From positions 248,001 to 312,000 of the forward strand of contig JACQZU010000014.1 in the NCBI GenBank assembly GCA_016213735.1: a DNA stretch of 64,000 nucleotides. Reading direction: 5' to 3'. The position numbers and the translations under genes were made by a program. Of the stretch, positions 1 through 64,000 are shown piece after piece (the stretch's first letter is position 1; each line of letters starts with the position of its first letter). The notes beneath the pieces are model-generated. The model worked only from the letters and a program-made list of their open reading frames with translations. It was not told the origin of the DNA and did no database searches. Source of the stretch: Acidobacteriota bacterium (GTDB lineage: Bacteria; Acidobacteriota; Holophagae; Holophagales; Holophagaceae).

Positions 1-161
1 CCCCCGACCATCCTGACCGGCTGGCCTACACCAAGGCCCACGGTCTCTCGCGCCAGTTCTTCTTCCTGCGCGTGATCCTGGCCCTGGGGCTGGCTTCCGG
101 CCTCGCCTGGCTGCCCACCCGGAAGGTGGACGCTCCGGCCGGGGAGCCCGAGGAAGCCTGA
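1..161 (+). CDS. C-terminal end of an unidentified membrane protein (partial)
   Basis: Only the last 52 codons are present (frame starting at base 3, TGA at 159-161), so the protein cannot be named. The tail contains one hydrophobic helix (FFFLRVILALGLASGLAWL) followed by a short Pro/Ala/Glu-rich end. That is how the last transmembrane segment and tail of a membrane protein look. It ends 66 nt before the ferritin gene and shares its direction, but the ferritin gene has its own strong ribosome binding site. Confidence 0.5.
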   Translation, partial: PDHPDRLAYTKAHGLSRQFFFLRVILALGLASGLAWLPTRKVDAPAGEPEEA

Positions 162-227
162 GTCACCTGATTTCCTCGGACGGGACCCCCGGCTGGGCTT
201 AAACTGCGCATCCAGCCAGGAGGATCC

Positions 228-722
228 ATGATCAGCCGCACCATGCAGGACGCTCTCAACGCCCAGATCAACCTGGAGCAGGCCTCGGCCCAGCTCTACC
301 TCGCCATGAGCGCCCACTGCGAGGGTCGCAGCTTCCGTGGATTCGCCCACTGGCTGCGGGTGCAGGCCTCCGAAGAGACCGCCCACGCCCTCAAGCTGGT
401 GGACTTCCTCCTGGATCGAGGAGGAAAGCTGGAACTCCAGGCCATCATGGCTCCGCCCACGGAATTCGGGGGGGTCATCCAGGTCTTCGAGCAGACCCTG
501 GAGCACGAGAAGAAGATCACGGCCCGGATCAGCGCCCTCTTCGAATTGGCCCGCAGCGAGAAGGATCACGCCAGCGAGATCGCCCTGCAGTGGTACGTCA
601 CGGAACAGGTGGAGGAGGAGTCCAACGTGGGCCAGATCGTGGACCAGATGCACGCCGTGGGCGACCAGGGCGGGGCGATCTGGTACCTGGACTCCCGCAT
701 GGGCAAGCGTGGGAAAGGCTGA
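228..722 (+). CDS. ftnA: Ferritin (non-heme iron storage protein)
   Basis: A 164-residue four-helix-bundle ferritin, the usual length for bacterial FtnA. The first helix carries NLEQASAQLYLAMSAHCE and the second ASEETAHALKLVDFL, which hold the Glu and His ligands of the diiron ferroxidase centre. The fourth helix contains the QWYVTEQVEEE stretch typical of the family. No Met heme-ligand signature of bacterioferritin was noticed. The ATG has a good AGGAGG site 5-6 nt upstream. It should oxidise Fe(II) and store Fe(III) in the cytoplasm, and complements the Dps and rubrerythrin genes near 21-22 kb. No Fur box was recognised upstream. Confidence 0.95.
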   Translation: MISRTMQDALNAQINLEQASAQLYLAMSAHCEGRSFRGFAHWLRVQASEETAHALKLVDFLLDRGGKLELQAIMAPPTEFGGVIQVFEQTLEHEKKITARISALFELARSEKDHASEIALQWYVTEQVEEESNVGQIVDQMHAVGDQGGAIWYLDSRMGKRGKG

Positions 723-823
723 ACCTCCGCCACTCCTCCGAACCTCGCCTCGGGGCCGCCCTTGTCGCGCGCACCCGATCCGAGGCGGGGGCCCTTTCCG
801 GATGACCCGGAGGCCTCCGGGCC

Positions 824-3649
824 TCAAGCCTTCATGAGTTCCGCAGCGTAGGCGTCCAGGGCCTTGTAATAGGGTTCGATGCTGGGGATGAAGTGACGCT
901 CGCCCTTGGCGTGAGGGCCGATGCCGGTCTGGCCCCAGACCAGCCCCTGGCCCCGAGGGGCGAATCGGGCCGAGGTGCCGGCGGCCTTGCGGCCCAGGGG
1001 CGCGTCCTGGCCGTTGGCCTGGCGGATGGCACGGCGCAGGGCCAGCAGGTAGGGGTTGTCCGGGTCACAGGCGACGCCGGGCTCCCACGCGCTGGGAAGG
1101 AAATCCAGGCCCCGGGCGGCGGCGATGGCCTCCACCTCGTCCCGCAGCCCGCTCACGTCATCCTGGGGAATGGGGCGGACCTCCACGCCCAGGCACCCCC
1201 GGTCCGGGGTGATGTTGAAGACCCCGGGCGTTCCCACGTGCAGGTAGGCAAAACGGGCCAGGGAGGCCCATCCGTCCTCGCTTTTCAGCGTGAGGTGCCG
1301 GGGGAAGAGCGCCCGCAGATCCTCCCGGGCGCCCGCCAGGCGCTCCAGAATGTCCCCGCTGCCGCCCCCCAGGCCGGTGTGGCCCCGGGTGCCGTGGGCC
1401 ACCAGCTCGAAGCGGAGCACTCCGCGGTTCTGCACGCAGATTTCCCCCAGCAGCTCGGTGCCCTTTTCACCCGTGCGTTCGCCGGCGATGAAGATTCCGG
1501 GGGCGTAGCCGTCCCACTCCTCGGCCAGACGGGCGAGCACGTGGCCGGTGCCCATGGGCTCAAGCTCGCCGTTCTCCTCGTTGCCCACCAGCAGAAGGTT
1601 CACTGGAGGGAAGGGCGGGCCTTTGCGCAGCGTATCCTTCATCCACACCAGATAGGTGGAGACCACCGTCTTCATGTCTGCCGCGCCCCGGCCCCAGAGG
1701 TAGTCGCCTTCGAGCTTCGGCTCGAATTGGCTGTCGTCGGGCTCGGGTTCCACCACGTCGAAGTGGCCCGCCAGCATGACGGGGGCCCGCTCCTGGCCCG
1801 GGAAGTGGGCCAGCACGGCGGGGTAGGTGGCCCGGTCGAAGTAGCGCACCGGGATGCCGTGGTTGAGCAGGTAATCGAAGATGAAGGTGCCCGCGCGGTG
1901 GACCTCGGGGATCCGCTCGTCCGGGCAGGCCGTGACCGAGGGGATCCGGACCAGGGCCTGGCTGAGGGCCAGGACCTCGGAGGCCTTGTCGGGGTAGGCC
2001 GCCTCCAGCATCGCCTGGGGCCGGGGCCGGAAGCGCACGGGGGCCTGGGGATCGCTGTGCACCTCGTTCCGGGCCCGCTGGAGGAAATCCAGCAGTTTGC
2101 CCTCCTCCGGGCCCAGGGTGGCCAGGTGCTCGATGAGGGACTCCACGTCCTTGCGCACCGCCGCCTGGCGCTCCTGGGCCAGTTCCACCAGAACCTCGGT
2201 GGGCACGGTCTCCGCCCCCTTGAGGCGGGTCCGGAGGGTCTCCCGGAGGCGCTCGGCGGTGGAGGGGGCCCCCGCGGCCTGTTCCCGGAGGGGTTCCAGG
2301 TCCGTCCAGAGCTCCAGGGCCTCCGCCAAGGGTCGCAACTCCTCCAGGGTCCATCGCAGGAATTCCCGCATGGCGACGGGTTTGCCCGTGAAGGGGTTCT
2401 CGAGGGTGGCCCGCAGGCCCTCCCGGGCCGCCAGGTCCTCGTTCCGCCGGGCCCGGCCGATGTCCTCCGCGTCGTAGCGGAAGGCCCGGGCGAAGGCTGG
2501 ATCCCCGTAGAAGCGGAGCAGCAGGAGGTGCTTGAGGGTGAGGTTGGCCACCTCCAGCTCCAGGGAGTGCCCTGGATCGTCCGTGCGCACCTCCACGCGG
2601 GCCATGGGGAGGTCGATGCGGGCGAAGAGGTTCTGGCGCTCGATCTGGCCCGCCATCGCATCCACGTCCGGGGCCTGCCCCGCCGCAAAGAGGCCCTTGG
2701 CGTAGATCTCATGGAGCTGGTCGCTGGTGACCTGGATGAGGCGCTCCACGGGTTCCGCCTGGGACCGGGCCCTCACGGGAATCCAGTTGTTGTTCCCGAA
2801 GCGGACCCCCCTTCGGACGAGGTCGTAGGAGAGGCGGAGGTAGTCCTCGTAGCTCCGGTTCAGGTCCGGCACGTCCAGGCTGGTGGGGTTGGGGAAGGTG
2901 AGGTTTCGGACGGATTCATAGGGGGTGAGCCTGACCACGGGCTTCCCGTCCTCTTCCCCCGCCTGGAGGGGGGTGCTGGCGCTCGTGGCGATGAAGAGGG
3001 CGGCGAAGGCCCGCATGAGGCGCGTGCCCGTGACGTAGACCTGGCTCTTGTAGGCGTCCAGGTGGGTATCCCCGCGCTCCCCGGCGCTGAGGTGCATGAA
3101 GTCCCAGGCCAGCATGGGTTCGGGAAGGCTCAGGTTGCTGTGGGTTCCGGAGGTGGCCAGCTGGGTTCCATAGAGCTCCACGCAGCGCTCCAGGTAGCGG
3201 CGCTTGGCCAGGTGCCAGGAGTCGGGAATGCACCGGGGACCGATTTCGGGCAGGCGGAGGAGGTTTCCGTGCCAGTGGTAGAGCGGTTCACCGAAGTCGC
3301 GGCCCACCTTGTGGAGGGCGTTCACCAGCATGGCCTCCAGCAGCCGGCCTTCGTACACCGCCCCCTTGGGGGCGTAGTAGGGCCGGGTGACCCATTCGAT
3401 CATCCAGTGGAAGACCTCCAGCTGGTGGTACTCCTGGGTCCAGGGAGCAAGCACCTTCGTGCGCAGGTGGTCCACGAAGGACATGCGGTCCGGGCCCGTG
3501 CCCACGGTGAGCAGAGGCTGGAAGCCGGGATCCAGGAGGTTCCATTCCAGTTCCAACCCGCACAAGCCTCCGGAGAGCCGGGTCTCCTGCGCCGCGCGAC
3601 GGGCCAGCCGGTACTTCTCGACGAAGGAGTTCAGGTCGAACACGGGCAC
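824..3649 (-). CDS. Fusion of a glutamate-cysteine-ligase-like domain with an M20 metallopeptidase
   Basis: A 941-residue two-domain protein. Residues about 1-440 resemble the GCS2/glutamate-cysteine ligase fold: CGLELEWN at 30-37, SGTHSNLSLPE at 167-177 and a conserved VEVRTDDPGHSLE segment near 352. A helical linker covers about 440-545. Residues about 555-941 are a complete M20 (ArgE/DapE/CPG2) zinc peptidase: GHFDVV 628-633, GRGAADMK 653-660, the catalytic NEENGE 690-695 and a late ligand His near 919. The start is a GTG with a weak, close ribosome site. The gene lies 94 nt downstream of an aminotransferase on the same strand and probably shares its transcript. The natural reading is an enzyme that makes or breaks amide bonds of amino acids or small peptides. 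The substrate is unknown, and the ligase-like half could be an amidotransferase relative rather than a true GshA. Confidence 0.8.
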   Translation of the reverse strand: MPVFDLNSFVEKYRLARRAAQETRLSGGLCGLELEWNLLDPGFQPLLTVGTGPDRMSFVDHLRTKVLAPWTQEYHQLEVFHWMIEWVTRPYYAPKGAVYEGRLLEAMLVNALHKVGRDFGEPLYHWHGNLLRLPEIGPRCIPDSWHLAKRRYLERCVELYGTQLATSGTHSNLSLPEPMLAWDFMHLSAGERGDTHLDAYKSQVYVTGTRLMRAFAALFIATSASTPLQAGEEDGKPVVRLTPYESVRNLTFPNPTSLDVPDLNRSYEDYLRLSYDLVRRGVRFGNNNWIPVRARSQAEPVERLIQVTSDQLHEIYAKGLFAAGQAPDVDAMAGQIERQNLFARIDLPMARVEVRTDDPGHSLELEVANLTLKHLLLLRFYGDPAFARAFRYDAEDIGRARRNEDLAAREGLRATLENPFTGKPVAMREFLRWTLEELRPLAEALELWTDLEPLREQAAGAPSTAERLRETLRTRLKGAETVPTEVLVELAQERQAAVRKDVESLIEHLATLGPEEGKLLDFLQRARNEVHSDPQAPVRFRPRPQAMLEAAYPDKASEVLALSQALVRIPSVTACPDERIPEVHRAGTFIFDYLLNHGIPVRYFDRATYPAVLAHFPGQERAPVMLAGHFDVVEPEPDDSQFEPKLEGDYLWGRGAADMKTVVSTYLVWMKDTLRKGPPFPPVNLLLVGNEENGELEPMGTGHVLARLAEEWDGYAPGIFIAGERTGEKGTELLGEICVQNRGVLRFELVAHGTRGHTGLGGGSGDILERLAGAREDLRALFPRHLTLKSEDGWASLARFAYLHVGTPGVFNITPDRGCLGVEVRPIPQDDVSGLRDEVEAIAAARGLDFLPSAWEPGVACDPDNPYLLALRRAIRQANGQDAPLGRKAAGTSARFAPRGQGLVWGQTGIGPHAKGERHFIPSIEPYYKALDAYAAELMKA

Positions 3650-3743
3650 TCCGAAAAAATGATCACCCCCAGGACGGCGAGAGCGCCAAGAAGGCCATTG
3701 CCATTTTGACTTTCCTGGCTTCCCGGGCGTCCTGGGTCGCCAT

Positions 3744-5054
3744 TTATCCCTTCAAGGCCTTCAGGCCTTCCAGCAGCCGGGCGGCGGCCCCCTGGGTGCG
3801 CTCGAGGGGAGTGGCGTAGGAGAAGCGGATCCACTCGCCGCCGTAGGGGCTGAAGAAGGCTCCGGGCACCACGGCCAGGCCGTGCTCCTCGGCGAAGTGC
3901 TGGCCGAAGGGCTCGGAGTCGGCCCAGCCCTTGGCCCGGAGCCATTCCGCCACGCGGATGAAGGCGTAGTAACCCTGGCCCAGGATGTGGGTGAAGCCCT
4001 GCTCCTTCAGCCAGCCCCGCAGCCAGGCCCGGCTCTCGTTGCAGGGCCCCACGATGGGGGCCGCCGCCGCCTGGAAACCCTTTTCGTAGGCCGCCATGGC
4101 CACGGCCAGGCTGAAGAAGGAGGGCATCACCGAGTGGGAGGCCTGGGCCACGATGGTCTTCACCACCTCGGCGTCGGCCATCAGGTGGCAGTTCCGGATG
4201 TTGGAGCCGCCCAGGCTCTTGGTGATGCCGTCGAGCACCATGAGGCGTTTCCGCTCCTCGGGCGTGAAGGCCCGGAGCAGGGTGTTGAGGTCGTAGGGCT
4301 CCACGTCGCTGACGTGGTGGTACATCCAGTCGAAGAGCACGAAAGCCACGCCCGCCTCAAGGGCCACCCTGGCCAGGGCGATCTGCCGGTCCAGCGGGGA
4401 CGTGAGGCCGGTGGGATTGTCCGGGCTGGTGATGACCAGGCCCGCCACCTTGCGGCCGCTGCGGGCCGCCACCTCCACGCAGGCCCGGATGCCTTCCTCG
4501 GTGTAGGCCCAGCCTTCCTCCGCCCGGCCGGGCGCCCACATCACGTTGGCGCCCACACCGTAGGGGCCCCAGTTGTAGCTGATCCAGGGCACCCGGCTCA
4601 CCACGACGACGTCCCCCTGGCGGCCGTGGCCCAGGGCGAGCATCGCCTGATAGGCCTTCACGAGGCCGTCCCTGCCGCCCTGCGTGCCGAGAACATTGGC
4701 GGGGCCCCAGCCCAGGGAGGGGTCCAGGCGCCAGTACTGTTCGGCCACCGCCTTGCGGTAGGCCTCTGTTCCGAAAGGCATGTCGTAGGCCGTGCCCTTC
4801 TTTTTCTGGAGTTCGAAGGCGCGCTCCAACAGCTCCAGGGGCACGCCCGGCAGGGAGGCTCCTCCGTCGCCCTGGCTGGCGTCATACACGGGGCTGCCCG
4901 GCTGCTTCTCCTGGTACACCTTCAGGGACTTGTTGATGAGGAACATCCTGGAAGGCGGGATGGGCTCCAGATCCTTCAGATGGCCGCTGGCGGGGATCAG
5001 CTTCGCCTCGGGCACGGCATAGGCGGGGGTCTCGGGAGGAAGCAGGACGGTCAC
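3744..5054 (-). CDS. Class I/II PLP-dependent aminotransferase
   Basis: A 436-residue fold-type I aminotransferase. The substrate/PLP region has the SPDNPTG motif (ITSPDNPTGL), the Asp/Tyr pair is in VLFDWMYHH, and the Schiff-base Lys is in LDGITKSLGG. The C-terminal small domain ends WIRFSYATPLERTQGAA, with the Arg that usually binds the substrate carboxylate. Substrate cannot be deduced. The GTG start has GGAGG 6 nt upstream. A strong terminator-like hairpin with a T tract ends only about 16 nt before the start codon, so expression may depend on read-through or on a promoter overlapping it. The ligase-like/peptidase fusion follows 94 nt downstream, suggesting a shared amino-acid or peptide pathway. 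Confidence 0.88.
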   Translation of the reverse strand: MTVLLPPETPAYAVPEAKLIPASGHLKDLEPIPPSRMFLINKSLKVYQEKQPGSPVYDASQGDGGASLPGVPLELLERAFELQKKKGTAYDMPFGTEAYRKAVAEQYWRLDPSLGWGPANVLGTQGGRDGLVKAYQAMLALGHGRQGDVVVVSRVPWISYNWGPYGVGANVMWAPGRAEEGWAYTEEGIRACVEVAARSGRKVAGLVITSPDNPTGLTSPLDRQIALARVALEAGVAFVLFDWMYHHVSDVEPYDLNTLLRAFTPEERKRLMVLDGITKSLGGSNIRNCHLMADAEVVKTIVAQASHSVMPSFFSLAVAMAAYEKGFQAAAAPIVGPCNESRAWLRGWLKEQGFTHILGQGYYAFIRVAEWLRAKGWADSEPFGQHFAEEHGLAVVPGAFFSPYGGEWIRFSYATPLERTQGAAARLLEGLKALKG

Positions 5055-5070
5055 GGAAGCCTCCAGGTAT

Positions 5071-5099
5071 AAAAAAACGGCCCCTGCAGACGCGGGGGC
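5071..5099 (-). terminator. Intrinsic terminator or attenuator between aat and the aminotransferase gene
   Basis: On the minus strand the sequence forms GCCCC-C-GC, loop GTCT, GC-A-GGGGC (seven pairs with one C/A mismatch), followed by GTTTTTTT. It lies 89 nt after the aat stop and just before the aminotransferase GTG. It can end the aat transcript, or act as an attenuator for the gene downstream. Confidence 0.72.
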
Positions 5100-5187
5100 G
5101 AAGCGCTTTCAAGAAAGATACCACCCGGTTCCGCTTATGAATGAAGGAAAGAACTTAAGAATATTTTATGGTTCAAGCGCGCCGCAC

Positions 5188-5874
5188 TTATGTCGGCAGC
5201 CCCCAGGAGCCTCTCCGTGTCGGTTCCCGGAGGGCCTCCTGGAGATGGCCCAGGAAGGCGTCCCGGGTCAGGGTGCGGGCCCCCAGGCGGCTGAGGTGGG
5301 GGTTGACCAGCTGCCCGTCGATGAAGTGGAAGCCCCAGGCAAACACTGTCTCCGACAGGGCCGCGAAGGCCGCCTTGGAAGCCTCCCGCTCCCGGCTGAA
5401 CATGCTCTCCCCGAAGAAGGCGGCCCCGAGGGAGAGACCATAGAGACCCCCGGCCAAGCGGGATCCTGACCAGGCTTCGAAGCTGTGGGCGAACCCCAGG
5501 CGGTGCAGTTCCGTGTAGGCCTGGATCATCTCGGGGCCGATCCAGGTTCCGGGTTCGCCGTGCCGCCGGACCTGGGCACAGGCCTGGATCACCGATTCGA
5601 AGGCGCTGTCGACCCGGATCTGGAATCCTTTCGCGCGGAGGGCCCGCCGTAGGCGGCCCCCGGGCTGGAAATCTCCCGGGAGCCAAACAGCCCGTTCGGG
5701 GGGGCACCACCACATCACGGGATCCCCCTCGTTGAACCAGGGAAAGATCCCCGCGGCGTAGGCCTCCAGAAGGCGTCCCGGCGCGAGGTCTCCCCCCACG
5801 GCCAGGAGTCCCCCCGGATCTCCCGTTCTGGGATCGGGGAAGGGCGCGGTGCTGCGGAGAAAGAAGGCGGGCAC
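5188..5874 (-). CDS. aat: Leucyl/phenylalanyl-tRNA-protein transferase
   Basis: A 228-residue Aat, which transfers Leu or Phe from tRNA to N-terminal Arg/Lys of proteins and so marks them for ClpAP degradation through the N-degron pathway. Family hallmarks are visible: GLLAVGGDLAPGRLLEAYAAGIFPWF near the N-terminus, WWCPPERAV, RRHGEPGTWIGPEMIQAY and GGLYGLSLGAAFFGESMFS, then HFIDGQLVNPHLSRLGA near the end. Length is normal for the family. The start is GTG (GTG CCC GCC). The upstream AT-rich gap at 5935-6060 is a likely divergent promoter region shared with the HicB-like gene. Confidence 0.95.
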   Translation of the reverse strand: MPAFFLRSTAPFPDPRTGDPGGLLAVGGDLAPGRLLEAYAAGIFPWFNEGDPVMWWCPPERAVWLPGDFQPGGRLRRALRAKGFQIRVDSAFESVIQACAQVRRHGEPGTWIGPEMIQAYTELHRLGFAHSFEAWSGSRLAGGLYGLSLGAAFFGESMFSREREASKAAFAALSETVFAWGFHFIDGQLVNPHLSRLGARTLTRDAFLGHLQEALREPTRRGSWGLPT

Positions 5875-5934
5875 GGCTCGGGACGCTCCAGTGAGTCCCG
5901 ATTTTCACCCGGGAGGAGCGGGAGCGCTCCTTGG

Positions 5935-6060
5935 AGGATGTAAAAAAAGAATACACTTGCCTCAAGAATGGTCCCGGAAGGACATCGAAAATTTTTAAGT
6001 TTGTTGTTTTTCAATATTTAAATTCTTGGAAAATTTCTTTTCCGCGCCATCACCTTTTCT
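5935..6060. promoter_or_regulatory. AT-rich divergent promoter region between aat and the HicB-like gene
   Basis: About 125 bp that are strikingly AT-rich against the surroundings, with runs such as TCGAAAATTTTTAAGTTTG near 5985 and CAATATTTAAATTC near 6011. It separates two divergent genes, so at least one promoter must lie here. No single -35/-10 pair could be chosen with confidence. The TCGAAAATTTT stretch resembles the module seen near 53.3 and 60.9 kb, though without its TAGAWT half. Confidence 0.45.
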
Positions 6061-6099
6061 CAATGACCGCGGGGCCCCCGCCTTCACGGAGAGTTGTGA

Positions 6100-6387
6100 G
6101 TGCCGAGCTATCTGGCCATGATCCGAAACCTTGACGGAGGGAAGTTCTCCGTGGAATACCCGGACCTTCCAGGCTGCACGGGGTTGGCGCAGAACTTTCC
6201 GGAGGCCAGGCGGGTCGCGGGTTCCCTTCTGGAAGAGCACATCCGAGGACTGCTGGCCCAGGGAATGGAACTGCCCGCCCCCCGTTCCTGGAAGGAACTC
6301 CAGGAAGCTGGCCTCGAGGAGGGTGGATTCCCAACCCTCATTCCCCTCCCCGGTCTCGGAGGGAACTACCGGGGGCTGCGTTCCTGA
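6100..6387 (+). CDS. HicB-like protein (orphan antitoxin-type)
   Basis: A 95-residue protein matching the HicB antitoxin N-terminal fold: the YLAMIRNLDGGKFSVEYPDLPG strand-turn-strand followed by a helix with EARRVAGSLLEEHIRGLL and the typical LPAPRS tail. In HicAB systems the antitoxin blocks the HicA mRNA interferase. No HicA-like ORF (about 60-80 residues with the dsRBD-like fold) was found on either side, and there is no room for one before the convergent SpoIID gene 6 nt away. It lacks an obvious C-terminal ribbon-helix-helix or HTH DNA-binding domain. It starts at GTG behind GGAGAG. Probably a solitary HicB-fold protein of unknown role. Confidence 0.75.
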   Translation: MPSYLAMIRNLDGGKFSVEYPDLPGCTGLAQNFPEARRVAGSLLEEHIRGLLAQGMELPAPRSWKELQEAGLEEGGFPTLIPLPGLGGNYRGLRS

Positions 6388-6393
6388 GGGAGG

Positions 6394-8493
6394 TCAGGGG
6401 GCGATGGAGCTCAGCTCGATCCCCGTGTAGTAGTGCTTGAGGATGCGGTCGAAGGTCCAGCCCTCCAGGGCGAAACCATAGGCACCGGTCTGGTCCATGC
6501 CCACGCCGTGCCCCCAGCCGCGTCCGTAGAAGATCCAGCGTCGCTCGGCGCCCCTGCCCACCGTGATCGTGCGGAACACGTTGTCCTTGAGGCCCAGGAC
6601 CCCTCGGATGCGCATTCCCGTGAAGACGTGGGCGTGGTTGGCATCGTCGCGGACGGTCAGCTTGAGCACGCGGCCTTCTGCGTTGTGCTCCAGGTCCAGG
6701 CTGCGCACGCTGTGGATGCCGGCGCGGTTCCGGAGGCGGTCCAGGAGATCCTGCTCCTTCAGCTCGACGCGCCAGTGGGACGTCGGGTTGTAGCGGTCCA
6801 TGCTGGCTCCGTCCGGATCCAGGCGGCGGATCAGGACGGGGGATGGACCCTTGGTGGCCCACCACTTCACCTTGTCCCCGACCTGGGCCGCGCATCGGGA
6901 AACCAGGCGGAGGTGCCCCCCGGGCGCCTCTTCCGCGAGGAGGACGGGTTCCGCCAGCAGCAAGGGCTCCGGCCCCTTTCCGCGAGGCCGCACCTGGCCC
7001 TCCGCCAGAAGGGTTCCCTCGGAGAATTCAATCGGTTCCAGCTCCAGCCACATGCGCGCGAGGGACTGCAGGACCTGGCGGAAGGTGGGGGGCGAGGCGA
7101 AGGAGGCGGGAGGCGCGATCCCCCGACGAACGAGGAAGGCCATCAGGGCGGGATCCTCACCCGGAGGCAGGGCCCCTCCAAGGAAGTAGATGCCATCCTG
7201 GGGACGCTCCTGGCCCTGCACCAGTCCGTCGAGGCCCAGGCTCCGGGCCATCCAACCGAACAGGGTTCCGGATTCCACTCCAGGGGCCGCGGGGGTGGGC
7301 CGGCCCAGACGCTCGGCCAGACGGGCCAGAACGGGCCTCAGGACCGAAGCCCGGGCCGGGCGGTCCAGCGCCTCGGGTCCCAGGAGGGTCTGGGGCAGGG
7401 CCCCGGACGCGAAGAGCTTCAGGAGCTCCCAGCTCACGGAGCCGTTTCCCGCCGGGGCGGGGAGGCCCGTGAAGGGGATGGTCCTCGGCTGGGGGAGGTA
7501 GCTGCTCACCCCCTTGAGGTAGCCCTGGTCTCCCCCGAACACGAATCGGTTGTCCACCGTGGCTCCCCCGGCGGAAGCCATGAAGAGGGCCTGGATGGGG
7601 CGACCCTGGAAGGTGGCGATGAGGCCGGCGGTCTCCTGGATGGCGCGATCCGTCATCGGCTGCTCCCCGTCCCTCCCGCCGTAGACCTGGTCCGCCACCG
7701 TGTCCAGGAGGTCGAAGCCCTCGGCGGCGCGCTTTCCACGGTTGGCGAAAGCGTAGGTGCGGGCCGCCACCGCCTGAGCCTTGAGGGCCTCCAGGGCGGG
7801 GTATTCATGGGCTCCCATCTCCCGGGGCACCACGCCCCGCAGGTAGGTCTCAAGGTCCAGGGTGTTCACCACGGTGAGGCGGCCCTGGGGGTTGGGGAAG
7901 ATCTCCACCCGTCCCCGGTAGCGGCCCTTCCCCACGAGGGTCGTGAGCTCGCCCAGGGGCTGGAACGCGACCCCGTCGTTGGGCAGGGCGTGCCGTTCGT
8001 AGCGTTCCGTGACCGCGTAGAGCGCGCGGCCCCTCCGAGGTTTCCCTCGGCGCAGCTCGCTGGCCACCCAGAGCTCTTCGAAGCCCAGGGCCTGAAGTTT
8101 CGCCAGCAGGGGCTCGGCCTCGCCCGCCTTCTCGAAACGGCCGCTGAGGACGCGCCAGGTGTCCCCGTCCGCCACCCGGACCCGGTCGGGCTGCTCCCCG
8201 GTCTCCCGGAGCTTCCCCATGAGCGCGTCCGCCTGGGCCAGGGGAAGGGGCGGACCCACCTGGACCCGGTACTCCTCGGTGGGGTCCGACTCCCCTCGGC
8301 CGTCCCACCAGATGCGCAGCTTCTCTCCGGCCGCCACCTTGAGCAGGGGCCGCCCTTTCCGGGAACGCACCTCCCCACCGCCTTCCAAGCTCACCTGCCA
8401 CTCCACGGCCTGGGTGTCGAGTCCGATGCGGACGGGGACCTGGGCCGCCAGGGGGGCCAGCAGGCACAGGAGCGAGGCCAGGCGAAGATTCAT
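6394..8493 (-). CDS. Secreted SpoIID/LytB-domain protein with a SPOR-like segment
   Basis: A 699-residue exported protein. A signal peptide is seen at 1-18 (MNLRLASLLCLLAPLAAQ). A SPOR-like module (QADALMGKLRETGEQPDRVRV through LLAKLQALGFEELWV) sits near residues 90-170. The SpoIID domain follows, with NTLDLETYLRGVVPREMG, ALKAQAVAARTYAF and FMASAGGATVDN, and closes with GRGWGHGVGMDQTGAYG near the C-terminus. A long insertion splits the SpoIID half. SpoIID-family enzymes are lytic transglycosylases acting on stem-peptide-free (denuded) glycan strands, and SPOR domains bind that same glycan, so this is probably a cell-wall enzyme. The start overlaps the upstream beta-lactamase-fold gene by ATGA. 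Confidence 0.85.
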   Translation of the reverse strand: MNLRLASLLCLLAPLAAQVPVRIGLDTQAVEWQVSLEGGGEVRSRKGRPLLKVAAGEKLRIWWDGRGESDPTEEYRVQVGPPLPLAQADALMGKLRETGEQPDRVRVADGDTWRVLSGRFEKAGEAEPLLAKLQALGFEELWVASELRRGKPRRGRALYAVTERYERHALPNDGVAFQPLGELTTLVGKGRYRGRVEIFPNPQGRLTVVNTLDLETYLRGVVPREMGAHEYPALEALKAQAVAARTYAFANRGKRAAEGFDLLDTVADQVYGGRDGEQPMTDRAIQETAGLIATFQGRPIQALFMASAGGATVDNRFVFGGDQGYLKGVSSYLPQPRTIPFTGLPAPAGNGSVSWELLKLFASGALPQTLLGPEALDRPARASVLRPVLARLAERLGRPTPAAPGVESGTLFGWMARSLGLDGLVQGQERPQDGIYFLGGALPPGEDPALMAFLVRRGIAPPASFASPPTFRQVLQSLARMWLELEPIEFSEGTLLAEGQVRPRGKGPEPLLLAEPVLLAEEAPGGHLRLVSRCAAQVGDKVKWWATKGPSPVLIRRLDPDGASMDRYNPTSHWRVELKEQDLLDRLRNRAGIHSVRSLDLEHNAEGRVLKLTVRDDANHAHVFTGMRIRGVLGLKDNVFRTITVGRGAERRWIFYGRGWGHGVGMDQTGAYGFALEGWTFDRILKHYYTGIELSSIAP

Positions 8494-9503
8494 TCCACCA
8501 GGGTAGCGAGGAGCCTTTCCAACAGGGTCCAACGGCGGCCCCGCAGTTCGTCCAGATCCAGGAGGCGGCCCCCGGGGCCCAGGCGGTGGCACAGAAGAGC
8601 CACGCAGCATCCATCCGAAGGACGCACGCACAGCAGGGGCCCCGTGAAGCCCGTGTGGAACCACCAGCCCCCGGGATCCCCGGGCCGCCCTAGCAAGGGG
8701 GGCGGCGTTCCCGGGGCCTCCGCCGCACTGTCCTCCACGACATGGACCCCCCCATGGCCTTCCGGCACCCGGGAAAGGATGGAACCCCAGCGCCCGGGGC
8801 CGTCCAGGGCCGCCTGGAGGCCCAGGCCCCAGAGGCCGCCCTCGCCGCTCTCCGCGGTGGGCACGCACATCCGGCGGGGCCAGCCCGCCGCCACCCATCG
8901 GGTCAGGGAATCGCGGAATTCCGCGGCCGTGGCCGAGAAACCCGCATGGCCCCTCATGCCCGCCCGGGCGTTGGCGTCATGGGGCAGCCGGGGGTGGCTG
9001 GCCGGGAAGGGGAACTCCCCGGCGGCGATGCCCCAGGCCTCCAGGTCCGGGCCTGGCGGGGGGGGATCGATGTCCTCCGGCCAGGGTGCAGGCCTGAGTC
9101 CGGAAAAGGCCGCCCCGAGCCGCGCCCAGGCCAGCCCGGTCTCGGCTTCAAGGAGCTCGGCCAGGAGACGGTAACCCAGGTCCGAATAGGTGGAGCGGCC
9201 GGGATGGGCCACCGCCAGCAGGGGCACTTCTCCAAGGGGCCAGCCCCTGCGGATCTGGGTCGAGAGGGGTTCGCCCGTGTAGGGGAGCCAAGGTGGGAGG
9301 CCCGCGCTGTGGCTGAGCAGCTGCCGCACGGTGAGCGGCTCGCGACGCTCCTTGAATCCCAGGGCGTCGCGGCGGTCCAGGTCCAGGTCCAGGAAGGCCA
9401 GGGCCAGGGGAGCGGTCACGAGGACCTTGGTCAGGGAGGCGAGGTCGTAGCGGGGCATGGCCGGGGCTTTCCAGAAGCATAGGGCCCCGGGTGGGGCCCG
9501 CAC
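8490..9503 (-). CDS. Serine hydrolase of the beta-lactamase / class C PBP fold
   Basis: A 337-residue beta-lactamase-family serine hydrolase. The nucleophile motif is SLTK (DLASLTKVL), the second motif YSD (YSDLGYRLL) stands in for YxN, and the third box is HTG (WWFHTGFTG). No signal peptide is apparent. The N-terminus is short but complete if translation begins at the GTG at 9503. The internal ATG at 9458 would leave only a few residues before the catalytic Ser. Its stop overlaps the start of the SpoIID-domain gene (ATGA), so the two are translationally coupled. Likely a peptidoglycan or D-amino-acid peptidase/esterase rather than a resistance enzyme. Confidence 0.82.
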   Translation of the reverse strand: MRAPPGALCFWKAPAMPRYDLASLTKVLVTAPLALAFLDLDLDRRDALGFKERREPLTVRQLLSHSAGLPPWLPYTGEPLSTQIRRGWPLGEVPLLAVAHPGRSTYSDLGYRLLAELLEAETGLAWARLGAAFSGLRPAPWPEDIDPPPPGPDLEAWGIAAGEFPFPASHPRLPHDANARAGMRGHAGFSATAAEFRDSLTRWVAAGWPRRMCVPTAESGEGGLWGLGLQAALDGPGRWGSILSRVPEGHGGVHVVEDSAAEAPGTPPPLLGRPGDPGGWWFHTGFTGPLLCVRPSDGCCVALLCHRLGPGGRLLDLDELRGRRWTLLERLLATLVE

Positions 9504-9559
9504 AGCGGGAGGCGCCGGGGAATCCCGGCTAATCTGATCCCTGCCCTCGCGAGGATGCC

Positions 9560-9988
9560 ATGCCCCAGTTCGAAACCTTTTCCCTTCTCCGGTGGATCCA
9601 CTTCGTCTGCCTCGCCACGGCGGGCGGGGGCATGGTGGCCTGCCTGCTCCTGTCCGGCTTCGAGGAAAGCCGGGAGGACCTCCGGGGACTCGCCGCCACG
9701 ATGTGGTCCCGGGTGGTCGCCTGGGCCCTCCGCCTGGCGCTGGTGGTGGGCCTGGCCTTGGCGTTCACCCTCCGGCTGAACCCCGCGCACCATCCGTGGT
9801 TCGTGGCGAAGCTGGTCCTGGTGGTGATCCTCATCGCCCTTTCGGAGATGACCCCCAAGGCCCTGGCGGCCGCCAAGCGCGGTTCCGCCCTGCTGGCCAT
9901 GCTCCTCTACCTGCTCACCACCTTCCTGACCTTCAACCACAACGTCCTGGGGGTTCGGCCGAGCGCACCCGCCGCCACCGGCAAATGA
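9560..9988 (+). CDS. Small four-helix integral membrane protein, function unknown
   Basis: A 142-residue protein with about four membrane helices: WIHFVCLATAGGGMVACLLL, VVAWALRLALVVGLALAF, FVAKLVLVVILIALSEM and SALLAMLLYLLTTFLTF. The pattern resembles small DUF/CopD-like membrane proteins but I cannot assign a family. ATG preceded by GAGGA. It overlaps the following M14 peptidase gene by ATGA, so the two are co-translated. Confidence 0.72.
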   Translation: MPQFETFSLLRWIHFVCLATAGGGMVACLLLSGFEESREDLRGLAATMWSRVVAWALRLALVVGLALAFTLRLNPAHHPWFVAKLVLVVILIALSEMTPKALAAAKRGSALLAMLLYLLTTFLTFNHNVLGVRPSAPAATGK

Positions 9989-11646
9989 GGGTCCTGCCGG
10001 CCCTGCTCCTGCTCCTTGCCGGAGCCGCGAGTGGCCAGCAGGCCGGGTGGCCCTTGTGCACTCCGGAACGCACGGAGTTCCGGCGGACGAGCACGGTGGC
10101 CGAAGTGCGGGAATTCATGGAATCCCTGCGCCAGCGGAATCCTTCGCTCCGGGCCTACCAGCCCCCCGGGGCTCCCGGGACCACCGAGGCGGGGAACCCC
10201 ATCCTCGCCTGGCGTCTCCCGGCGGAGGGAAAGGCAGCGCTCCGGGTCTATGTGAACGCCAACATCCACGCCGGCGAGGTGGAGGGCAAGGAAGCGGTGC
10301 AGCAGATCGCGCGGGAGCTCCTCCAGGGGCGCCACCCCCGCCTGCGGGAGACCCTCGAACTGGTGCTGCTGCCCTGCTACAACGCCGACGGCACCGACGC
10401 CCTGGACCCCGCGATCCGGCCCCACCAGCCCAACCCCCAGGAGAGCGGCGTGGGCCGCCGGGAGGATGCCCGCGGTTTGGACCTCAACCGGGACCTGATG
10501 AAGGCGGAGACCCGGAACACCCGGTGGCTCCTGGCGATGTTCCGGGATTTCGATCCCGACCTGGTGCTGGACCTTCACACCACCAATGGCAGCACCCACG
10601 GATTCCACCTCACCCACGGGCCGGCCATGGCCCTGGGGTCCGACGAGGCTCTGCTGGCCTTCAACCGGCGCATGCTGGTGGAGGTGCGCGAAGCCCTCAA
10701 GGTCCAAGGGATGCCCACCTACGACTACGGCAACTTCCGCCCCTACCGCCCCACCGCCGAGAAGCCGCCCGAGGCCTGGGAGACCTACGACGCCCACCCC
10801 CGCCTGCTGACCAATTACCCGGCCCTGCAGAACCGGCTGGCGGTGCTCTCGGAGGCCTACGTCTACCGCAGCTGGCCGGAGCGCATTTCCGACACGCGCC
10901 GCTTCGTCCTGGCCTGCCTTGAATGGCTGTCCCGCCATGCCCTGGAGGTCCGGGAAGCGCGTCGGGACGCGGAGCAGCGCTGGCGGGCGGCGTGGCAATC
11001 CGGTGGTCCCAGCCTTCCCCTTTCCGCCGTCTTCCGGGAGGTTGAAAAGGCCACCATCGACTGGGTGGATCCCATCCGGGACGCCCAGGGCCGGGTGACC
11101 GGGGAGAAATCGCGGAAGACCCTCCAGCTCCCCAGCCTTGTGGGTTTCGAGGGCCGGCAATCCGTGCGGCTTCCCCGAGGCTACCTGGTGGACGCCGCGT
11201 ACGCGGACAGTCTGCGGCCCCGGCTGGAGGCCCACGGGATCAGGGTCCTGCCGGGGCGGGAACGGCCCCGGGATGCAGGCCTCCTCTTCTTTCACGAAGC
11301 CGGACGGGACCTGTCCAAGGGCGCCTACCAGGGCGTGTTCACCCTCAAGCTGAAGGGCGCCTGGCGTGCGGAGGCGCCCCCGGTCCGTTTCGGGCGGGCG
11401 CCCGGTCCCGAAGACCTGGACCGGGCCCTCTGGGTCCCCCTGGACCAGCCCTTCGGCCGCCTGGCCTTCTACCTGCTGGACCCGCGCAGCGACGCCGGTT
11501 TCGTTTTCTGGGGAGTCTTCCACTCCAGCCTTCTCCGCGGGGAGGGCATGTGGGGAGAACCCCCGCGCTTTCCCATCCTGGCCCTGGGAACTCCGGATCC
11601 AGCGCCCGCCGCTGCAGCGGTGGCTGGCACCGACCGCATGGAGTGA
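9985..11646 (+). CDS. Secreted M14-family zinc carboxypeptidase
   Basis: A 553-residue exported protein with signal peptide MRVLPALLLLLAGAASG. The M14 zinc site is clear: HAGE in VNANIHAGEVEGKEA (HxxE) and the third ligand His in LVLDLHTTNG. The catalytic Glu is probably in AVLSEAYVYRSW. The LDLNRDLMKAETRNTRWLL segment carries the substrate-binding Asn-Arg. About 200 residues follow the catalytic domain, likely an accessory beta domain. It should act in the periplasm or outside the cell on peptides. Start overlaps the preceding membrane gene. Confidence 0.88.
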   Translation: MRVLPALLLLLAGAASGQQAGWPLCTPERTEFRRTSTVAEVREFMESLRQRNPSLRAYQPPGAPGTTEAGNPILAWRLPAEGKAALRVYVNANIHAGEVEGKEAVQQIARELLQGRHPRLRETLELVLLPCYNADGTDALDPAIRPHQPNPQESGVGRREDARGLDLNRDLMKAETRNTRWLLAMFRDFDPDLVLDLHTTNGSTHGFHLTHGPAMALGSDEALLAFNRRMLVEVREALKVQGMPTYDYGNFRPYRPTAEKPPEAWETYDAHPRLLTNYPALQNRLAVLSEAYVYRSWPERISDTRRFVLACLEWLSRHALEVREARRDAEQRWRAAWQSGGPSLPLSAVFREVEKATIDWVDPIRDAQGRVTGEKSRKTLQLPSLVGFEGRQSVRLPRGYLVDAAYADSLRPRLEAHGIRVLPGRERPRDAGLLFFHEAGRDLSKGAYQGVFTLKLKGAWRAEAPPVRFGRAPGPEDLDRALWVPLDQPFGRLAFYLLDPRSDAGFVFWGVFHSSLLRGEGMWGEPPRFPILALGTPDPAPAAAAVAGTDRME

Positions 11647-11656
11647 CCGGAGAGGA

Positions 11657-12046
11657 TCAGGGCTCTTCCGCAGCTTCGGGGGTCCCGGACCGGGGACGCC
11701 CCTGGGCCTTCCGGAGGCCGAAACAGGCCTTCACGAGGTGGGTGAGGCGATCCTCCAGCCGGGTCCATTCGGCTTGGGGAAGGTGGCCCAGGCGGTGGAG
11801 CAGGGACGCCAGGTAGCGCGCCTCGGTGGCGGCGCCGATGGCCCCCTCCAGCCCCAGGCGGAATCGGTCGTCCCCGCCCCGGCAGGCCTCCTGGATCTGG
11901 AGGGGAGCGGCGGTGGCGGCCCGGGCCAGGGGCGCGCCGAGGCTGGCCCGGGCCTCCCCGGGGAGGGCGGCGGCGAGGCGGTGGAGGTCCAGGGCCAGTT
12001 CGTCGGCCAGGCCGAAGACCCGGAGCTTGGTGGGATCGCGGAACAT
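11657..12046 (-). CDS. Four-helix-bundle protein (S23/IVS-type family)
   Basis: A 129-residue all-helical protein of the S23 ribosomal-intervening-sequence/four-helix-bundle family. KLRVFGLADELALDLHRLAAALP at the start matches the family opening (usually KLxVWxxAxxLxxxVYxxTxxFP), followed by EARYLASLLHRLG. The family's role is unknown and it is not obviously ribosomal here. It lies 3 nt after radC, at the end of the minus-strand cluster. The final 20 residues are a disordered Pro/Glu tail. Confidence 0.75.
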   Translation of the reverse strand: MFRDPTKLRVFGLADELALDLHRLAAALPGEARASLGAPLARAATAAPLQIQEACRGGDDRFRLGLEGAIGAATEARYLASLLHRLGHLPQAEWTRLEDRLTHLVKACFGLRKAQGRPRSGTPEAAEEP

Positions 12047-12049
12047 GGG

Positions 12050-12748
12050 TCACTCCATGGAGGGGTCGGGCAGGGAGGCGTCCCAGCCTTCCGCCGCGCG
12101 GAAGCTGTGGTAGGAGCTTCGCCCGAGGATGAGGTGGTCCGCCAGGGGCACGCCCAGGCCTTCTCCGGCGGCCCGCAGCCGCCGGGTGAGCTGGATGTCC
12201 TCGCGGCTGGGCGTGGGATCGCCGCTGGGGTGGTTGTGGAAGGCCAGGGCCGTGCTGGCCCCGTAGCGCAGGGCCTCCCGGAAGAATTCCCGGGGGCTCA
12301 CGAGGGTGCCCGTGGCCGTTCCCTGGCTGAGAATTCGCTCCGCGAGGAGTTCTCCCTTCGCGTTGAGGGCCAGGAGTCCGAAACGCTCCTCCCCCCAGCC
12401 CTGGCAGCGGGGCATGAGGAAGTCCCCGGCCGCGCGGGGCGAGGTGATGCGGGGAGGCGCGCTGCGCCGCTGGCTGCGCCTGGAGAGTTCCAGGGCCGCC
12501 CAGAGCTGGCAGGCCTTGGCGGGGCCCAACCCCGGGCTGGTGAGCCAATCCTGGAGCCCCAGGCCCAGGAGACCGTTCAGGCCCCCGGAGGCTCCCAGGA
12601 GTTCCTGGGCCAGTTCCACGGCGGACCGGCCCTTGCGGCCCGAGCCCCAGAGCAGGGCCAGGAGTTCCGCCTCGCTGAGGGCTTCGCCGTGGCCCGCCAG
12701 GAGGCGTTCCCGGGGGCGCTGTTCGGGGGAGAGGTCGGCGATCCGCAT
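12050..12748 (-). CDS. radC: RadC family JAB-domain protein
   Basis: A 232-residue RadC. A helix-hairpin-helix region comes first (GLQDWLTSPGLGPAKACQL), then a JAB/MPN metalloprotease-like domain with the zinc motif HNHPSGDPTPSREDIQLT preceded by the conserved Glu in the ERFGLLALN area. The start ATG at 12748 (MRIADLSPEQRPRERL, a classic RadC opening) overlaps the stop of the upstream pseudopilin gene as TGATG. RadC is linked to DNA repair or recombination during transformation in some species. Its place behind comEA and a pseudopilin fits a natural-competence role. Confidence 0.92.
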   Translation of the reverse strand: MRIADLSPEQRPRERLLAGHGEALSEAELLALLWGSGRKGRSAVELAQELLGASGGLNGLLGLGLQDWLTSPGLGPAKACQLWAALELSRRSQRRSAPPRITSPRAAGDFLMPRCQGWGEERFGLLALNAKGELLAERILSQGTATGTLVSPREFFREALRYGASTALAFHNHPSGDPTPSREDIQLTRRLRAAGEGLGVPLADHLILGRSSYHSFRAAEGWDASLPDPSME

Positions 12749-13284
12749 CAGCCCACCCGCTCCCAGCGAAGGGATCGCAGGCGGTACCGGAGCACCTGCA
12801 GGTGTCCGTGGCCTGAAAGCCGGAAACACACCGCCTCCCGCCCGTCGTTGAGGAACCAGGCCGAGGCCGTCGCCGTCCGCCGGGGGGTGATGGTGATCCG
12901 GGGGTGGGCCTCCCCGGCGGAGGCGGCACGCACCGTCGGATCCATGCCGGGGGGCATGGGAATGCGGGGGGGCTTGCCCCAGGACACCTTCCTCGGCAGG
13001 CGCACGGGGATGATCCCCGGGCCGCCGCCCTCGCCCGCCGGGGCCACTGTGACCGGGCGGCCCATGGCCCGGGCCTGGAAGACGGCCTGTTCCAGGCAGC
13101 CCTGGAGATCCTGCTGGGCCACCAGGAGGTCCACGCTCCCAAGGTCCAGCAGGGAGAGGCCGGCCAGCCCGAGGATTCCGGCGATGCCCAGGGTCACGAG
13201 GGTCTCGACCGTGGTGAACCCCAGGAGCGAGCGCCGCCGGTCCGGACGCCCGGCAGGCGCGAAGGATGGAACGGCGGCGCTCAT
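12748..13284 (-). CDS. Type IV pilin-like / GspH-FimT pseudopilin
   Basis: A 178-residue prepilin-like protein. A basic leader ends in Gly and is followed by FTTVETLVTLGIAGILGLAG, the type III N-methylation signature with Glu at +5. The leader is rather long (about 22 residues). The remainder fits the GspH/FimT minor pseudopilin layout. It lies between comEA and radC with 7 nt and a one-base overlap at the junctions, so it is probably one operon used in DNA uptake or pilus assembly. Confidence 0.82.
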   Translation of the reverse strand: MSAAVPSFAPAGRPDRRRSLLGFTTVETLVTLGIAGILGLAGLSLLDLGSVDLLVAQQDLQGCLEQAVFQARAMGRPVTVAPAGEGGGPGIIPVRLPRKVSWGKPPRIPMPPGMDPTVRAASAGEAHPRITITPRRTATASAWFLNDGREAVCFRLSGHGHLQVLRYRLRSLRWERVG

Positions 13285-13291
13285 GCGGACC

Positions 13292-13630
13292 TCACTTCGA
13301 CTTGGGCTGGCTGGCCGGGCGGTTGGAGGCCTGGACCGAGCCGGTGCTCAGGTAGGGCTTGAGCTTGAGGAAGGACTTCTCCCCGAAGCCCTTCACGGAC
13401 ATCAGGTCCTCGGGCCGCTGGAAAGCGCCGTGCTGTTTCCGGTAGGCCACGATGCGCTCGGCGGCCTTGGCTCCCACGCGGGGGAGCTGCATGAGTTCGG
13501 TGGCCGTGGCGGTGTTGAGGTTGATGGGGTGGCCGGGGGCCTTGGCCTTCGCCCGGGGTGCCGTCGAGGCGGCGCAGAGGGGAAGGGCCAGCAGGATGGC
13601 CAGACCGAGGGACTTGAGCGTGGTGTTCAT
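13292..13630 (-). CDS. comEA: ComEA-like secreted helix-hairpin-helix DNA-binding protein
   Basis: A 112-residue protein with signal peptide MNTTLKSLGLAILLALPLCAAS, then the ComEA double HhH: PINLNTATATELMQLPRVGAKAAERIVAYR and FQRPEDLMSVKGFGEKSF. ComEA binds incoming double-stranded DNA in the periplasm during transformation. It opens a minus-strand operon with a pseudopilin and radC. The promoter must lie in the AT-rich block directly upstream. The basic C-terminal tail (KPYLSTGSVQASNRPASQPKSK region) may help DNA binding. Confidence 0.88.
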   Translation of the reverse strand: MNTTLKSLGLAILLALPLCAASTAPRAKAKAPGHPINLNTATATELMQLPRVGAKAAERIVAYRKQHGAFQRPEDLMSVKGFGEKSFLKLKPYLSTGSVQASNRPASQPKSK

Positions 13631-13669
13631 GGATGCCTCCTTTCAAGGGCACCCAAGGACAGCTAGTCA

Positions 13670-13850
13670 CATGCCAAATTTTAAAAATAAATAAATCAAT
13701 CTTTACAAAATTTTTTTAATTTATTTTGTAAAATAAATGTTACAAAATTTTTAATTTATTAATTAAACATAAAAAAATCATAAATTAAAATTTGTAATGA
13801 AATAATTAAAATACAAAAAAAGAAGTCATTATTTTTGAGAATGGGACTGA
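13670..13850. promoter_or_regulatory. Extreme AT-rich intergenic block with direct and inverted repeats
   Basis: About 170 bp with very few G or C bases in a GC-rich genome, between the divergent comEA and msrBA genes. It contains a near-direct repeat, TTTACAAAATTTTTTTAATT at about 13702 and GTTACAAAATTTTTAATT at about 13739. It also has an inverted repeat of TTTTGTAA and TTACAAAA around an 8-nt spacer near 13725-13748. Likely a divergent promoter region and perhaps a nucleoid-protein binding patch. Confidence 0.6.
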
Positions 13851-13913
13851 AAAACTTTTGGTCTTTCCAGCATTCCTTCTTTTTCCCGGCATCCAATAGG
13901 GTTGGAGGCGCCC

Positions 13914-14960
13914 GTGAACCCTCGAAGAATCTGGACGGCCGTGGCCCTGGTGCTCGCCCTGGCAGGCATGGCGCTGGGACTGCCCCGCCTGGCCGGAGGG
14001 GAGGGGACGCCTCCCGGAGGATCCATGAACCAAACCAGGAAGCCCAGCAAGGCCGAGCTTGCAGCCAAGCTCACCCCGATGCAGTTCCACGTGACCCAGG
14101 AGAGCGGAACCGAGCCGCCCTTCCAGAACGCCTTCTGGGACAACCACCGGGAAGGCCTCTACGTGGACGTCGTCTCGGGCGAACCCCTTTTCAGCTCCAA
14201 GGACAAGTTCGATTCGGGCTGCGGCTGGCCCAGTTTCACGCGCCCCCTCGAGGGGAGCCAGGTGGTGGAGAAGCGCGACACCACCCACGGGATGATCCGC
14301 ACCGAAGTCCGCAGCCAGGCGGCCGACTCCCACCTGGGTCACGTCTTCGACGATGGTCCCAGGGATCAAGGAGGACTGCGCTATTGCATCAACTCGGCCA
14401 GCCTCCGCTTCATCCCCGTGGAGGACCTGGAGAAGGAGGGGTACGGGAAGCACCTGCCCCTGTTCGGTCGCCCCGCCCCCCAACCGAAGGAAGCCTTGGC
14501 AACCCTGGCCGGGGGATGCTTCTGGGGCATGCAGGATCTCCTCCGCAAGCAGCCCGGGGTGCTCCGCACCGAGGTGGGCTACACCGGCGGGAAGGTGAAG
14601 CACGCCACCTACAAGAACCACGAGGGCCACGCGGAAGCGGTGCGCATCTGGTTCGACCCCTCCCGGACCTCCTACGAGGCCATCTTGCGCTTCTTCTTCC
14701 GCATGCACGACCCCACCACCCTCAACCGCCAGGGCAACGACCTGGGGAGTTCCTATCGCAGTGCCATCTTCTTCCACGGGGAGGAGCAGCGCCGCACCGC
14801 GGAGAAGGTCAAGGCCGAGGTGGACGCCAGCGGGAAGTGGCCCCGGCCCCTCGTCACCGAAATCACGGCCGCCGGGGACTGGTGGACCGCGGAGGATTAC
14901 CACCAGGACTACCTCGTGAAGAACCCCGGCGGCTACACCTGCCACTGGGTGAGGGACTGA
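13914..14960 (+). CDS. msrBA: Membrane-anchored or secreted MsrB-MsrA methionine sulfoxide reductase fusion
   Basis: A 348-residue bifunctional enzyme. Residues 1-26 are a signal peptide or anchor ([17 protein letters not shown]). MsrB spans about 48-170, with GCGWPSF and the catalytic Cys158 in [11 protein letters not shown]. MsrA spans about 193-348, with catalytic Cys202 in [11 protein letters not shown] and YHQDYL near the end. The zinc CxxC pairs found in many MsrB proteins are absent. The two domains reduce R- and S-methionine sulfoxide. An N-terminal export signal points to repair of periplasmic proteins. I chose GTG 13914 because GGAGG lies 5 nt upstream, although an in-frame TTG at 13902 is possible. 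Confidence 0.93.
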
Positions 14961-15020
14961 AGGGGGGAGCGGGAAGGGACCTCTTCGACGCACAATGGGG
15001 CATCCCCCAGGGGGTGCGAC

Positions 15021-16202
15021 TTGTTCCTCCGGATCCTCCAGGCTCTCCTGGCGGCCTGCCTTGCGGGCCAGGGCGCCCTCCTCGGGCTCGAGGCGCCCGA
15101 CGGGCCGGGAGTGGCGCCCGCGCCCTACATTCTCGGGACCCTGGCCCGGCACCGGGTGGTGATCCTGGGCGAGTTCCATTGGGTCCGTCACGACGCCGAG
15201 CTGGTCCGGGACCTGGTCGGTGACCTGAGGGGAGCGGGGGTGCGGCACCTCGCGGTGGAAGTCTTCCCTGCCTCGGAGCAGGGGCGCATCAACCGGATCC
15301 TCGCCGCCCCCGAGTGGCGCGAGGGCGAGGCGATGGCGGTCCTCCGGGCAGGGGCCTGGCCCTACCGTTCCTACCTGCAGATCCTTCGGGCGGCCTGGGA
15401 GGCGAACCGGGGCCTAGGGCCAAAGGAACCCGGCCTCGGGGTGCTCGCCCTTGGACCCAGCGAGGACTGGCGCGAGACCCTGCTCCCCCTGGGCCGAACC
15501 TACGACAGCTTCATGGCCGACCTGGTGACGGAGGCGGCGAAGGGCGGAAGGGTGCTGGTGTACTGCGGCATCAACCACGGCTTCACACGCTTCCAGCAAC
15601 CTGAAATGCCCAGAGGGAACCGGGTGGAGGCCTTCATGGACCGCATGGGCAACATGCTCCGCCGGCGGCTGGGGGAGCAGGTGTTCCTGGTCATGCTCCA
15701 CCGTCCCTGGCAACGAAGGGAACAAGGCATCTGGACCTATGGGCTTCCCCTCGATGGGGCCCTGGACTGCGCCCTGGACGGCGGGCCCCCAAGGGGCTTC
15801 GACGTGGTGGGCTCCCCCTGGGCCGAAAGACGGGTCTCCCCCGACCACTATTACGCGATGGGCCACCCCGGCCTCCGCCTGATGGACCTGACGGATGGAT
15901 ACGTGTGGTCGGGACCCCTGGAATCGTTTCGGACGGCGGGGCTGATTCCGCTCGAGGACTTCGCACCGGACGAGGCCGCTCTCCGCGAGGTGCTGGGCCG
16001 CAACCCTTTCTCCGACCAAAGGGGCCTGGGGCCAGGGGACCTGAAGCGTCTCTGGGAGGAGGAAAGAGCCCGCGGAGAAGACTTCCTCTCCAAATTCAGG
16101 ATGGAAGGGCTCCGCGGGTGGCGGGCAGGCTGCGGCCCCAAAGCCCCGCCCGGGGGCGGTTCGACCCGAGGGGCCCTCCGCCCGCCCCTGGATCGACCCT
16201 AG
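15021..16202 (+). CDS. Secreted ChaN/TIKI-superfamily-like protein
   Basis: A 393-residue protein beginning with a signal peptide (MFLRILQALLAACLAGQGALL, TTG start). The core RHRVVILGEFHWVRHDAELV then GVRHLAVEVFPASEQ matches the ChaN/TraB/TIKI/EreA superfamily pattern, with a Glu-x-His pair and a second acidic residue that bind heme or metal. GGRVLVYCGINHGF supplies another His. Substrate is unknown: members include heme-binding lipoproteins, metalloproteases and esterases. The last 40 residues are Gly/Pro/Arg-rich and look disordered. It starts 60 nt after msrBA and may share its transcript. Confidence 0.65.
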   Translation: MFLRILQALLAACLAGQGALLGLEAPDGPGVAPAPYILGTLARHRVVILGEFHWVRHDAELVRDLVGDLRGAGVRHLAVEVFPASEQGRINRILAAPEWREGEAMAVLRAGAWPYRSYLQILRAAWEANRGLGPKEPGLGVLALGPSEDWRETLLPLGRTYDSFMADLVTEAAKGGRVLVYCGINHGFTRFQQPEMPRGNRVEAFMDRMGNMLRRRLGEQVFLVMLHRPWQRREQGIWTYGLPLDGALDCALDGGPPRGFDVVGSPWAERRVSPDHYYAMGHPGLRLMDLTDGYVWSGPLESFRTAGLIPLEDFAPDEAALREVLGRNPFSDQRGLGPGDLKRLWEEERARGEDFLSKFRMEGLRGWRAGCGPKAPPGGGSTRGALRPPLDRP

Positions 16203-16216
16203 GCCCCCCATTTCCC

Positions 16217-16245
16217 TTACCTTCTGGCCCACCTCGGCCGATAAT
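16217..16245 (+). promoter_or_regulatory. Promoter for the SAH riboswitch-ahcY transcript
   Basis: A good -10 box GATAAT at 16240-16245 lies 17 bp after a weak -35 (TTACCT, 16217-16222). The predicted start site, about 16251, coincides with the first base of the SAH riboswitch, which supports the call. Confidence 0.6.
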
Positions 16246-16250
16246 GGATG

Positions 16251-16318
16251 GGTCCGAGGAGCGCTGCGAGGCTTCCGTCCCAGGCTCGGACCATCCCTGA
16301 TTCCCAACGGCGCTCACC
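16251..16318 (+). ncRNA. S-adenosylhomocysteine (SAH) riboswitch
   Basis: The sequence matches the SAH riboswitch consensus: CCGAGGAGCGCTGC near the 5' end, CAGGCTCGG in the middle and AACGGCGCTCACC at the 3' end. P1 forms between GGTCCGAG (16251-16258) and CTCGGACC (16285-16292). The pseudoknot forms between GAGCGC (16259-16264) and GCGCTC (16310-16315). It sits 70 nt upstream of ahcY, the classic target. Binding of SAH turns the downstream gene on, so the hydrolase is made when its toxic substrate accumulates. Confidence 0.93.
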
Positions 16319-16388
16319 TTCCAGCCCCTGGGGCCCGGACAGGTGGGCCGCCCCGCCGTCCCCCCCCGTTCCTGAACAGGTGGACACC

Positions 16389-17789
<1,401 letters not shown>

Positions 17790-17803
17790 GAGGCGACTTC
17801 CCT

Positions 17804-18160
17804 TCAGGCCCCGGAACCGGCGGAGGACCGGGGCCGGGGATGCCCCCACGCCGCGAAGGCCGTGAACAGGGCGACCGTCCCCAGAATCATCGCCATGCGT
17901 TCCCAGGGCTGGCCGATGGCGGCCCGCTCCTGGGCCCGGAGCACGAGGGACCTCAGCCACTCCAAGGCTCCGAGGCCCAGCCCCACCCTGATGCACCCGA
18001 AGGCCCAGGGGGACGGAATCCAGGCCAGGATCGCCAGCAGGACCCCCCCCAGGACGAGGGGAGGGAAACCTCCACGCATCCCGTGGGCGGCCAGGAGCAG
18101 GGAGGCGAGGGTGGTGAGGAGCCTGCGGAGGAAAATCACGGAATTCCTTGTCTGAAACAT
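17804..18160 (-). CDS. Small membrane protein, function unknown
   Basis: A 118-residue protein with three likely membrane helices (FLRRLLTTLASLLLAAHG, PPLVLGGVLLAILAWIP, MAMILGTVALFTAFAAWG) and a basic amphipathic stretch between the second and third. No family recognised. It is convergent with ahcY 14 nt away. Its 3' end overlaps a GGCCCCGG/CCGGGGCC inverted repeat at about 17808-17836 that may serve as a terminator hairpin for both genes. Confidence 0.6.
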   Translation of the reverse strand: MFQTRNSVIFLRRLLTTLASLLLAAHGMRGGFPPLVLGGVLLAILAWIPSPWAFGCIRVGLGLGALEWLRSLVLRAQERAAIGQPWERMAMILGTVALFTAFAAWGHPRPRSSAGSGA

Positions 18161-18222
18161 GACCTTATCCCGGGCCTCGCTCCCGAGACAAGCGCCGGTC
18201 GGATTCCTGCTAGCGTGGCCCC

Positions 18223-18705
18223 ATGCTCCTGCCCTCCGCCCACGAAGTCCTCGGAGCCATGATCACGCCTGCGGTGCTCATTTCCGCCTCCGGCACCCTG
18301 GCCCTCAGCACCTCCAACCGCCTCAGCCGCGTGGTGGACCGGGTCCGGGCCCTGGGCCGCGAGAGGGAGGGGGCCGGGGCCGGAGAGGAAGCCCCCCACC
18401 TTGCCTTCTTCGCGACCCAGCTGGACAGCCTGGCTGTCCGGATCCTCATGCTCCGGACGGCCCTCACCGCCCTCTACTCCGCCATCGGGCTCTTCGTGGG
18501 CGCCAGCCTGGCGACGGGCCTGGTGGCCCTCCTGTCCTGGCGCTACGGCTGGATTCCCGTGGCCCTTGGAATGCTGGGGGCCGGAGCCCTCTTCCACGCC
18601 AGCCTCCTGCTCGTGCGGGAAGGTCGCCTCGCCGTCAAGTCCACCCTGGATGAAATGGACCACCTCCGTTCCGTGCTTCGGCCCCCGGGGAAAGCCGGGG
18701 ACTGA
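18223..18705 (+). CDS. DUF2721 family membrane protein
   Basis: A 160-residue membrane protein of the DUF2721 type. It opens with ITPAVLISASGTLALSTSNRLSRVVDRVRAL, the family's conserved Ser/Asn-rich first helix and Arg-rich turn, then two more helices (LYSAIGLFVGASLATGLVALL and WIPVALGMLGAGALFHASLLL). The family is widespread in environmental bacteria and has no known function. Divergent from the small membrane gene upstream. Confidence 0.8.
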   Translation: MLLPSAHEVLGAMITPAVLISASGTLALSTSNRLSRVVDRVRALGREREGAGAGEEAPHLAFFATQLDSLAVRILMLRTALTALYSAIGLFVGASLATGLVALLSWRYGWIPVALGMLGAGALFHASLLLVREGRLAVKSTLDEMDHLRSVLRPPGKAGD

Positions 18706-18848
18706 TCCCGAAGGACTGGATCCCGCGGGGGCCACCCCCCCGCGAGATGTGACCGCCTGCATTTTCCAACCCCGGGAAGCCCCACCTTGAGGACCACGGA
18801 GTTATCTTTCCCATCGCGGCGGCTCTGCCGGATGAAAGGATGATTCCC

Positions 18849-19397
18849 ATGAAGGCGCTGAGCGAGGCTTCGGGGCTGAAGTTCGAATGGTTCAAGCCCA
18901 GGGAGGACGACGAATTCTTCGAGATGGTGGCAGCCGGGGACACCTACGGCAGCCTTGAAGTTCTGGCCGGGGACCTTTCCGTGGCCCTGGCGCGGACGGC
19001 CGAGGGGGAGTGGATCTTCCTTCAGACCGGTCACGGCATCCTCTCCATCCAGGCCCCCGGGGGGGGCAGGGAAATCGGCCAGTTCCGCCCGGGCTTTCTC
19101 GGTCACGGGCACTTGGCGATTCGCGATGGGGCGGATTTCTCTTGGAAACCCGTGGATTTCCAGGGCAGTGCATGGGGTTGGCACGACCTCAACGGGATGC
19201 CCGTGATGCTTTTCCATAAATTGGGTTCCCATTCCCAGGTGGGAGATCCCTTGCTGGCACGGCGCACCATGGAACTGCGGGTTCCCCCCACCCTGGCCCC
19301 CAAGGTCGCCCTTCTTTCCTGCCTGGGGTGGTACCTGAAAGTCATGCACCTTCGCCGGGCTCCGGCCCCCGTGGAGGCGGCCCTCGCCGAAAGGTGA
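18849..19397 (+). CDS. Hypothetical protein, beta-rich
   Basis: About 182 residues, no signal peptide. Alternating strand-like segments (YGSLEVLAGDLSVALAR, GEWIFLQTGHGILSI, GHGHLAIRDGADFSW) suggest a beta fold of the LURP/scramblase-like or tubby-like kind, but this is only an impression. A final hydrophobic stretch (KVALLSCLGWYLKVMHL) could anchor it. AAGG lies 9 nt before ATG 18849. ATG 18840 is an alternative. It is convergent and adjacent to the sigma-54 activator gene. Confidence 0.65.
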   Translation: MKALSEASGLKFEWFKPREDDEFFEMVAAGDTYGSLEVLAGDLSVALARTAEGEWIFLQTGHGILSIQAPGGGREIGQFRPGFLGHGHLAIRDGADFSWKPVDFQGSAWGWHDLNGMPVMLFHKLGSHSQVGDPLLARRTMELRVPPTLAPKVALLSCLGWYLKVMHLRRAPAPVEAALAER

Positions 19398-20927
19398 TCA
19401 GAGGCGGAAATCGGCTGGCCTCAGACCCAGCTTCTCCATCCTGGAGATGAGGGTGCTGGGAGCCAGGCCGGAGATGGCCGCTGCGCCGTCACCGCCGGTG
19501 ACCTTCCCCCGGGTGGAGCGAAGCAGCGATTCGAAGTAGGCCCGCTCGTGCGTCTCCCAGGTGGACATCCTGCCCTTCCGGCCCTGGAGGCCCGGAAGCC
19601 CGTCGGGGAGCACGAGGTCTCGCCCCGTCGTGAGGATCGCCGCGCGTTCCAGCACATTGAAGAGTTCCCGGACATTGCCGGGCCAGGCGTAGGACTGCAG
19701 TTTCCGGAGCCCTTCGCGTCCCAGGCGGATGGGGGGGCGGCGGTTTTCCCGGGCGAAGCGGTCGAGGAAGGACTGGGCCAGGGGGGGGATGTCCTCCGGC
19801 CTTTCCCGGAGAGGGGCCAGGTGGACCGGGAAGACGTTCAGCCGGTAGTAGAGGTCTTCCCTGAACTGGCCGCGGGCCACCATCTCCTCCAGGTTCCGGT
19901 GGGTCGCGGCCAGGAGGCGGACATCCACCTTCACCGTCCGTTCTCCTCCCAGGGGTTCCAGCTCCCCTTCCTGGAGCACCCGAAGGAGCCGCGGCTGAAG
20001 GTCCAGGGGCAGCTCCCCGATTTCGTCCAGGAAGAGGGAACCTCCATCGGCCAGCTCGAAGCGACCCTTGCGGCTGCCTGCCGCCCCGGTGAAAGCCCCC
20101 TTCACATGGCCGAAGAGCTCGCTCTCGATGAGGTTGGCTGGGAGGGCGCCGCAATTGACCTTGATGAAGGGCTTGTCGCGGCGGGGCGAGAGGTGGTGAA
20201 GGGTCTGGGCCACCTTCTCCTTGCCCGTTCCGGTCTCCCCCGTGATGAGGATGGTGCTGCGGGTGGGGGCCACCTGCCGGAGCTGGTCGAGCACGGCCCG
20301 CATCGCAGAACTCTCGGCCCGCAGGGGTTCCGCCATGAGGCCGGACAGGGCCTGGGCCCGGTGGAAATCCACCTCCTCCACCAGGCGGCGCTCCCGGGCG
20401 GCGAGCTGGGCCAGGTGCTCGGCCTGTTTGAGGGCCAGGGCCAGGAGGCTGGCAAAGGTGCCCACGTGCCGGACCACGCTCTCGGGGTACTGGCGGCAGA
20501 CCATGGCGTCCAGTGTCATCAGCCCGAAGGTCTCCCCGGCGGCCCGCAAGGGAGCCACCAGGCAGCTGTGACCACCCGGGAAATCAAGGAGACCGTGGAA
20601 GGTGTCCTCCCCGGGGTCGCCCTCCTCGAAACTCCGGGCCTGCCGGCTTCGAAGGGCCTGCACCAGGCGGGGGTTCCCCGGGATGGGGATGCGGGCCCCC
20701 ACCAGGGCGGGCGTCACCAGGGGACCGGCCGCATGGCGCACCTCCAGCTCGTCCTTCTTGCGGAGGAGAACGGTGGCCAGGTCGTAGGCCACCAACTGTC
20801 CCAGCCGGTGGAGGGCCCGCTGGATCAGTCCGTCGGGCTCGTCACCGTGGGTGAGAAGTCCTCCGATCTCGTCGAGGATTCGAGCCCCCGTGAGAGCGTT
20901 TTCCAGGCTGTCGGGCACGGGGACCAT
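19398..20927 (-). CDS. Sigma-54-dependent transcriptional activator (GAF-AAA+-HTH)
   Basis: A 509-residue NtrC/NorR/FhlA-class activator. The N-terminal GAF sensor is at about 20-175. The AAA+ domain is at about 205-435, with Walker [15 protein letters not shown] (the sigma-54 contact loop) in [11 protein letters not shown], Walker [11 protein letters not shown] and the arginine-finger region [14 protein letters not shown]. The C-terminal HTH is at about 465-509 ([18 protein letters not shown]). There is no receiver domain, so it probably senses a small ligand or redox state through GAF. It is divergent from the rubrerythrin cluster, whose promoter region carries a -24/-12 element, so it is the likely regulator of that oxygen-defence operon. 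Confidence 0.92.
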
Positions 20928-20947
20928 GCGAGTGCTCCTGGCTCCAT

Positions 20948-20963
20948 TCTCGGTATTTCGAGA
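20948..20963. promoter_or_regulatory. Candidate upstream activator site for the sigma-54 regulator
   Basis: A perfect 5-bp-arm inverted repeat, TCTCG-GTATTT-CGAGA, lies about 100 bp upstream of the -24/-12 promoter and 21 bp from the activator's own start codon. That is the expected distance for an enhancer-type site and would also allow autoregulation. Only one copy was seen. Confidence 0.35.
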
Positions 20964-21047
20964 CTCCCATCAACGGCCCGTCGCGGATCAGAGGTTCCGG
21001 GTTTGAAGGAATGAATTTCAACCTTCCTGTTTTCTTTACTTGAACAA

Positions 21048-21064
21048 TTGGCACGCCTCTCGCA
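21048..21064 (+). promoter_or_regulatory. Sigma-54 (-24/-12) promoter of the rubrerythrin operon
   Basis: TTGGCACG-CCTC-TCGCA matches the RpoN consensus TTGGCACG-N4-TTGCW with one mismatch, and keeps the exact 10-bp spacing between the GG and GC. The predicted start (about 21076) leaves a leader of about 30 nt with CAGGAG before the rubrerythrin ATG. Confidence 0.75.
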
Positions 21065-21106
21065 CTTCACCACCGCCCTCTTCCGGGCCCCTCAGGAGAA
21101 TCAGCC

Positions 21107-21559
21107 ATGAGCTTCACCGCGTCCAAGACCCTGCAGAACCTCAAAGCGGCCTTTGCCGGAGAGAGTCAGGCAAACCGCCGCTACACCTGGATGGCCCAGG
21201 TGGCGGAAAAGGAGGGCCTCCCCGAGGTGGCCGCCGTCTTCAAGCACAGCGCCGATGGGGAGACGGGCCACGCCCTCAAGCACCTCATGTTCCTGGCGGA
21301 GCGCGCCGGGGATCCGGCCACGGGCCTGCCCCTGGGGAACACCCTGTCCAACCTGAAGGCCGCCGTGGCCGGTGAGACCTACGAGTACACGGACATGTAT
21401 CCCGAGTTCGCCCGGGTGGCCAAGGAAGAAGGGTTCCAGGACATCGCAGCCTGGTTCGAAACGCTCGCCAAGGTGGAGCGCTTCCACGCGGCCCGCTTCC
21501 AGGAAGCCCTGGAGAAGATGGAGCGGGGCGAGAAGCCGGTGCTCGAGGTCCACCTGTGA
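21107..21559 (+). CDS. rbr: Rubrerythrin, single-domain (erythrin type, no rubredoxin domain)
   Basis: A 150-residue ferritin-like diiron protein. The two ligand helices carry FAGESQANRRYTW and SADGETGHALKH, then VAGETYEYTDMYPEFARVA and VERFHAARFQEAL. It stops before the usual C-terminal rubredoxin domain: no CxxC pairs are present, unlike classical rubrerythrin (about 190 residues). It reduces hydrogen peroxide in the cytoplasm of anaerobes and must draw electrons from a separate donor. First gene of the sigma-54-controlled cluster. The next gene begins at a GTG overlapping its stop (GTGA). Confidence 0.93.
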   Translation: MSFTASKTLQNLKAAFAGESQANRRYTWMAQVAEKEGLPEVAAVFKHSADGETGHALKHLMFLAERAGDPATGLPLGNTLSNLKAAVAGETYEYTDMYPEFARVAKEEGFQDIAAWFETLAKVERFHAARFQEALEKMERGEKPVLEVHL

Positions 21560-22098
21560 ACACGCTGTTCGATCCCGCCGCGGAGGCGGCCCGCTTCGCG
21601 GAGCGCCAGGCCCTCCTGGCCCGGCAGGCCGCCCTTCGCCTGGACCTGGCCCCGGGGATCACGCTTCAGCCGGAAACCACGGAAAGCGTGGAGGATCAGG
21701 TCCGCGAGACCCTCCTGGCGGAGGGCCTGGACCCCGCCCGGAACCCCGAGGACTTGGCCGAGGCCCGGCGGAGTTTCGCCGTCCTCGCGCCCCGCCGAGA
21801 GTCCGGAGGGCACAGTCTGGCCGCCACCCTCTTTCTGGGCTTTCCCGCGGAGGAACGGGAGGCCCGGCTGGCCGCCCTGCACCGCTTCCCGGATGGTTTG
21901 TTGCTGGAGCTGAGCGATGGCTCAACCGTTCCCCCCGAGGTGGATCGGGGCGGGGCGGGTCCCGAGGACCGCCTCCCCGCGGTGCTGGCCCTCCGCTGGA
22001 CCCTGCCCCAGGGCCGCCGCCCTGCGGCCATTCTTTCCACCTCCCCCCCCCTGCGGGGTCGCTTCCCCGGACCCGACGCATGGGAACGCTGGTATTGA
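21556..22098 (+). CDS. DUF3501-like protein coupled to rubrerythrin
   Basis: A 180-residue cytoplasmic protein whose layout resembles DUF3501: ITLQPETTESVEDQVRETL, then EGLDPARNPEDLAEARR, LAATLFLGFPAEEREARLAAL and a C-terminal AVLALRWTLP strand. DUF3501 genes are often found beside rubrerythrin in other genomes (family knowledge). Here the GTG start overlaps the rbr stop, so the two proteins are made together. Function unknown. A partner or maturation factor for the diiron protein is a reasonable guess. Confidence 0.65.
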   Translation: MNTLFDPAAEAARFAERQALLARQAALRLDLAPGITLQPETTESVEDQVRETLLAEGLDPARNPEDLAEARRSFAVLAPRRESGGHSLAATLFLGFPAEEREARLAALHRFPDGLLLELSDGSTVPPEVDRGGAGPEDRLPAVLALRWTLPQGRRPAAILSTSPPLRGRFPGPDAWERWY

Positions 22099-22131
22099 TT
22101 CCCCCCAGATTTCGGTGAGGAGGAGGCAGAC

Positions 22132-22602
22132 ATGGAGATCAACATCGGGATCCCTGCCGGGGAGCGGAAGGACATCGCCGAGGGGCTGGCCCGCCTGCTG
22201 GCGGACAGCTACACCCTCTACCTCAAGACCCACAACTTTCACTGGAACGTGAAGGGCCCGATGTTCCAGACCCTTCACCTGCTCTTCGAGACCCAGTACA
22301 CCGAACTGGCCCTGGCGGTGGACCTCGTGGCGGAACGGATCCGGGCCTTGGGATTCACGGCCCCCGGAACCTACGCGGCCTTCGCCCGCCTGACCTCCAT
22401 TGGGGAGAGCGAGGACATCCTTTCCGCCACGGACATGATCCGGGAGTTGGTGGCCGGGCAGGAGGCCGTGGTCCGAACGGCCCGGAGCCTGTTCCCCCTG
22501 GTGGAGGCGGCCCACGACGAGGTCAGCGCCGATCTGGTGACCCAGCGCATGCAGGTTCACGAGAAGAATGCCTGGATGCTTCGCAGCCTCCTTGAAGATT
22601 GA
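22132..22602 (+). CDS. dps: Dps / DNA-protecting ferritin-like protein
   Basis: A 156-residue Dps-like protein. The intersubunit ferroxidase site is visible as THNFHWNVKGPMFQTLHLLFETQYTELALAVDLVAERI, with His, Asp/Glu ligands in the expected helices. It oxidises Fe(II) with peroxide and shields DNA. Third gene of the oxygen-defence cluster, 33 nt after the DUF3501-like gene and behind a GGAGG. Confidence 0.95.
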   Translation: MEINIGIPAGERKDIAEGLARLLADSYTLYLKTHNFHWNVKGPMFQTLHLLFETQYTELALAVDLVAERIRALGFTAPGTYAAFARLTSIGESEDILSATDMIRELVAGQEAVVRTARSLFPLVEAAHDEVSADLVTQRMQVHEKNAWMLRSLLED

Positions 22603-22614
22603 GACATCTGTTTT

Positions 22615-22642
22615 TTGCTAATCCCTACTTCATTGGTAAACT
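22615..22642 (+). promoter_or_regulatory. Possible extra promoter for sodB
   Basis: TTGCTA at 22615-22620 and TAAACT at 22637-22642, separated by 16 bp, lie in a locally AT-rich gap between dps and sodB. This would let the superoxide dismutase be expressed without the sigma-54 promoter. Confidence 0.35.
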
Positions 22643-22676
22643 ACTGTCCCGCCCCTGAGGGGCCCGAGGAGACACC

Positions 22677-23255
22677 ATGGCCTACACCGCGAAGAACTAT
22701 GACCACTTGAAGGGGGGCGCCGTGAAGGGCCTCTCGGATGCCCAGCTCGACCAGCACTTCACCCTCTACAAGGGCTACATCACCAAGCTGAACGAGATCG
22801 AGGAGAAGCTGGGGTCCGTGGACAACACCAAGCCCAACTACTCCTTCAACGAGTACAGCGAGCTGAAGCGGCGGGAGGCCGTGGCCTTCAACGGCTCCTT
22901 CCTCCACGAGCTGTACTTCGAGAACCTGGGCGGAGACGCCGCCGTCAGCAGCGCCCTGGCCTCCGCCCTGGACGCTCAGGGGGGCAAGGACAAGCTCATC
23001 GCGGATCTCAAGGCCTGCGCCCTGGGCGGACCCGGCTGGGCCATCCTCACCCGCAACCGCCGTGACGGGAAGTTGCACACCTACTTCCTCGCGGAGCACC
23101 ACATCGGACTGCCCGTGGATCAGGACCTGCTGGTGGTACTGGACAGCTGGGAGCACGCGTTCATGGTGGATTACGGCATCGCGAGGGCGAAGTACCTGGA
23201 CGCCATCGTGGATGCCATCAAGTGGTCCGAGGTGAGCAAGCGCTTCGGGAAATAA
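22677..23255 (+). CDS. sodB: Iron/manganese superoxide dismutase
   Basis: A 192-residue SOD. The likely metal ligands are His27 in QHFTLYKGYI, His in FLHELYFENLGG, Asp and His in LDSWEHAFMVDYG. The C-terminal YLDAIVDAIKWSEVSKRF is the usual family ending. The N-terminal helical hairpin is a little longer than in E. coli SodB. There is no signal peptide, so it acts in the cytoplasm. It ends the cluster of rubrerythrin, DUF3501-like, Dps and SOD. A hairpin with GGCCCCC/GGGGGCC arms follows. Confidence 0.93.
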   Translation: MAYTAKNYDHLKGGAVKGLSDAQLDQHFTLYKGYITKLNEIEEKLGSVDNTKPNYSFNEYSELKRREAVAFNGSFLHELYFENLGGDAAVSSALASALDAQGGKDKLIADLKACALGGPGWAILTRNRRDGKLHTYFLAEHHIGLPVDQDLLVVLDSWEHAFMVDYGIARAKYLDAIVDAIKWSEVSKRFGK

Positions 23256-23279
23256 CACCGGAACGCGTGCTCCACCGGT

Positions 23280-23298
23280 GGCCCCCAGGATGGGGGCC
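23280..23298 (+). terminator. Hairpin after sodB
   Basis: GGCCCCC, loop AGGAT, GGGGGCC: a perfect 7-bp stem 24 nt after the sodB stop. There is no U tract after it, so it is a transcript-end hairpin of modest confidence. Confidence 0.5.
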
Positions 23299-23325
23299 AT
23301 CGCTGTTTCGGGGGGAGCACGCCTC

Positions 23326-23359
23326 CGTCTATCGCAGGCTCCACCGGAGCCTGCTCCCA
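23326..23359. repeat. REP-like palindromic repeat, copy 1
   Basis: A 34-bp unit containing GCAGGCTCC (23334-23342), loop ACC, and GGAGCCTGC (23346-23354): a perfect 9-bp stem. A second copy 78 bp downstream differs at one base. Typical of dispersed extragenic palindromes placed after an operon. The rest of the 389-bp gap (23256-23644) holds only further GC-rich hairpins, for example CCCGGGCTGAAGCCCGGG near 23607. Confidence 0.7.
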
Positions 23360-23403
23360 ATCGCTTGTGCCTTCGGCGCTGCGCTCTTGGAGACGGAGCC
23401 TCC

Positions 23404-23437
23404 CGTCTATCGCAGGCTCCATCGGAGCCTGCTCCCA
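23404..23437. repeat. REP-like palindromic repeat, copy 2
   Basis: Same 34-bp unit as at 23326 with a single C-to-T change in the hairpin loop. The flanking sequence is also partly conserved (CCTCC before, TCGC-like after), so the repeated unit is probably a little longer than the core. Confidence 0.7.
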
Positions 23438-23644
23438 TTCGCCTTCGCCGACGGCGCGGGGCCCAAGGAGAGGCAGCCTTGGGATACCCTCCCGTCGCCG
23501 GGGGCTTTCCTCGACCGGTCGGCGGGAAATTCGCCAACCGGTCGGAGCGTTGGAGTTCCCGGGGCCCATGCTCGGCGTGGGCGGGGGGATCCGACTCCCT
23601 GCCGCCCGGGCTGAAGCCCGGGCACCTCCCAGGACCCACGAACG

Positions 23645-25408
23645 ATGCGACCCGCGGCCCTCTTCCCTCACCAGAATCCTCGGGGCCCCCGCCCGAGGAA
23701 TCCCCTCGCCCGGGTTCTCCCGTTCCTGTTCTGCCTGCCCTGTCTGGGCGCGGGACCCCTGAAGGTGGTGAGCGTGGCCGCTCCGGCCATCAACTGCATC
23801 TTCAACCCGGACTGCCGCGTGGTGGTGAAGGATTCCACCTCGGCCATCCCGGTCGGCGACGGCAAGGGATTCCTCCAGTCGCGGACCTTCCGGGGCAAGG
23901 CCGGGGCTCCGGGCCAGGGGCTATTCGCAGTGGAGTACCGGATCGACCTGCGGAACTGCCAGAGCCAGGCGGGGGGAGTGGACAGCATCAGCACGGTCAC
24001 GGTGGATGCCGGCACCGTGGTCGGAACCCTCGACTACGACAAGGACGGAAGCCCGGACGAAGTGTTCGTGGTCACCCAGGGTGGCCTTGGAAGCCTGGGC
24101 CCGACCTCCGCAGTGCAGGATTCGGCGGGAAGGATCACCTTCTCCTTCAATCCGCCCGTCAAGGCGGGGACCCTCCTGGCCCCGGGGCAGAGCAGCTTCT
24201 TCTTCGGCTTCGCCTCCCCCGTGCCGCCCGCCTCGAGCACTGCGACGCTTCAGGACGACGATGGCATCCTCCACCCGGTGGCTGCGCGCTCCCCCATGAC
24301 CCAAGCCCCGGACCTCACGGCATGGCTGAACGCCCACCCCGCGGTGGCAGGGGCGATCAAGTGGCAGTTCCGGCAGGAGAACTACAATTCCCTGTTCTCC
24401 CCCCCGACGGATGCAAGCAAAGTGGCGTGGCCGGCCTGGTCCCAGGCCCAGAAGGACGAACTGCTCCAGGCCTACCTGGACACCTTCGCCTGGTTCGCCC
24501 AGGGAGGGATCCAGGCGCCGATGGACCCCGGCGGCCTCACCGACAAGCCGCTCAACCGCGATTCCTGGCTGTCCGTGGACACCACCTGCCGCGAGTACGT
24601 CGGGAAGGATTACATGTGGAGGCTGTACCTCGGCCACGTGGCCTTCTCGCTCTACCTGGAACTGACCCAGCAGGTTCCCTGGAGCGTCACCACCTACGAC
24701 GCCGAGAGCCTCCGCACCTTGTTCGACAGCAGCAGCATGGCCTGGAACTACGGCCTCACGATCGACATCTCGACGGAGTGCTATTCCATGGGGGTGGATC
24801 CCTGGCACATCCCTGCCAAGGTGGGAAACAACCTCCCCTTCACGGCCTTCGCGCCCCCCCGGTGGACCTTTCCATGGCTTAGGCAATCCGGCCTGATCGG
24901 CGAGACCCGCCTCGATTCCATTTGCAGGGTGCTCGATTGGATGCGCTTCAATATGGAGCATGTCCTGGACGCGGGCGGTTACGCCTGGTACGAAGGGGTC
25001 TGGGGCTACAGGGGATACCCACCGCTCTCGGCCGTCGTGAACGGGACCGTGGACAGCCACTACCCCCAATACGGATCCCGCCACTGGACCGAGGGCTGCC
25101 ACGGCAGCGTGGGTTTCCTCTGCGAAGTGCTCCGGGCCCTCAACATCCCCGTTCGTCCCGTCTGGGTGCTGGGTCCGGTGCTCACCTCGGGCCACGAGCA
25201 GGCCTGCTTCCAATCTGAGAAGCTCTACCTGGGCCACGGGGACGACCCTTACAACACCAACGTGAAGAACACCCCCGCGCCCATCCGTTCGCTCCTGCTT
25301 GACGAGGCCACCTACAAACTCTGGTTCACCACCGACCTGAGTTCCAACGTCCCTTACAGCTCTGCGGCCTGGAGCAACGTCAGCCGCGCCGCCACGGAGT
25401 TCCACTGA
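23645..25408 (+). CDS. Large secreted protein with a transglutaminase-like core
   Basis: A 587-residue protein. A signal peptide lies at about 20-37 (ARVLPFLFCLPCLGAGP), preceded by a long basic start, so the true start may be slightly later. The N-terminal third is beta-rich (EVFVVTQGGLGSLGP, ITFSFNPPV) and contains a calcium-loop-like DYDKDGSPDE. The C-terminal third has RHWTEGCHGSVGFLCEVLRALNIPVRPVWVLG and GHEQACFQSEKLYLGHGDDP, which fit a Cys-His-Asp transglutaminase/papain-like active site. Substrate unknown. It follows the REP repeats and has no obvious partner. Confidence 0.65.
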   Translation: MRPAALFPHQNPRGPRPRNPLARVLPFLFCLPCLGAGPLKVVSVAAPAINCIFNPDCRVVVKDSTSAIPVGDGKGFLQSRTFRGKAGAPGQGLFAVEYRIDLRNCQSQAGGVDSISTVTVDAGTVVGTLDYDKDGSPDEVFVVTQGGLGSLGPTSAVQDSAGRITFSFNPPVKAGTLLAPGQSSFFFGFASPVPPASSTATLQDDDGILHPVAARSPMTQAPDLTAWLNAHPAVAGAIKWQFRQENYNSLFSPPTDASKVAWPAWSQAQKDELLQAYLDTFAWFAQGGIQAPMDPGGLTDKPLNRDSWLSVDTTCREYVGKDYMWRLYLGHVAFSLYLELTQQVPWSVTTYDAESLRTLFDSSSMAWNYGLTIDISTECYSMGVDPWHIPAKVGNNLPFTAFAPPRWTFPWLRQSGLIGETRLDSICRVLDWMRFNMEHVLDAGGYAWYEGVWGYRGYPPLSAVVNGTVDSHYPQYGSRHWTEGCHGSVGFLCEVLRALNIPVRPVWVLGPVLTSGHEQACFQSEKLYLGHGDDPYNTNVKNTPAPIRSLLLDEATYKLWFTTDLSSNVPYSSAAWSNVSRAATEFH

Positions 25409-25507
25409 ATAACGCCTCGCCCGCTCCCCATCGCAGCTCCGGGGGGGGAGAGCCTCGGCGCGCGCGGGTACGACCTCGGTAGACCCTTCCGGGAAAGGAA
25501 ACTGATC

Positions 25508-26554
25508 CTACCGACCCTGGGTCTTCCTCGACAGCCTCAGGATGCTGCGGAAAACCTCCTCGGATCCGGCGGGGTCCAGGCCCGCCTCCGCGGCCCAGGC
25601 CCGGCGCTTTTCCAGGAGGGAAGCCTCCCGGGAGGGATCCAGCACGGGCGCTCCCAATTCGGCCTTGGCCAGGGCGGCGCGCCTGGCCAGCTCCATCCGG
25701 CGGGCGAGGAGGTCGAGGATGTCCCGGTCCAGGCCGTCGATCACCTCCCGCACTTCCTGCAGCCGAGGGCTGCGGGCTGAAAGCTCGGGGATGGCCAGGC
25801 CCGGACTCTCCTCATCGGGCCGTTCCGCCGCCTCCCGGAGGTCCCGTTCGATGGCCTGCAGGGCCTCCAGCAGCCCCGCGCGGGCCCCGGCGGCGAAGGG
25901 ATTCTGGTTCTGCACCGTCACGAAGAGGTGGCCCGCGTCCTCGCGCACGGATTCCAGGGTGTGCTGGATGGCGTGGAAGGAGGGCGGCGTGAAGGGCAGC
26001 TCGGCCCCGGCTCCCACCTCCAGCAGCCCCTTGGCGAGGAAAAAGGTCAGGGCGTGGGTGGTGGCCATCACCCGGTCGTGGTCCTCGGCGCTCTGCACCA
26101 GGACTTCGCAGCCCAGGCGCTCGAAAAAGGCCCCGACCCGCCCGGCGGCCTGGGGATGCTCCGCGGCCGGGCAGAGGACCACGCGCAAGGGCCGCTCGGC
26201 CCGGGCCAGGCTGACGGGGCCGAACAGAGGGTGGGTTCCGGCGTAGGGTCGCGACGGGCCGAGAATCTCGGCCATCCAGCGGCAGGGCATGACCTTGACG
26301 CTTCCCACGTCGAAGAGCACCTGGGAAGGGCGCAACAGAGGGGCCACCCGCCGCAGGGCCCCGGGAAGGGCGGGAATGGGCAGGGCCAGGACGATGAACT
26401 CGGAATCCTCGACCAGGCCCTCGAGGGACCCCGCCTCCTCATCCCGGGGAACGGGAACCACCGGGTCAAGGGCCAGGCATCGAGCCCCCGCCTCTCTCGC
26501 GAGGCCCGCCAGGGCGCGGCCGAAGCGCCCGTACCCGAGGATTCCAACCCGCAT
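25508..26554 (-). CDS. tyrA: Prephenate dehydrogenase-chorismate mutase fusion (tyrosine biosynthesis)
   Basis: A 348-residue bifunctional enzyme. The N-terminal prephenate dehydrogenase (about 1-255) begins with the NAD fold VGILGYGRFGRALAGLA and has THPLFGP and MATTHALTFFLAKGL. The C-terminal chorismate mutase AroQ domain (about 270-348) contains LQEVREVIDGLDRDILDLLARRMELARRAALAKA. Domain order is the reverse of E. coli TyrA (mutase first). ATG 26554 is preferred over the GTG 6 nt upstream because GGAAGAGG then has proper spacing. Confidence 0.9.
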   Translation of the reverse strand: MRVGILGYGRFGRALAGLAREAGARCLALDPVVPVPRDEEAGSLEGLVEDSEFIVLALPIPALPGALRRVAPLLRPSQVLFDVGSVKVMPCRWMAEILGPSRPYAGTHPLFGPVSLARAERPLRVVLCPAAEHPQAAGRVGAFFERLGCEVLVQSAEDHDRVMATTHALTFFLAKGLLEVGAGAELPFTPPSFHAIQHTLESVREDAGHLFVTVQNQNPFAAGARAGLLEALQAIERDLREAAERPDEESPGLAIPELSARSPRLQEVREVIDGLDRDILDLLARRMELARRAALAKAELGAPVLDPSREASLLEKRRAWAAEAGLDPAGSEEVFRSILRLSRKTQGR

Positions 26555-26593
26555 CGCCACCTCTTCCGGCCAGCATAGGGCGCGGCGGCGAAC

Positions 26594-26621
26594 TTGCGGA
26601 GGGGTTCATTCCTCGTAATAT
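26594..26621 (+). promoter_or_regulatory. Promoter for the M28 peptidase gene
   Basis: TTGCGG (26594-26599), 16-bp spacer, TAATAT (26616-26621). The -10 box sits inside a small inverted repeat, CCTC-GTAATAT-GAGG. It lies in the 88-bp gap between the divergent tyrA and the peptidase gene. Confidence 0.5.
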
Positions 26622-26642
26622 GAGGTAATCCCCGAGGTTCCC

Positions 26643-28094
26643 ATGTCCCCCCTGGCCTTGATCGTCTCGGCCTTTCTGCTGCTCGCCGCCCAGGTTCCCG
26701 TCCCTCCCGGGCGTCCGGGGGACCGGAACTCCCAGGAAACCCAGGGTGCACCCGACCCTCCCTTCCAGGGGGACTGCGCCCGGCTCGCCCGGGAAATTGC
26801 CCAGGGCCGGGCCATGGCGGACCTGGAGGAGCTCTGCGACGACATCGGGCCCCGCCTCACCGGCTCAGAGAAGTTGCGGCAAGCCCAGGCCTGGGCCGTG
26901 GCCAAGCTGTGGGCCTACGGCGCGGTGAACGTCCACGAGGAGGCCGCGGAATTCCCACGCTCCTGGACCCGTGGCCCGGCCCGGGCCCGCCTGTTGAACG
27001 CCAACGGCCAGGAACTGCGGGTGGCCCAGGCGGCCTGGAGCCCCGCAACGGAAGGCCCCGTCCAGGGGGAGGTGGCGCTTCTGGAGGCCAAGACCCTTGC
27101 GGAATTGAAATCCAAGATCCCGGCCCTGGCTGGGAAGGTCGTGCTGGTGGGCGCCGTCCCCCGGCCCGCCCCGGGGGAGGACCGCTCCACCTATTTCCGG
27201 GACCTCATGGCGGCCTTCTCGGGGGCGGAATTCAAGGTGGCGCTCACGGACAGCGCGAAGAAGGGGGAACTCCTGGGCATGCGCGGCAGCCCCGCCGGCG
27301 GTCGCGGATCCAAGGCTCCAGCGGCCTACATCACCACAGAGCACGCCAACCTCCTGCGGCGGCTGGTCGCCCGGGGGCGGCACCCCCTGGTGGAGGTGGA
27401 GCTGGGCGGGAAGCTGGGGAAGGACCCCGTGACGGTGTACAACGTGGTGGGCGAAATCCCGGGGACGGAAGCCGGACGGGAAGTGGTGATCCTGGGCGGG
27501 CATCTGGACTCCTGGGACCTGGGCACGGGCGCCACGGACAATGGGACGGGCTCGGTGGCGTGCCTCGAGGCCCTGAGGGCCGTGAAGGCCCTGGGACTGA
27601 AGCCGAAACGGACCCTTCGAGTGGTGCTCTTTTTCGGTGAAGAACAGGGTCTCCTGGGCGCCCGGGCCTACGTGCAGGCCCACGAGAGGGAATTGAAGGA
27701 CATCCAGGCGGTGCTCATCCACGACATGGGGAGCGGCCGCATCAAGGGCTGGCCGAGCATGGGTCAGGAGGCCTGGATCCCCCTCCTCGGGCGGGCCATG
27801 GCCCCCGCCAACGCCCTCGGGTGCCAGGAGATCAGCCCCTTCACCGTCCCGGGGAACACGGACCACTGGCCCTTCTTCCTCAAGGGCGTGCCGGCCTTTC
27901 CAGCCACCCAGGACCCTCTGGACTACTTCAGCGCCACGCATCACACCCAGGTGGACACCTTCGACCACGTGGTGAAGGACGACTTCCTCCAGAGCTGCCA
28001 GGCCCTGGCCCTCACCGCCTGGGGCCTTCTTCAGATGCCAGAGCGCCTGCCCCACGCGGCACCCCGGGAGGACCGGCGGCCGGGGCCGCCGTGA
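26643..28094 (+). CDS. Secreted M28-family aminopeptidase
   Basis: A 483-residue exported metallopeptidase with signal peptide MSPLALIVSAFLLLAAQVPV. A PA-type insert (about 130-260) precedes the catalytic domain. Zinc ligands and catalytic Glu are all visible: GGHLDSWDLGTGATDNGTG, VLFFGEEQGLLGA, LIHDMGSG and SATHHTQVDTFDHV. It resembles Xaa-His/glutamate carboxypeptidase-like M28 enzymes that remove amino acids from peptides outside the cytoplasm. Together with the M14 and M20 proteins it suggests a peptide-using lifestyle. Confidence 0.92.
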   Translation: MSPLALIVSAFLLLAAQVPVPPGRPGDRNSQETQGAPDPPFQGDCARLAREIAQGRAMADLEELCDDIGPRLTGSEKLRQAQAWAVAKLWAYGAVNVHEEAAEFPRSWTRGPARARLLNANGQELRVAQAAWSPATEGPVQGEVALLEAKTLAELKSKIPALAGKVVLVGAVPRPAPGEDRSTYFRDLMAAFSGAEFKVALTDSAKKGELLGMRGSPAGGRGSKAPAAYITTEHANLLRRLVARGRHPLVEVELGGKLGKDPVTVYNVVGEIPGTEAGREVVILGGHLDSWDLGTGATDNGTGSVACLEALRAVKALGLKPKRTLRVVLFFGEEQGLLGARAYVQAHERELKDIQAVLIHDMGSGRIKGWPSMGQEAWIPLLGRAMAPANALGCQEISPFTVPGNTDHWPFFLKGVPAFPATQDPLDYFSATHHTQVDTFDHVVKDDFLQSCQALALTAWGLLQMPERLPHAAPREDRRPGPP

Positions 28095-28186
28095 CGGCCT
28101 GAATCCTTCAAGGGGAGCTCCCGCCCGGGGGAATTCCGCTGGCGGGCCCCGCCCCATGGAGCGGATTTCGGATCACCGGGTCGAGC

Positions 28187-29050
28187 TCAGGCGGCCATGC
28201 AGTCGAGGCAGAGGAAGGGGACCTCCATGCGCAGACCTCGGTGGAGCCTCGCCAGACCGTCCAGCAGGTCCTCCACCTCCCCCAGCACTTGGTCCTCCAA
28301 TCCTTCCGGCAGAAGGGCCCGCCAGGATGGCAGGAAGGCCAGCCGAATGAAGGCGTGGGACAGGAAGGCCGAGCCGTCGGCGAAGGTCCAGGCGAAGGTT
28401 TCGCGGCGGAGGCCCCGGAGGTCCCACCCTGCGAGGGTGGCCAGTCGCACCCATTCCGCGGCGGGCTTGCGCTTCTCGCGGATGTGCCGGCGGAGGGCCG
28501 ACAGGCGAGCCTCCTCCCCCCGGGATCCCAGGACCTTTTCCAGGGAGCGGTAGAACGAGGAAAAGGTCTCGGGCAGGTTGGCCGTGAACACCAGTTGGGC
28601 GCCCGGGCGGGCCACCCTCCTGCATTCCCGGAGCGCCCCGAGGGCGTCCTGGACATTGTTCAGGCCGTTGTTGGAGACGATCAGGTCGAAGGATGCGTCC
28701 TCCAAGGGCATTTCCTCCGCGGGAGCCTGCACCACCTGGACGTTGGCGACCCCGCGGGCCCGCGCCTTGAGGCGCACGCGCTCCAGGGCGGGCCCCCAGG
28801 GGTCCAGCCCCCAGACCAGGGCCCCCGGGCCGAGCCGGTCCGCCAGTTCCAGGAGCGGGAAGCCCGTCCCGCAGCCCACGTCCAGGGCCCGCAGGTCGGG
28901 ACCCGGTCGCACGGCCTCCAGCAGCACCTGGCCGAAGGGGGCGGACCAGAGGGGAAGATCATCCCAGGCCGAGACCGCCTCGGGGTCCCCCGCCAGGAAA
29001 GAGGCGGGGAAGGCCGTCCCATCCTCCCGGGTTGCCTCCACCCTGCTCAT
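28187..29050 (-). CDS. Class I SAM-dependent methyltransferase
   Basis: A 287-residue methyltransferase with Rossmann motif I ALDVGCGTGFPLLELAD, motif II at VWGLDPWGPALERVR, and ASFDLIVSNNGLNNVQD plus CRRVARPGAQLVFTAN further on (UbiE/MenG-like core). Substrate unknown. The C-terminal 90 residues are helical and specific to the protein. Its ATG overlaps the stop of the preceding small gene (ATGA). Confidence 0.82.
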   Translation of the reverse strand: MSRVEATREDGTAFPASFLAGDPEAVSAWDDLPLWSAPFGQVLLEAVRPGPDLRALDVGCGTGFPLLELADRLGPGALVWGLDPWGPALERVRLKARARGVANVQVVQAPAEEMPLEDASFDLIVSNNGLNNVQDALGALRECRRVARPGAQLVFTANLPETFSSFYRSLEKVLGSRGEEARLSALRRHIREKRKPAAEWVRLATLAGWDLRGLRRETFAWTFADGSAFLSHAFIRLAFLPSWRALLPEGLEDQVLGEVEDLLDGLARLHRGLRMEVPFLCLDCMAA

Positions 29051-29400
29051 GCCAGCCCCGAGGTCCGGATGACCTCCTGGATTCGGGGGGTGAAATCCAT
29101 CGGTTCGGCCCTGGTTTCGAGGCCCACGTTGAGGTGCCCATTCGCCAGCGGGAAGAGCCCGGTCCAGAAATTTCCATATCGGATCCAGAGGTGGTCCAGG
29201 CCACCACAGTCCAGGTCTCCCCGCCGCTGGAGGAGGGTGAGAACCGCTGGGTTGACCAGGAGTTCTTCGTACCTGTCGGTCTCGGACTCGCTGGCTTCGG
29301 CGATGCCCGGGCGCTGGTGCAGCCGCAGTTCCTTCCCTCGGAGGAGGGCCACGTAGCGGACCAGCGGAGAAAGTGCGAACAAGGGTGCCTGGATCTCCAT
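29047..29400 (-). CDS. Conserved-looking small protein coupled to a methyltransferase
   Basis: A 117-residue soluble protein (MEIQAPLFALSPLVRYVALL at the start) with no signal peptide and no recognised family. The segment LDHLWIRYGNFWTGLFPLANGHLNVGLE looks beta-rich. It overlaps the methyltransferase start by 4 bases, so the two are produced together. Its function is unknown: it could be a sensor or partner subunit. Confidence 0.6.
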   Translation of the reverse strand: MEIQAPLFALSPLVRYVALLRGKELRLHQRPGIAEASESETDRYEELLVNPAVLTLLQRRGDLDCGGLDHLWIRYGNFWTGLFPLANGHLNVGLETRAEPMDFTPRIQEVIRTSGLA

Positions 29401-29661
29401 GGAACCTCCCGGGGCTCACCCTGTGCCTTTTGAGACGGGCAGAAGGGGTCGGTCCAGGATCACCGGATCCGGCCCGCCCCTCCAGCGGTGCCCCTGAGCC
29501 GTACCCTCGCGGGTCCGACCGGCACCGATCGGCCCGCCGGGAGGATCCCTCTCGGGGCGCTGGATGTGCCGTCCACGGTCCCGGGAGACCTGCTGCCGGG
29601 CGGCCCCCTCCTCGAAACAGCGCCCAGGGCGAGAATGGTCGGGAGGAACCCCCGACCCGTC

Positions 29662-30702
29662 ATGCGCGCAGCAGCCGTCATCGCCCAAATGAAGCACCGC
29701 GGCCTGGAACGGTGGACCTGGGTCGTGGTGACCGTCTACGGGGTGACCCTCGAAGCCATGTACCTGTCGGCCTTGGGCCTGGAGAAGGTTCGTTTCCACG
29801 ACATCCTGTACCCCTTCCTCTGCGGTGCGGCCTACTTCGTCTTCGGCCCCGCAGGCTGGCAATTCACCGGGGACGACCGGCGAAAGCCGGGCTTCCTGCG
29901 AGGGCTCCTCCAGTCCATGCTCTGGTGCGGGTTCCTGTACGTGCTCTGCCTCCCCGTCCCAGGGGGCGACGAGGCTCCCATCTGGATGAGGTGGCTGAGC
30001 GCCGAGGGGTGGCCCGACTGGATGCGGTGGCTGAACGCCACGGAATGGACCCGCATGCTGGTCTTCACCTGGTTCGTGGCCAAGTGGGAGGAGACCCGCG
30101 CCTCCTACCAGGAAGCCGCCGGCCGGGCCCGGGAAGCCCAGGGCACCCTGCTGCGCTCCCAGCTGAGCCCCCACTTCCTTTTCAACGCCCTCAGCGCCTT
30201 CGCGGAGCTCGGAAGGCGGGACTGGCCCTCGACAGAGAGGGGCCTGCGAAGCCTTTCCAGGATCTTCGAGCGGCTGGTGGAGCTGTCCGAGCGGGACGTG
30301 GTCCCGCTGGGGGACGAGCGGCGTCTCATCGAGGACCTGCTCTCCATCGAGTCCCTCCGCCTGGGGGAGCGGCTCCGGGTGCGCTGGGATTGGGATCCGG
30401 GGGCCGACGCGGTGCGGGCGCCCTCCCTCCTCCTCCTGCCCTTGGTGGAGAACGCCCTGAAGCACGGCCTGAAGCACAGCGTCGAGGGCGGCGAAATCAC
30501 CATCGCGGGGGCGATCCAGGACGGCCGGGTCCGGCTGGAGGTGGCCAACACCGGCCCCTGGTCCGAGCCCTCGCCCGGGTCCGCCGGGGTGGGGCTGAAG
30601 AACCTCCAGGCCCGGCTCCGCCTGAGCTATCAGGAGCGGGCCAGTTTCTCCCTGGACCGGGAGGGCTCCTGGACCCGGGCCGTGATCCTTCTGCCCACCT
30701 GA
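29662..30702 (+). CDS. LytS/YpdA-type membrane sensor histidine kinase
   Basis: A 346-residue kinase. Four predicted membrane helices lie in residues 1-140, with the short motif FGPAGWQFTGDDRR between them. The His_kinase domain then carries phosphoacceptor His171 in SQLSPHFLFNALSAF, and the HATPase_c domain has LLPLVENALKHGLKH (N box) and GVGLKNLQARLRL (G box). It is a close paralog of the kinase at 38099-39130, and that alignment supports ATG 29662 over upstream in-frame ATGs. The LytTR response regulator two genes downstream is the obvious partner. The 260 nt upstream hold no other gene. Confidence 0.88.
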   Translation: MRAAAVIAQMKHRGLERWTWVVVTVYGVTLEAMYLSALGLEKVRFHDILYPFLCGAAYFVFGPAGWQFTGDDRRKPGFLRGLLQSMLWCGFLYVLCLPVPGGDEAPIWMRWLSAEGWPDWMRWLNATEWTRMLVFTWFVAKWEETRASYQEAAGRAREAQGTLLRSQLSPHFLFNALSAFAELGRRDWPSTERGLRSLSRIFERLVELSERDVVPLGDERRLIEDLLSIESLRLGERLRVRWDWDPGADAVRAPSLLLLPLVENALKHGLKHSVEGGEITIAGAIQDGRVRLEVANTGPWSEPSPGSAGVGLKNLQARLRLSYQERASFSLDREGSWTRAVILLPT

Positions 30703-30726
30703 GGGCGGCGCTGCTGGAGGGTGTCC

Positions 30727-31359
30727 GTGCTGGAATTCGTCGTGCTGGGTGTCGGATTCGCCTTTCCAGCCGCGGTCCAGCCGGGCCCCCTGCAAGCCTT
30801 CCTGTTCACGCGGGTGACGGCGGTCGGGTGGAAGCCGACCCTTCCCGCGGCCTTCGCCCCGGTGCTGAGCGACATCCCCATCGCCCTGCTGGTGCTTCTT
30901 GCCCTGGGTCGGCTGCCGGGTACGGCCCTCCAAGTCCTGCGGGCAACTGGGGGCCTGTTGTTGATCTACCTGGCGGTGAGAACCTACCGGGCCCTCAGGA
31001 ACCCTGCGGCGACCCCATCCGCGGCGGACCGGACGATCCCGCGCACAGCCTTCGAGGCCGTCCTGGTGAACCTGTTCAACCCCAATCCCTACCTCGGGTG
31101 GGCCCTGGTGCTGGGTCCGGCGGTGGCCCGGGCCTGGCGGCACCATCCCGGCGCCGCCGTGGCGCTTGTCGCCGCCTTCTACGGGACGATGGTGACCACC
31201 CTGGCCGCCACCATCGTCCTCTTCGGGTCCACGCGACGACTGGGGGCGGGTGTGCAGAGGCGACTCCAGGCCTGGTCGGCCCTGGGGCTGGGGGCCCTGG
31301 GGGCCTACCAGCTCGGGGCGGTGGTCCGTGCCGTCCTGGGTCCCGGGGCCGGGCCATGA
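30727..31359 (+). CDS. LysE/RhtB-family amino acid exporter
   Basis: A 210-residue, six-helix transporter. It begins LEFVVLGVGFAFPAAVQPGPLQAFLFTR, close to the LysE family opening GxxxxxxPGP, and has AVLVNLFNPNPYLGWALVLG, typical of the conserved NPK/NPN loop. It probably exports an amino acid or related metabolite. GTG 30727 is chosen because GGAGG is 6 nt upstream (GTG 30721 would be too close). It lies between a sensor kinase and its response regulator, so export may be tied to that signal. Confidence 0.82.
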   Translation: MLEFVVLGVGFAFPAAVQPGPLQAFLFTRVTAVGWKPTLPAAFAPVLSDIPIALLVLLALGRLPGTALQVLRATGGLLLIYLAVRTYRALRNPAATPSAADRTIPRTAFEAVLVNLFNPNPYLGWALVLGPAVARAWRHHPGAAVALVAAFYGTMVTTLAATIVLFGSTRRLGAGVQRRLQAWSALGLGALGAYQLGAVVRAVLGPGAGP

Positions 31360-31393
31360 TTCGCGCCGGACACCTTGTGGCTACAATCTGCCC

Positions 31394-32122
31394 ATGCCCC
31401 TGCGCGTGGTTGTCGCGGATGACGAGCCCCTCCCCCGGGAACGCCTGGTCAGGCTTCTCCGCGAGGCCGGCTGCGAGGTGGCGGAGGTTTTCGAGAACGG
31501 ACAGGAGCTGATGGCCTGGATGGGCCGGGGAGAAAGCCCGGATGCCCTCTTCCTGGACGTGCTCATGCCGGGCCTCACGGGGCTGGAGGTGGTCGTTGAG
31601 CTCGAGCAGCGGGTTCCCATCGTGCTGGTCACGGCCCACACGGAATACACCCTCGCCGCCTTCGAGCACGCCGTCTTCGACTACCTCCTGAAGCCCGTGA
31701 CCAGCGAGCGCCTCCAGAAGACCCTCTCCCGCCTGGGAAAGGGAGCCCGGAACCCCGCGCCGTCCCAGGACCGCAAACCTCTGGCCCTGCCCGTCCCCCG
31801 TTTCCCCGTCCGGGCCGGGGAGGGCCTGGTTTTCCTCGAACTGCGGCGGGTCACCCACTTCGAACTCATCGAGGAGTGGGTGTGGGCCTGGTCCCAGGGA
31901 GAGCGGTACCGGAGTTCCTGGACCAGCCTGACCGAAGTCGAGGACGCCTTTCCCGACGAGCCCTTCTGCCGGATCCAGAGGCACATCCTCCTCCGGCCGG
32001 GGACCGTGCTCGGCATCCGGACCCTCTGGGGGCGGCGTTCCATGGTGCGCATCCAGGGAAGCATGGAACTGGAAGTGAGCCGGGCCATGACTCCCCGCCT
32101 CAAGGAGATCCTGGGCCTCTGA
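31394..32122 (+). CDS. LytTR-family response regulator
   Basis: A 242-residue regulator. The receiver domain (1-120) has the acidic pair DDEP, phospho-acceptor Asp55 in LFLDVLMPG, TAHTEY and the switch Lys in DYLLKPV. The C-terminal LytTR DNA-binding domain (about 140-242) contains ELRRVTHFELIEEWVWAW and CRIQRHILLRPGTVLGI. Partner of the LytS-like kinase at 29662. There is no clear ribosome site. TACAAT lies 7 nt before the ATG, so it may also be made from a leaderless transcript. Confidence 0.9.
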   Translation: MPLRVVVADDEPLPRERLVRLLREAGCEVAEVFENGQELMAWMGRGESPDALFLDVLMPGLTGLEVVVELEQRVPIVLVTAHTEYTLAAFEHAVFDYLLKPVTSERLQKTLSRLGKGARNPAPSQDRKPLALPVPRFPVRAGEGLVFLELRRVTHFELIEEWVWAWSQGERYRSSWTSLTEVEDAFPDEPFCRIQRHILLRPGTVLGIRTLWGRRSMVRIQGSMELEVSRAMTPRLKEILGL

Positions 32123-32129
32123 AAACCAT

Positions 32130-32151
32130 CCCCCCCAACCGATCGGGGGGG
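32130..32151 (+). terminator. Hairpin after the LytTR regulator
   Basis: Seven C, loop AACCGATC, seven G, beginning 8 nt after the stop codon. A strong stem without a U tract. Confidence 0.5.
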
Positions 32152-32317
32152 CCGGGGGTACCCTTCACCGGCGGGCCCGTCCCGACCAGGGCCCAGGCAT
32201 TGGAGCTTCCCGAATGGCCTGTCAATCCTGGGTGAGGAGAGACCGGGGGGGGTCCATGGAACCACGAAACCTCGACCTTGCGCCAGGCGCATCGGCTGTC
32301 CCTGCCTGAGGCCTCCC

Positions 32318-33235
32318 ATGCGCCCCCTGGCTCCCCTCAACCGCCGCTACCTGAGCCTCCTGGGGCCCGGGGCCCCCCCCACCGGCCTGGACGGATTGCG
32401 TCTCCTCGTGCGCCAGCACCTGTGCCGGGTGCCTTTCGAAAACGTCTCGAAGCTGCTGCTCTACGGCCGGGAGGGCCAGGGGCGGGCCATCGGCCTGGGC
32501 GAGTTCCTGGACGGCATCGAATTCCACGACCTGGGCGGCACCTGCTACAGCGCCAATCCCTTCTTTGCCCGGCTGCTGCGGGCCCTGGGCTACGAGGCCA
32601 CGCTTCTGGGTGCGGACATGAGCGCGCCGGACGTGCACACGGCCATCCGTGTGCTCGTGGAAGGCCGGGCCTACCATGTGGACGTGGGTTATGGCACACC
32701 GTTCTACGCGCCGATCCCCCTGGAGGGTCTGCCCTGGTCGGTGCGGGGAGGTCGCCACCGCTGGGTCCTTCAACCCGGGCCTCTTCCCTCAACCTATCGA
32801 ATGACGGAATTCGAGGGTATCCACCCCGTCCACGGCTACCTCGTGCACGGGCCATCCCGGACCAGGCGTTATTTCGACCGGACCATCCAGGAATCCTTCG
32901 AACCCGGCCGCACGTTCATGAGCTGCCTGCGCATCACCCGCTTCTTCGCGACCCACCACTGCGACCTGCGGAACGACACCCTGCTCCAGGTGCGGGGTTC
33001 CCGGGTGAAGAAGACGCGCCTCGCGACCCGCCAGGAATTGCGGGAGGTCGTGCACGGCCTGCTGGGCATGCCGCGGTGCCCCATCGACGAAGCGGTGGAT
33101 GTGCTCGAGAATCTCACAGGGCGGCGGCTCTTCGGGGCGCCCCCCGCCTGGTCCCCGGATTCCCCCGAGATGGAAACCCCTCCCGCCTTCCTCCCCGTTC
33201 CTTTGGCCCGTCCCGCCCGCCGGGGTCAGCCATGA
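32318..33235 (+). CDS. nat: Arylamine N-acetyltransferase family protein
   Basis: A 305-residue NAT-fold enzyme. The family VPFENVSKLL motif and the full catalytic triad are present: Cys in GGTCYSANPFFARLL, His in VHTAIRVLV and Asp in YHVDVGYGTPF. NAT enzymes move an acetyl (or other acyl) group from CoA to arylamines or serve as amide synthases. The last 35 residues are Pro-rich and lie outside the fold. The stop overlaps the next methyltransferase by ATGA. Confidence 0.88.
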   Translation: MRPLAPLNRRYLSLLGPGAPPTGLDGLRLLVRQHLCRVPFENVSKLLLYGREGQGRAIGLGEFLDGIEFHDLGGTCYSANPFFARLLRALGYEATLLGADMSAPDVHTAIRVLVEGRAYHVDVGYGTPFYAPIPLEGLPWSVRGGRHRWVLQPGPLPSTYRMTEFEGIHPVHGYLVHGPSRTRRYFDRTIQESFEPGRTFMSCLRITRFFATHHCDLRNDTLLQVRGSRVKKTRLATRQELREVVHGLLGMPRCPIDEAVDVLENLTGRRLFGAPPAWSPDSPEMETPPAFLPVPLARPARRGQP

Positions 33236-34026
33236 ATCCTTCGCCCGAATCCGCCTCCGGGCCCGCCCGGAACATCGACTGGGACCAGGCCGCTGCCTAC
33301 TACGACGCCTACGTTCGGGCGGACTTCGACCAGGGTTTCTTCCTGCGGGCGGCCCGTGCCGCCGGGACTCCCGTCCTGGAATTGATGTGCGGCACCGGGC
33401 GGATCACGCTTCCACTGGCGGAGGCGGGCATTCCGATTACGGGCCTGGACAGCTCCCCGGGGCTCCTCGGCCGCTTCCGGGAGAAGCTCCTGGGCCGGGA
33501 CCTCCCCGTCCGCCTGGTGGAGGCCGACGCGCGGGACTTCGACCTGGGGGAGCGCTTCCCCCTGGTGTACATCGGGTTCCACGCCTTGGCCGAAGTGCTG
33601 GGGGCCGCGGACCGCCGCAGGGTCTTCGAGCGGGTGCGGGCCCACCTGGCCCCCGGGGGGAGCTTCCTGCTGACCCTCCACAACCCGCCGGTACGAATCG
33701 CCGCGGCCCACCGGGACTGGCGCCCGATGGGTTCGGCCCTGCTGGGGCCCGGCCGGAGCCTGGAGGTCTACAGCCGCTGGGAGGTCGCCCCTTCCCGGGG
33801 CCGGATCCAGGGCTTCCAGCGGTACCGTGAGCTGGATGCCTCCGGGGCCTGCCGCCAGGAACTGAAACTCCCCATCGTGTTCGACCTGATCGCCCGGGAC
33901 GAGGTGGAGGAACAGGCCCGCGCCACCGGCCTGGAGATCCTCCGGGTGGACGGAGACTACGAGGGTTCCGCCTTCGACCCGGAGACCTCCCCCTTCATGA
34001 TCTTCAACATGACCCCCAAGGCCTGA
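33232..34026 (+). CDS. Class I SAM-dependent methyltransferase
   Basis: A 264-residue methyltransferase with motif I VLELMCGTGRITLPLAEAG, motif II ITGLDSSPGLLGRFRE and VRLVEADARDFDLG. A beta extension near the C-terminus (FQRYRELDASGACRQELKL) is typical of the YdfB/Methyltransf_25 group. Translationally coupled to the NAT gene, so the pair may modify one small molecule. Substrate unknown. Confidence 0.83.
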   Translation: MNPSPESASGPARNIDWDQAAAYYDAYVRADFDQGFFLRAARAAGTPVLELMCGTGRITLPLAEAGIPITGLDSSPGLLGRFREKLLGRDLPVRLVEADARDFDLGERFPLVYIGFHALAEVLGAADRRRVFERVRAHLAPGGSFLLTLHNPPVRIAAAHRDWRPMGSALLGPGRSLEVYSRWEVAPSRGRIQGFQRYRELDASGACRQELKLPIVFDLIARDEVEEQARATGLEILRVDGDYEGSAFDPETSPFMIFNMTPKA

Positions 34027-34043
34027 AGACCTCCGAAGGATCC

Positions 34044-34523
34044 ATGCTTTCCATCCACCCAGCCCTGACCCCGGACGAGATCGAGACCGTCCGATCCCTG
34101 TTTCTGGAGTACCAGCGTTCCATCGGAACGGACCTGTGTTTCCAGGGCTTCGCCGTCGAAGTGCAGAGCCTCCCCGGGGACTATGCGCCGCCGGGGGGTC
34201 GCCTGCTCCTGGCAGCCCATGGGGGGCTTCCCGTTGGATGCATCGCCCTCCATCCCTTCCGGGGCTCCCGTGGGGAAATGAAGCGCCTTTTCGTCCGGCC
34301 CTCCGCGAGGGGGCTCGGAGTGGGACGGGCCCTGGTGGCCCGCGTCCTGGAAGAGGCCCGCCACATCGGCTACACCGGCATCGTCCTGGACACCCTGCCC
34401 ACCATGACCGAAGCCCAGAGGCTCTACGAGTCGCTGGGTTTCGGGGACATCCCGCCCTACCGCGACAACCCCGTGGCGGGTGCCCGCTTCATGGGGCTGG
34501 ACCTGGGTTTCCCCGTTCCCTGA
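34044..34523 (+). CDS. GNAT family N-acetyltransferase
   Basis: A 159-residue GNAT enzyme with acetyl-CoA loop RPSARGLGVGRALVARVLEEAR (motif A), the preceding MKRLFV strand, and the C-terminal AQRLYESLGFGDIPPY. Begins 17 nt after the methyltransferase, with GAAGGA before the ATG. Substrate unknown. Confidence 0.85.
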   Translation: MLSIHPALTPDEIETVRSLFLEYQRSIGTDLCFQGFAVEVQSLPGDYAPPGGRLLLAAHGGLPVGCIALHPFRGSRGEMKRLFVRPSARGLGVGRALVARVLEEARHIGYTGIVLDTLPTMTEAQRLYESLGFGDIPPYRDNPVAGARFMGLDLGFPVP

Positions 34524-34537
34524 AGGTCAAGGGAGGA

Positions 34538-34990
34538 TCACAATCCGAACTGCCGCAGGTGGTGGTCCGCGTGGCGCCACGCCCAGGTCTTCCAGTCCTC
34601 CGGGCTCATGGCGCTCTTCAGGACAGGGTGCCAATCGGGAAGGGCGGGGGCGGTGGCCTCCGCCAGGCGCCGGAGGCTCCGCAGGAGTCGATCCCGGTCG
34701 GCCTCGAATTCCCCGGGCCGGCTTCCATCCTGCCGGGGATCCACCGCCGGAAGGGTCTTCACGCCTCTGGGCCAGGGAATGGGTGAGCGCAGGACCAGCC
34801 ATTTGTAGATGGGACGGTTCGGACCCGTCCGGTTCCCCGGGCGGGCCAGCACCATCTCGTTCGAGTCGGCCAGATGGCAGAGCATCTCCCCGGGTGACAG
34901 GGAGCCCCAGCGGCCGGGGGTATCGCGTCGGAGCAGCCCCAGACGCGCCTCCAGGCGCTGCAGGTCTCGCGGATCGGAAAGGGTGGGCAT
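34538..34990 (-). CDS. DinB-like / DUF1569 four-helix protein
   Basis: A 150-residue helical protein. SLSPGEMLCHLADSNEMVL and WAWRHADHHLRQFG give the His triad arrangement of DinB/YfiT metal-dependent thiol enzymes, and the Trp-rich middle (KWLVLRSPIPWPRGVKTLP) fits DUF1569. Start ATG 34990 (MPTLSDPRDLQRLE). DinB-fold proteins often use bacillithiol or mycothiol. No thiol pathway was seen nearby apart from the GCS-like fusion at 0.8-3.6 kb. Confidence 0.75.
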   Translation of the reverse strand: MPTLSDPRDLQRLEARLGLLRRDTPGRWGSLSPGEMLCHLADSNEMVLARPGNRTGPNRPIYKWLVLRSPIPWPRGVKTLPAVDPRQDGSRPGEFEADRDRLLRSLRRLAEATAPALPDWHPVLKSAMSPEDWKTWAWRHADHHLRQFGL

Positions 34991-35030
34991 GGGAAGGCTC
35001 CAGGTGAGATCCAACGGGGAAGGCGCGGCT

Positions 35031-35672
35031 TCACGTCCCCACGACGAGCGCGAGGACGTAGAAGAGGAGGGCGAGGAGGGAGCCCCGCAGGGGGATGCTG
35101 AACCAGTAGCGCCAGGAGAGGAACGCGTAGGCACAGAGGGTCAAGAAGCCGAGGAGGAGAAGAAAAGGTGACTGGAAGAGGATTCCGGGGGAGCAGACCG
35201 CGAGGTACCCGTAGACGGAACCGAAGAGCAGGATGCCCAGGCTGTGGCTGGCGTTGAACCCGATCCAGGCCCGCCAGACGGATGTCTGACTTGTGAGACG
35301 GAGGCAATCCTGCGCCATGCGCTGCTGGAGATCGGGATCCCTTGGATGCAGCTTGGATCCCCGGAAAGTGAAGACCAGGTGAAACAGACCTAGAAGGAAA
35401 AGGATCAGGGCGCTCGCCGCGACCAGGGCCGAGGAAACTGTCCAGGAAGGCGGGGGCGGGGGGCTGAACTGCAGCCCCCCGCCCCCCGATCCTGACAGGC
35501 CCGTGAGCAGGCCCCAGGTCACGGGTCGGACTGGTCCGAGCAGGAGCGGTCTCGACCCGCAGCAGGGTGATTGGGGGTTGGGGGTCGGCGCGGGCACCTC
35601 GGGGCTCCTGGGCGAGATGGGAGAGGAATGAAAAAGGGAAGGACGGTTTCGCGCGGAACCGGGGGAATTCAT
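35031..35672 (-). CDS. Integral membrane protein (LIC_13387-like)
   Basis: About 213 residues if translation starts at ATG 35672, which overlaps the amidase stop as ATGA. The first 75 residues are Pro/Ser-rich and poorly conserved-looking, so an internal GTG at 35522 (163 residues) is a possible real start. The core has four membrane helices (ALVAASALILFLLGLFHLVF, GFNASHSLGILLFGSVYGYL, SPFLLLLGFLTLCAYAFL, LRGSLLALLFYVLALVVG). The segment WIGFNASHSLG matches a family of small leptospiral-type membrane proteins of unknown role. Confidence 0.68.
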   Translation of the reverse strand: MNSPGSARNRPSLFHSSPISPRSPEVPAPTPNPQSPCCGSRPLLLGPVRPVTWGLLTGLSGSGGGGLQFSPPPPPSWTVSSALVAASALILFLLGLFHLVFTFRGSKLHPRDPDLQQRMAQDCLRLTSQTSVWRAWIGFNASHSLGILLFGSVYGYLAVCSPGILFQSPFLLLLGFLTLCAYAFLSWRYWFSIPLRGSLLALLFYVLALVVGT

Positions 35673-37174
35673 GGGTGCCCTTTGAGAGCCGGGGGCACCC
35701 GATTGGCCCAGGGCCGCGCGGCCTCCAGCTGCGCCGACAACCGGAAGAGAAGGCCATCCATTCCGTAGGCGGCAGTGAACAGCGTCCCAATGGGGAGGTG
35801 CTGGTCGTTCCAACAAAGGGGGATGTTGGCCGAGGGAAGTCCGAGGGCGCTCCCGAGGGGCGTGAAGGGATAGAAGCGGAACTGGGCATCGCTCACGATG
35901 CGGTGGATCGAGCGGGGGGGTTTCACCAGGCACCCCAGCCTCCCCGAGGCCAGGACCCGTGTGGCCAGGGCGGCCGCCCCCCTGGGCTTGAACGAGGCGT
36001 GGGGTACGGGCGGGCGGCTCAGGGTGGGGGTGAGAAGAACATCGAATTTCCTGAAGAATCCAGACATCGTGGCTCCCAGGGCCCGGATTCCGGAGAAGGC
36101 CTGGTTCACGAGGTCGCCCCTGCACTGATCACTGAAGAGCTTCATGACGGCGGTGGATGGTTCGAGATCGTCCCACGTGATGGTCCTCTGGGCGTAGCGA
36201 GGAAGCTGTCGGAAAAACGCCGAGGTGATGGCTCCGTTCGCGATCAGCCAATCCCGGGCGAATTCCAACGGTTTCACCGGAAGGACAACTTCCTCGACCC
36301 GGTGACCCAGGCCGGAGAGGAGCCGGGCCGCGTCGTGGACGGCCGCGATGCATTCGGGATGGACGTCCCCCGGCAGGGGAGGCGAGGTCGCGAAGGCGAT
36401 GCGCAGCGGCCCGGGGGGAGTCGCCGCCTCCTCCGCGAAGGGGCGAATCGGCGCCGGGGGGCCCGGGAGCGCGCTCTCGAAGGCCCCGCAGGTCGCATCA
36501 AGCAGAGCGGCGCTGTCCCGCACGCTTCGCGTGATCGCGTGGGCGCAGAGGAACTCCACGTCCCCGCCGGGCGGCTCCCCGAGGGGGGTGCGCCCGTGGG
36601 TCGGCTTGAATCCGAACACGCCGCAACATCCGGCGGGTATCCGGATCGAGCCCGCGATGTCCGAACCCCCGGCCATGGGGACCATCCGGGTGGCCACGGC
36701 CACAGCGGACCCGCCGCTGGAGCCTCCGCAGGTGATTCCTGGCCGCCAAGGGTTTTCGGTGGGGCCGTAGAGCTCAGGCTCCGTGACGGCCGAGAGAGAG
36801 AATTCGGGAGTGTTCGTGGCCCCCAGGGGCACCAGTCCAGCCTTCTTGTAGCGGGCGACCAGAAGACTGTCGTGGTCGGAAACGTAGTCGGCCAGGGCGC
36901 GGTTCCCTTGGGTCAGGGGAACGCCCTCGCAGAAGAACGGATCCGCGTTCTTGACCAGGAAGGGCACTCCCGTGAACGGCCCCTCGGGCAGACCTTTCGT
37001 CAGGGCTGCGCGTGCCTGGTCGAAGGCCCGGATCACCACGGCGTTGAGATTCCCGTCGCGGGCCTCGATCCGCTCGATGGCGCACCCCAGGAGGTCAGCC
37101 GGCGAGACCTGTCGGGTCCGCACCAGTTCCGCAAGCCCGGTCGCGTCCAGGGTGTCGTATTCAGGCATGGTCAT
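35669..37174 (-). CDS. Amidase signature (AS) family hydrolase
   Basis: A 501-residue amidase. The Ser-Ser-Lys triad is readable: Lys in VPFLVKNADPF, cis-Ser in CGGSSGGSAVAVA and the nucleophile Ser in GGSDIAGSIRIPA, with TRSVRDSAALLDA and LLTPTLSRPP further on. It hydrolyses amide bonds. It resembles bacterial amidases of broad or unknown specificity rather than GatA. The ATG at 37174 overlaps the preceding hotdog gene (ATGA), and its stop overlaps the next membrane gene, so three genes form one coupled chain. Confidence 0.9.
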   Translation of the reverse strand: MTMPEYDTLDATGLAELVRTRQVSPADLLGCAIERIEARDGNLNAVVIRAFDQARAALTKGLPEGPFTGVPFLVKNADPFFCEGVPLTQGNRALADYVSDHDSLLVARYKKAGLVPLGATNTPEFSLSAVTEPELYGPTENPWRPGITCGGSSGGSAVAVATRMVPMAGGSDIAGSIRIPAGCCGVFGFKPTHGRTPLGEPPGGDVEFLCAHAITRSVRDSAALLDATCGAFESALPGPPAPIRPFAEEAATPPGPLRIAFATSPPLPGDVHPECIAAVHDAARLLSGLGHRVEEVVLPVKPLEFARDWLIANGAITSAFFRQLPRYAQRTITWDDLEPSTAVMKLFSDQCRGDLVNQAFSGIRALGATMSGFFRKFDVLLTPTLSRPPVPHASFKPRGAAALATRVLASGRLGCLVKPPRSIHRIVSDAQFRFYPFTPLGSALGLPSANIPLCWNDQHLPIGTLFTAAYGMDGLLFRLSAQLEAARPWANRVPPALKGHP

Positions 37175-38064
37175 GCGGGTGGCCTTTCCGGTCCTTCGGT
37201 CCACGTGCCAGCGATGGCGGGACGCGGGTCCCCGCCGACCCTGAGCGCGAAGTTTGTCCGCCCCTCGTCCGAGGACCATGAGAGCCGGAGGTCCCGGTCG
37301 TAGTAGACCGGCCCCTTGTACCAGACCTCCAGGAGGGAGCCCGAGCGGCCCTCCCATCCGGGCAGGCTCTCCAGGATCCGGGCCAGGGCCCGGTGCGGGT
37401 GGGAAAAAGCCCCTTGGAACCCCAGGTTTCGGGCGTAGCGGGACCACCAGTGAATGCCGTTGAAGTCCCCCGTGAGACGGCCGAACCCCAGGGCCCCTTT
37501 GTGGAGGATTCGCAGGCTCTCCTCTTCCGTGGCGGACACCCGCGGGGCCGTGGAGGATGCCACCCCCGGTCCCGCCGAACGCCCGCGCACGAGAAAGACC
37601 GTGAGGCTCTCCTGAACGGCATGGTCCCCCCGGAGCAGATGGACGCGCAGGTCCACCTCCAGGCCCTTCTCCACCTTTCGTTGTCCCGCGAACTCCGCCA
37701 CCGCCTCCAGGGGATCCTCGGCGGGCACGGCGCGGTGGATGCGGATGGAGTTGCGCACCTGCAGGATGTTCCAGATGGGGACGGGAAAGCGCGGGTGGGT
37801 CAGGAGGGCCATCATCAGCCGCATGGTCCCGGCGTGCAGGAGCACCGGGTGGGCCGCCCCGCCCTCCATGGGCCTCAATTCCCGGAGGACGGAGGGCGGG
37901 ACCAGTCGCCCCGGGATGATTCCGTGCCAGGCCCCCCGCATCGGGGGTACGAGGGGTGTGGGCATCTCCGGGCGGGGGAGGAGTGCCAGGCCCATGGAGC
38001 GAAGAACGCCTGGGGGGCCGTCGAAACTCAGGTGGACCGGGGCGGGGGCGGCGTCGCGGGTCAT
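37171..38064 (-). CDS. MaoC/hotdog-fold acyl dehydratase-like protein
   Basis: A 297-residue double-hotdog protein. The hydratase-2 signature is seen in the C-terminal half: LTGDFNGIHWWSRYARNLGFQGAFSHPHRAL (Asp and His in place of the usual D-x4-H). The N-terminal half is the degenerate partner domain. It probably hydrates enoyl-thioesters or binds acyl groups. The start is uncertain: ATG 38064 is given, and GTG 38145 would add 27 residues and run into the kinase gene. Coupled to the downstream amidase gene. Confidence 0.78.
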   Translation of the reverse strand: MTRDAAPAPVHLSFDGPPGVLRSMGLALLPRPEMPTPLVPPMRGAWHGIIPGRLVPPSVLRELRPMEGGAAHPVLLHAGTMRLMMALLTHPRFPVPIWNILQVRNSIRIHRAVPAEDPLEAVAEFAGQRKVEKGLEVDLRVHLLRGDHAVQESLTVFLVRGRSAGPGVASSTAPRVSATEEESLRILHKGALGFGRLTGDFNGIHWWSRYARNLGFQGAFSHPHRALARILESLPGWEGRSGSLLEVWYKGPVYYDRDLRLSWSSDEGRTNFALRVGGDPRPAIAGTWTEGPERPPA

Positions 38065-38098
38065 GGGGTGGGGTTGGGAAGCGACCGGGAACCCGAAC

Positions 38099-39130
38099 TC
38101 AACCCGTGGCCGCGGGCAGGCGGAGGGTGGCCCGGGTCCACTCACCCTCCCGGGTGAGGGAGAAGGAGGCCCGGCCCTTGTAGCCCAACTGGAGGCGTGC
38201 CTTCAAATTTTTCAGGCCCACCCCCGCGCCCTTCCCGGCGTCGGGATCCCAGGCACCCGTGTTCGCCACTTCGAGCAGGACTCCATCGGGCTCCCGCTGT
38301 CCGCGGATCACCACTTCGCCGCCCTCCAACCGTCCACCCAGCCCGTGCTTCACGGCGTTTTCCACCAGTGGAAGGATCAGGAGCGAAGGCGCCTGGAGGC
38401 CGTCCAGCCCTTCGTCCCACACCCAGGTCAGCCGCAGGCGGTCCCCCAGCCGGAGTGCCTCGATGGAGAGCAGTTCGGAGATCAACTGGCGCTCCTCCCC
38501 CAGGGTGGTCTCGGCCCCCTGGGACAGGTTCAGCAGCTTGCGGTAGACGCTCGACAGGCTGAGGAGGCCCTTCTCGGTGGCCGGCCAGTCCCGCCTCCCC
38601 AGCTCGGCGAAGGCGCTGAGGGCGTTGAACAGGAAGTGGGGGCTCAGCTGGGAGCGGAGAAGGTTCCACTGGGCCTCCTGGGCCTGGGCGGCAGCCTCCC
38701 GGAAGGAAGCCTGGACCTCCTCCCCGCGGGCGATGAACCACGTGATCAGGACCATCAAGGGCCATTCGATGGCTTCCTGCCACTTGAGCCAGGAGAGCCC
38801 CGGCCAGTCGTGGACCTTGGCGAGGAGGTGGGGAATGAGGAGGCTCACGACGAAGAGCAGGCCGCACCACAGGATCGACTGGAGGAGGCCCCTCAGGAAG
38901 CCGGGGTGGAAGCGGTCGTCCCCGGTGTACTGCCAGCCTGCCGGGCCAGGGAAGACGTAGGCGAACGCAAGGATGTAGGGGTAGAGGATGTCGTGGAGCC
39001 GGGCGTTGGACCAGCCCAGGGCCGAGACGAAGAAGCCCGCGAAGATGCTGCCGAAGAGAAGTCCCGGGATCCAGTACTGCCACCGCCGGGTGCGGGCGAC
39101 AATTCGGGACATGACCGCCGCTGCGCGCAT
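38099..39130 (-). CDS. LytS/YpdA-type sensor histidine kinase (second paralog)
   Basis: A 343-residue kinase closely similar along its whole length to the one at 29662. The N-terminal membrane region holds PGPAGWQYTGDDRF, the phosphoacceptor is His165 in SQLSPHFLFNALSAF, the N box is LPLVENAVKHGLGG and the G box GVGLKNLKARLQLG. There is no response regulator next to it, so it may signal through the LytTR regulator at 31394 or through one outside the window. It leads the minus-strand cluster with the hotdog and amidase genes, 34 nt apart. Confidence 0.88.
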   Translation of the reverse strand: MRAAAVMSRIVARTRRWQYWIPGLLFGSIFAGFFVSALGWSNARLHDILYPYILAFAYVFPGPAGWQYTGDDRFHPGFLRGLLQSILWCGLLFVVSLLIPHLLAKVHDWPGLSWLKWQEAIEWPLMVLITWFIARGEEVQASFREAAAQAQEAQWNLLRSQLSPHFLFNALSAFAELGRRDWPATEKGLLSLSSVYRKLLNLSQGAETTLGEERQLISELLSIEALRLGDRLRLTWVWDEGLDGLQAPSLLILPLVENAVKHGLGGRLEGGEVVIRGQREPDGVLLEVANTGAWDPDAGKGAGVGLKNLKARLQLGYKGRASFSLTREGEWTRATLRLPAATG

Positions 39131-39256
39131 GGGGACCTATCCGTTCTCGTCCATCATGGCCTCATTGAAGCACCCCGGGGCCCGGGCGGCGGACCGAGCC
39201 AGCGAACTTCCCCCGGACGGGCCCGAATCCTCCGTGAGCCGGACCTGGGAGTGCCC

Positions 39257-39757
39257 TCAGTGGCGAGGGGCCAGGGACGCGATCAGCGCCTCGATCCGCC
39301 GGAGGATCGCCGCCCTCGAGGACCTGAAATCCTGGGTCGCGGGCGGGATGTCGTTCCAGGTTTCGGCCCGGATGCCCCCTGGACTGGGCAGGCTCTCCAC
39401 AGGCAGGTTGAGACAAATGACCCGGCGGGCGTCCTTCAGGTCGGCGGCCGTCACCTTCGCAGGACGGAACTTCCCCACCTCGAGGCCATCCTCTCCGAGC
39501 CCCTCGGCGACGGGCCCGGGCACCTTGTCGCTGTCGGGATCGGTGCCTCGGGCGATGGCCCGCACGCTCAGGCCCTTCCGGGCGGCCAGTTGGTTGAAAT
39601 AGGCCGCCGCCATGACGCTTTTCACATTGCCGTGTTCGCAAATGAAGAGGACTTTCCCACTTCGGGGCAAGGGGGTCGCCCTCTCCTCTGCCCTCAACCC
39701 CAGGGCACACAAGAGCGCGGCCAAACCGACAAGGGAATTGAAGATGGGGGCAAGCAT
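39257..39757 (-). CDS. Secreted low-molecular-weight-phosphatase/arsenate-reductase-like protein
   Basis: A 166-residue protein with signal peptide MLAPIFNSLVGLAALLCALGLRA, then an LMW-PTP fold: VLFICEHGNVKSVMAAAYFNQ is the phosphate loop and RAIARGTDPDSDKVPGPVAEGL the next conserved segment. In classical members the loop is C-x5-R-S/T. Here the position of the Arg is Lys (CEHGNVKS). It may bind a phosphate- or arsenate-like anion without normal catalysis, or be a variant enzyme. ATG 39757 has AGGG 5 nt upstream. An upstream GTG (39796) would precede the signal peptide oddly. Confidence 0.75.
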   Translation of the reverse strand: MLAPIFNSLVGLAALLCALGLRAEERATPLPRSGKVLFICEHGNVKSVMAAAYFNQLAARKGLSVRAIARGTDPDSDKVPGPVAEGLGEDGLEVGKFRPAKVTAADLKDARRVICLNLPVESLPSPGGIRAETWNDIPPATQDFRSSRAAILRRIEALIASLAPRH

Positions 39758-39800
39758 TCGGCCCTGCAGGGCAGGACAGATGAACACCGGTCCCACCGGA

Positions 39801-40529
39801 TCAGGCCGGGGAGCGGAAGGGTCCCACCGCCGCGAACTCCTCCAGGTCCTCGCCCTCCATTCCGCCGCAGGCTTGCAGGACGGGCTCCCGCAGACGCCGC
39901 TTGGTGATCCGGTAGGCCTCCGCGTCGAGTCGGGCCAGGCGGGTGGCCTGGTCCAGGGCCAGGGCGAGCAGGGCGTCCGGGGAGGTGGCGAGGTCGTGGG
40001 TGATCCCCCGGCGGTGGGTGAGGGCGGGATCCATGATCTCCGCGTGGAGCAGGACCTCGGTGTGGAAGCGGGGAGGCACGGCGTGGGAGCATTGGGCCAC
40101 GATCCAGCGCGGGAGGGGGATCCCGATGGCCACCTCGTTGAGCCCGAACTTGAGGTGTTCGTCCTGGAGGGCGAAGCGGAGGTCCCCCGCCAGGTAGAGG
40201 ATCATGCCCGCCGCCAGGGCGTGGCCCCCCGCGGCGCACACCACGGGCGCCGGGAAAATGAAGACCCGCTGCATGAGCCGGGAGAAGGCCTGGAGGGTGG
40301 CCTTCAGGTCCGGCCCCGGCAGGGCGGGCAGGGTCTTGAGGTCCAGGCCGCCGCTGAACATCCCCTCCCGGCCGGTGAGGACCAGGGCCCGGACCCGGTC
40401 GGCCTCGGCGCGGTCCAGAGCCTCCTGGAACTGCCCGATGAATTCGTCCTGGATGGCGTTGGCCTTTCGGTCGTCCATGCGAATGAGGCCCAGGCCGGCC
40501 TGGCGCTCGTAGAAGATCTTCTGGGACAT
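39801..40529 (-). CDS. Crotonase/enoyl-CoA hydratase family protein
   Basis: A 242-residue crotonase-fold protein. The oxyanion-hole segments are FSGGLDLKTLPAL and CAAGGHALAAGMILYLAGDLRFA. The classic catalytic Glu positions are not obviously kept (GLNEVAIGIPLPR has one Glu). It acts on acyl-CoA but the reaction is uncertain. ATG 40529. No partner acyl-CoA gene is adjacent. The 269 bp upstream (40530-40798) contain no gene or motif that I recognise. Confidence 0.82.
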   Translation of the reverse strand: MSQKIFYERQAGLGLIRMDDRKANAIQDEFIGQFQEALDRAEADRVRALVLTGREGMFSGGLDLKTLPALPGPDLKATLQAFSRLMQRVFIFPAPVVCAAGGHALAAGMILYLAGDLRFALQDEHLKFGLNEVAIGIPLPRWIVAQCSHAVPPRFHTEVLLHAEIMDPALTHRRGITHDLATSPDALLALALDQATRLARLDAEAYRITKRRLREPVLQACGGMEGEDLEEFAAVGPFRSPA

Positions 40530-40798
40530 GGGGCCTCCAGGAAGGGGACGAAGGGCGGGGCGTCCAGGCTGCATCGGAGCTGATCGTCCATGGTGGTGGT
40601 CCAAGGTCCGGCCATCAACCCCCGGCCCCGCGAGTGGTGCGGCCCTGGTCCCGACCGGTACCCGATCGCAGCCGAGTCATCCCCACCCCCGGGGAGGCCC
40701 CCTTGGAGGGCCGGGGGTACCGCTCGCGATGGGGTCGTGGAAACCACGGGGCCGATCTGCGATGACTGGAAGCACCTTTCCGGATGCCCGGGAGTTTC

Positions 40799-41197
40799 AT
40801 GTCACCCAGTCGCCACGCCCGCCTCCTCTTCCAGGCCCTTGCGGTGTGGGGGTTGTTCTGGCTTGGAGGCTTTCCGGACTACTACCGGCAGTACCCCGAT
40901 TCGGGGATGGCCGTATTCTGCGTGCTGCTCAGCGTGGGGATCAGCCTGGGGGCCCTTCTCACCCTGAGGAAAGGTCCCCCTGGAAGGCGGCTCCGTCGGG
41001 CCTTCTGGATTGCCTTCTACTACACCGTTCCCTTCGCCGTGCTGGACGGGTGGTACTGCGGGATCCACCTGGGGCACGGCGGGGCCTTCCTCGGGCGCTA
41101 CTGGTACCTCACCGTGTTCTACCTGACGCCCTGGCTGACTTTTCTCCCGACCGCCCTGGTGCTGAACCGTCCGGCGGCAGGGAAGAGACCCGAATGA
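40799..41197 (+). CDS. Small integral membrane protein
   Basis: A 132-residue protein with three or four helices (LLFQALAVWGLFWLGGF, GMAVFCVLLSVGISLGALL, AFWIAFYYTVPFAVLDGWY, LTVFYLTPWLTFLPTALVL). It resembles small DUF membrane proteins with no assigned role. ATG 40799 is preferred over 40784 because GGGAG precedes it. Next gene is another membrane protein 23 nt downstream, likely co-transcribed. Confidence 0.7.
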   Translation: MSPSRHARLLFQALAVWGLFWLGGFPDYYRQYPDSGMAVFCVLLSVGISLGALLTLRKGPPGRRLRRAFWIAFYYTVPFAVLDGWYCGIHLGHGGAFLGRYWYLTVFYLTPWLTFLPTALVLNRPAAGKRPE

Positions 41198-41220
41198 CCC
41201 GCACCCTGCAAAGGAGACCC

Positions 41221-41643
41221 ATGGACACCTCGTTGCGCATCGGACGCATCAACCTCCTGGCCGGCATCCTGGGGATGCTGGCCGCCGCCCTCGGGGGCAT
41301 GGCCCTGGGCATGACCTTCGACCAGTACGCCGTCCGGGGAGGAGACCATGTCCTTTCCCTGGCCCGCTTCTACCTGCGGGAGGGGCACTCCCACGGCATG
41401 CCCATCGCCCTCTTCAACCTCCTCCTGGCCTCCCTGGTGGACCGCATGGCGGCCTCCGACCGGGTGAAGCGGGTCTGCGCCTGGAGCGGGGTGGCGGCCT
41501 TCCTCCTGCCCCTGGGGCTGGCCGCGAAGGGCGCCGCGGGTGCGCCGGCCCAGTTCCCGCCCCTCGGGCTGCTCGGGGTGATCGGACTGTTGATCTGCCT
41601 CGGAAGCCTGCTGGGGGGCTTCCTCCGTGGCCGGAAGGATTGA
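41221..41643 (+). CDS. Small integral membrane protein
   Basis: A 140-residue protein with four helices, including INLLAGILGMLAAALGGMAL and HGMPIALFNLLLASLVDRM. Conserved-looking His residues (REGHSHGMP) resemble DUF membrane proteins of cytochrome-oxidase neighbourhoods, but no family is claimed. AAGGAG lies 5 nt before ATG 41221. An upstream ATG at 41194, overlapping the previous stop, is possible. Confidence 0.72.
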   Translation: MDTSLRIGRINLLAGILGMLAAALGGMALGMTFDQYAVRGGDHVLSLARFYLREGHSHGMPIALFNLLLASLVDRMAASDRVKRVCAWSGVAAFLLPLGLAAKGAAGAPAQFPPLGLLGVIGLLICLGSLLGGFLRGRKD

Positions 41644-41691
41644 TCTCCCCCGGCGTGGGGAGCCAGGATTCCACTGCTCCCCCGATCCGGG

Positions 41692-43146
41692 CTAGAGCCC
41701 CTCCTCCAGGATCGCCTCCGCGGCGAAGACCCCGGACCAGCCGGCGCTGACCACCCCGAAGCCGGGCCAGGTGGTCTGGCCCGCCTGGAACAGTCCCCGG
41801 ATGGGTGTCCGGCAGGGAAACAGGGCCCCGGGGCCTGCCGCGGGTGAAAGCCCGTAGAGGGCGCCCGCGAACAGGTGCAGGTCGTCCCGGAATTCCCGCG
41901 GGCTGAGGATCCGCCGAACGGCGACCTTGGGCGAGGACTCCCCGGACACGGCCTCCAGGGCCGCCCGGGCCACCCCTTCCTTCCGTGCCTCGTCCCACTG
42001 GTCCGGGGCCAGGTCCTGCGGGATGGAGGGAAAGATCTCGACGATGCTTCCCCCCTGGGGTGCGAGCTCGGGCAGGGTCACGGTGGGAACCGACCAGGTG
42101 ACCCAGGGAGTTGGTCGGGATGCGCCCCGGAAAATCTCCCCCTGGTCGCGGAGCCAGGGCAGCACCGCGTGGATGTGGCTGCGGGCCTCGACGGGGTCGG
42201 GCAGGCCGAGCTGCAGGACAAAGCCCCGATGAGAGAGGGGCGCCCGGTTCACCCTCCGGCGCAGACGAGGGGGGACCGCGGAAGCGGGAAGCAGGGTCTC
42301 GCAGGTGTGCATCCCGCTGAGGGTCGAAATCACCGCGTCGGCCTCCACGGGCCCATCCGGGACCTCCAGCCCCCGGACCCGACCATCCTCCACCAGGAGC
42401 TTTCGGACTGGGGTCTGGAGGTGGATGTGCCCACCGGTCTCCCTGACCTTCTCCGCCAGGGCCTCCGGAAGACGGCCCATCCCCCCTTCCGGGATGTGAA
42501 GCCCGTCCCGTAGCATGGAGGCCAGGCCCAGCAGGGCGGTCGCGGGCATTCGATCCGGGGGAACCCCCGCGTACAGCAGCGATCCCCCCAGGGCTCCCTG
42601 GACCGCCCTGCTGCTGAAATGCCTCTCGAGGCCTGCGGCGGCGGTCCCCATCAGCCTAGGCAAGTGCCGCCAGCCCCGGGCGAGGAACCTGCCCATGGAA
42701 AAGGGGTGGGGCAGCAGGTCTTCCGCGAAATCGTCCAGCATCGGTCCCCAGGCGGCCAGGAAGGCGGCCAGTTCGGCGCGGTTCCGGTACGACGCCTTGG
42801 CCCCAGGATGCGGGAGGATGGACAGCTCGGGCCCCTCCCCGACCTCGATCCGGGTCCCGTCGGGCAGGACCGTGGACTGGAGCGCCACGATCCGGCGCAG
42901 GGGGAGCGCGGTTCCGGGGTCCAGCCCCAGCCGGGCGAGGAGCCGCTCCAGCAGGCCGGGCATGGCGAGGTACAGCGCGCCGTCATTGAACGTGTACCCC
43001 CCGATGCGCGAAGTGGCGCAGCACCCGCCTACCTTGGCGCCCGCCTCGAACAGGTGCACCTGAACGCCGTTCCGCGAGAGCAGACAGGCGGCGGCGAGCC
43101 CCGACACGCCGGCGCCGACGATGGCCACGGAGCGGTCATTTCCCAT
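41692..43146 (-). CDS. FAD-dependent phytoene desaturase-like oxidoreductase
   Basis: A 484-residue flavoprotein of the CrtI/CrtD/CrtO and carotenoid isomerase group. The N-terminal dinucleotide fold VAIVGAGVSGLAAACLLSRNG is followed by the HLFEAGAKVGGCCATS FAD segment. The C-terminus has the family's GLFQAGQTTWPGFGVVSAGWSGVFAAE. No other carotenoid gene is seen in the window, so a role in carotenoid or other polyene/retinol-type oxidation is inferred only. Confidence 0.88.
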   Translation of the reverse strand: MGNDRSVAIVGAGVSGLAAACLLSRNGVQVHLFEAGAKVGGCCATSRIGGYTFNDGALYLAMPGLLERLLARLGLDPGTALPLRRIVALQSTVLPDGTRIEVGEGPELSILPHPGAKASYRNRAELAAFLAAWGPMLDDFAEDLLPHPFSMGRFLARGWRHLPRLMGTAAAGLERHFSSRAVQGALGGSLLYAGVPPDRMPATALLGLASMLRDGLHIPEGGMGRLPEALAEKVRETGGHIHLQTPVRKLLVEDGRVRGLEVPDGPVEADAVISTLSGMHTCETLLPASAVPPRLRRRVNRAPLSHRGFVLQLGLPDPVEARSHIHAVLPWLRDQGEIFRGASRPTPWVTWSVPTVTLPELAPQGGSIVEIFPSIPQDLAPDQWDEARKEGVARAALEAVSGESSPKVAVRRILSPREFRDDLHLFAGALYGLSPAAGPGALFPCRTPIRGLFQAGQTTWPGFGVVSAGWSGVFAAEAILEEGL

Positions 43147-43529
43147 GGCGGGCTCCGGGGGAAATTTCGGGAAACCCGGTTTTCCGCTTCATTCGACGCA
43201 CCTCCTGCTCCAAGCACCCTGCGGGCCCGGAACGCATCACCCTAACGCCGGTGCGCGACGAAGGGGGCGTCCCGGGTCCCAGCTGACCCGGCAGGGGCCC
43301 GGAGGGTACGGAAGGGCCTCCCCATCGGGCCCGGTCGCAGGGTTCCGTGCGGGGGCCCGGGCGGTACCGTTGGCGCACTCCCGCGTTCCGTTCGGGCTGG
43401 TCCTATGGAGCGGGACCGCGGGGCTGCCTACCGTGGAGGCTGTTCGTGGTTTCTGCCCGCAGGCCGGGCGGCGTACACCCCCGAGGGCGGCGGCAGCCGG
43501 TCAACGAGCCCCGGCGGTCAGGAGAATTC
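43147..43529. other. Gene-free interval (383 bp)
   Basis: Between the divergent CrtI-like and outer-membrane-protein genes. It holds several GC-rich inverted repeats (for example GGGTCC around 43275 and CCGGGC/GCCCGG around 43350) but no ORF with coding signs, no recognised promoter and no riboswitch pattern that I could identify. Confidence 0.5.
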
Positions 43530-44333
43530 GTGGCTCGACTTGGATTCGTCACAGGAAGGATGGGCGCGGCGCTCCTGGCGTGTGCGCCGCTGGCGGCCGA
43601 TGAGGCGTCTCCGCCCCGGACCGGGAAGGACGGCTCCTGGAACCTCGAGGCTTCCCTGGGGGTCCAGGTCGGAACGGAGTCCTCCACCAGCTGGATGCTT
43701 CCCGCGCCCAAAAGCTCCCCCCTGGTGGACCTGAACTTCCAGCACGGGCGCTTCTTCGCCTCGGGGAGGCGCGGGGTCGGCTGGGAACTGGTCCAGGATT
43801 CCAGACTGACCGTGGCCGCGGGCCTGGGCTGTGTTCCCGGGCGCCGGGAGCCGGAGGACGATCGCCTGCGGGGCCTGGGGGACGTCCCGGCCTCGCCCGC
43901 CCTCGCGGCCACCTTCGACTGGCACCCCCTGGGGGACTTCCTCCACGCCTACCTCTCCCTGGTGAAGGCGACCCGCAGCGGGAGCGGCAGCCCCCAGACC
44001 GCGGGAATCACCCTCGGGTTCCCGGTGGGGGGCAGGGTGAACGGCTTCCTGGACCTGTCCCAGACCTGGGGCGACCGGAATTTCGTCCAGCGCTTCTTCG
44101 GCGTGGACTCGTCGCAGTCGGCGTCGTCCCGATACCCGGTGTTCCGCCCCGGCGCCGGCCGGGTCAACGGCGCCGCCGTCCTCGGGCTGGCCACCCCCGT
44201 GGCCCGGAAGTGGTCCCTGGTCGGCACCCTCGGCCACACCTGGCTGCTGGGAGACTGCGCCCGGAGCCCCATCCCCGCCCGCAGGCACCACGCCACCGCC
44301 TCCCTGGCGGTGAAATTCTCCATTCACCCCTGA
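43530..44333 (+). CDS. MipA/OmpV-like outer membrane protein
   Basis: A 267-residue exported beta-barrel protein with signal peptide ending near ACAPLAADE (start GTG 43530 with CAGGAG 5 nt before). Alternating strands and the segments GVQVGTESSTSWMLPAP, DLNFQHGRFFAS and HHATASLAVKFSIHP at the end match MipA/OmpV family barrels. Function of the family is poorly defined (scaffold or stress-related porin). Confidence 0.72.
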   Translation: MARLGFVTGRMGAALLACAPLAADEASPPRTGKDGSWNLEASLGVQVGTESSTSWMLPAPKSSPLVDLNFQHGRFFASGRRGVGWELVQDSRLTVAAGLGCVPGRREPEDDRLRGLGDVPASPALAATFDWHPLGDFLHAYLSLVKATRSGSGSPQTAGITLGFPVGGRVNGFLDLSQTWGDRNFVQRFFGVDSSQSASSRYPVFRPGAGRVNGAAVLGLATPVARKWSLVGTLGHTWLLGDCARSPIPARRHHATASLAVKFSIHP

Positions 44334-44348
44334 CCCAGGAGGGTCGCC

Positions 44349-44810
44349 ATGCCCGACACCCACGAAACCGTCCACATCCGCAAGACCCAGGCCGGATGCG
44401 GCCTCTGTGAGGACTTCGCCGCCCGGGAGGCCTCCAAGCCCATCGTGGTGATGGCCTGCGAGGGAGCCTGCCTGCGGGGGGAACTGGCCCGGCTTGCCGC
44501 GAACCACCTGTGCGACGAGATCCTTCCCGACCGGACGGCCCGGCTCTGCCTCGGGGGAGCCTTCACCAAGGACACCGGGCAGCGCAACTTGGCCCGCCGC
44601 GCGGAAAGGCTCGTGGCCATCGAGGGCTGCCCCATCGCCTGCTCCACCCGGATGATGGAGGCCGTCCTTCCCGGGCTGGAGCCGGAGGTGTTCCAGGTCC
44701 CCGCGCTGGTGCGTTTCGACGCCCGCCTGTTCTCCATCCGCGAAATGCCGGAAGCCGAGAGGAAGGCCAAGGCCGTGGAGGCGGCGGAACTGGTGGCCGG
44801 CGCCCTCTAG
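44349..44810 (+). CDS. DGC-domain putative zinc-binding protein
   Basis: A 153-residue soluble protein with family Cys positions: CGLCEDF, ACEGACLRGELARLAANHLC, ARLCLGGAF and IEGCPIACST. The DGC family is named for its metal-binding Cys and often sits near selenium or sulfur metabolism genes. Here no partner is obvious. Its TAG stop and the stop of the convergent methyltransferase gene share the same CTAG (44807-44810). Confidence 0.75.
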   Translation: MPDTHETVHIRKTQAGCGLCEDFAAREASKPIVVMACEGACLRGELARLAANHLCDEILPDRTARLCLGGAFTKDTGQRNLARRAERLVAIEGCPIACSTRMMEAVLPGLEPEVFQVPALVRFDARLFSIREMPEAERKAKAVEAAELVAGAL

Positions 44811-45529
44811 AGCGGCTTCTCCAAAACATCCACCCGCCAGGGGGCGGAGCTCCGCTCGCTGATCCATTGGAAAGGCTCCTCCGCCCGCCCCAGGGGGTGG
44901 TGGGCGAGGACCCTGAGCAGGCCCGCGGCGTCGTAGAGGCGAAGGTACTCCGATTCCGGACAGAAGATGTCCATCACAGGGCGGGCATCCTGGACGTCCT
45001 TCATGATGGTGAAGACTGGCTCTCCCGCCCGGGCGGTGCGGTTCCCGGGGAAGGGGGCGGTGCTGAAGGAGGCCCACTCCATCCGGTACAACAGCTCGGA
45101 GCTCACGAGGTTCAGGAGGCGACCCCCCGGGCGCAGAACCCTGGACAGGTGGGCGAAGGTCGGCGGCTTGGATTCAGGCCGCACGTTGTCGAAGGTGAAG
45201 GCCGACAGGATCCGGTCGTAGCGTGCCTCGGGGAGCAGGGACAGGTCGCCCTCGGGGACCCGGAGGTAGCTCCCCCCGGGATCCTTGAGGCGGGCTTGGG
45301 CCAGCATGGCCTGGGAGATGTCCACGCCCTCCGCCTCGAACCCGAGGGATTTCAGGAATCGGGTGGAGCGGCCCGCGCCGCAACCGAAATCCAGGGCCAG
45401 GCCTCCTGGCCTCGGTTCCCCGAGCAGGGCGGGAAGGTCCCTGAAGGCCAAGTGGTAGGTGGCCGGGAATTCCAGCGCCGCATAGGAGGCCGCGCGGAAG
45501 TCGTCGTCGTAGGCATTGGCGAAGGACAT
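44807..45529 (-). CDS. Class I SAM-dependent methyltransferase
   Basis: A 240-residue methyltransferase. Motif I is LALDFGCGAGRSTRFLKSLG, motif II VDISQAMLAQARL, and YDRILSAFTFDNVRPE with LSRVLRPGGRLLNLVSSE follow. Methyltransf_11/25-like, substrate unknown. ATG 45529 (MSFANAYDDDFRAASYA). The thioesterase gene begins just upstream on the same strand, so the two may be one transcript. Confidence 0.85.
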   Translation of the reverse strand: MSFANAYDDDFRAASYAALEFPATYHLAFRDLPALLGEPRPGGLALDFGCGAGRSTRFLKSLGFEAEGVDISQAMLAQARLKDPGGSYLRVPEGDLSLLPEARYDRILSAFTFDNVRPESKPPTFAHLSRVLRPGGRLLNLVSSELLYRMEWASFSTAPFPGNRTARAGEPVFTIMKDVQDARPVMDIFCPESEYLRLYDAAGLLRVLAHHPLGRAEEPFQWISERSSAPWRVDVLEKPL

Positions 45530-45537
45530 GGTCGCTC

Positions 45538-46044
45538 CTATCCAGGGGGCGGGGTCCGTCTCAGGCGGTAGTATCCCTCCAGGGTTGCGACGGGAGTCCC
45601 TCGGCGGTCTGTGATTTCCGCCCGCAGCAGGAAATCGCACCCTCCATGGGCCTCGAGCTCCTCCTGGATCCGCTTCCGCATCGCGTCCGGAAACCGGAAG
45701 TCCACCGAAAGGCCATCCCATGCCGGGGCCAGGAAGTCCACCCGAAGCCTGCGCGTGACCATCCTGTGCTCCGCGGGATGGAAGTGCCAGAGCACCGCCA
45801 CGCCGTGGGCCGTCTCGGCGAAGGCGGTGATCACGCCTCCGTGGACGGTGCCCCCGGCGTTGAGGTTCCGACGCCGCCGGGGCAGGTGGAGGACCGTCCG
45901 TTGCGGGCCGCTGCCCCGGAGGTCCAGGCGGATGCCGAGGGCGCGGTTCAGGGGAACGCCGTACTCCACGAAGAGTTTCCTCAGCCGGGGGCCCAGGGTC
46001 GGGAAGCGGGCTTCCAGGATTTTCAGGAGGACGGCTGGACGCAT
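45538..46044 (-). CDS. PaaI/DUF4442-type hotdog thioesterase
   Basis: A 168-residue hotdog-fold protein. NAGGTVHGGVITAFAETAHGVAVLWH has the His/Gly of the PaaI active site, and VDFLAPAWDGLSVDFRFP fits the second strand pair. It should hydrolyse acyl- or aryl-CoA. ATG 46044 (MRPAVLLKILEARFP) was chosen since the longer ORF adds an unlikely Gly/Pro-rich stretch. Confidence 0.78.
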   Translation of the reverse strand: MRPAVLLKILEARFPTLGPRLRKLFVEYGVPLNRALGIRLDLRGSGPQRTVLHLPRRRRNLNAGGTVHGGVITAFAETAHGVAVLWHFHPAEHRMVTRRLRVDFLAPAWDGLSVDFRFPDAMRKRIQEELEAHGGCDFLLRAEITDRRGTPVATLEGYYRLRRTPPPG

Positions 46045-46247
46045 GGGGTTCCGGCTCCGTGGAGGGAAGTCCGGACGCTTCCCGAGGCCCGGGGCTCCAG
46101 GTTGGTTCAGGCTCCCGCGGCCACCAAGAGGGAAACCCGGATCCCCGCCCGGGATCCCCCCAACGGTACCCATGAACCTCCCAGCCGCCAGCGGGCCCGC
46201 GGGCTTCGGGTATGCTCGTCGCTCCGACCATTCCTGCGGAGGTCCCC

Positions 46248-47108
46248 TTGGGCCGCCTCGAGAGCAAGATCATCCTCGTCACCGGCGCCGCCCGGGGCAT
46301 CGGGGAGGCCATCGCCCGGGCCTGCCATGCCGAGGGGGCCACGGTGGTGTTCTCGGACATCGATCACTCCCGGGGGCGCGCGGTGGTCCGTGAGCTGGGG
46401 GACCGGGCGAACTATGAGGAACTGGACGTCCGCGAGGAGGAGGATTGGGTCAGGGTCATGGCCGCCCTCCTGGACCGCTTTGGACGCCTGGACGTCCTGG
46501 TGAACAACGCGGGCATCACGGGGTTGGAGGCAGGAGCCGGTCCCCAGGATCCCGAGCACGCCTCCCTCGAGGATTGGCGGACGGTGCACCGCACCAACCT
46601 GGAGGGGGTCTTCCTGGGGTGCAAGCATGGCATCCGCGCCATGCGGCGTCAGGGGCGGGGCTCGATCGTGAACCTGTCCTCGAGGTCTGGTCTGGTGGGG
46701 ATCCCCGGGGCCGCGGCCTACGCCTCGAGCAAGGCGGGGGTCCGGAACCACACCAAGACCGTGGCCCTGTACTGCGCCGAGCAGGGTCTCCCGATCCGAT
46801 GCAACTCCATCCACCCCGGCGCCATCCTCACCCCCATGTGGGACGCGGTCCTCGGCGAGGGGCCCGAAAGGGCTCAGAGGATGGATGCCTTCACGAGGGA
46901 CACGCCGCTCCGCCGTTTCGGGCGTCCTGAAGAGGTGGCGGCCCTTGTGGTCCTGTTGGCCTCGGACGAAGCCACCTTCATCACGGGGAGCGAATTCAAC
47001 ATCGACGGGGGCCTGCTGGCGGGCACCGCCGTTCCCCCGGCCCGGCATTCAACGCCGGGTGAAGGGTCCCAGGTTCGATCGGGCGGGGAGGAAGGGAACC
47101 CGGCCTGA
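46248..47108 (+). CDS. Short-chain dehydrogenase/reductase (SDR)
   Basis: A 286-residue classical SDR: NAD(P) motif [17 protein letters not shown] in [10 protein letters not shown], catalytic Ser and Tyr-x3-Lys in NLSSRSGLV and AAYASSKAG. The acidic residue after strand 2 (SDIDH) favours NAD(H). TTG 46248 is preferred because GCGGAGG lies 5 nt upstream. ATG 46212 would add 12 residues. The last 25 residues are disordered. Substrate unknown. Confidence 0.87.
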
Positions 47109-47118
47109 CCTGGCCGGT

Positions 47119-47586
47119 TCAGACCGGCACCCGCCCTCGCCGCCCAAGCCACCAGCGGAAGCAGCGGTGGCCGAGATCCACCGGCGGGAGGTACATGAGG
47201 GGGCAGCCCCCCACGATGGGTTCGACGCCCCGGGCGCGGCAGACCTCCACGGCCTCCGGTGACACGCTTCCCGTCCCGAAGGAGCGGTGGAACCAGATGT
47301 GACGGATCCCCCGGTCCAGGGCTTCCCCCACCACCTGGGCGGCCACGCCAGGATGCGTGGCCACCAGGAGCCCGTGCACCTCTCCGGGGACGGCGCGGAC
47401 CGAGGGGTAGCAGGTCACCCCCTCGATCTCGGTGGCCTGGGGGTTGACGGGAACGACCTCGTGGCCCGCGGCCCGCAGCCGCCGAAAGATGGCGTTGGCA
47501 GGAGCCGAACCGGAGCGGGACACGCCCGCCACGACCAGGCGGCCTCCGGCGAGGAAGGCCTCGATGGAAATGGGAAGGGGGGTCAT
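47119..47586 (-). CDS. CoA-binding domain protein (YccU-like)
   Basis: A 155-residue Rossmann-type protein of the CoA_binding_2 family: RLVVAGVSRSGSAPANAIFRRL, VVPVNPQATEIEG and HIWFHRSFGTGS. The family is related to the CoA-binding half of succinyl-CoA synthetase and has no clear function alone. ATG 47586 (MTPLPISIEAFL). Convergent with the SDR gene. Confidence 0.82.
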   Translation of the reverse strand: MTPLPISIEAFLAGGRLVVAGVSRSGSAPANAIFRRLRAAGHEVVPVNPQATEIEGVTCYPSVRAVPGEVHGLLVATHPGVAAQVVGEALDRGIRHIWFHRSFGTGSVSPEAVEVCRARGVEPIVGGCPLMYLPPVDLGHRCFRWWLGRRGRVPV

Positions 47587-47851
47587 GGGTACCTCTTCAG
47601 GACGCGGGAACGGGCCTGGGGCCCCCACGGGGCGGACCCCCGGCCGCGCAGCCATTATCCGGCGACTTCATGAAAGGGGCCCCGCCTCGCCCCGCGGGTA
47701 GACGCCGGGACCGCCAAGGAAAGGGTTTCCCATTCCGACCGGACCTTTTTCCCGCCCCCCCGACGCCATGGCCCCCGGCCCGGTCCGGAGAAGGACGGTC
47801 CAGACACTAATCCTCCGGACGGGAACACCGAAGATTCCTCCGGGAGGCCCC

Positions 47852-48709
47852 ATGAGATTCCCTTGGGTCCCGGTCCTCGTCGGCGCCATCCTGCCCCTCC
47901 CGGCCCAGGGAGTCCCCCGCCAGGAGGCGGAGCGGATCCTGGACGGGCCCGGGAGCGTCCAGGAGCGGGTCGCCCGCCTGGTGACCCACCTCCACGCGGT
48001 GATGCCCTTCGTGGCCACCGACTACCGGGAGCGCAGCGTGGACCAGATCCTCGCCCGGGGATCGGGCAATTGCGCGGACCACGCCCGGGTCCTCGGGACC
48101 TTGCTGGAATCCCGGGGGATCCGGACGCGGTGGGTGCAGGAGATCAACCTCCAGCCGCCCTCCGAGTCCAGGGCCGCCGCGGCCGCCGGGAAGGTGCGGG
48201 AGCGGGGAAGACAGATGAGTGTCTTCGGGCGGGGGCACAACGACCACCGGTGGCTGGAGGTGTTGGACCCAGGGGCGGGGGTCTGGTTTCCGGCGGATTC
48301 GAGCATCGGCGTGGCGGGGAGGGAGGCCTGGGTCCGCCAGCGGCTGGGCTTCTCCTCCCGGACCGGGGCCGTGGCCGACATGATCGCCCCGGTGTTTCTC
48401 GAAGCGAGGGAACCCGGCCGGGGCACGGTGGCTCTCAGCGAGGACTACCTCATTGAAGGATTCGACCGGGTCCATGGAGGGAGGCTGAAGGGAATGCCTT
48501 CATGGTCCCGCTGGACCGCCGGGGTGCGCGCCCTGGAGCCCTTGGCCGCCGCCGCCTTCAGGGGGGAGGCCGATCTCCACCGCCACGGAAGGCTCCTGGA
48601 TGAACTGGCCGAAGCCTACGCGAGCCTCGCGGCAGAGGCCGGCTCGGGGATCCTGCCATCTCCAGGCAGGTCCCCGAGCCCGGGTGCGGGGTCGGTTCAG
48701 AATCGGTAG
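47852..48709 (+). CDS. Secreted transglutaminase-like protein
   Basis: A 285-residue exported protein (signal peptide MRFPWVPVLVGAILPLPAQG). The transglutaminase-like triad is present: Cys in GSGNCADHARVLGTLLESRGI, His in GHNDHRWLEVLD and Asp in GVWFPADSSIG. Such domains cleave or rearrange amide bonds in proteins or peptidoglycan. GGGAGG precedes the ATG. Its 3' end overlaps the convergent outer-membrane gene by 13 bases. The 265-bp gap upstream (47587-47851) shows no gene. Confidence 0.78.
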   Translation: MRFPWVPVLVGAILPLPAQGVPRQEAERILDGPGSVQERVARLVTHLHAVMPFVATDYRERSVDQILARGSGNCADHARVLGTLLESRGIRTRWVQEINLQPPSESRAAAAAGKVRERGRQMSVFGRGHNDHRWLEVLDPGAGVWFPADSSIGVAGREAWVRQRLGFSSRTGAVADMIAPVFLEAREPGRGTVALSEDYLIEGFDRVHGGRLKGMPSWSRWTAGVRALEPLAAAAFRGEADLHRHGRLLDELAEAYASLAAEAGSGILPSPGRSPSPGAGSVQNR

Positions 48710-49311
48710 CCGACCACGGCGGTGTAGGCGTTGAGGCGCGTCTCCTCGACCTGGGCGCTGGTGAAGCGGAGGCCCGCCCGCCATGAGCGGCCGAAGTCGT
48801 ATCCGAAACCCACCATGCAGCCGACGCGGTTCCGGCTTTCGTCCTTGCTGTAGGCCTCGGAACGGGGGGTGCCCGCGATGAAGAACACCTCGGTGGCCTT
48901 GACGCTGGCCGTGTAGCGGAAGAGCTGGAACCCGGCGTCCAGGTGCCAGCCCTCGGGACGGCCGGCGGGGTAGTAGAGGTAGTCCAGGCCCCACCCGAAC
49001 TGCTCGATGGAGAGGTCTCCGGTCTGGATGAAGACGATCGGGCCGTTCGGAGTCCAGTGGGAGGCCTCATAGGCAAAACCCTGCTTGGGATGGGAGATGT
49101 ATTCGATTCGGGTGCGGAGTGCGTGGGGACCGGCGATGGGCCAGTCCAGGGTGAGGCCCGCGCCGAGGCCCTCCCGGCTGTCGATCCGCCTGAGGTCGGC
49201 GGAGGGGGTGCTGGCCAGGACTTCCACCCCGAAACGGAGATCGGCGGCGGGGGCCTGCGCGGCGGCGAGCAGGAAGATGGCGGGGATGACGCTGAATTTC
49301 AGGCTGGACAT
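48697..49311 (-). CDS. Outer membrane beta-barrel protein
   Basis: A 204-residue exported protein: signal peptide MSSLKFSVIPAIFLLAAAQAPAAD, then alternating strands (ADLRFGVEVLAST, HALRTRIEYISH, FGWGLDYLYYPAG, LDAGFQLFRYTASV, AGLRFTSAQVEETRL). It ends TAVVGYRF with the C-terminal Phe that Bam recognises. OmpW/OmpA-like barrels look similar. Role unknown. Confidence 0.82.
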   Translation of the reverse strand: MSSLKFSVIPAIFLLAAAQAPAADLRFGVEVLASTPSADLRRIDSREGLGAGLTLDWPIAGPHALRTRIEYISHPKQGFAYEASHWTPNGPIVFIQTGDLSIEQFGWGLDYLYYPAGRPEGWHLDAGFQLFRYTASVKATEVFFIAGTPRSEAYSKDESRNRVGCMVGFGYDFGRSWRAGLRFTSAQVEETRLNAYTAVVGYRF

Positions 49312-49427
49312 GGAACTCCTTTGAGAAAGACCTGGCGGTGCATCCGCCGGATGGGATTTGAAAGGTCGGCCCCCGTGGCGCGGCGGGCCGGAAACAAGGA
49401 GGAGGGTGGAGGCCGGTGTATTCCTCG

Positions 49428-50114
49428 CTATTGGATCAGTTCGGTGACGCCCTCCTGGGCCCCGGTCTCCACCCGGAGGACGCGGTGGGGCGTCGCCTTC
49501 TCGACCCAGACCACCGCCTTTCCTTCGAAGCTGCTGGTCTCGGCGCGCCAGCAGGCAGTGCCCTTGAGAACTTCCTCCGCGACCACGCGGAGGGAGTAGC
49601 TCCCCATGGAGTTGGTGACCGGGTCGAGGGCAGGGAAGGAAAAGGCCGCCCCGGCCTTCAGCGGCAGGATGCGCGGGATGAGGGGGACGAGAGAGGGATC
49701 CACGACCTGGGCCCCCGCCTCCAGTTCCTTTTCCGTCGTCCGGTCGTAGGGCTTCACCAGCGTGCGAATCCTGGCCTTGCCCCCTTCGTAGGCCGACGAG
49801 GCTTCCATCACAACCTGGTTCCCGATGACGATCACCCCCTTCGAGCGGAGCGGGCGCAGGTCTGGGCCCAGGGCGCCCTGCAGGAACTTCGCGTAGTCCG
49901 GCATGAGGATGCTCATGACCACCTCGATCCCGGTCCCGGACTTCCAGACAGCGACCTGGTAGAGGCCTTCGCCCCACTGTTTGGAGCGGCTCCGAAAGGT
50001 CCGCACCTCGGGCTTGGAGGAGATCCAGCCGGTCTCGAAGGAACCCGGATCCCCGGCAGGTGCGAGAACGCAGGAGGCGGACAGGAGGGTTTTCAGGAGG
50101 AAGGAGGCTCGCAC
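49428..50114 (-). CDS. Secreted protein of unknown function
   Basis: A 228-residue exported protein (signal peptide MRASFLLKTLLSASCVLAPAG). The body is beta-rich (GLYQVAVWKSGTGIEVVMSIL, VVMEASSAYEGGKARIRTLVKPY), similar in layout to DUF3108-like or lipoprotein-localisation-type periplasmic proteins. No family claimed. GTG 50114 with GGGAG 5 nt upstream. It follows the small membrane gene at 50150 on the same strand. Confidence 0.7.
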   Translation of the reverse strand: MRASFLLKTLLSASCVLAPAGDPGSFETGWISSKPEVRTFRSRSKQWGEGLYQVAVWKSGTGIEVVMSILMPDYAKFLQGALGPDLRPLRSKGVIVIGNQVVMEASSAYEGGKARIRTLVKPYDRTTEKELEAGAQVVDPSLVPLIPRILPLKAGAAFSFPALDPVTNSMGSYSLRVVAEEVLKGTACWRAETSSFEGKAVVWVEKATPHRVLRVETGAQEGVTELIQ

Positions 50115-50149
50115 GGGGCTCCCTGAGAGAAGGTTTGACGCGGAAGGGG

Positions 50150-50545
50150 TCAGGCGGGGGATGGCGCGTGGGGCAGGAACAGCGGAATGCCGTGGATCAG
50201 CGCCCCACAGATGAAGAGGACGAAGAGGAGCCAGGCGACCCAGTGGCGGCGCTGGAAGAAGATCAGGTCCACCACCGCACGAAGAACCCAGAACAGAGAG
50301 ACGGACCCCAGGAGGGCCCGCCCCAGGTCGGTCCCGAGCATGGCGGGGCGGTGGAACAGGGCGAGCCAGGCAAGGAAGAGGAAAACGTAGATCAGGCAGA
50401 TGTTCAGGACCTGCATGACCCCCCGGTTGATGGCGCCCAGGCGGGAGAGTTCCTCCTTCCAGCGGAACAGTTTCCAGAACAACAGGTGGAACACGGCGAA
50501 CGCCAGGTGGAACACGGCGCCCGCCACGAGCAGGGCCTGGGACAT
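50150..50545 (-). CDS. Small four-helix membrane protein
   Basis: A 131-residue protein with four helices and two His-containing helix starts (GAVFHLAFAVFHLLFWKLF and VVDLIFFQRRHWVAWLLFVLF). Same layout as many DUF membrane proteins. No function recognised. ATG 50545 (MSQALLVAGAVFHLA). It runs away from arsR and shares the intergenic region with it. Confidence 0.72.
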   Translation of the reverse strand: MSQALLVAGAVFHLAFAVFHLLFWKLFRWKEELSRLGAINRGVMQVLNICLIYVFLFLAWLALFHRPAMLGTDLGRALLGSVSLFWVLRAVVDLIFFQRRHWVAWLLFVLFICGALIHGIPLFLPHAPSPA

Positions 50546-50732
50546 GGAATGGAACTCCTGCAGAGGGGCCGGGGGGTGGAGGCAGGGTGCCCGGAAGGAT
50601 CCCGGCACCCCCAGGATGCGCAAGGCGGGCCCGGGGCACATCCCGTCCTTCCCGGATGGCACCGGCGGGTGCCCGAGCGGTACAGATCCCTCCCCGCAGC
50701 GGTCCGCGCCGGTGCGCGAGGGGCCGGAGTCC

Positions 50733-50767
50733 TTGCCCGGACAATTCGAAATATCTAGAATCTAATT
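50733..50767 (+). promoter_or_regulatory. arsR promoter/operator (site A)
   Basis: -35 TTGCCC (50733-50738), 17-bp spacer, -10 TAGAAT (50756-50761). The spacer and -10 contain TTCGAAATATCTAGAAT (50745-50761), an imperfect dyad (14 of 18 positions symmetrical when one flanking A is added). The same motif occurs in the promoters at 53.35 and 60.99 kb. Its position between and over the -35/-10 boxes is the normal place for a repressor site. Confidence 0.7.
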
Positions 50768-50779
50768 CCGGAGGGGAAG

Positions 50780-51157
50780 ATGCCGACCCGGGTTGAGCGG
50801 AATGCCGAACGCTTCCAGGCCCTCGGGAATCCCATCCGCCTCGCGATTCTCCGCCTCCTCGTCCAGGGGAAGGAGGCCGGGACCTCCGTGGGGGACATCC
50901 AGAAGAAGGTGGGGATTCCCGGTTCGACCCTCAGCCACCACCTCTCCCGGCTGGCCAAGACGGGGCTGGCCAGGGTGGAGCGGGACGGCCATTCCCTGCT
51001 CTACCGGGCGGACTTTCAGAGGCTCCATCGGCTCACGGACTACCTGTGGGAGGACTGCTGCAAGGGAGGCCGGATGATGGACGGGAGCCTTTCGTCCGGC
51101 ACGGAGGCGGCCCCGGGCGCCTGCCCGACCGGCGCGTGCTCCTCCCCCGAGGATTGA
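50780..51157 (+). CDS. arsR: ArsR/SmtB-family metalloregulator
   Basis: A 125-residue winged-helix repressor. ERFQALGNPIRLAILRLLVQG and GIPGSTLSHHLSRLAKTGLARVERDG are the ArsR core and recognition helix. Metal-binding residues are in the C-terminal helix: Cys93-Cys94 in DYLWEDCCKGG, plus Cys115 and Cys120 in the tail. No Cys is present in the recognition-helix region, so the site is unlike E. coli ArsR and like the C-terminal vicinal-Cys type. Arsenite or another thiophile would release DNA. It lies just downstream of site A, so it probably regulates itself and, by shared sites, the two promoters further on. Confidence 0.93.
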   Translation: MPTRVERNAERFQALGNPIRLAILRLLVQGKEAGTSVGDIQKKVGIPGSTLSHHLSRLAKTGLARVERDGHSLLYRADFQRLHRLTDYLWEDCCKGGRMMDGSLSSGTEAAPGACPTGACSSPED

Positions 51158-51308
51158 CCCCCCCCTGAACCGTCCGCTGCCCGGGAGGCGCCCTTGGCGG
51201 AGCCTCCGGGTCCGATCGGGGGCCAGGGCTGGTCCAGAGGTCCCCGGACAGGGAAAAAAGAAGGGGGCGGGGGTCATTCCCCCGGCCCCGCGGGAACCCG
51301 GAGGAGGG

Positions 51309-51728
51309 ATGCACCAGGCTTCGATCGAGAACAGAGGGGATTCCAGGCTGCTGGCCACCACCCGGCGCGGGGGCTTCCTCATGGATGCCCAGGGCCTGGG
51401 AACCGATCCCGTGGACGCCCTGCTGGCCAGCCTCTGCGGGTGCCTTGGGCGCAGCCTCCGGGCCTTCCTCCACCAGGAACGACGGGGCGGGGAGGCCTTC
51501 ACCATATCTGCGCGGGCCGGCCTCACCCCGGACGGCACCTTGGTGGACACCATCGAAGTCCTTGTGTCTCCGGAGGGGTCCTGGTGGAACGAAGCCCAGC
51601 GGGAGCGGATGCTCCAATCCCTCAGGGGCTCCAAGGTATTCCGCATCCTCAGCGTGGTGCCCGGCATCCGCCTGGCCTTGGCGGAACCGTCGGTCCGCAC
51701 GGGAACCGCCTCCAGGGTCCTCGCATGA
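51309..51728 (+). CDS. OsmC-family protein
   Basis: A 139-residue OsmC/Ohr-fold protein (GTDPVDALLASLCGCLGRSLRAFL carries the first reactive Cys region). The second Cys of the Ohr pair is not obvious, which favours the OsmC/YhfA-like branch. These proteins reduce peroxides or bind small thiol compounds. Follows arsR after 151 nt and is coupled by ATGA to the GNAT gene. Confidence 0.82.
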   Translation: MHQASIENRGDSRLLATTRRGGFLMDAQGLGTDPVDALLASLCGCLGRSLRAFLHQERRGGEAFTISARAGLTPDGTLVDTIEVLVSPEGSWWNEAQRERMLQSLRGSKVFRILSVVPGIRLALAEPSVRTGTASRVLA

Positions 51729-52546
51729 GCGGGCTCCTCCGGATCCGCCCGCTGGTGGAATCCGACCTCCCCCTTGTGGGGCATTTCCCGCCCCCGGAGT
51801 GGAATTTCTCCTTCCAGGACCTTCTGCGGAGGCACCTCGGGCGTTCCTACTTCATCCCGCTGGTGGGGGAATGCGGGGGCGAGGTCGCCGCGGTGGGACA
51901 TGGGCTCAGCCACGGGGACACGGGCTGGCTGGGGAACATCATCGTGAGCGAAGGCCATCGGCGGAAAGGCTTCGGCCTTGCCCTCACGTCGGCCCTGATG
52001 GAGCGCCTTCGCCACGCCGGCTGCCGGCGTCAGGTCCTGATCGCCACCTCCATGGGAGAGCCGCTCTATGCCCGGCTGGGTTTCAGGGTCACCGGGCGCT
52101 ACACCTTCTTCAAAGCCTGGCGCATGGACGGGCCCGGGGCGGTGCCCGGCGTCCGCCCCCTCTGTGCCGGCGACGAAGCCGAGCTGCTCAGGCTGGACCG
52201 CCAGGCCACGGGGGAGGACAGGGCGGCACTGCTTTCGGGGTTCCTGTTGGGGGGCTTCGCCCACCGCCTCCACCCGAAGGGGGACCTCGGCGGGTTCTAC
52301 CTTCCCGGGCTCGGGGCGGGGCTGGTGGTGGCGCGCGATCGGGAGGCCGGGGAGGCCCTCCTGCGGTTCAAACACATGGACCAGGAAGCCGGGAGCGTGA
52401 TCCCCGAGGACAACAGGGAGGCCAGGGATTTCCTCCTCGGCCTGGGCTGCCTGGAGACGGGCACCGCTCCCCGCATGGAGCTGGGGACGGAGCTCGCCTG
52501 GCGGCCCGGGATGGTCTGGAGCCGGGGGGCGGGCTGGTGCGGGTGA
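51725..52546 (+). CDS. GNAT-family acetyltransferase with a second domain
   Basis: A 273-residue protein. Residues 1-130 are a GNAT with NIIVSEGHRRKGFGLALTSALMERLR (acetyl-CoA loop) and PLYARLGFRVTGRY. Residues 140-273 resemble the YitH/HsdR-like C-terminal GNAT-related domain (DREAGEALLRFKHMDQEAGSVIP). Substrate unknown. Stop overlaps the next gene by GTGA. Confidence 0.8.
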   Translation: MSGLLRIRPLVESDLPLVGHFPPPEWNFSFQDLLRRHLGRSYFIPLVGECGGEVAAVGHGLSHGDTGWLGNIIVSEGHRRKGFGLALTSALMERLRHAGCRRQVLIATSMGEPLYARLGFRVTGRYTFFKAWRMDGPGAVPGVRPLCAGDEAELLRLDRQATGEDRAALLSGFLLGGFAHRLHPKGDLGGFYLPGLGAGLVVARDREAGEALLRFKHMDQEAGSVIPEDNREARDFLLGLGCLETGTAPRMELGTELAWRPGMVWSRGAGWCG

Positions 52547-53286
52547 CGGAGGCCGGGAGGGGGGTTCCCGATTCCAGGAACCCGGATGGTCGGCTCCTGG
52601 CGGTGAACCTCCTGCAAACCCGGCGCTTCGCCGAAATGTTCTCCGAGTCCATCGAGGGGGCGGCCCGGGCGGCCTCTCTCCCCTGGAGCGTGGTGGGGCC
52701 CGGGGAGATTCCCAGACCGGGGGAATGGGACCGCTTCACCCACCTGCTCCTCTCGGGGTCGGAGGCCTCCGCCCTCCTGCCGCAGCCCTGGGAGCAGGAA
52801 CTCCGCACCCTGGTGGCTGCCTGGGCCGCCTCGGGGAAGCCCGGTCTGGGCATCTGCTATGGACACCAGTTCCTCGCCAAGGTCCTCCTCGGACCCCAGT
52901 CCCTCCGGCGCTCCTCCACTCCGGAATTCGGTTTCGTGCGGACCCGGTTCGCCCCGCACCCCCTCTTCGAAGGGCTTGGGGATGCCTTCTTCTTCAACGC
53001 ACACATGGAAGAGGTCCACCGCCTGCCGGAGCATGGCAGGGTGCTCGCCGCCACCGACCGCTGTCCGATCCAGGCCGTGGCGTACGGCCCCGGTCCCCTG
53101 GTGGGGGTCCAGTTCCATCCGGAATTCGACCGGCTCCAGGGCGAGGAGATCCTCCGGAGCCTGGGCCGGAGTCCCCGTCCCACCCCGGCCCCGGAGGGCG
53201 GGGCCGGCCGGGTGGTGCTCGGGCGCTTTCTTCGCCTGCGCCCCGGCCCGGGGCGGGGCCAGCCCGAGCCACCCGGCGTCCGGTAG
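52543..53286 (+). CDS. Class I glutamine amidotransferase-like protein
   Basis: A 247-residue GATase1 with the nucleophile elbow GLGICYGHQFLA and the His-Glu dyad in GVQFHPEFDRL. It resembles stand-alone GMP-synthase-like amidotransferases (YfeJ, gamma-glutamyl hydrolase-like). GTG start overlapping the GNAT stop. The last 50 residues are Pro/Gly/Arg-rich. It ends 25 nt before the site B promoter region, so read-through from arsR into the oxidoreductase operon is possible. Confidence 0.8.
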   Translation: MTEAGRGVPDSRNPDGRLLAVNLLQTRRFAEMFSESIEGAARAASLPWSVVGPGEIPRPGEWDRFTHLLLSGSEASALLPQPWEQELRTLVAAWAASGKPGLGICYGHQFLAKVLLGPQSLRRSSTPEFGFVRTRFAPHPLFEGLGDAFFFNAHMEEVHRLPEHGRVLAATDRCPIQAVAYGPGPLVGVQFHPEFDRLQGEEILRSLGRSPRPTPAPEGGAGRVVLGRFLRLRPGPGRGQPEPPGVR

Positions 53287-53310
53287 GATCTCCCAGGCCC
53301 GGCCTGGAAA

Positions 53311-53370
53311 ACAAAATTCCAAAAATTTCGAAATTTTTGTTGCTTCTTATTTCGAAAATTTTAGATTGTT
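53311..53370 (+). promoter_or_regulatory. Promoter/operator of the oxidoreductase operon (site B)
   Basis: A 60-bp AT-rich module. It contains a perfect palindrome AAAAATTTCGAAATTTTT (53321-53338) and TTCGAAAATTTTAGATT (53351-53367), the motif shared with sites A and C. TTGCTT (53340-53345) and TAGATT (53362-53367) with a 16-bp spacer make a plausible promoter, placing the start about 20 nt before the ferredoxin start codon. Confidence 0.68.
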
Positions 53371-53388
53371 AGGGTCGGGGGTGGGGAC

Positions 53389-54198
53389 GTGGAAATGACG
53401 GGCGGCGGACGGGAGGAGGGATCGGCTGGAATTCCAGGGACGCCCCAGGGGGCGGCCTCCCGGAACGCCGTCCCGCCCCGGCCCGCCCGCCGACACTTCA
53501 CCCTTGCGGCGGGGGCCACCCTGGCCCTGGCCCTGGTGGCCCGGAGGAGGGTCGGGGGCCGCGCGGAGGGCGTCTCCCTGCCGCCGCGCAGGGGTCGCAA
53601 GGCCATGGCAATCGACCTGGATCGCTGCATGGGGTGCCAGGCCTGCGCCGTGGCCTGCAAGGCGGAACACGGGGTGCGTCTCGGGGGATTCCGTTCCTGG
53701 GTCTCGGAGGAAGAGAACGGCCGTTTTCCGGCCGTGACCCGGGACTTCCTGCCCCGGCTGTGCAACCACTGCGGGAACGCCCCCTGCCTGAAGGTCTGCC
53801 CCACGGGGGCCACCCTCCGCCGGGCCGACGGGATCGTGGTCGTGGATTCCGCGCGCTGCATCGGGTGCCGGCACTGCATGGCCGCCTGCCCCTACAACGC
53901 GCGCTACTTCAATTCGCAGCTGGACCCCGGGCCGGAACAGGCGCGCTTCACCGCCCGGACCCATGGCACGGTGGACAAGTGCGACTTCTGCGCCCGCCGG
54001 ACCGACGCCGGCCGGCAGCCCGCCTGCGTGGAGACCTGTCCGGCCGCGGCCCGGGTGTTCGGAGACGCGGACGACCCGGACTCCCCGGTCTCCCGCCTCC
54101 GGGCGACCGGCCGTGGGGCCGGACTGCTGGAGGAGCTGGGCACCCAGCCTTCGGTGTTCTACCTCGGGCGACGGGGGGCAGGCCCCCCCAGGACCTGA
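53389..54198 (+). CDS. Four-cluster ferredoxin subunit of a molybdopterin oxidoreductase complex
   Basis: A 269-residue iron-sulfur subunit (PsrB/DmsB/TtrB-like). Sixteen cysteines in four groups: CMGCQACAVAC, CNHCGNAPCLKVC, CIGCRHCMAAC, and CDFC followed by CVETC. All four groups would hold [4Fe-4S] clusters. The N-terminus contains ARRHFTLAAGATLALALVA, a degenerate Tat-like or anchor segment. GTG 53389 or ATG 53395 may start it. It carries electrons between NrfD and the catalytic subunit. Confidence 0.92.
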   Translation: MEMTGGGREEGSAGIPGTPQGAASRNAVPPRPARRHFTLAAGATLALALVARRRVGGRAEGVSLPPRRGRKAMAIDLDRCMGCQACAVACKAEHGVRLGGFRSWVSEEENGRFPAVTRDFLPRLCNHCGNAPCLKVCPTGATLRRADGIVVVDSARCIGCRHCMAACPYNARYFNSQLDPGPEQARFTARTHGTVDKCDFCARRTDAGRQPACVETCPAAARVFGDADDPDSPVSRLRATGRGAGLLEELGTQPSVFYLGRRGAGPPRT

Positions 54199-54203
54199 GC
54201 CCC

Positions 54204-55745
54204 GTGGAAAGCGAGGCTTCCGTGGACCGCACGATCGAATCCTCCATTCTCCGGCCCCTCCGCGAGCCCGGCGGGACCCGGCCCTGGAGGGGACGGATCC
54301 TGGCCCTTGGCACGGCGATTTGGATGTGGTCCTGCGCCCGGATCCTCTCGGAAGGGCACGGGCTCCTGGGGACCGGCAGCTACGGGGTGTCCTGGGGCCT
54401 CACCGTGGCCAACACGATCCACCTCATCGGGATCAGCCACGTGGGCATCGCGGTGTCCGCCGTGGTGCGGGTCCTGGGGCTCGAGCGCTTCCGGAACGCC
54501 GCGCGGATCGCGGAGCTGCTGACCCTGGTCTCCCTCCTCCTGGCGGTGGCGAACATCACCCTGGACGTGGGTCGTCCGGACCGCTTCCTGGTGAACACCC
54601 TGGTCCACGGACGCTGGCACGCTCCCATGGTCTGGTCCGCCACGGTGATCTCCCTCTACCTGGTTTCCAGCGGGGTCTACCTGTACCTGTCCATGCGCCG
54701 GGACCTCTGGGTCCTCTCGAGGACCGAGCTGCCCTTCCGGGCCCTCTACGCCGCCCTTTCCCTGGGCTACAGGGACACCGAGGAATCCCGGAACCGCCAC
54801 GACCAGGCCCTGTCCTGGCTGGCCCTGGCCCTCATTCCCGTGATGGTTTCGGTTCATTCGGTCTACGGGCTCTTCTTCGGACTGCTGAGCGCCCGGCCGG
54901 GGTGGCACAACCCCCTCCAGGCCCCTTACTTCGTTCTGGGGGCCGTGGTGTCGGGCTTTTCGGCCCTCGTCGTCCTTCTGGCCCTGCTGCGGCGGGAATT
55001 CGCCTGGCGGGAGCTCCTGGAGGAGCGCCTGTTCCGGGTGTTCGCGGTCTTCCTGGCCTTCGTGATCTTCCTCTACCTCTACTTCACCGGAAGCGAGCAC
55101 CTCACCGCCCAGTACGCCGGGCCACCGGCGGAACGCGCCCTGTCCGGGCTGGTCCTGGGCGGGTCCTACGCCTGGGCCTTCTGGGGGACGATGACCGCGG
55201 GACTGCTCGCCCTGATTTGGCTGCTCCGCCTGGCCCGGCGCCCGGGGCCCGTGAAGGTCGGGGCCATCGCGGCGGCCGCGGCCCTGGTGAACGGGGCCAT
55301 GTTCGCCAAGCGGGTCCTGCTGCTCCTTCCACCCCAGCAGCATCCAGCGCTCCCGACCCCCCTCCCGCCCGGCCTCTATGTCCCCACCGCGGTGGAACTG
55401 GCGGCCACCTTCGGTACCTACCTTGCCGGGGCCCTGGCCTTCCTCGGGATTCTTCGTTTCCTCCCGGCCATCGAGCTGCCCCTCGCGGAACCGGAGGACG
55501 CCCTCGCCTGGACGGGGACGAGGGACCCCTGGCGTCGCGCGGTGGTTCCGCTCACCATCGCCGCGGGCCTGGTGCTGGTGGTCTGGGGCGTGCGGGGCCG
55601 GGAGGCGGATTTTGCGCCGCTGAAATGGATCTCCGGGCTGCTCCTCCTCGCCCTGGTGCCCCTGGAATGGTGCCTCCTGGGGGGGCAGGGAAAGCCCGGG
55701 GCTGTTCCCGACAGTTCTTTCGTCCGCCAGGAGGCCGAAGGATGA
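54204..55745 (+). CDS. NrfD-family quinone-interacting membrane subunit
   Basis: About 513 residues, larger than PsrC-type NrfD (about 320) and closer to the HybB/ActC/DsrP-like group. Roughly nine to ten helices. The second to fourth helices carry GVSWGLTVANTIHLIGISHVGIAVSAVVR and LTLDVGRPDRFLVNTLVHGRW-type segments seen in the family, and a conserved Asp/Arg pair (DVGRPDR). GTG 54204 is the likely start (5 nt after the ferredoxin stop), with GTG 54222 possible. It couples quinol oxidation or reduction to the periplasmic enzyme. Stop overlaps the next ATG (ATGA). Confidence 0.88.
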   Translation: MESEASVDRTIESSILRPLREPGGTRPWRGRILALGTAIWMWSCARILSEGHGLLGTGSYGVSWGLTVANTIHLIGISHVGIAVSAVVRVLGLERFRNAARIAELLTLVSLLLAVANITLDVGRPDRFLVNTLVHGRWHAPMVWSATVISLYLVSSGVYLYLSMRRDLWVLSRTELPFRALYAALSLGYRDTEESRNRHDQALSWLALALIPVMVSVHSVYGLFFGLLSARPGWHNPLQAPYFVLGAVVSGFSALVVLLALLRREFAWRELLEERLFRVFAVFLAFVIFLYLYFTGSEHLTAQYAGPPAERALSGLVLGGSYAWAFWGTMTAGLLALIWLLRLARRPGPVKVGAIAAAAALVNGAMFAKRVLLLLPPQQHPALPTPLPPGLYVPTAVELAATFGTYLAGALAFLGILRFLPAIELPLAEPEDALAWTGTRDPWRRAVVPLTIAAGLVLVVWGVRGREADFAPLKWISGLLLLALVPLEWCLLGGQGKPGAVPDSSFVRQEAEG

Positions 55746-58081
55746 CTCCATCCAACCGCAGGGAATTCTTCGCCCGGAGCGCCGCCGCCGCCGGGAGCCT
55801 CCTCGGGGGGGCCGCGCTTCTCCTGCCGGACAGCTTCCGGAAGGGTCCGGCCGGTCCGGACGAAGCGGTCCCCGCCCCGGGCCGGCCCCGCACGACGGTG
55901 CCCTCCGCCTGCTGGCAGTGCGTCACCCGCTGCCCGATCCTGGGCACGGTGGAGGGGGAACGCCTCGTGAAGATCGACGGCAACCCCGCCTCCCAGGCCA
56001 CCCGGGGCCGGATCTGCGCCAAGGGCCAAGCCGGGATCAACCAGGTGGAGGATCCCGATCGTGTGCTCCACCCCCTCCTGCGCACCGGTGCCCGGGGGGA
56101 AGGTCGCTGGAAGCGCATCACCTGGGACGAGGCCCTGGACCTCCTGGTGGAGGGGGGGGAGGTGGCCGGCCGGAAGGTGCGGGGCCTGCGTTCGCTCCGC
56201 GACTCGGGCGTGCCGGAGAAGTTCCTCTTCCACTATGGCCGCTGCGTGGGGAGCGACTGGACGATCCTGATGGACCACTTCCTGCCTGCCTACGGCACGG
56301 GATCGGTGGGGGACCACGACGCCATCTGCATGGCCGCGGGAAGCGTGGCCGGCGCGCTCACCGGGGGCGGGTCACCCTTCATGGATCTCTCGAAAGCCGC
56401 CATGGTGCTGAATTTCGGAAGCAGCCCCCTGGAGGCCACCACCGACCACATCCCCACCGCCCAGCGATTCGTCGAGGCCCTCGCCCGGGGGGTCCGCGTG
56501 GTGAGCTTCGATCCCAGGCTCTCCAACACCGCGGCGAAATCCACGGAGTGGGTGCCCCTCAAGCCCGCCACCGACCTCGCCGTGCTGTTGGCCATGAGCC
56601 ACGCGATCCTGGAGGCCGGATTGGAAGACGGGGCCTTCATCTCGGGCCACACCAACGCCACGGTCCCGGAGCTCCGCGCCCACCTGGCGCCCTTCACCCC
56701 CGCCTGGGCGGAAAACCTCAGCGGCGTTCCCGAAGGGCGGATCCGCAGCCTGGCCCTGGATTACGCCCGGAGCAAGCCCGGCGTGTGCCTCAGCGCACGG
56801 GGCGCCTTCATGCACCACAACGGGGTGCAGACCCAGCGCGCCATCCACCTGCTGCAGGCGCTCACCGGCAACGTGGACCCCGCCGGGCGGCCGGCGCGCC
56901 GCCCGGCCTGGCGCTTCCCCTTCCCGACCCCCGCTCCCGCCACCCGGAAACTCCCCGTCTTCGAAGGGGAACCCGGGGCCTACTCCCACCCCTTCTCCGG
57001 GGTTTCGCACCAGATCCTCAGGAGGATCGCCAAGGGCCCCGACCGGCCCGAGATCTACATGCTGTACTGTCACAACCCTGTCTATTCGAACGGGGACTGC
57101 GACGCCAACGCCCGGGTGTTGGCCGACCCGGGCCTGGTGCCCTTTCTCGTCTCGGTGGACGTGGGCCTGGGGGAGTCCACCCTGCTCGCCGACCTGGTGC
57201 TTCCGGACGCCACCTACCTGGAGCGCTGGACCTGCGACGGCAAGGTCACGCCCGAGGGCCTGGCCGAGTACCAGCTCCGCCAGCCGATCGTGGCGCCCCG
57301 GGGACAGGCGCGGCACTTCCCCGACGTGGCCTGCGAGGTGGCCCGGCGACTGGGGGTGGACCTGGGCTTCTCCTCCGCCGAGGCCTTCATCCGGGCGGCC
57401 TGCGAAGCCACGCCCGAGGTCCGCGCCGCCGGCGGATTCGAAGCCATGAAAGCCCTGGGCGTGTGGGTGGATCCCCGTCCCCCCGAGCCCGGAAATCCGC
57501 GGGGACCCATGCAACTCCGCTCCGAGGCGCTCGAAAAGGCGGGCTTTTCCGCCCTTCCGGCCTGGATGCCGGTGCCGGAGCATGGCGCCATGACCGAGGA
57601 GGACCTGGTTCTGGTGACCTTCAAGGTCCCCGTCCAGACCCAGTCCCGCTCCCAGAACTGCAAGTGGCTCACCGAGCTCTACCACGAGAATCGCGCCTGG
57701 ATCCACCCCGAGGCCGCGGCCCGTCGGGGCCTGCGGGACGGTGAGGAGGTCCTCGTCCGCTCCGCCATCGGCCAGATCCGGATCCCCCTCAAGGTCACCG
57801 AGGGCATCCATCCCCGGGCCCTGGCCATTTCGCACCACTGCGGCCACTGGTCCCGGAGCGACTACGCCGCAGGCCAGCCGGCACCCCACGGCCGGCCGGA
57901 GGCCGACAGCCCCCTCCGGTGGTGGAGGGGGCACGGGGCCCACGTGAACCGGATCATTCCCACCCTGGGGGACCCCATCGCAGGGGCCATGCGTTGGAAC
58001 GACACCGTCGTCCAGGTGCGGAAGCTGCCGGACGGGGTCCGCGGGGAGTCCGACCTCCCGAAGATCGGCTCCAGCCGGTGA
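55742..58081 (+). CDS. Tat-exported molybdopterin oxidoreductase, catalytic subunit (Psr/Phs/Ttr/Arr-like)
   Basis: A 779-residue DMSO-reductase-family catalytic subunit. A twin-arginine signal (SNRREFFARSAAAAGSLLGGA) gives export. The [4Fe-4S] site is C57-x2-C60-x3-C64-x27-C92, and Cys196 in GDHDAICMAAG is the probable Mo ligand. The C-terminal cofactor-binding domain is complete (QSRSQNCKWLTELYHENRAWI to the end). The Cys spacing and the Cys ligand fit polysulfide/thiosulfate/tetrathionate and arsenate reductases. I cannot choose among them, and it could run in the oxidative direction. The linked ferredoxin and NrfD complete the quinone-linked complex. Confidence 0.9.
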   Translation: MTPSNRREFFARSAAAAGSLLGGAALLLPDSFRKGPAGPDEAVPAPGRPRTTVPSACWQCVTRCPILGTVEGERLVKIDGNPASQATRGRICAKGQAGINQVEDPDRVLHPLLRTGARGEGRWKRITWDEALDLLVEGGEVAGRKVRGLRSLRDSGVPEKFLFHYGRCVGSDWTILMDHFLPAYGTGSVGDHDAICMAAGSVAGALTGGGSPFMDLSKAAMVLNFGSSPLEATTDHIPTAQRFVEALARGVRVVSFDPRLSNTAAKSTEWVPLKPATDLAVLLAMSHAILEAGLEDGAFISGHTNATVPELRAHLAPFTPAWAENLSGVPEGRIRSLALDYARSKPGVCLSARGAFMHHNGVQTQRAIHLLQALTGNVDPAGRPARRPAWRFPFPTPAPATRKLPVFEGEPGAYSHPFSGVSHQILRRIAKGPDRPEIYMLYCHNPVYSNGDCDANARVLADPGLVPFLVSVDVGLGESTLLADLVLPDATYLERWTCDGKVTPEGLAEYQLRQPIVAPRGQARHFPDVACEVARRLGVDLGFSSAEAFIRAACEATPEVRAAGGFEAMKALGVWVDPRPPEPGNPRGPMQLRSEALEKAGFSALPAWMPVPEHGAMTEEDLVLVTFKVPVQTQSRSQNCKWLTELYHENRAWIHPEAAARRGLRDGEEVLVRSAIGQIRIPLKVTEGIHPRALAISHHCGHWSRSDYAAGQPAPHGRPEADSPLRWWRGHGAHVNRIIPTLGDPIAGAMRWNDTVVQVRKLPDGVRGESDLPKIGSSR

Positions 58082-59604
58082 AGCCCCTGGCCCTGGCGCC
58101 TGAAGGATCGCCCCTGGAGGGGGCTCCGGAACTTTCCCTGGATCCCGAGGATTGGACCTCCTTCCGGGAGCTGGTCCGGCGGGCGGCGGACGAAATGATG
58201 GACTACCTGGAAACGGTGCGCGAACGCCCCGCCTGGCAGCGGGTTCCCTCCCAGGTGCAGGCGCGCTTCGAGGCCCCCCCGCCGGTGGAGGGAATGGAGG
58301 CCGCCCGGGTCTACGAGGAATTCCGGGAGAGCATCCTGCCCTTTCCAGAAGGAAACATCCATCCCCGCTTCTGGGGGTGGGTGATCGGGACCGGCACGCC
58401 GGTAGGGGTGCTGGCCGAAATGCTGGCCGCCACCATGAACACCCCTGTCCCGGGTTTCGAGCAGTCGGCCTACTACGTCGAACGCCAGGTCATGGATTGG
58501 CTCCGACAACTGTTCCTCATGCCTCCGGAGGCCAGCGGAATCCTGGTGAGCGGCGGCTCCGCCGCCAACCTGATCGGGCTGGCAGTGGCCAGGAACCAGA
58601 AGGCCGGGATCGACGTGCGGACCGAAGGCCTGGCGGCGGCCGGGGTCGCTCCCATGAGGGTGTACGCTTCGGCGGAAACCCACTCCTCAGTGCAGAAGGC
58701 GGTGGAACTGCTGGGCCTGGGAAGCCGGTCCCTGGTCCTTCTGCCCGTGGGCGAGGACTTCCGCCTGGACCTGGGGGCCCTCCGGGAGGCGGTGAGGGAG
58801 GACCGGCGGCGAGGCTTCCGGCCCTTCTGCGTCGTGGGCAACGCGGGGACCACCAACACGGGGGCCGTGGACGACCTGGCCATCCTGGCGGACTTCTGCG
58901 CCGCGGAGGACCTGTGGTTCCACGTGGACGGGGCGTTCGGCGCCACCGCGGCCCTCTCCCCCCGCCTGCGGCCCCTGCTCCAGGGGATGGAGCGCGCGGA
59001 TTCCCTGGCCTTCGACCTGCACAAGTGGGCGGCGATGCCCTACGAAGTTGGAGGGGTGTTCGTCCGGGATGCGGGAGCCCACGCCCGGGCCTTCTCCCTC
59101 CACGCCGAATACCTGAATTCGCTGGAGGCTGGAGCCTCGGGCAACGGCACCCCCTTCGCGGACCTTGGCCTCCAGCTCTCCCGGGGTTTCCGGGCCCTGA
59201 AGGTCTGGATGTCCGTCAAGACCTTCGGCCTCGCCAGAATGGCCGCCATCCTGGAGCAGAACGTGGACCAGGCCCGCCACCTCGCGGCCCTGGTCCAGGA
59301 ACATCCCCGGCTCCAGCTCCTGGCGCCCGCCGGCCTCAACGTCGTGGCCTTCCGCTACGCCGCGCCGGGCCTCCGGGAGGCGGCCCTGGATGCCCTCAAC
59401 GCCCGACTGTTGCTGGACCTTCAGGAAAGCGGTTTCGCCGTGCCCTCCGGGACCACGCTCCGGGGACGCTTCGCCCTCCGGGTGGCGTCCGTGAACCATC
59501 GCAGCCGGCGGGAAGACTTCGCGGCCCTGGTGCGGGAGGTGGCGCGGCGGGGCGATGCCCTGGCCGCCGGACCCGAACCCGGCCGGGACAGGCCGGGGGG
59601 ATGA
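58078..59604 (+). CDS. PLP-dependent group II decarboxylase (AADC/glutamate-cysteine sulfinate type)
   Basis: A 508-residue fold-type I decarboxylase. PLP Lys is in AFDLHKWAAMPYEVGG, the PLP-contacting Asp/His in LWFHVDGAFGATAAL, and the N-terminal HPRFWGWVIGTGTPVGVLAEML opens the active site. It is translationally coupled to the molybdoenzyme by GTGA. It removes CO2 from an amino acid. Aromatic amino acids, glutamate or cysteine sulfinate are family possibilities. Such a decarboxylase in a respiratory operon is unusual. Confidence 0.87.
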   Translation: MKPLALAPEGSPLEGAPELSLDPEDWTSFRELVRRAADEMMDYLETVRERPAWQRVPSQVQARFEAPPPVEGMEAARVYEEFRESILPFPEGNIHPRFWGWVIGTGTPVGVLAEMLAATMNTPVPGFEQSAYYVERQVMDWLRQLFLMPPEASGILVSGGSAANLIGLAVARNQKAGIDVRTEGLAAAGVAPMRVYASAETHSSVQKAVELLGLGSRSLVLLPVGEDFRLDLGALREAVREDRRRGFRPFCVVGNAGTTNTGAVDDLAILADFCAAEDLWFHVDGAFGATAALSPRLRPLLQGMERADSLAFDLHKWAAMPYEVGGVFVRDAGAHARAFSLHAEYLNSLEAGASGNGTPFADLGLQLSRGFRALKVWMSVKTFGLARMAAILEQNVDQARHLAALVQEHPRLQLLAPAGLNVVAFRYAAPGLREAALDALNARLLLDLQESGFAVPSGTTLRGRFALRVASVNHRSRREDFAALVREVARRGDALAAGPEPGRDRPGG

Positions 59605-59617
59605 ATCCCCCCACCCT

Positions 59618-60328
59618 CTATTCCTCGATGGCGCCCCCGATGGCGCGGAGGTGCTGGCGGAAGGTGTACCCGGGCTCGACGGCCCGCCGTTCCAGGTAGG
59701 CCCCGAAGGCGAGCTGTTCGCGGAGGGAGTGCCCCTCGAGGACCCGCTGGGCCAGGCCGCGTTCCCGGAGCAGGATCTCCTGGGCGACCGGGAGGAGTTC
59801 CCCGAGGCTCTCCCGCGGGACGAAGAGCACCCCGTCCTCGTCGCAGACGGCGAAGTCCTCCCTCGTCACCGTGAAGGCCCCGAAGTGTGCGGCCCGCAAG
59901 GCGTCGGGGGGGCTGGGATCCGCCCGCAGGGGGCCCGTGGGGACGCTTCCGTAGCTGAAGACGGGGAATCTCATCCGCCGAAGCTCCGCGGTGTCCCTGT
60001 GGCAGCCCCAGACCAGGATGCCCGCCAGGCCCGCGGCCCTTGCCTCCAGGGCGCTGAGGTCTCCCACCGCCCCTTCGTCCGTGCGCCCGCCGTTGTCCAC
60101 CACCAGAAGGTCGCCGGGAAGGGCGGCCTCCATCGCCTCGAGGAAGATGTCCACGCTGCCGCTGTGGCGAACCGGCAGCACACGGCCCGCCAGAGGCAGC
60201 CCCCGGATCACGCCCCGGATTCCCAGGGGCGCCGCCCGGAGCGGAAGGCCCAGGCGGACGCAGGCATCCGCCAGGACTGCGGTGGGAATGAGGGCGGGCT
60301 CGGAGGTGGGCAGGGCGGGGCTGGGCAT
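59618..60328 (-). CDS. RraA-like / HMG-CHA aldolase family protein
   Basis: A 236-residue RraA-fold protein. Family features: LPLAGRVLPVRHSGSVDIFLEAMEAALPGDLLVVDNGGRTDEGAVGDLSALEARAAGLAGILVWGCHRDTAEL, where the DNGG and the following Arg/Asp bind divalent metal and substrate. Some members are RNase E regulators, while others are oxaloacetate decarboxylases or HMG aldolases. Start ATG 60328. Convergent with the decarboxylase gene. Confidence 0.82.
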   Translation of the reverse strand: MPSPALPTSEPALIPTAVLADACVRLGLPLRAAPLGIRGVIRGLPLAGRVLPVRHSGSVDIFLEAMEAALPGDLLVVDNGGRTDEGAVGDLSALEARAAGLAGILVWGCHRDTAELRRMRFPVFSYGSVPTGPLRADPSPPDALRAAHFGAFTVTREDFAVCDEDGVLFVPRESLGELLPVAQEILLRERGLAQRVLEGHSLREQLAFGAYLERRAVEPGYTFRQHLRAIGGAIEE

Positions 60329-60336
60329 GGAAGACC

Positions 60337-60744
60337 TCAGAATCGGAGGGCGCCGTGGAAAAAAAGGTCCACGAGGAGTTGGCTTGTGGGGGTGTGGATG
60401 GAGACCAGTCCTGGATGGACCTCGCCTCCCCTCCGGATGCGGATGCGGTAGGGGTCGGTCCAGACCTGCCGCCGCCTCTTCGGGTCGAGCCTCCAGGAGA
60501 TGCGGGTGAGGCCAGGGGCCTGGTCCACCTTCAACTGGTCGGGCGTCTCGCCCTCCACCTCGACCTCCCAGGAGGCCTCCTCCGGCGGGTAGGACAGGCT
60601 CAGCTTCACCCGAAGCTCCGGACCTTCCCGAACACAGTCGCTGAGGACCAGCGGGGCGCGGCGGGGCGTGTGGGTGGTCACCAGGGGCGTGCAGGCGGCG
60701 AGGAGCGCCGCGAGGAGGAAAAGCGGGACCAGGGAAGATCTCAA
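60337..60744 (-). CDS. Small lipoprotein
   Basis: A 135-residue lipoprotein: MRSSLVPLFLLAALLAAC gives a signal peptide with a good lipobox (LAAC). The rest is a beta-rich domain without recognised family. The RraA-like gene follows 8 nt downstream on the same strand. It shares the 60745-61048 gap with the divergent permease. Confidence 0.78.
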   Translation of the reverse strand: MRSSLVPLFLLAALLAACTPLVTTHTPRRAPLVLSDCVREGPELRVKLSLSYPPEEASWEVEVEGETPDQLKVDQAPGLTRISWRLDPKRRRQVWTDPYRIRIRRGGEVHPGLVSIHTPTSQLLVDLFFHGALRF

Positions 60745-60944
60745 GGGCTGTTCTCCTGGAGGATTCCGGGGGGCCGCCCCCGGGCCATTCTCCTCCAGGC
60801 TCCCCCGGGCCTTCCGGGGTCCCCCCGGGTGGCAGCCCTTCGGGTGGCGAACGGTACCGGTGGGAGCCCCGACGGGACGCGGCCGGGTCCCGCACCCCCG
60901 GACCCGGCGTCCCGGACCGGGAGGGAAAAGGGTCGGGTCGAAAA

Positions 60945-61003
60945 GAAAATTCCAAAATTTTCGAAATTTCGATGGAATTTTATTTCGAAAAATTTAGAAT
61001 TAA
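60945..61003 (+). promoter_or_regulatory. Promoter/operator of the permease gene (site C)
   Basis: An AT-rich module closely similar to site B: AAAATTCCAAAATTTTCGAAATTTCG first, then TTATTTCGAAAAATTTAGAATTAAAT. The core TTCGAAAAATTTAGAAT lies at 60984-61000, TAGAAT being a -10-like hexamer. The matching -35 is less clear. About 45 nt upstream of the permease start codon. The remaining gap back to the lipoprotein gene (60745-60940) is GC-rich without recognised features. Confidence 0.68.
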
Positions 61004-61048
61004 ATCTTGAGGGCCACGCCCCGATCCCTGGAAAGAAAGGAAGCGTCC

Positions 61049-62122
61049 ATGTCCGAATCCCGAGTCTCGTGCTGTGGAAGCCGGCCCGCCGTCCAGGCGG
61101 CTCCGGGCGTTTGGAAGGCCTGGGGCTGGGTGCTGCCCGCCCTGGTCCTGGGGGTCCTGGCCTTTGCCGCCCTTGAACCGCTGTCCCGCTGGCTGCTGGG
61201 GCGGGTGCTGGGGCTGGACCTGGGCACGCGCCTGGGATCGGCGGCGGCCTTCTTCCTTTCGGAAGGTCCCCGGGTGCTGCTCCTTCTCGCGGGAGTGACC
61301 TTCCTGGTGGGTTTTCTTCAGAGCTTCCTCGATCCCGTCCGGACCCGGGACATCCTCGCCCGGCGCGCCGGGGCCTGGGGGAACCTGCTGGCCAGCCTGT
61401 TCGGGATCGTCACTCCCTTCTGTTCCTGCTCGGCGGTCCCGCTGTTCATCGGCTTCGTGCGGGTGGGGGTCCCCCTGGGGGTGACCTTCAGCTACCTGGT
61501 GGCCGCCCCCATGATCAACGAGGTGGCCCTGGTCCTGCTTCTGGCCATGTTCGGATGGAAGATTGCCGCCCTCTACGCCGCCACGGGGATCTCGGTGGCG
61601 TTCCTGTCCGGGTGGATCCTGGGGAAGTTCAGGCTGGAGGCCATGCTCGAGCCCTGGGTCTGGAAGGCGGTGGAGTCTCCCGAGAAGGGGTCCCTTCCGA
61701 GGCCCCGGGGAGAACAGCGACTGGCGCTGGCCTGGCGCAGCGCCCGGGAGATCGTGGGAAAGGTGTGGCCCTTCGTGCTGCTGGGCATCGGGGTGGGCGC
61801 CTTCATCCACGGCTACATTCCGGAGGGGGTCCTGGCGAGGTTCATGGGCAAGTCCTCCTGGTGGACCGTGCCCCTGGCCGTGCTCATCGGGGTTCCCCTC
61901 TACGCGAGCACGGCGGTGGTGCTGCCCATCGTCCAGACCCTTCTCGCCAAGGGCGCGGCCCTGGGGACCGTGCTGGCCTTCATGATGGCGGTGACCGCCC
62001 TCTCGGTTCCCGAGGTGCTCATCCTCCGGAGGGTGCTCAAGGCCAGGCTCATCGCCCTGTTCCTCGGGATCGTCACCCTGGGGATCCTGACGGTGGGATA
62101 CCTCTTCAACCTGCTTCTCTGA
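61049..62122 (+). CDS. ArsP-type (DUF318) permease
   Basis: A 357-residue membrane protein with about 8-10 helices, belonging to the ArsP_1/DUF318 family. The signature TPFCSCSAVPLFIGFVRVG has Cys125 and Cys127, and Cys8-Cys9 lie in the N-terminus. MINEVALVL and ASTAVVLPIVQTLL are further conserved loops. Family members export trivalent organoarsenicals or, in related branches, other thiophilic substrates. Placed behind operator site C, so likely under the same ArsR as the oxidoreductase operon. Confidence 0.9.
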   Translation: MSESRVSCCGSRPAVQAAPGVWKAWGWVLPALVLGVLAFAALEPLSRWLLGRVLGLDLGTRLGSAAAFFLSEGPRVLLLLAGVTFLVGFLQSFLDPVRTRDILARRAGAWGNLLASLFGIVTPFCSCSAVPLFIGFVRVGVPLGVTFSYLVAAPMINEVALVLLLAMFGWKIAALYAATGISVAFLSGWILGKFRLEAMLEPWVWKAVESPEKGSLPRPRGEQRLALAWRSAREIVGKVWPFVLLGIGVGAFIHGYIPEGVLARFMGKSSWWTVPLAVLIGVPLYASTAVVLPIVQTLLAKGAALGTVLAFMMAVTALSVPEVLILRRVLKARLIALFLGIVTLGILTVGYLFNLLL

Positions 62123-62251
62123 AGGGATCCGCCCCCAGGCGTCCGCTGGACCCTTCGAGGGTGCCAGTGGGGGGGACCGGGAAGACCGTCCGGGGAGCGC
62201 GCTTGTGGCGCCCTCCCCGCCCTTTCTACCCTGAAGGGGACGAGGTATTCC

Positions 62252-63112
62252 ATGGGATGCAACGCCAGGGCGGACGCCATCGAGTTCCCGGGACCGGTGG
62301 TGTCCTGCGGGTGGCTTCGGGAACGGCTGGGTCACCCGGGGCTGGTCCTGCTGGAGGCCCGCCTCCAGGCCGTGGCCCCCGGCCAGCCGCAGGGCGGGCC
62401 CCTGGGGATCCCCGGCGCCAGGGTCTTCGACCTGGAATGGATCCGGGACCGTTCTTCCAAGCTCCCGCACACCATGCCCTCCCCACGGGAGTTCGAGGTG
62501 GAACTCCAGGGCCTGGGGGTCTGCTCGGAAAGCCGGGTGGTCGTCTACGACCCTGGAGGGGTCTACGCCAGCCCCAGGGTGCGGTGGATGATCCGGGCCA
62601 TGGGGCATGACCGTGTGGCGGTGCTCGACGGGGGTCTGGACGCCTGGAAGGCCGGGGGTCACCCGGTGGAGGCGAACCCGGGAGGAGGGTGGGACCAGGG
62701 GGATTTCACGGCCCACCCGAGGGCCGGGTGGTTCACGGACGCCCAAGGGGTGATGGATGCGCTGGAGGGCGGACACGCCTGTGTGGTGGACGCGCGCTCC
62801 GAGGGCCGCTTCAGGGGCTTGGATCCCGAACCGCGCCCCGGACTCCGGGGCGGCCACATGCCCGGGGCGGTGAACCTGCCCTACGAGGAGGTGCTCCGGG
62901 GAGGCCACCTCCGCCCCTTGGCCGAATTGAGGGACCTCCTCGGGCGCCGGGTCGGTGACCGCTCCCGGCTGGTGTTCACCTGCGGGTCGGGGGTGACGGC
63001 CTGCCTTCCGGCCCTGGCTGCGGAACTGGCGGGCTATGCGGAACTGTCGGTTTACGACGGATCCTGGAGCGAGTGGGGGTCGCGGGAGGACTGGCCCCTG
63101 GCCCGGGGCTGA
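62252..63112 (+). CDS. sseA: Thiosulfate/3-mercaptopyruvate sulfurtransferase (two rhodanese domains)
   Basis: A 286-residue two-domain rhodanese. The inactive N-terminal domain is about 1-150 (VVVYDPGGVYASPRVRWMIRA). The C-terminal domain has the catalytic loop CGSGVTA (Cys244-Ala250), which matches mercaptopyruvate sulfurtransferases (CG[S/T]GVT) better than thiosulfate rhodanese (CRKGVT). It makes a protein persulfide and passes sulfur on. It follows the permease after 129 nt and may be in the same transcript. The proposed ArsR link brings sulfur handling into the regulon. Confidence 0.9.
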   Translation: MGCNARADAIEFPGPVVSCGWLRERLGHPGLVLLEARLQAVAPGQPQGGPLGIPGARVFDLEWIRDRSSKLPHTMPSPREFEVELQGLGVCSESRVVVYDPGGVYASPRVRWMIRAMGHDRVAVLDGGLDAWKAGGHPVEANPGGGWDQGDFTAHPRAGWFTDAQGVMDALEGGHACVVDARSEGRFRGLDPEPRPGLRGGHMPGAVNLPYEEVLRGGHLRPLAELRDLLGRRVGDRSRLVFTCGSGVTACLPALAAELAGYAELSVYDGSWSEWGSREDWPLARG

Positions 63113-63244
63113 GGCAGGACCTTCCGGAGGGGTCCCTCTGGAGGCGCCTCAGGTCCGGCTCAGTCCTCCGGGAGACCGGCCCGTTCCTGCCCAGGGGGGG
63201 CGGGTGGGGAGGAAGGGGCGATCCTCGTCCCGACCGGAGGACCC

Positions 63245-64000
63245 ATGTCCAGCCCCGCAACCGACGAACGCTACGCCTACATCGACCTGGTACGGGTGGT
63301 GGCGATCATCCTGGTGCATGTGTTCCACACCGGGATGTTCTTCAACACCTGGGAGTGGCATGTGAAGAACCCGGACCTGCTCCCGGTCCTGGAGCCCTTC
63401 ATGACTGTGCTGCACTTCGTCCGCATGCCCCTGCTGATGCTCGTGGCCGGGGCCGGAACCGCCTTCGCCCTGCGGCGGCGCAGCCTGGGACAGTACGCCG
63501 GGGAGCGCACGAGGCGCCTCCTCCTGCCCCTGCTCGTGGGGATGATTCTCGTCGTTCCGCCCCAGGTCTACGCGGAGCGCGTCTTTTCCGGGGCTTTCGA
63601 GGGCTCCTACCTGGACTGGTTCCCCACGGTCCTTCAGTTCCGGGCCTATCCCAAGGGAAACCTGAGCTGGCACCACCTGTGGTTCGTGGCCTACCTCTAC
63701 GCCGACGTCCTCCTCACCCTGCCGCTCGTGGCATGGCTGGGGACGCCCCGGGGGGGACGCTTCATGGAGGGCCTCTCGGCCTGGCTGCGCAAGGGTGGCC
63801 GCCTCTACCTGCTGGCCCTGCCCCTGGGGCTGGGGAGACTGGCGCTGCTGAGGTTTCCCGAGACGCACGACCTGATCCACGATCCCAAGGTGGTGGTCTT
63901 CTTCCTGCAGTTGTTCCTGTTCGGACACCTCTTCGGACGCCGCCCCGAGCTCGTGGAGAGGATGGCGGAGTTGCGCCGCCCCAGCCTCCTGCTTGCGGCG
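63245..64000 (+). CDS. Acyltransferase 3 family membrane protein (partial)
   Basis: The first 252 codons of an acyltransferase-3 (OafA/MdoC-like) membrane protein; the reading frame is open to the window end. YIDLVRVVAIILVHVFHTGMF opens the first helix with the Arg/His of the family, and NLSWHHLWFVAYLYADVL is the conserved WHLWF-type motif. Members O-acylate glycans at the inner membrane. GGAGG lies 5-6 nt before the ATG (63245). Confidence 0.85.
   Translation, partial: MSSPATDERYAYIDLVRVVAIILVHVFHTGMFFNTWEWHVKNPDLLPVLEPFMTVLHFVRMPLLMLVAGAGTAFALRRRSLGQYAGERTRRLLLPLLVGMILVVPPQVYAERVFSGAFEGSYLDWFPTVLQFRAYPKGNLSWHHLWFVAYLYADVLLTLPLVAWLGTPRGGRFMEGLSAWLRKGGRLYLLALPLGLGRLALLRFPETHDLIHDPKVVVFFLQLFLFGHLFGRRPELVERMAELRRPSLLLAA

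Follow-up and report, generated by a model that had tools for sequence, protein, structure and literature searches.

At promoters that depend on sigma-54, transcription requires looping of the DNA and an AAA+ activator that binds upstream, and the upstream activator sites usually lie about 80–200 bp from the transcription start. The TyrR/PhhR box has the form TGTAAA-N6-TTTACA. The sigma-54 consensus is quoted as TGGCACRNNNNTTGCW in a study of Ralstonia solanacearum that reports a need for rpoN1 in natural transformation and credits this to pilA and type IV pili (PMC4371752). Other papers report that PilR sites at pilA promoters bear the hallmark TGT-N11-AGA with GTCT elements (PMC6058289), transformation of Acinetobacter baumannii requires PilR (PMC8088505), and a minor pilin, FimT, mediates the uptake of DNA during transformation (PMC8897410). 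In the literature searched, RpoN influences competence by way of pili, and no description was found of sigma-54 acting directly on comEA. Searches on comEA with sigma-54 or RpoN, on competence in Geothrix or Acidobacteria, and on activators with dprA, covering titles, abstract openings, and few subscription papers, returned no account of direct sigma-54 control of comEA and nothing on what induces natural transformation in Acidobacteriota. The terms “competence” and “comEA” are absent from two RpoN studies (PMC2725144, PMC3162934).

The window analyzed here, meaning the whole 64-kb stretch of DNA (69.2% GC) from a source genome of 3.59 Mb, contains a comEA gene divergent from msrBA with an AT block between them (table 1). 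ComEA was recognized by PF12836 (E 8.6e-23) and by TIGR00426 over its cut-off, TIGR01259 being under its own. The gene behind it encodes a product with no Pfam or NCBIfam match whose structure model (mean pLDDT 82.5) comes closest to EpsH (Z 7.6, rmsd 2.9 over 93 residues) and FimU (Z 7.2, rmsd 3.6 over 108 residues); Z is at least 6.5 for ten entries of pilins or pseudopilins and 4.3 for the next fold, values below 8 being weak evidence on their own, and a Foldseek search with the model gave nothing below 0.001. A minor pseudopilin stands beside comEA in 93 of 167 loci. Next comes radC, overlapping the pseudopilin gene under a mechanically chosen start.

Table 1. Coordinates of the comEA operon and its putative control region in the window
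Feature	Position	Strand	Description
Minor pseudopilin (GspH/FimU-like fold), 178 aa	12748..13284	-	Second gene of presumed operon
comEA, 112 aa	13292..13630	-	Signal-peptide-like start and helix-hairpin-helix DNA-binding domain
Leader, ribosome site within small hairpin (GCCT/AGGC)	13631..13654	-	
Sigma-54-like -24/-12 element TGGCATGTGACTAGCT (GG-N10-GC)	13661..13676	-	AT block ends exactly here
AT block, enhancer region (proposed)	13676..13836	.	Sigma-54 element to just past UAS2; 14 G/C in 161
UAS1, dyad TGTAA-N8-TTACA (family form TGTMA-N8-TKACA)	13727..13744	.	Centre 59.5 bp upstream of -24 T
UAS2, weaker copy, 9/10 consensus positions	13793..13810	.	66 bp above UAS1

The preliminary description had singled out an exceptional G/C-poor patch between comEA and msrBA, and the letters bear this out. 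The AT block is the best-scoring AT segment of the window (8.7% GC), with a score of 119 that is about four times those of the runners-up (30, 29, and 25), and it is the sole 150-base stretch of the window with at most 35% GC. The interval 13670–13850 holds 25 G/C per 181 bases; the functional unit begins slightly below it, at 13661. Two near-identical repeats and a dyad, also claimed earlier, could be located: TTACAAAATTTTT occurs at 13703 and 13740, and TTTTGTAA at 13724 forms with TTACAAAA at 13740 a perfect dyad with an 8-base spacer. Across the source genome, 60-base stretches with at most three G/C occur at two places only, with two of the 12 overlapping hits at the comEA block and the other ten at C19:5599–5667, and exact AT runs of at least 21 bases number nine per strand, three of them inside the block. 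Runs of this length number 3 to 22 per strand in each of ten relatives searched. The 60-base test finds the comEA block alone in G003 and G019 (14/14 and 7/7 forward hits) and no place at all in most family genomes searched. The AT block is genuine and far exceeds what chance would yield in the source genome, though shorter AT islands are present elsewhere.

For comparison, comEA loci were gathered with the ComEA protein as query from 60 relatives and then 77 family genomes, and 15 further comEA stretches were added. Of 66 loci listed from Holophagaceae, whose members are environmental bacteria, 61 were usable; L016 (short upstream), L025, L027, and L028 (all of genus g2), and L089 (comEA not parsed) were dropped. 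Close upstream of comEA stands GG-N10-GC with a TGGCA-type -24 box, as expected of a sigma-54 promoter. The putative elements of relatives (TGGCACAACCCTCGAT and similar) lie between -43 and -50 relative to the start codon in family loci, and the element score is reached in 58 of the 61 loci against an expected 0.46 (mean of 200 mononucleotide shuffles); those below it are L023 and L026 (both g5) and L058. From the promoter geometry, the comEA transcript is predicted to start near 13650. The stem core of the leader hairpin is nearly invariant in 38 g4 (Geothrix-group) loci, one pair being T-A in 30 and C-G in 3; as an RNA switch the hairpin was rejected, its covariation being too low.

With their centres 59.5 and 125.5 bp above the -24 T, the dyads are placed as upstream activator sites of a sigma-54 promoter would be. 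Counting dyads with at least 9 of 10 consensus positions, UAS1 is found at 57–64 bp in 39 of the 61 loci (mean in dinucleotide shuffles 0.12) and UAS2 at about 121–129 bp in eight (shuffle mean 0.12), in a test that is partly circular because the consensus was derived from part of the counted loci. Alternative spacers give 0–4 of these loci and alternative offsets at most two, the second site excepted. Fewer than nine positions are kept at UAS1 in 22 of the 61, including both g3 and four of the five g5 loci, and in genus g2 neither dyad nor -24/-12 element was found. In a GTDB collection that consists largely of the same genomes, the best dyad of 50 offsets falls at 59–63 in 44 of 46 usable Holophagaceae loci (48 in total); of the remaining 29 usable loci (28 that are not Holophagaceae, and L141 of g2), L152 alone shows a dyad of at least nine positions. 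In whole-genome searches, G003 and G018 lack the exact dyad; G034 and G008 have it once, at comEA; and it is found twice in the source genome and G030 and four times in G022, each of these three having one copy at comEA. Two pattern searches for dyad plus -24/-12 element in the same 31 genomes gave 23 matches against 12 in the reversed control: five at comEA, three at a pseudopilin-dprA operon in sister family f2, and 15 elsewhere.

The comparison also covers the sister families f2 and f3. In f2, a dyad of nine positions and a -24/-12 element accompany five of seven comEA copies (L223–L227), pairs that arise 0 or 1 times in 300 shuffles each; of the remaining copies, L228 has an element with a more distant dyad and L229 neither. 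At the f2 pseudopilin-dprA operon, whose dprA was recognized by PF02481 and whose following gene we take to be topA-like, four of five genomes (G037, G043, G045, and G039) combine elements like TGGCAAAGCTCTTGCA with a single dyad or two, and no such pair was found there in G041. No dyad plus -24/-12 pair was found at dprA in any of 16 Holophagaceae loci. In f3, G038 and G040 have the element only, and a candidate pair 87 bp apart in G042, at 192 and 288 bases beyond the start lying farthest upstream, was left uncounted. The spacing counts against an enhancer, as dyad and element stand 71–78 bp apart at f2 comEA and 86 bp apart in G044 of f3, against 60 in Holophagaceae. What these comparisons show is where both putative signals stand, that they are conserved, and that the pair recurs in a sister family at another competence operon.

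We consider the AT block probably to be the enhancer (upstream activating) region of a sigma-54 promoter that drives comEA and the minor pseudopilin, judging by sequence comparison. RNA polymerase with RpoN would wait in a closed state at the -24/-12 element, and a bacterial enhancer-binding protein (AAA+ activator) would bind about 60 bp above it at UAS1 and, probably, about 126 bp above it at UAS2. Bending or looping of the AT-rich DNA in between, possibly aided by a nucleoid protein, might let the activator reach RpoN and open the promoter; DNA would then be taken up only in response to the activator's signal. What we infer comprises transcription, the binding of proteins, looping, the signal, and whatever role AT-richness itself may have. 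The earlier idea that the patch could bind a competence regulator gains in so far as the dyad looks like a positionally conserved activator-type site before a sigma-54-like comEA promoter.

The locus resembles promoters of the sigma-54/enhancer-binding-protein class in its GG-N10-GC element, its paired dyads 60–130 bp upstream, and the presence in the genome of rpoN and 13 strong activator domains. It differs from known sigma-54 enhancers in that the target is comEA itself, that the enhancer has so low a GC content in a window of 69% GC, and that GA replaces GC at -12 in most g4 loci. Whereas rpoN1 of Ralstonia is credited with acting through pili, the signals here directly precede comEA-pseudopilin and, in f2, pseudopilin-dprA. 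PilR sites likewise have TGT half-sites upstream of the sigma-54 promoter of a pilus-related gene, but the comEA dyad is a symmetric TGT-N12-ACA and lacks the TGT-N11-AGA pattern. The TGT-N12-ACA geometry is also that of the TyrR/PhhR box, which L007 matches exactly; the window copy has one mismatch, however, and g4 copies mostly start TGTCA.

A sigma-54 enhancer at comEA would give a concrete route to an activator, to its signal, and perhaps to a transformable Geothrix, and would make uptake of foreign DNA a regulated, on-demand trait. We propose only tentatively that Holophagae have a dedicated sigma-54 switch, in which one activator serves comEA and the minor pilin (and dprA in the sister family) from a single exact site in some Holophagaceae genomes, and in which the AT composition itself works as a silencer or looping element.

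AT-richness is widespread at this site. In 54 of the 61 usable Holophagaceae loci, GC content does not exceed 37% over the 160 bp above the -24 element and is 49–73% in the DNA 200–400 bases upstream. The sequence half of the refuting condition set earlier, absence or normal GC in close relatives, gave a mixed outcome: the patch is there in this majority and GC-normal in the five g5 loci (53–67% GC), with weak patches in L007 of g9 (49%) and L087 of g10 (41%). It is the composition that is conserved, not the sequence, mean ungapped identity in 42 g4 loci being 0.40–0.52 in the block versus 0.85 in the promoter. The 39 dyad-bearing loci form a natural series with the site at a fixed place and surroundings from 7 to 58% GC. 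Some GC-richer relatives retain the promoter, and a small number also the dyad, in the absence of AT-richness. Counting against an enhancer is its absence in g5, where L024 nevertheless retains a perfect dyad. Such loci bear on the possible though rather doubtful alternative that AT-richness is passive, the DNA between sites and promoter being free of GC selection and drifting to AT while the short sites alone work: L024 (58% GC) and L007 (49%) both keep the dyad at 10/10, and AA/TT steps have no 10.5-base helical phasing (z -0.3), a result that also led us to reject curvature by phased A-tracts. (Common descent within g4 may lie behind a 13-base AA/TT signal, z 11.3.) Set against passive drift are the upper edge of the block, which is sharp in most loci, and the rarity of long AT runs in the source genome, which means that unconstrained intergenic DNA is not usually this AT-rich. 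A second alternative, in which the block serves mainly to nucleate a nucleoid or xenogeneic-silencing protein that holds comEA silent and the sigma-54 signals within it come into use on release, would account for composition being kept without sequence in the g4 loci, but comEA is retained without a strong AT block in g5, L007, and L087, and we regard it as unlikely. It is highly improbable that the block serves as the msrBA promoter region or, as first suggested, is the scar of a recent insertion: it does lie between the divergent genes, but msrBA is beside comEA in one of 167 loci (the source genome only) within the flanks covered, and most Holophagaceae genera have the AT block at the corresponding position.

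The AT block stays with comEA and the msrBA neighbour does not, so that the block belongs to comEA rather than msrBA. The neighbour on the far side of the block varies, an SAH riboswitch standing there in L005 and L009 (g4). The window has an SAH riboswitch at 16250–16322 (Rfam RF01057, 56.3 bits), before an adenosylhomocysteinase-like gene; unlike in L005 and L009, two genes separate it from the comEA block. A replication origin or partition site was rejected, given that the block stays with comEA and that comEA lies about 0.54 Mb from a contig end in the single-contig genomes G003 and G034.

The proposed enhancer calls for RpoN and an activator. The source genome encodes rpoN (G000:C13:127672–128148, E 2.4e-60), as do 35 of 37 genomes; the two lacking it, G007 and G016 (both g8), are also without comEA. 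The g8 genomes G007, G016, and G024 are reduced (0.9–1.2 Mb) and have no ComEA match; rpoN is absent in the two of them searched and dprA in the one searched. The 13 strong sigma-54 activator domains of the source genome are among 16 matches. PilR appears unlikely as the shared activator because two tandem pilA-like genes, at C7:344025 (L240) and C7:344671 (L239), carry sigma-54-like elements (TGGCACGAGAATTGAT and TGGTACGGGAATTGAC, with GA at -12) and no dyad (best 7/10); the pilin gene beside PilR lacks the dyad as well. A gene for a GAF-AAA+ sigma-54 activator lies in the window at 19398–20927, about 6 kb from comEA, its nearest NCBIfam models being NorR and NifA, both below cut-offs. It was set aside as a candidate, tblastn matches being confined to 13 of 167 loci, all outside Holophagaceae, with flanks of mostly 1.5–3 kb. 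In other Acidobacteria (L142–L144, L147, L157, L160, L162, and L170–L172), an AAA+ activator-like gene follows about 1.5 kb behind comEA, with a prepilin-like gene in between in L142, L162, and L170. Sigma-54 activators normally carry GAFTGA; at this position the activator-like gene has RTATGV or RAATGV in nine of ten cases, the stretch being missing in L147. This candidate too was rejected, with no clear counterpart among the activators of the source genome.

AT islands as such do not mark sigma-54 enhancers as a general rule: among 20 other islands (six in the source genome and 14 in G003, G071, and G034), one has a borderline -24/-12 match nearby. The AT islands of G010 and G006 are not comEA blocks. 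Other islands lie at 983–1215 of L280, in G071, with a score of 131 that is above the comEA block of the source genome, and at 1481–1547 of L031, in the source genome, upstream of a groES-like gene. Three weaker ones are in the window at 5988–6041, 53308–53371, and 60941–61005.

Follow-up and report, generated by a model that had tools for sequence, protein, structure and literature searches.

The window, i.e. the whole 64-kb stretch of DNA that was analysed, carries an arsR gene, an operon for a Psr/Phs-like molybdoenzyme and an arsP gene, each with one or two palindromic sites at its promoter. Sites, conservation, rarity and gene identities were established by computation. The features are reported below; dyads were scored with a matrix built on the arsR promoters of relatives only.

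50733..50761, + strand: arsR promoter (-35 TTGCCC at 50733-50738, 17-bp spacer, -10 TAGAAT at 50756-50761)
50744..50761, no strand: single predicted operator dyad ATTCGAAATATCTAGAAT, overlapping the arsR spacer and -10; 30.7 bits
50780..51157, + strand: arsR (ArsR1), 125 aa, AfArsR-like; NF033788 65.9 bits (cut-off 55), PF01022
51309..53286, + strand: genes for OsmC-like, GNAT and class-I glutamine amidotransferase proteins, located after arsR; each of the last two frames overlaps its predecessor
53316..53333, no strand: upstream dyad of the psr-like operon, ATTCCAAAAATTTCGAAA; 28.0 bits
53340..53367, + strand: psr-like operon promoter (TTGCTT, 16 bp, TAGATT)
53350..53367, no strand: promoter dyad of the psr-like operon, TTTCGAAAATTTTAGATT, at 34-bp spacing to the one upstream; 27.5 bits
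53389..54198, + strand: PsrB/DsrO-like 4Fe-4S subunit with a Tat-like N-terminus; DsrO 220 bits (cut-off 200)
54204..55745, + strand: NrfD/PsrC-like membrane subunit, 513 aa; PF03916 102.7 bits
55742..58081, + strand: Psr/Phs-like molybdopterin catalytic subunit with a Tat signal; PF00384, PF04879, PF01568
58078..59604, + strand: PLP-dependent decarboxylase; PF00282 205 bits
60949..60966, no strand: arsP upstream dyad, ATTCCAAAATTTTCGAAA; 29.1 bits
60983..61000, no strand: arsP promoter dyad, TTTCGAAAAATTTAGAAT, including the -10 TAGAAT; 34.2 bits
61007..62122, + strand: ArsP-type permease, probable start ATG 61050; PF03773 223.7 bits (cut-off 32.3)
62252..63112, + strand: 3-mercaptopyruvate sulfurtransferase-like rhodanese; NF008557 207.7 bits (cut-off 250)

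The OsmC-like, GNAT and amidotransferase genes are possibly carried on the arsR transcript, the gap between arsR and the OsmC-like gene being about 150 bp, and the sulfurtransferase gene may similarly belong to the arsP transcript. The start of the decarboxylase gene overlaps the stop of the molybdoenzyme gene (GTGA), which makes it probably the last gene of the psr-like operon. The catalytic subunit has 2vpw as its best PDB match; it was labelled Psr/Phs-like, and its identification as PhsA rejected, because it scores 302.9 bits against the PhsA equivalog model, whose cut-off is 694. Respiratory arsenate reductase was also rejected (ArrA, 160.4 bits versus 1600; ArrB, 173.5 versus 450). The permease assignment is based on PF03773, which is a broad family, and the SaoE model also matches the protein, below cut-off.

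The original prediction placed copies of a 17-bp motif, TTCGAAA-N4-TAGAWT, at 50745, 53351 and 60984. All three were found on the + strand with no mismatches, and each ends in TAGAAT or TAGATT, in agreement with the proposal that the right half is the -10 hexamer. The overlap with the -10 thus stands, but the reading of the motif as separate halves does not: the actual unit is an 18-bp palindrome, with consensus WTTCKA-N6-TMGAAW, which covers both spacer and -10 and of which the three motifs are parts. Two additional dyads, absent from the prediction, are located 34 bp upstream at the psr-like (53316-53333) and arsP (60949-60966) promoters. Both dyads at the psr-like promoter are one mismatch off the palindrome. 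The arsR1 promoter contains one dyad, while the majority of the arsR promoters found in the family contain two; the spacing of the family operator is WTTC-N10-GAAW.

Within positions 50600-63300 the arsR promoter is the only sigma-70-like promoter detected. The layout of the psr-like promoter matches that of relatives (TTGC..-16-TAGAAT), and the -35 of arsP is weak (TGGAAT). The psr-like and arsP promoters are identical at 47 of 59 positions (80% over 59 bp), non-operator bases included.

When up to two mismatches are allowed, the 17-bp pattern matches seven times in the 64-kb window, against 0.15 expected, and none of 100 shuffles reaches this number. With the relatives-only matrix, the five dyads of the window rank first, at 27.5-34.2 bits, and are followed by a site at 13.5 bits, which is also the maximum obtained from 40 shuffled windows.

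Pattern-based scans were then extended to the whole 3.59-Mb genome, where the exact 17-bp pattern occurs three times only, always within the window; the genome scan suggested along with the original prediction thus marks very few promoters. The perfect palindrome has four copies, all located at arsR1, arsP and, beyond the window, a fourth promoter (C18:75949-76000). The latter carries a double dyad, precedes a second arsR gene, arsR2, followed by arsM, and shares the 34-bp spacing of the psr-like and arsP promoters. Allowing one mismatch adds the two psr-like dyads and the upstream dyad of arsP, plus nine further sites, a number close to the control count of 8; those inspected are unpaired. 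The possibility that the motif precedes many unrelated genes was rejected, such isolated sites being at control level.

Among the 77 family genomes, including the one under study, 28 carry the strict double dyad, each at a single place (27 of 76 relatives); the reversed pattern, used as a control, is found in none of the 77. In relatives, the double dyads adjoin ArsR genes, often in arsR-arsM-arsP arrangements, many Geothrix-like loci being among them. Homologues of arsP were detected in 58 of the 77 genomes, many in arsR-arsM-arsP operons, and most of the full-length ones are 55-73% identical. The arsR, arsM and arsP core is ancestral in the family. A phylum-wide scan for double dyads outside the family returned only two GC-rich matches, neither of them operator-like. 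The STLSHH helix is also present in a distant alphaproteobacterial ArsR, whose gene is directly preceded by TTTCGAATATTCTAGAAA. No paper joining ArsR, TTCGAA and operator was found by literature search.

ArsR1 is an ArsR/SmtB winged-helix protein, as indicated by its matches to NF033788 and PF01022, with cysteines only at positions 93, 94, 115 and 120. Its best PDB relative is AfArsR of Acidithiobacillus ferrooxidans (6j05), in which As(III) sensing requires Cys95 and Cys96 (PMC8470949); C93-C94 of ArsR1, at the C-terminal end of the fold, align with this pair. The proteins differ in that the position of Cys102 of AfArsR, a residue not strictly required there, is occupied by Gly in ArsR1, C115 and C120 lying further on, and in the recognition-helix region, NGISFHL in AfArsR and STLSHHL in ArsR1. 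The Cys-Cys pair is found in all 33 ArsRs compared, ArsR1 and ArsR2 included, and the neighbor of arsR2 passes the cut-off for arsenite methyltransferase, arsM (295.6 versus 263).

Taken together, these data lend good computational support to an AfArsR-type regulon, probably responsive to arsenite, and the motif is likely the operator of an AfArsR-type repressor, with four units predicted to be derepressed by As(III). In the absence of As(III), ArsR dimers would bind the 18-bp dyad over spacer and -10, occupying also the second dyad, 34 bp upstream, at the psr-like and arsP promoters, and would in this way exclude RNA polymerase; As(III) bound at Cys93-Cys94 would then release the repressor. 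The putative regulon comprises arsR1 with the OsmC, GNAT and amidotransferase genes, the Psr/Phs-like molybdoenzyme operon ending in the PLP decarboxylase, arsP with the sulfurtransferase, and, elsewhere on the chromosome, arsR2-arsM. On the presence of arsenite the cell probably switches on the psr-like enzyme, whose presumed contribution to the arsenic response is considered below.

The local ArsR had been proposed to control all three units of the window. The sites do have the features expected of operators for this ArsR type, being conserved before orthologous arsR genes, but the regulator need not be the local protein, since ArsR2 shares its recognition helix and operator, and either protein or both may act. 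It is conceivable, at somewhat less than even chances, that ArsR2, encoded beside arsM, is the main regulator of the psr-like and arsP promoters and that ArsR1 mainly regulates itself: recognition helix and Cys-Cys pair are identical in the two proteins, and the arsR2 promoter shows the double dyad at 34-bp spacing seen at psr-like and arsP, whereas arsR1 has a single one. Yet it is the ArsR1 gene that adjoins the psr-like operon, ArsR1 groups in the tree with those ArsRs of relatives which have double dyads (97/84), and no sequence feature separates the specificities of the two. As for the signal, a single thiophile had been put forward, polysulfide among the candidates. The AfArsR Cys-Cys pair and the arsM and arsP partners narrow it to As(III) or perhaps to Sb(III) or methyl-As(III). 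A SqrR/BigR-like sensor of sulfane sulfur or polysulfide, with the psr-like operon acting as a polysulfide or thiosulfate reductase under control of its own chemistry, is improbable. The molybdoenzyme is indeed closest to PSR/PhsA, a sulfurtransferase gene follows arsP, and E. coli YgaV, a sulfide sensor of the ArsR family, controls anaerobic respiratory genes (PMC9774250). The polysulfide signal is nevertheless disfavored, as neither the cysteine nor the operator spacing characteristic of SqrR/BigR is seen. These sensors have two conserved Cys, one near the C-terminus and one at the position of YgaV Cys31, and ArsR1 lacks the latter; it scores 35.9 with the BigR model (cut-off 155), and the SqrR operator is ATTC-N8-GAAT (PMC9774250), against N10 here. 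The conserved partners, arsM and arsP, also argue against it. A chance resemblance among AT-rich promoters, which in a window of 69% G+C form AT-rich patches sharing common -10 letters, deserves practically no credit, and was rejected on the basis of the shuffles, the relatives-only matrix and the zero matches of the reversed-pattern control, along with palindromy and conservation.

The history of the psr-like operon bears on its function. No psr orthologue was found in the family genomes, where the best match is about 35% identical and most are at 31-33%, and no convincing operator was found before any psr operon at 73 psr-homologue loci. The one strong site among them (28.3 bits, locus L061) is that of an ArsR at 6 kb distance; the others above 20 bits score 20.1-23.5 and lie in AT-richer loci. 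The operon was probably acquired from outside the family and came under control through a promoter that looks like a duplicate of the one before arsP. No link of the psr-like clade with arsenic genes was seen elsewhere, a point that weighs against the proposed regulon. Its operator may, though this is less likely than not, be a passenger of the copied arsP promoter, responsive to arsenic before an enzyme with no arsenic-related task; the identity between the two promoters extends to non-operator bases and homologues elsewhere lack an arsenic link, but retention of both dyads at the 34-bp spacing, along with a better -35 hexamer, suggests selection. More speculatively, and with a low probability, the complex could be a new arsenic redox enzyme, acting for example on thioarsenates, methylarsenicals or antimony, that couples arsenic detoxification to respiration through quinones, the PLP decarboxylase taking part in the same response. 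In the former case the locus would exemplify the capture of an unrelated respiratory operon by a copied promoter, in the latter it would add a new arsenic redox enzyme. For one bacterial family, the analysis provides a concrete, testable operator and regulon of an arsenic repressor, and in one genome it would tie to an arsenic signal an uncharacterised group of molybdoenzymes, on the Psr/Phs side, found in many phyla.

Geothrix-like arsR-arsM-arsP operons share with this genome the ArsR type, the double-dyad promoter and the arsM and arsP families; here, in contrast, the genes are split into units with their own operators, and a molybdoenzyme operon is added. PsrABC/PhsABC complexes have the same combination of Mo catalytic, dicluster 4Fe-4S and NrfD subunits, but the complex described here is far under the PhsA cut-off and is distinguished by a long NrfD, the trailing PLP decarboxylase and the ArsR operators. 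The regulatory logic is not new, since arsenite oxidase is a known case of an arsenic molybdoenzyme under ArsR-family control, from Thermus aioBA with its adjacent ArsR (PMC8963470) and from Thiomonas AioF (PMC7533571), which reportedly binds DNA when arsenic is present. In those systems, as predicted here, a molybdoenzyme operon induced by arsenic answers to a protein of the ArsR family, but the enzyme is AioBA and not a Psr/Phs-like one with FeS and NrfD subunits; new here are the type of enzyme and the appended decarboxylase under predicted ArsR control. The widely scattered ArsR1 stimulon of Agrobacterium 5A similarly consists of a single arsenite repressor with targets beyond the ars operon (PMC7965956); its motifs are not promoter-centred inverted repeats (PMC7965956), whereas the operator described here lies on the -10.

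The three promoters originally noted for the sequence TTCGAAA-N4-TAGAWT, those of arsR1 (the arsR in the window), of the psr-like molybdoenzyme operon and of arsP, were found at the positions first reported. With up to two mismatches allowed, this 17-bp pattern matches 7 window sites against 0.15 expected, and two of the four extra sites, at 53316 and 60949, are on the minus strand. These two point to what the noted motif really is, one reading of an 18-bp palindrome, WTTCKA-N6-TMGAAW. The observation was confirmed, and extended to the palindrome and to additional dyads. A single dyad is found at arsR1 (50744-50761) and two, 34 bp apart from start to start, at both the psr-like operon (53316/53350) and arsP (60949/60983); in all three cases the promoter-proximal dyad overlies the -10 box and part of the spacer. 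The marked units are:

50733-50761: arsR1 promoter, TTGCCC-17-TAGAAT
53340-53367: psr-like operon promoter, TTGCTT-16-TAGATT
dyads 60949/60983: arsP promoter, TGGAAT-16-TAGAAT, weak
C18:75949-77320 (L190:3950-5318), outside the window: arsR2 and arsenite methyltransferase gene with double dyad, predicted fourth unit of the regulon

The whole 3.59-Mb genome contains exactly three exact matches to the 17-bp pattern, which thus marks only a small set of genes. The palindrome occurs four times without mismatch, once each at arsR1 and arsP and twice at C18:75949-76000. If one mismatch is tolerated, both psr dyads, the upstream arsP dyad and nine isolated sites are added; the reversed pattern, used as control, gives 8 matches. 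The C18 sites make up the promoter of arsR2, the second ArsR gene, which is followed by a putative arsenite methyltransferase gene passing the corresponding cut-off (295.6 vs 263), so that four promoters are marked by the operator.

Relatives of ArsR1 were matched in 59 of the 77 genomes of the same family. Upstream of many of their arsR genes the arrangement GAATTTCGAAAAAAATCGAAATTAG..CTTGC....TATTTCGATAAATCTAGAATTA is found, in which a TTGC..-16-TAGAAT promoter is overlain by two dyads spaced by about 35 bp; at Geothrix-like loci (a guessed name) the gene order is arsR-arsM-arsP. The strict double-dyad pattern occurs once in each of 28/77 family genomes (reversed control, 0/77), and the places listed adjoin ArsR genes found in the ArsR1-relative search. 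The strict match of the own genome is arsR2-arsM, because the upstream dyads of psr and arsP have TTCC. A matrix for which only the sites of the 27 relatives, and nothing from the window, served as training data ranked the five window dyads first (27.5-34.2 bits); the next match, like the best in 40 shuffled windows, scored 13.5 bits. The alphaproteobacterial MAG L061 encodes an ArsR of 42% identity that shares the STLSHH recognition helix, and immediately upstream of its gene lies TTTCGAATATTCTAGAAA. Together with the conservation in the family, this indicates that the operator travels with this kind of ArsR. At the same locus (L061:1799-3282, Rhodospirillales) an ArsP_1 permease gene follows, and a psr-like operon lies 6 kb beyond.

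The protein closest to ArsR1 (125 aa) is AfArsR (6j05), whose Cys95-Cys96 pair, needed for As(III) sensing, aligns with C93-C94 of ArsR1; Cys102 of AfArsR is not strictly needed (PMC8470949). The pair is kept in 33/33 ArsRs compared, and in the tree ArsR1 clusters with the relatives' ArsRs carrying double dyads (97/84). Seven ArsR-family proteins of the own genome are above the cut-off; none of those inspected besides ArsR1 and ArsR2 belongs to their type, and one, on C15, is a CVC-type ArsR. The original prediction, which is partly supported, assigned all three units to the local ArsR. A shared ArsR regulon is well supported by the computational evidence, while a sole role of ArsR1 is not established, since sequence comparison does not separate it from ArsR2 as predicted binder. 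The prediction also placed the units under one thiophile signal, with As(III), Sb(III) and polysulfide proposed for testing. Of these, polysulfide is disfavoured, as cysteine position, BigR cut-off and spacer length all speak against a SqrR/BigR-type protein.

In the mechanism proposed, an ArsR dimer bound to the dyad over the -10 box and spacer would shut out RNA polymerase, and at psr and arsP the second dyad, 34 bp upstream, would tighten repression, presumably by cooperativity. As(III) binding to the Cys pair would release ArsR, and the derepressed regulon would supply the exporter, the methyltransferase together with the repressor encoded beside it, and the products of the molybdoenzyme operon.

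ArsP belongs to PF03773, has homologues in 58/77 family genomes, and is known as exporter of trivalent methylarsenic, the product of ArsM (PMC11653729). Products of the psr-like operon are a 4Fe-4S subunit of Tat type, an NrfD of 513 aa, a Mo catalytic subunit, for which 2vpw is the best match in the PDB, and a PLP decarboxylase. The decarboxylase start overlaps the stop of the gene before it. Both ArrA and PhsA were rejected as identities of the molybdoenzyme by curated cut-offs. Molybdoenzymes under ArsR-family control are known for arsenite oxidase, by an adjacent ArsR in Thermus (PMC8963470) and by AioF in Thiomonas (PMC7533571), so the regulatory idea has precedents; no Psr/Phs-like complex controlled through an AfArsR operator was found in the papers searched, which covered a minority of the subscription journals. 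Downstream of arsR1, 51309-53286 contains OsmC-like, double-GNAT (weak ArsN2 match, 25.8 bits) and glutamine amidotransferase genes, with no counterparts found near the relatives' arsR.

No orthologue of the psr-like operon was found in the family, the best match having about 35% identity. A Myxococcota MAG (L034) has the same B-C-A order, at 50-64% identity. Relatives are encoded at 73 loci in other phyla; none of the 73 has the decarboxylase, nor a convincing operator before psr. The psr and arsP promoters (53307-53365 and 60940-60998) are identical at 47/59 positions, ungapped, bases outside the dyads included, which suggests that one was copied from the other. The likeliest history would be acquisition of the operon, then its capture by a copied arsP promoter. 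Within 55742-59604, the decarboxylase gene occupies the place of a TorD-type-looking chaperone gene, seen in 39/54 long psr-homologue loci. A second molybdoenzyme/4Fe-4S/NrfD operon is located on C8 (L246:8112-11825), with a catalytic subunit about 32% identical and no ArsR dyad reported; matches scoring like it are found in about half of the family genomes.

Some 430 bp upstream of other arsP genes (L170:4030, L182:3104, L180:10488) there is a palindrome, like TATCGGAAATTATCGAAA, that is related to the operator but distinct from it. In L170 and L182 a gene for a CVC-type ArsR is located between palindrome and arsP, so this may be a second class of ArsR operator. The CVC-type ArsR on C15 (L247, C15:149909) has at its gene start a looser site, TTTCGGAGAATGACGAAA, which resembles the same class.

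Follow-up and report, generated by a model that had tools for sequence, protein, structure and literature searches.

What does a molybdoenzyme operon that ends in a PLP decarboxylase gene do, and what switches it on? The operon lies in a 64,000-nucleotide stretch of DNA (the window) from a soil-type bacterium of the Acidobacteriota, whose 3.59-Mb genome is the single assembly for its genus in our sample. Its four co-directional genes encode an FeS protein, an NrfD-type protein, a molybdopterin (Mo) subunit and a group II PLP decarboxylase:

53395..54198, + strand: ferredoxin-type FeS electron-transfer subunit; 16 Cys (four [4Fe-4S] clusters expected), twin-arginine-like N-terminus
54204..55745, + strand: NrfD-type membrane subunit, 513 aa; PF03916, 11 hydrophobic segments by hydropathy
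55742..58081, + strand: catalytic molybdopterin subunit; PF00384/PF01568/PF04879, twin-arginine motif
58078..59604, + strand: group II PLP decarboxylase, translationally coupled, the last gene of the operon; PF00282 (1.7e-60)

The FeS gene ends at 54198 and the GTG start codon of the NrfD gene lies at 54204, leaving a gap of 5 nt. An ATGA overlap at 55742-55745 joins the NrfD stop codon to the ATG of the Mo subunit, and a GTGA overlap at 58078-58081 joins the Mo-subunit stop codon to the GTG of the decarboxylase. Homology-trained codon-usage gene calling in this GC-rich DNA gave the identical four genes. The four-gene operon with these junctions, which an earlier sequence-only reading had described, was confirmed by sequence, domain searches and gene calling; one small correction concerns the FeS start, which is more likely the ATG at 53395 than the GTG at 53389. 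A terminator scan found none between the Mo and decarboxylase genes (its 3 matches elsewhere were no more than in shuffles), and no promoter-like site was found there either, so the decarboxylase is presumably co-induced with the subunits. An RraA-like gene at 59618-60328 is convergent with the operon and lies 13 nt past the decarboxylase stop codon. The Rfam search gave no match, and the literature search returned no paper covering all terms for the gene combination.

The operon has the hallmarks of a CISM-type DMSO reductase (MopB) complex: FeS, NrfD and Mo subunits together, twin-arginine motifs ('RREFF' at residue 6 in the Mo subunit and 'RRHF' in the FeS protein), and an N-terminal [4Fe-4S] motif at Cys57 of the Mo subunit. 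The Mo subunit also carries HYGRC at residue 164 and a predicted Mo-ligand cysteine, Cys196. The proposal that the first three genes encode a quinone-linked enzyme thus agrees with the genes, domains and motifs, from which the assignment is predicted.

The clearest clue to function came from the promoter. The promoter elements and neighboring genes are as follows:

50743..50759, + strand: single operator-like site before the arsR-like gene, 2 mismatches to the motif
50780..51157, + strand: ArsR/SmtB-family regulator, 125 aa, probable repressor; Cys93-Cys94 (WEDCC), Cys115 and Cys120
53310..53370, + strand: operon promoter block, AT-rich, 61 bp, with a convergent operator pair
53318-53334 (- strand) and 53349-53365 (+ strand): operon operators, 17-bp sites at a 31-base offset
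53340 and 53362, + strand: operon promoter elements, -35-like TTGCTT and -10-like TAGATT with a 16-nt spacer
60943..61003, + strand: arsP promoter block, 47/61 identical to that of the operon (at most 39 for any other placement in the window)
60951-60967 (- strand) and 60982-60998 (+ strand): arsP operators, convergent 17-bp sites at a 31-base offset
61049..62122, + strand: ArsP_1 permease; PF03773, 59-63% identical to ArsP of family arsR-arsM-arsP operons
62252..63112, + strand: rhodanese / mercaptopyruvate sulfurtransferase-like gene, after arsP

Allowing one mismatch at most, we found the operator motif at only four places in the 3.59-Mb genome, in the operon and arsP promoters. When up to three mismatches were allowed, the motif gave 8 and 7 matches on the two strands versus 1 per strand for the reversed motif pattern, used as control in the same genome. 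On another contig of the genome (C18), an arsR-arsM-arsC operon has a weaker operator pair upstream, again offset by 31 bases; its ArsR shares 51% identity and the WEDCC cysteine pair with the ArsR of the window. In other genomes of the family, the operator lay just upstream of arsR-arsM at 20/20 examined sites, which had been picked from the listed matches before their context was seen; 16 of these sites had arsP, 59-63% identical to the window's, and they often lay beside arsC and acr3. The aligned family promoters all have the upstream palindrome, most have a TTGC -35 element, and the operator covers the -10 element. The operon promoter has the operator pair and the layout of these arsR-arsM(-arsP) operons. 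The remaining two-mismatch matches, above all those in AT-richer genomes where the control also matches, may be chance.

Judged from these promoter sequences, an arsenic-type ArsR very probably controls the operon, and this control is the best-supported functional clue at this locus; membership in an arsenic regulon is a new result, absent from the sequence-only reading. The arsP gene, 7.6 kb downstream of the operon promoter, is a probable member of the same regulon, and the rhodanese-like gene a possible one. The ArsR-family gene at 50780 scored 65.9 bits against the NCBIfam metalloregulator subfamily (cut-off, 55). Between it and the operon lie OsmC-like, GNAT and glutamine-amidotransferase genes (51309-53286), none of which was seen next to arsR in the other examined genomes; the GNAT gene has weak similarity to ArsN2 (25.8 bits versus a cut-off of 125).

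We then analyzed the catalytic subunit. According to a published survey, the Psr/Phs, Arx/Arr and Ttr/Srd lineages have in common a Cys ligand and act on compounds of sulfur, arsenic and selenium (PMC7331816). The tree that the sequence-only reading had proposed was run by maximum likelihood with five references, its PsrA, PhsA, TtrA and ArrA together with DmsA. In this tree, whose reference branches are long and whose PsrA and ArrA rows are partial, the Mo subunit fell in a strongly supported clade apart from all five references, grouping with proteins of Bacteroidota and Myxococcota, with Planctomycetota next. The clade has the motif HYGRM(K)...NHxSIC, in which the Arg, His and ligand Cys positions align with those of ArrA; the subclade that includes the window's protein has lost the Lys that follows the ligand Cys and often begins the motif with Asp (DHxxIC). 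The reported motifs are (R/K)GRY, near the active site, in ArrA and XGRGWG in ArxA (PMC6549141), and neither occurs in the Mo subunits of the clade. The predicted structure of the Mo subunit (pLDDT 88) matched PsrA most closely (Z 37.4 over 671 residues, 2.6 A), with ArrA tied (Z 36.6 over 683 residues, 2.7 A) and AioA at Z about 28.7; among solved structures, PsrA was the best match in both sequence and fold. The enzyme thus appears to belong to an uncharacterised clade near Psr and Arr.

A scan of 84,980 species, one genome each, yielded 73 related Mo-subunit loci in Bacteroidota, Planctomycetota, Myxococcota, Pseudomonadota, Nitrospirota and others. At E <= 1e-100 the Mo subunit was found in 0/76 other genomes of its family, and the best other match in the 396-genome phylum sample was 49% identical. 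This patchy distribution suggests that the molybdoenzyme was probably acquired by horizontal transfer. Many relatives have the gene order FeS-NrfD-Mo-TorD, and a TorD chaperone gene lies within two genes in 48/61 related loci having a called downstream gene; the window's genome yielded no TorD-family gene. At a Myxococcota locus, L051, the three subunits are 58, 50 and 54% identical to those of the window and NrfD is also long; the contig ends inside the Mo gene. The closest Mo relatives (Bacteroidota and Myxococcota) carry a MarR-type regulator. An arsenic association across the whole clade was looked for and not found: among the related loci, arsA/arsD-type genes occurred only at the clade member L054, which adjoins arsR-arsD-arsA and an acr3-like gene, and at the outlying relative L026 (an Azoarcus plasmid), which adjoins arsC-arsD-arsA-acr3. 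Since most Mo relatives have no nearby arsenic genes, we do not claim arsenic chemistry for the clade as a whole.

Several variations were seen among the relatives. Many clade members have Asp in place of the third Cys of the N-terminal [4Fe-4S] motif (C-x2-C-x3-C), as in CWQCVTRD (L049, L050, L051, L052, L053, L057, L066, L069, L070 and L083), whereas the window's Mo subunit retains Cys. Gammaproteobacterial contigs (L059, L061, L081, L086, L088, L097, L100 and L101) carry two different clade Mo subunits per gene array; each of the two has a separate FeS gene, and genes for a PhnD-like sensor, a kinase and a regulator often follow. In the Bacteroidota relatives L045-L048, FeS adjoins Mo and no NrfD was called between or beside them where the sequence allows, which suggests a form lacking the NrfD membrane anchor. 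The window's genome has a second Mo-FeS-NrfD set (L042, contig C8:73791-75809), which has counterparts in other genera of the family; its Mo subunit is 32% identical and falls closer to PhsA/PsrA in the tree.

The sequence-only reading had observed that the operon ends in a decarboxylase and not, as is usual for such operons, in chaperones or transporters, and this contrast with the relatives was borne out: none of the 73 related Mo loci (61 with a called downstream gene) has the decarboxylase. It had further suggested a functional link between molybdoenzyme and decarboxylase, to be checked by a search for conserved neighborhoods. We ran this search, and the pair was absent elsewhere, the outcome that the reading itself had named as counting against the link: there was no such pair in the 73 loci, no Mo subunit in the 76 other family genomes, and no conserved partner in the varied contexts of about 40 decarboxylase neighborhoods, labelled by BLAST and HMM. 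A conserved functional link is thus not supported. The decarboxylase family is widespread in the phylum, with homologues in 28/396 sampled genomes (E <= 1e-100). In two genomes from another genus of the family (L035:7317-13495 and L037:7266-13912), a decarboxylase homologue lies downstream of an FeS-NrfD pair of another kind, and a sensor-like gene and a GcvH/response-regulator gene are close by, a weak hint of a recurrent association.

The decarboxylase retains the invariant group II residues H202, D284, H315 and K316 (the PLP Lys, stacking His and Asp are conserved), and its predicted model has a pLDDT of 90.5. Its fold is matched about equally by tryptophan decarboxylase, DfoJ and a Sphaerobacter enzyme (Z 51-53), and with several specificities tied in this way its substrate is not predictable. 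The R. gnavus tryptophan decarboxylase (4obu/4obv) is the closest solved enzyme in sequence and fold (Z 52.6 over 462 residues), but it is only 27% identical, and the tie with DfoJ and the Sphaerobacter enzyme means that its specificity is not transferable. An aldehyde-synthase reading, based on a Phe at the catalytic-loop position, was rejected because bacterial homologues vary there. A functional tie to the molybdoenzyme, in which the decarboxylase supplies or removes an amine or amino acid or, in a variant, decarboxylates an arsenic-bearing amino acid, would suit the GTGA overlap, the lack of a visible terminator, and the two loci of the other genus. However, given its absence from all 73 related Mo loci, the varied contexts of some 40 homologues and the tied specificities, we regard such a tie as quite improbable. 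On present evidence, the decarboxylase is a lineage-specific, presumably co-expressed addition and not a subunit, and it looks like a one-off addition to the operon.

Because the promoter copies the switch of arsenic-resistance genes, the molybdoenzyme probably handles arsenic. We propose that the operon encodes a periplasmic oxidoreductase that is linked to quinone, is induced by As(III) and acts on an arsenic (or antimony) compound, and we put the probability of this whole reading at roughly one-half. Here the three-subunit periplasmic molybdoenzyme would have been placed in an arsenic regulon. The repressor, probably the ArsR-family protein that is encoded at 50780 and has a C-terminal Cys pair, would cover the -10 elements of the operon, arsP and its own gene until released by As(III)-type inducers. 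Electrons would most likely pass from quinol through NrfD and FeS to Mo, a pentavalent arsenic or antimony species (an oxyanion or an organoarsenical) would be reduced in the periplasm, and ArsP would export the trivalent products. Computation backs the operator, which matches those of arsR-arsM promoters across the family, as well as the gene order in the operon, the ligand Cys, the Psr/Arr-like fold and the separate clade. On the other hand, with few relatives near arsenic genes and MarR regulators in the closest ones, the regulon may reflect local wiring and not the substrate; the lack of both (R/K)GRY and XGRGWG in the clade also counts against arsenic, and the rhodanese gene and PsrA-like fold leave room for sulfur chemistry.

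That sulfur chemistry would be a Psr/Phs-like reduction of polysulfide or thiosulfate with the downstream rhodanese; the ArsR-family regulator would then either sense reactive sulfur or be a chance capture. Besides the rhodanese gene and the PsrA match, the ArsR has a weak similarity to BigR (36 bits versus a cut-off of 155). But the operator was of the arsR-arsM(-arsP) type in 20/20 examined cases and the Mo subunit lies outside the PsrA/PhsA group, which leaves this alternative a minority possibility. Alternatively, the enzyme might run in reverse, as a periplasmic oxidase of arsenite, antimonite or a trivalent methylarsenical that passes electrons to quinone and serves detoxification or energy generation. 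An enzyme that uses up the trivalent form could well be induced by it, and ArxA is a close precedent for the reversed direction (PMC6683785, PMC6549141); the XGRGWG motif and arxB2ABCD order of ArxA are missing, however, and sequence cannot tell direction. We consider this oxidase unlikely.

The promoter points to a concrete candidate inducer and substrate class for a DMSO reductase family branch that has so far had no assignment. If the arsenic reading is right, the enzyme would be an added arsenic redox route that surveys based on arrA, arxA or aioA would miss. A still broader reading, that this branch is a further class of arsenic (antimony, organoarsenical) molybdoenzyme beside Aio, Arr and Arx and is induced along with the ArsP exporter by trivalent arsenic acting through ArsR, is tentative and somewhat doubtful; a coupled decarboxylase acting on an arsenic-bearing amino acid is more speculative and less likely.

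Among known systems, PsrABC and PhsABC have the same subunit types and give the best fold match (Z 37.4), but PsrA and PhsA are only 28-32% identical to the Mo subunit and do not group with it (in a tree with long branches and a partial PsrA), their order is A-B-C instead of FeS-NrfD-Mo, and the window has an arsenic-type operator. The Dsr complex was rejected as a candidate: the FeS protein passes the DsrO model (220 versus 200 bits) and the NrfD protein is far below that of DsrP (59 versus 350). TtrBCA has the window's gene order, but TtrA is 24% identical and separate in the tree, the Mo subunit scores 106 bits against the TtrA model (NF011567, cut-off 1750), and TtrRS are missing here. ArrAB(C) likewise pairs a Cys-ligated molybdopterin subunit with an FeS partner, with equivalent Arg, His and ligand Cys; however, ArrA is 26% identical, lies outside the clade, has another gene order and has (R/K)GRY where the window has HYGRC. 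Against the ArrA model (NF041714), the Mo subunit scores 160 bits versus a cut-off of 1600, which no subunit in the window's genome reached. ArxAB (arxB2ABCD) is a quinone-linked arsenic molybdoenzyme, like the one proposed here; arx loci differ in having arxXSR and TorD, both missing from the window, and PhnD-HK-RR genes similar to arxXSR occur in several clade relatives. In type 2 ArsR, the C-terminal cysteines are probable As(III) ligands (PMC6683785), and the C-terminal Cys pair of the window's ArsR agrees with this type.
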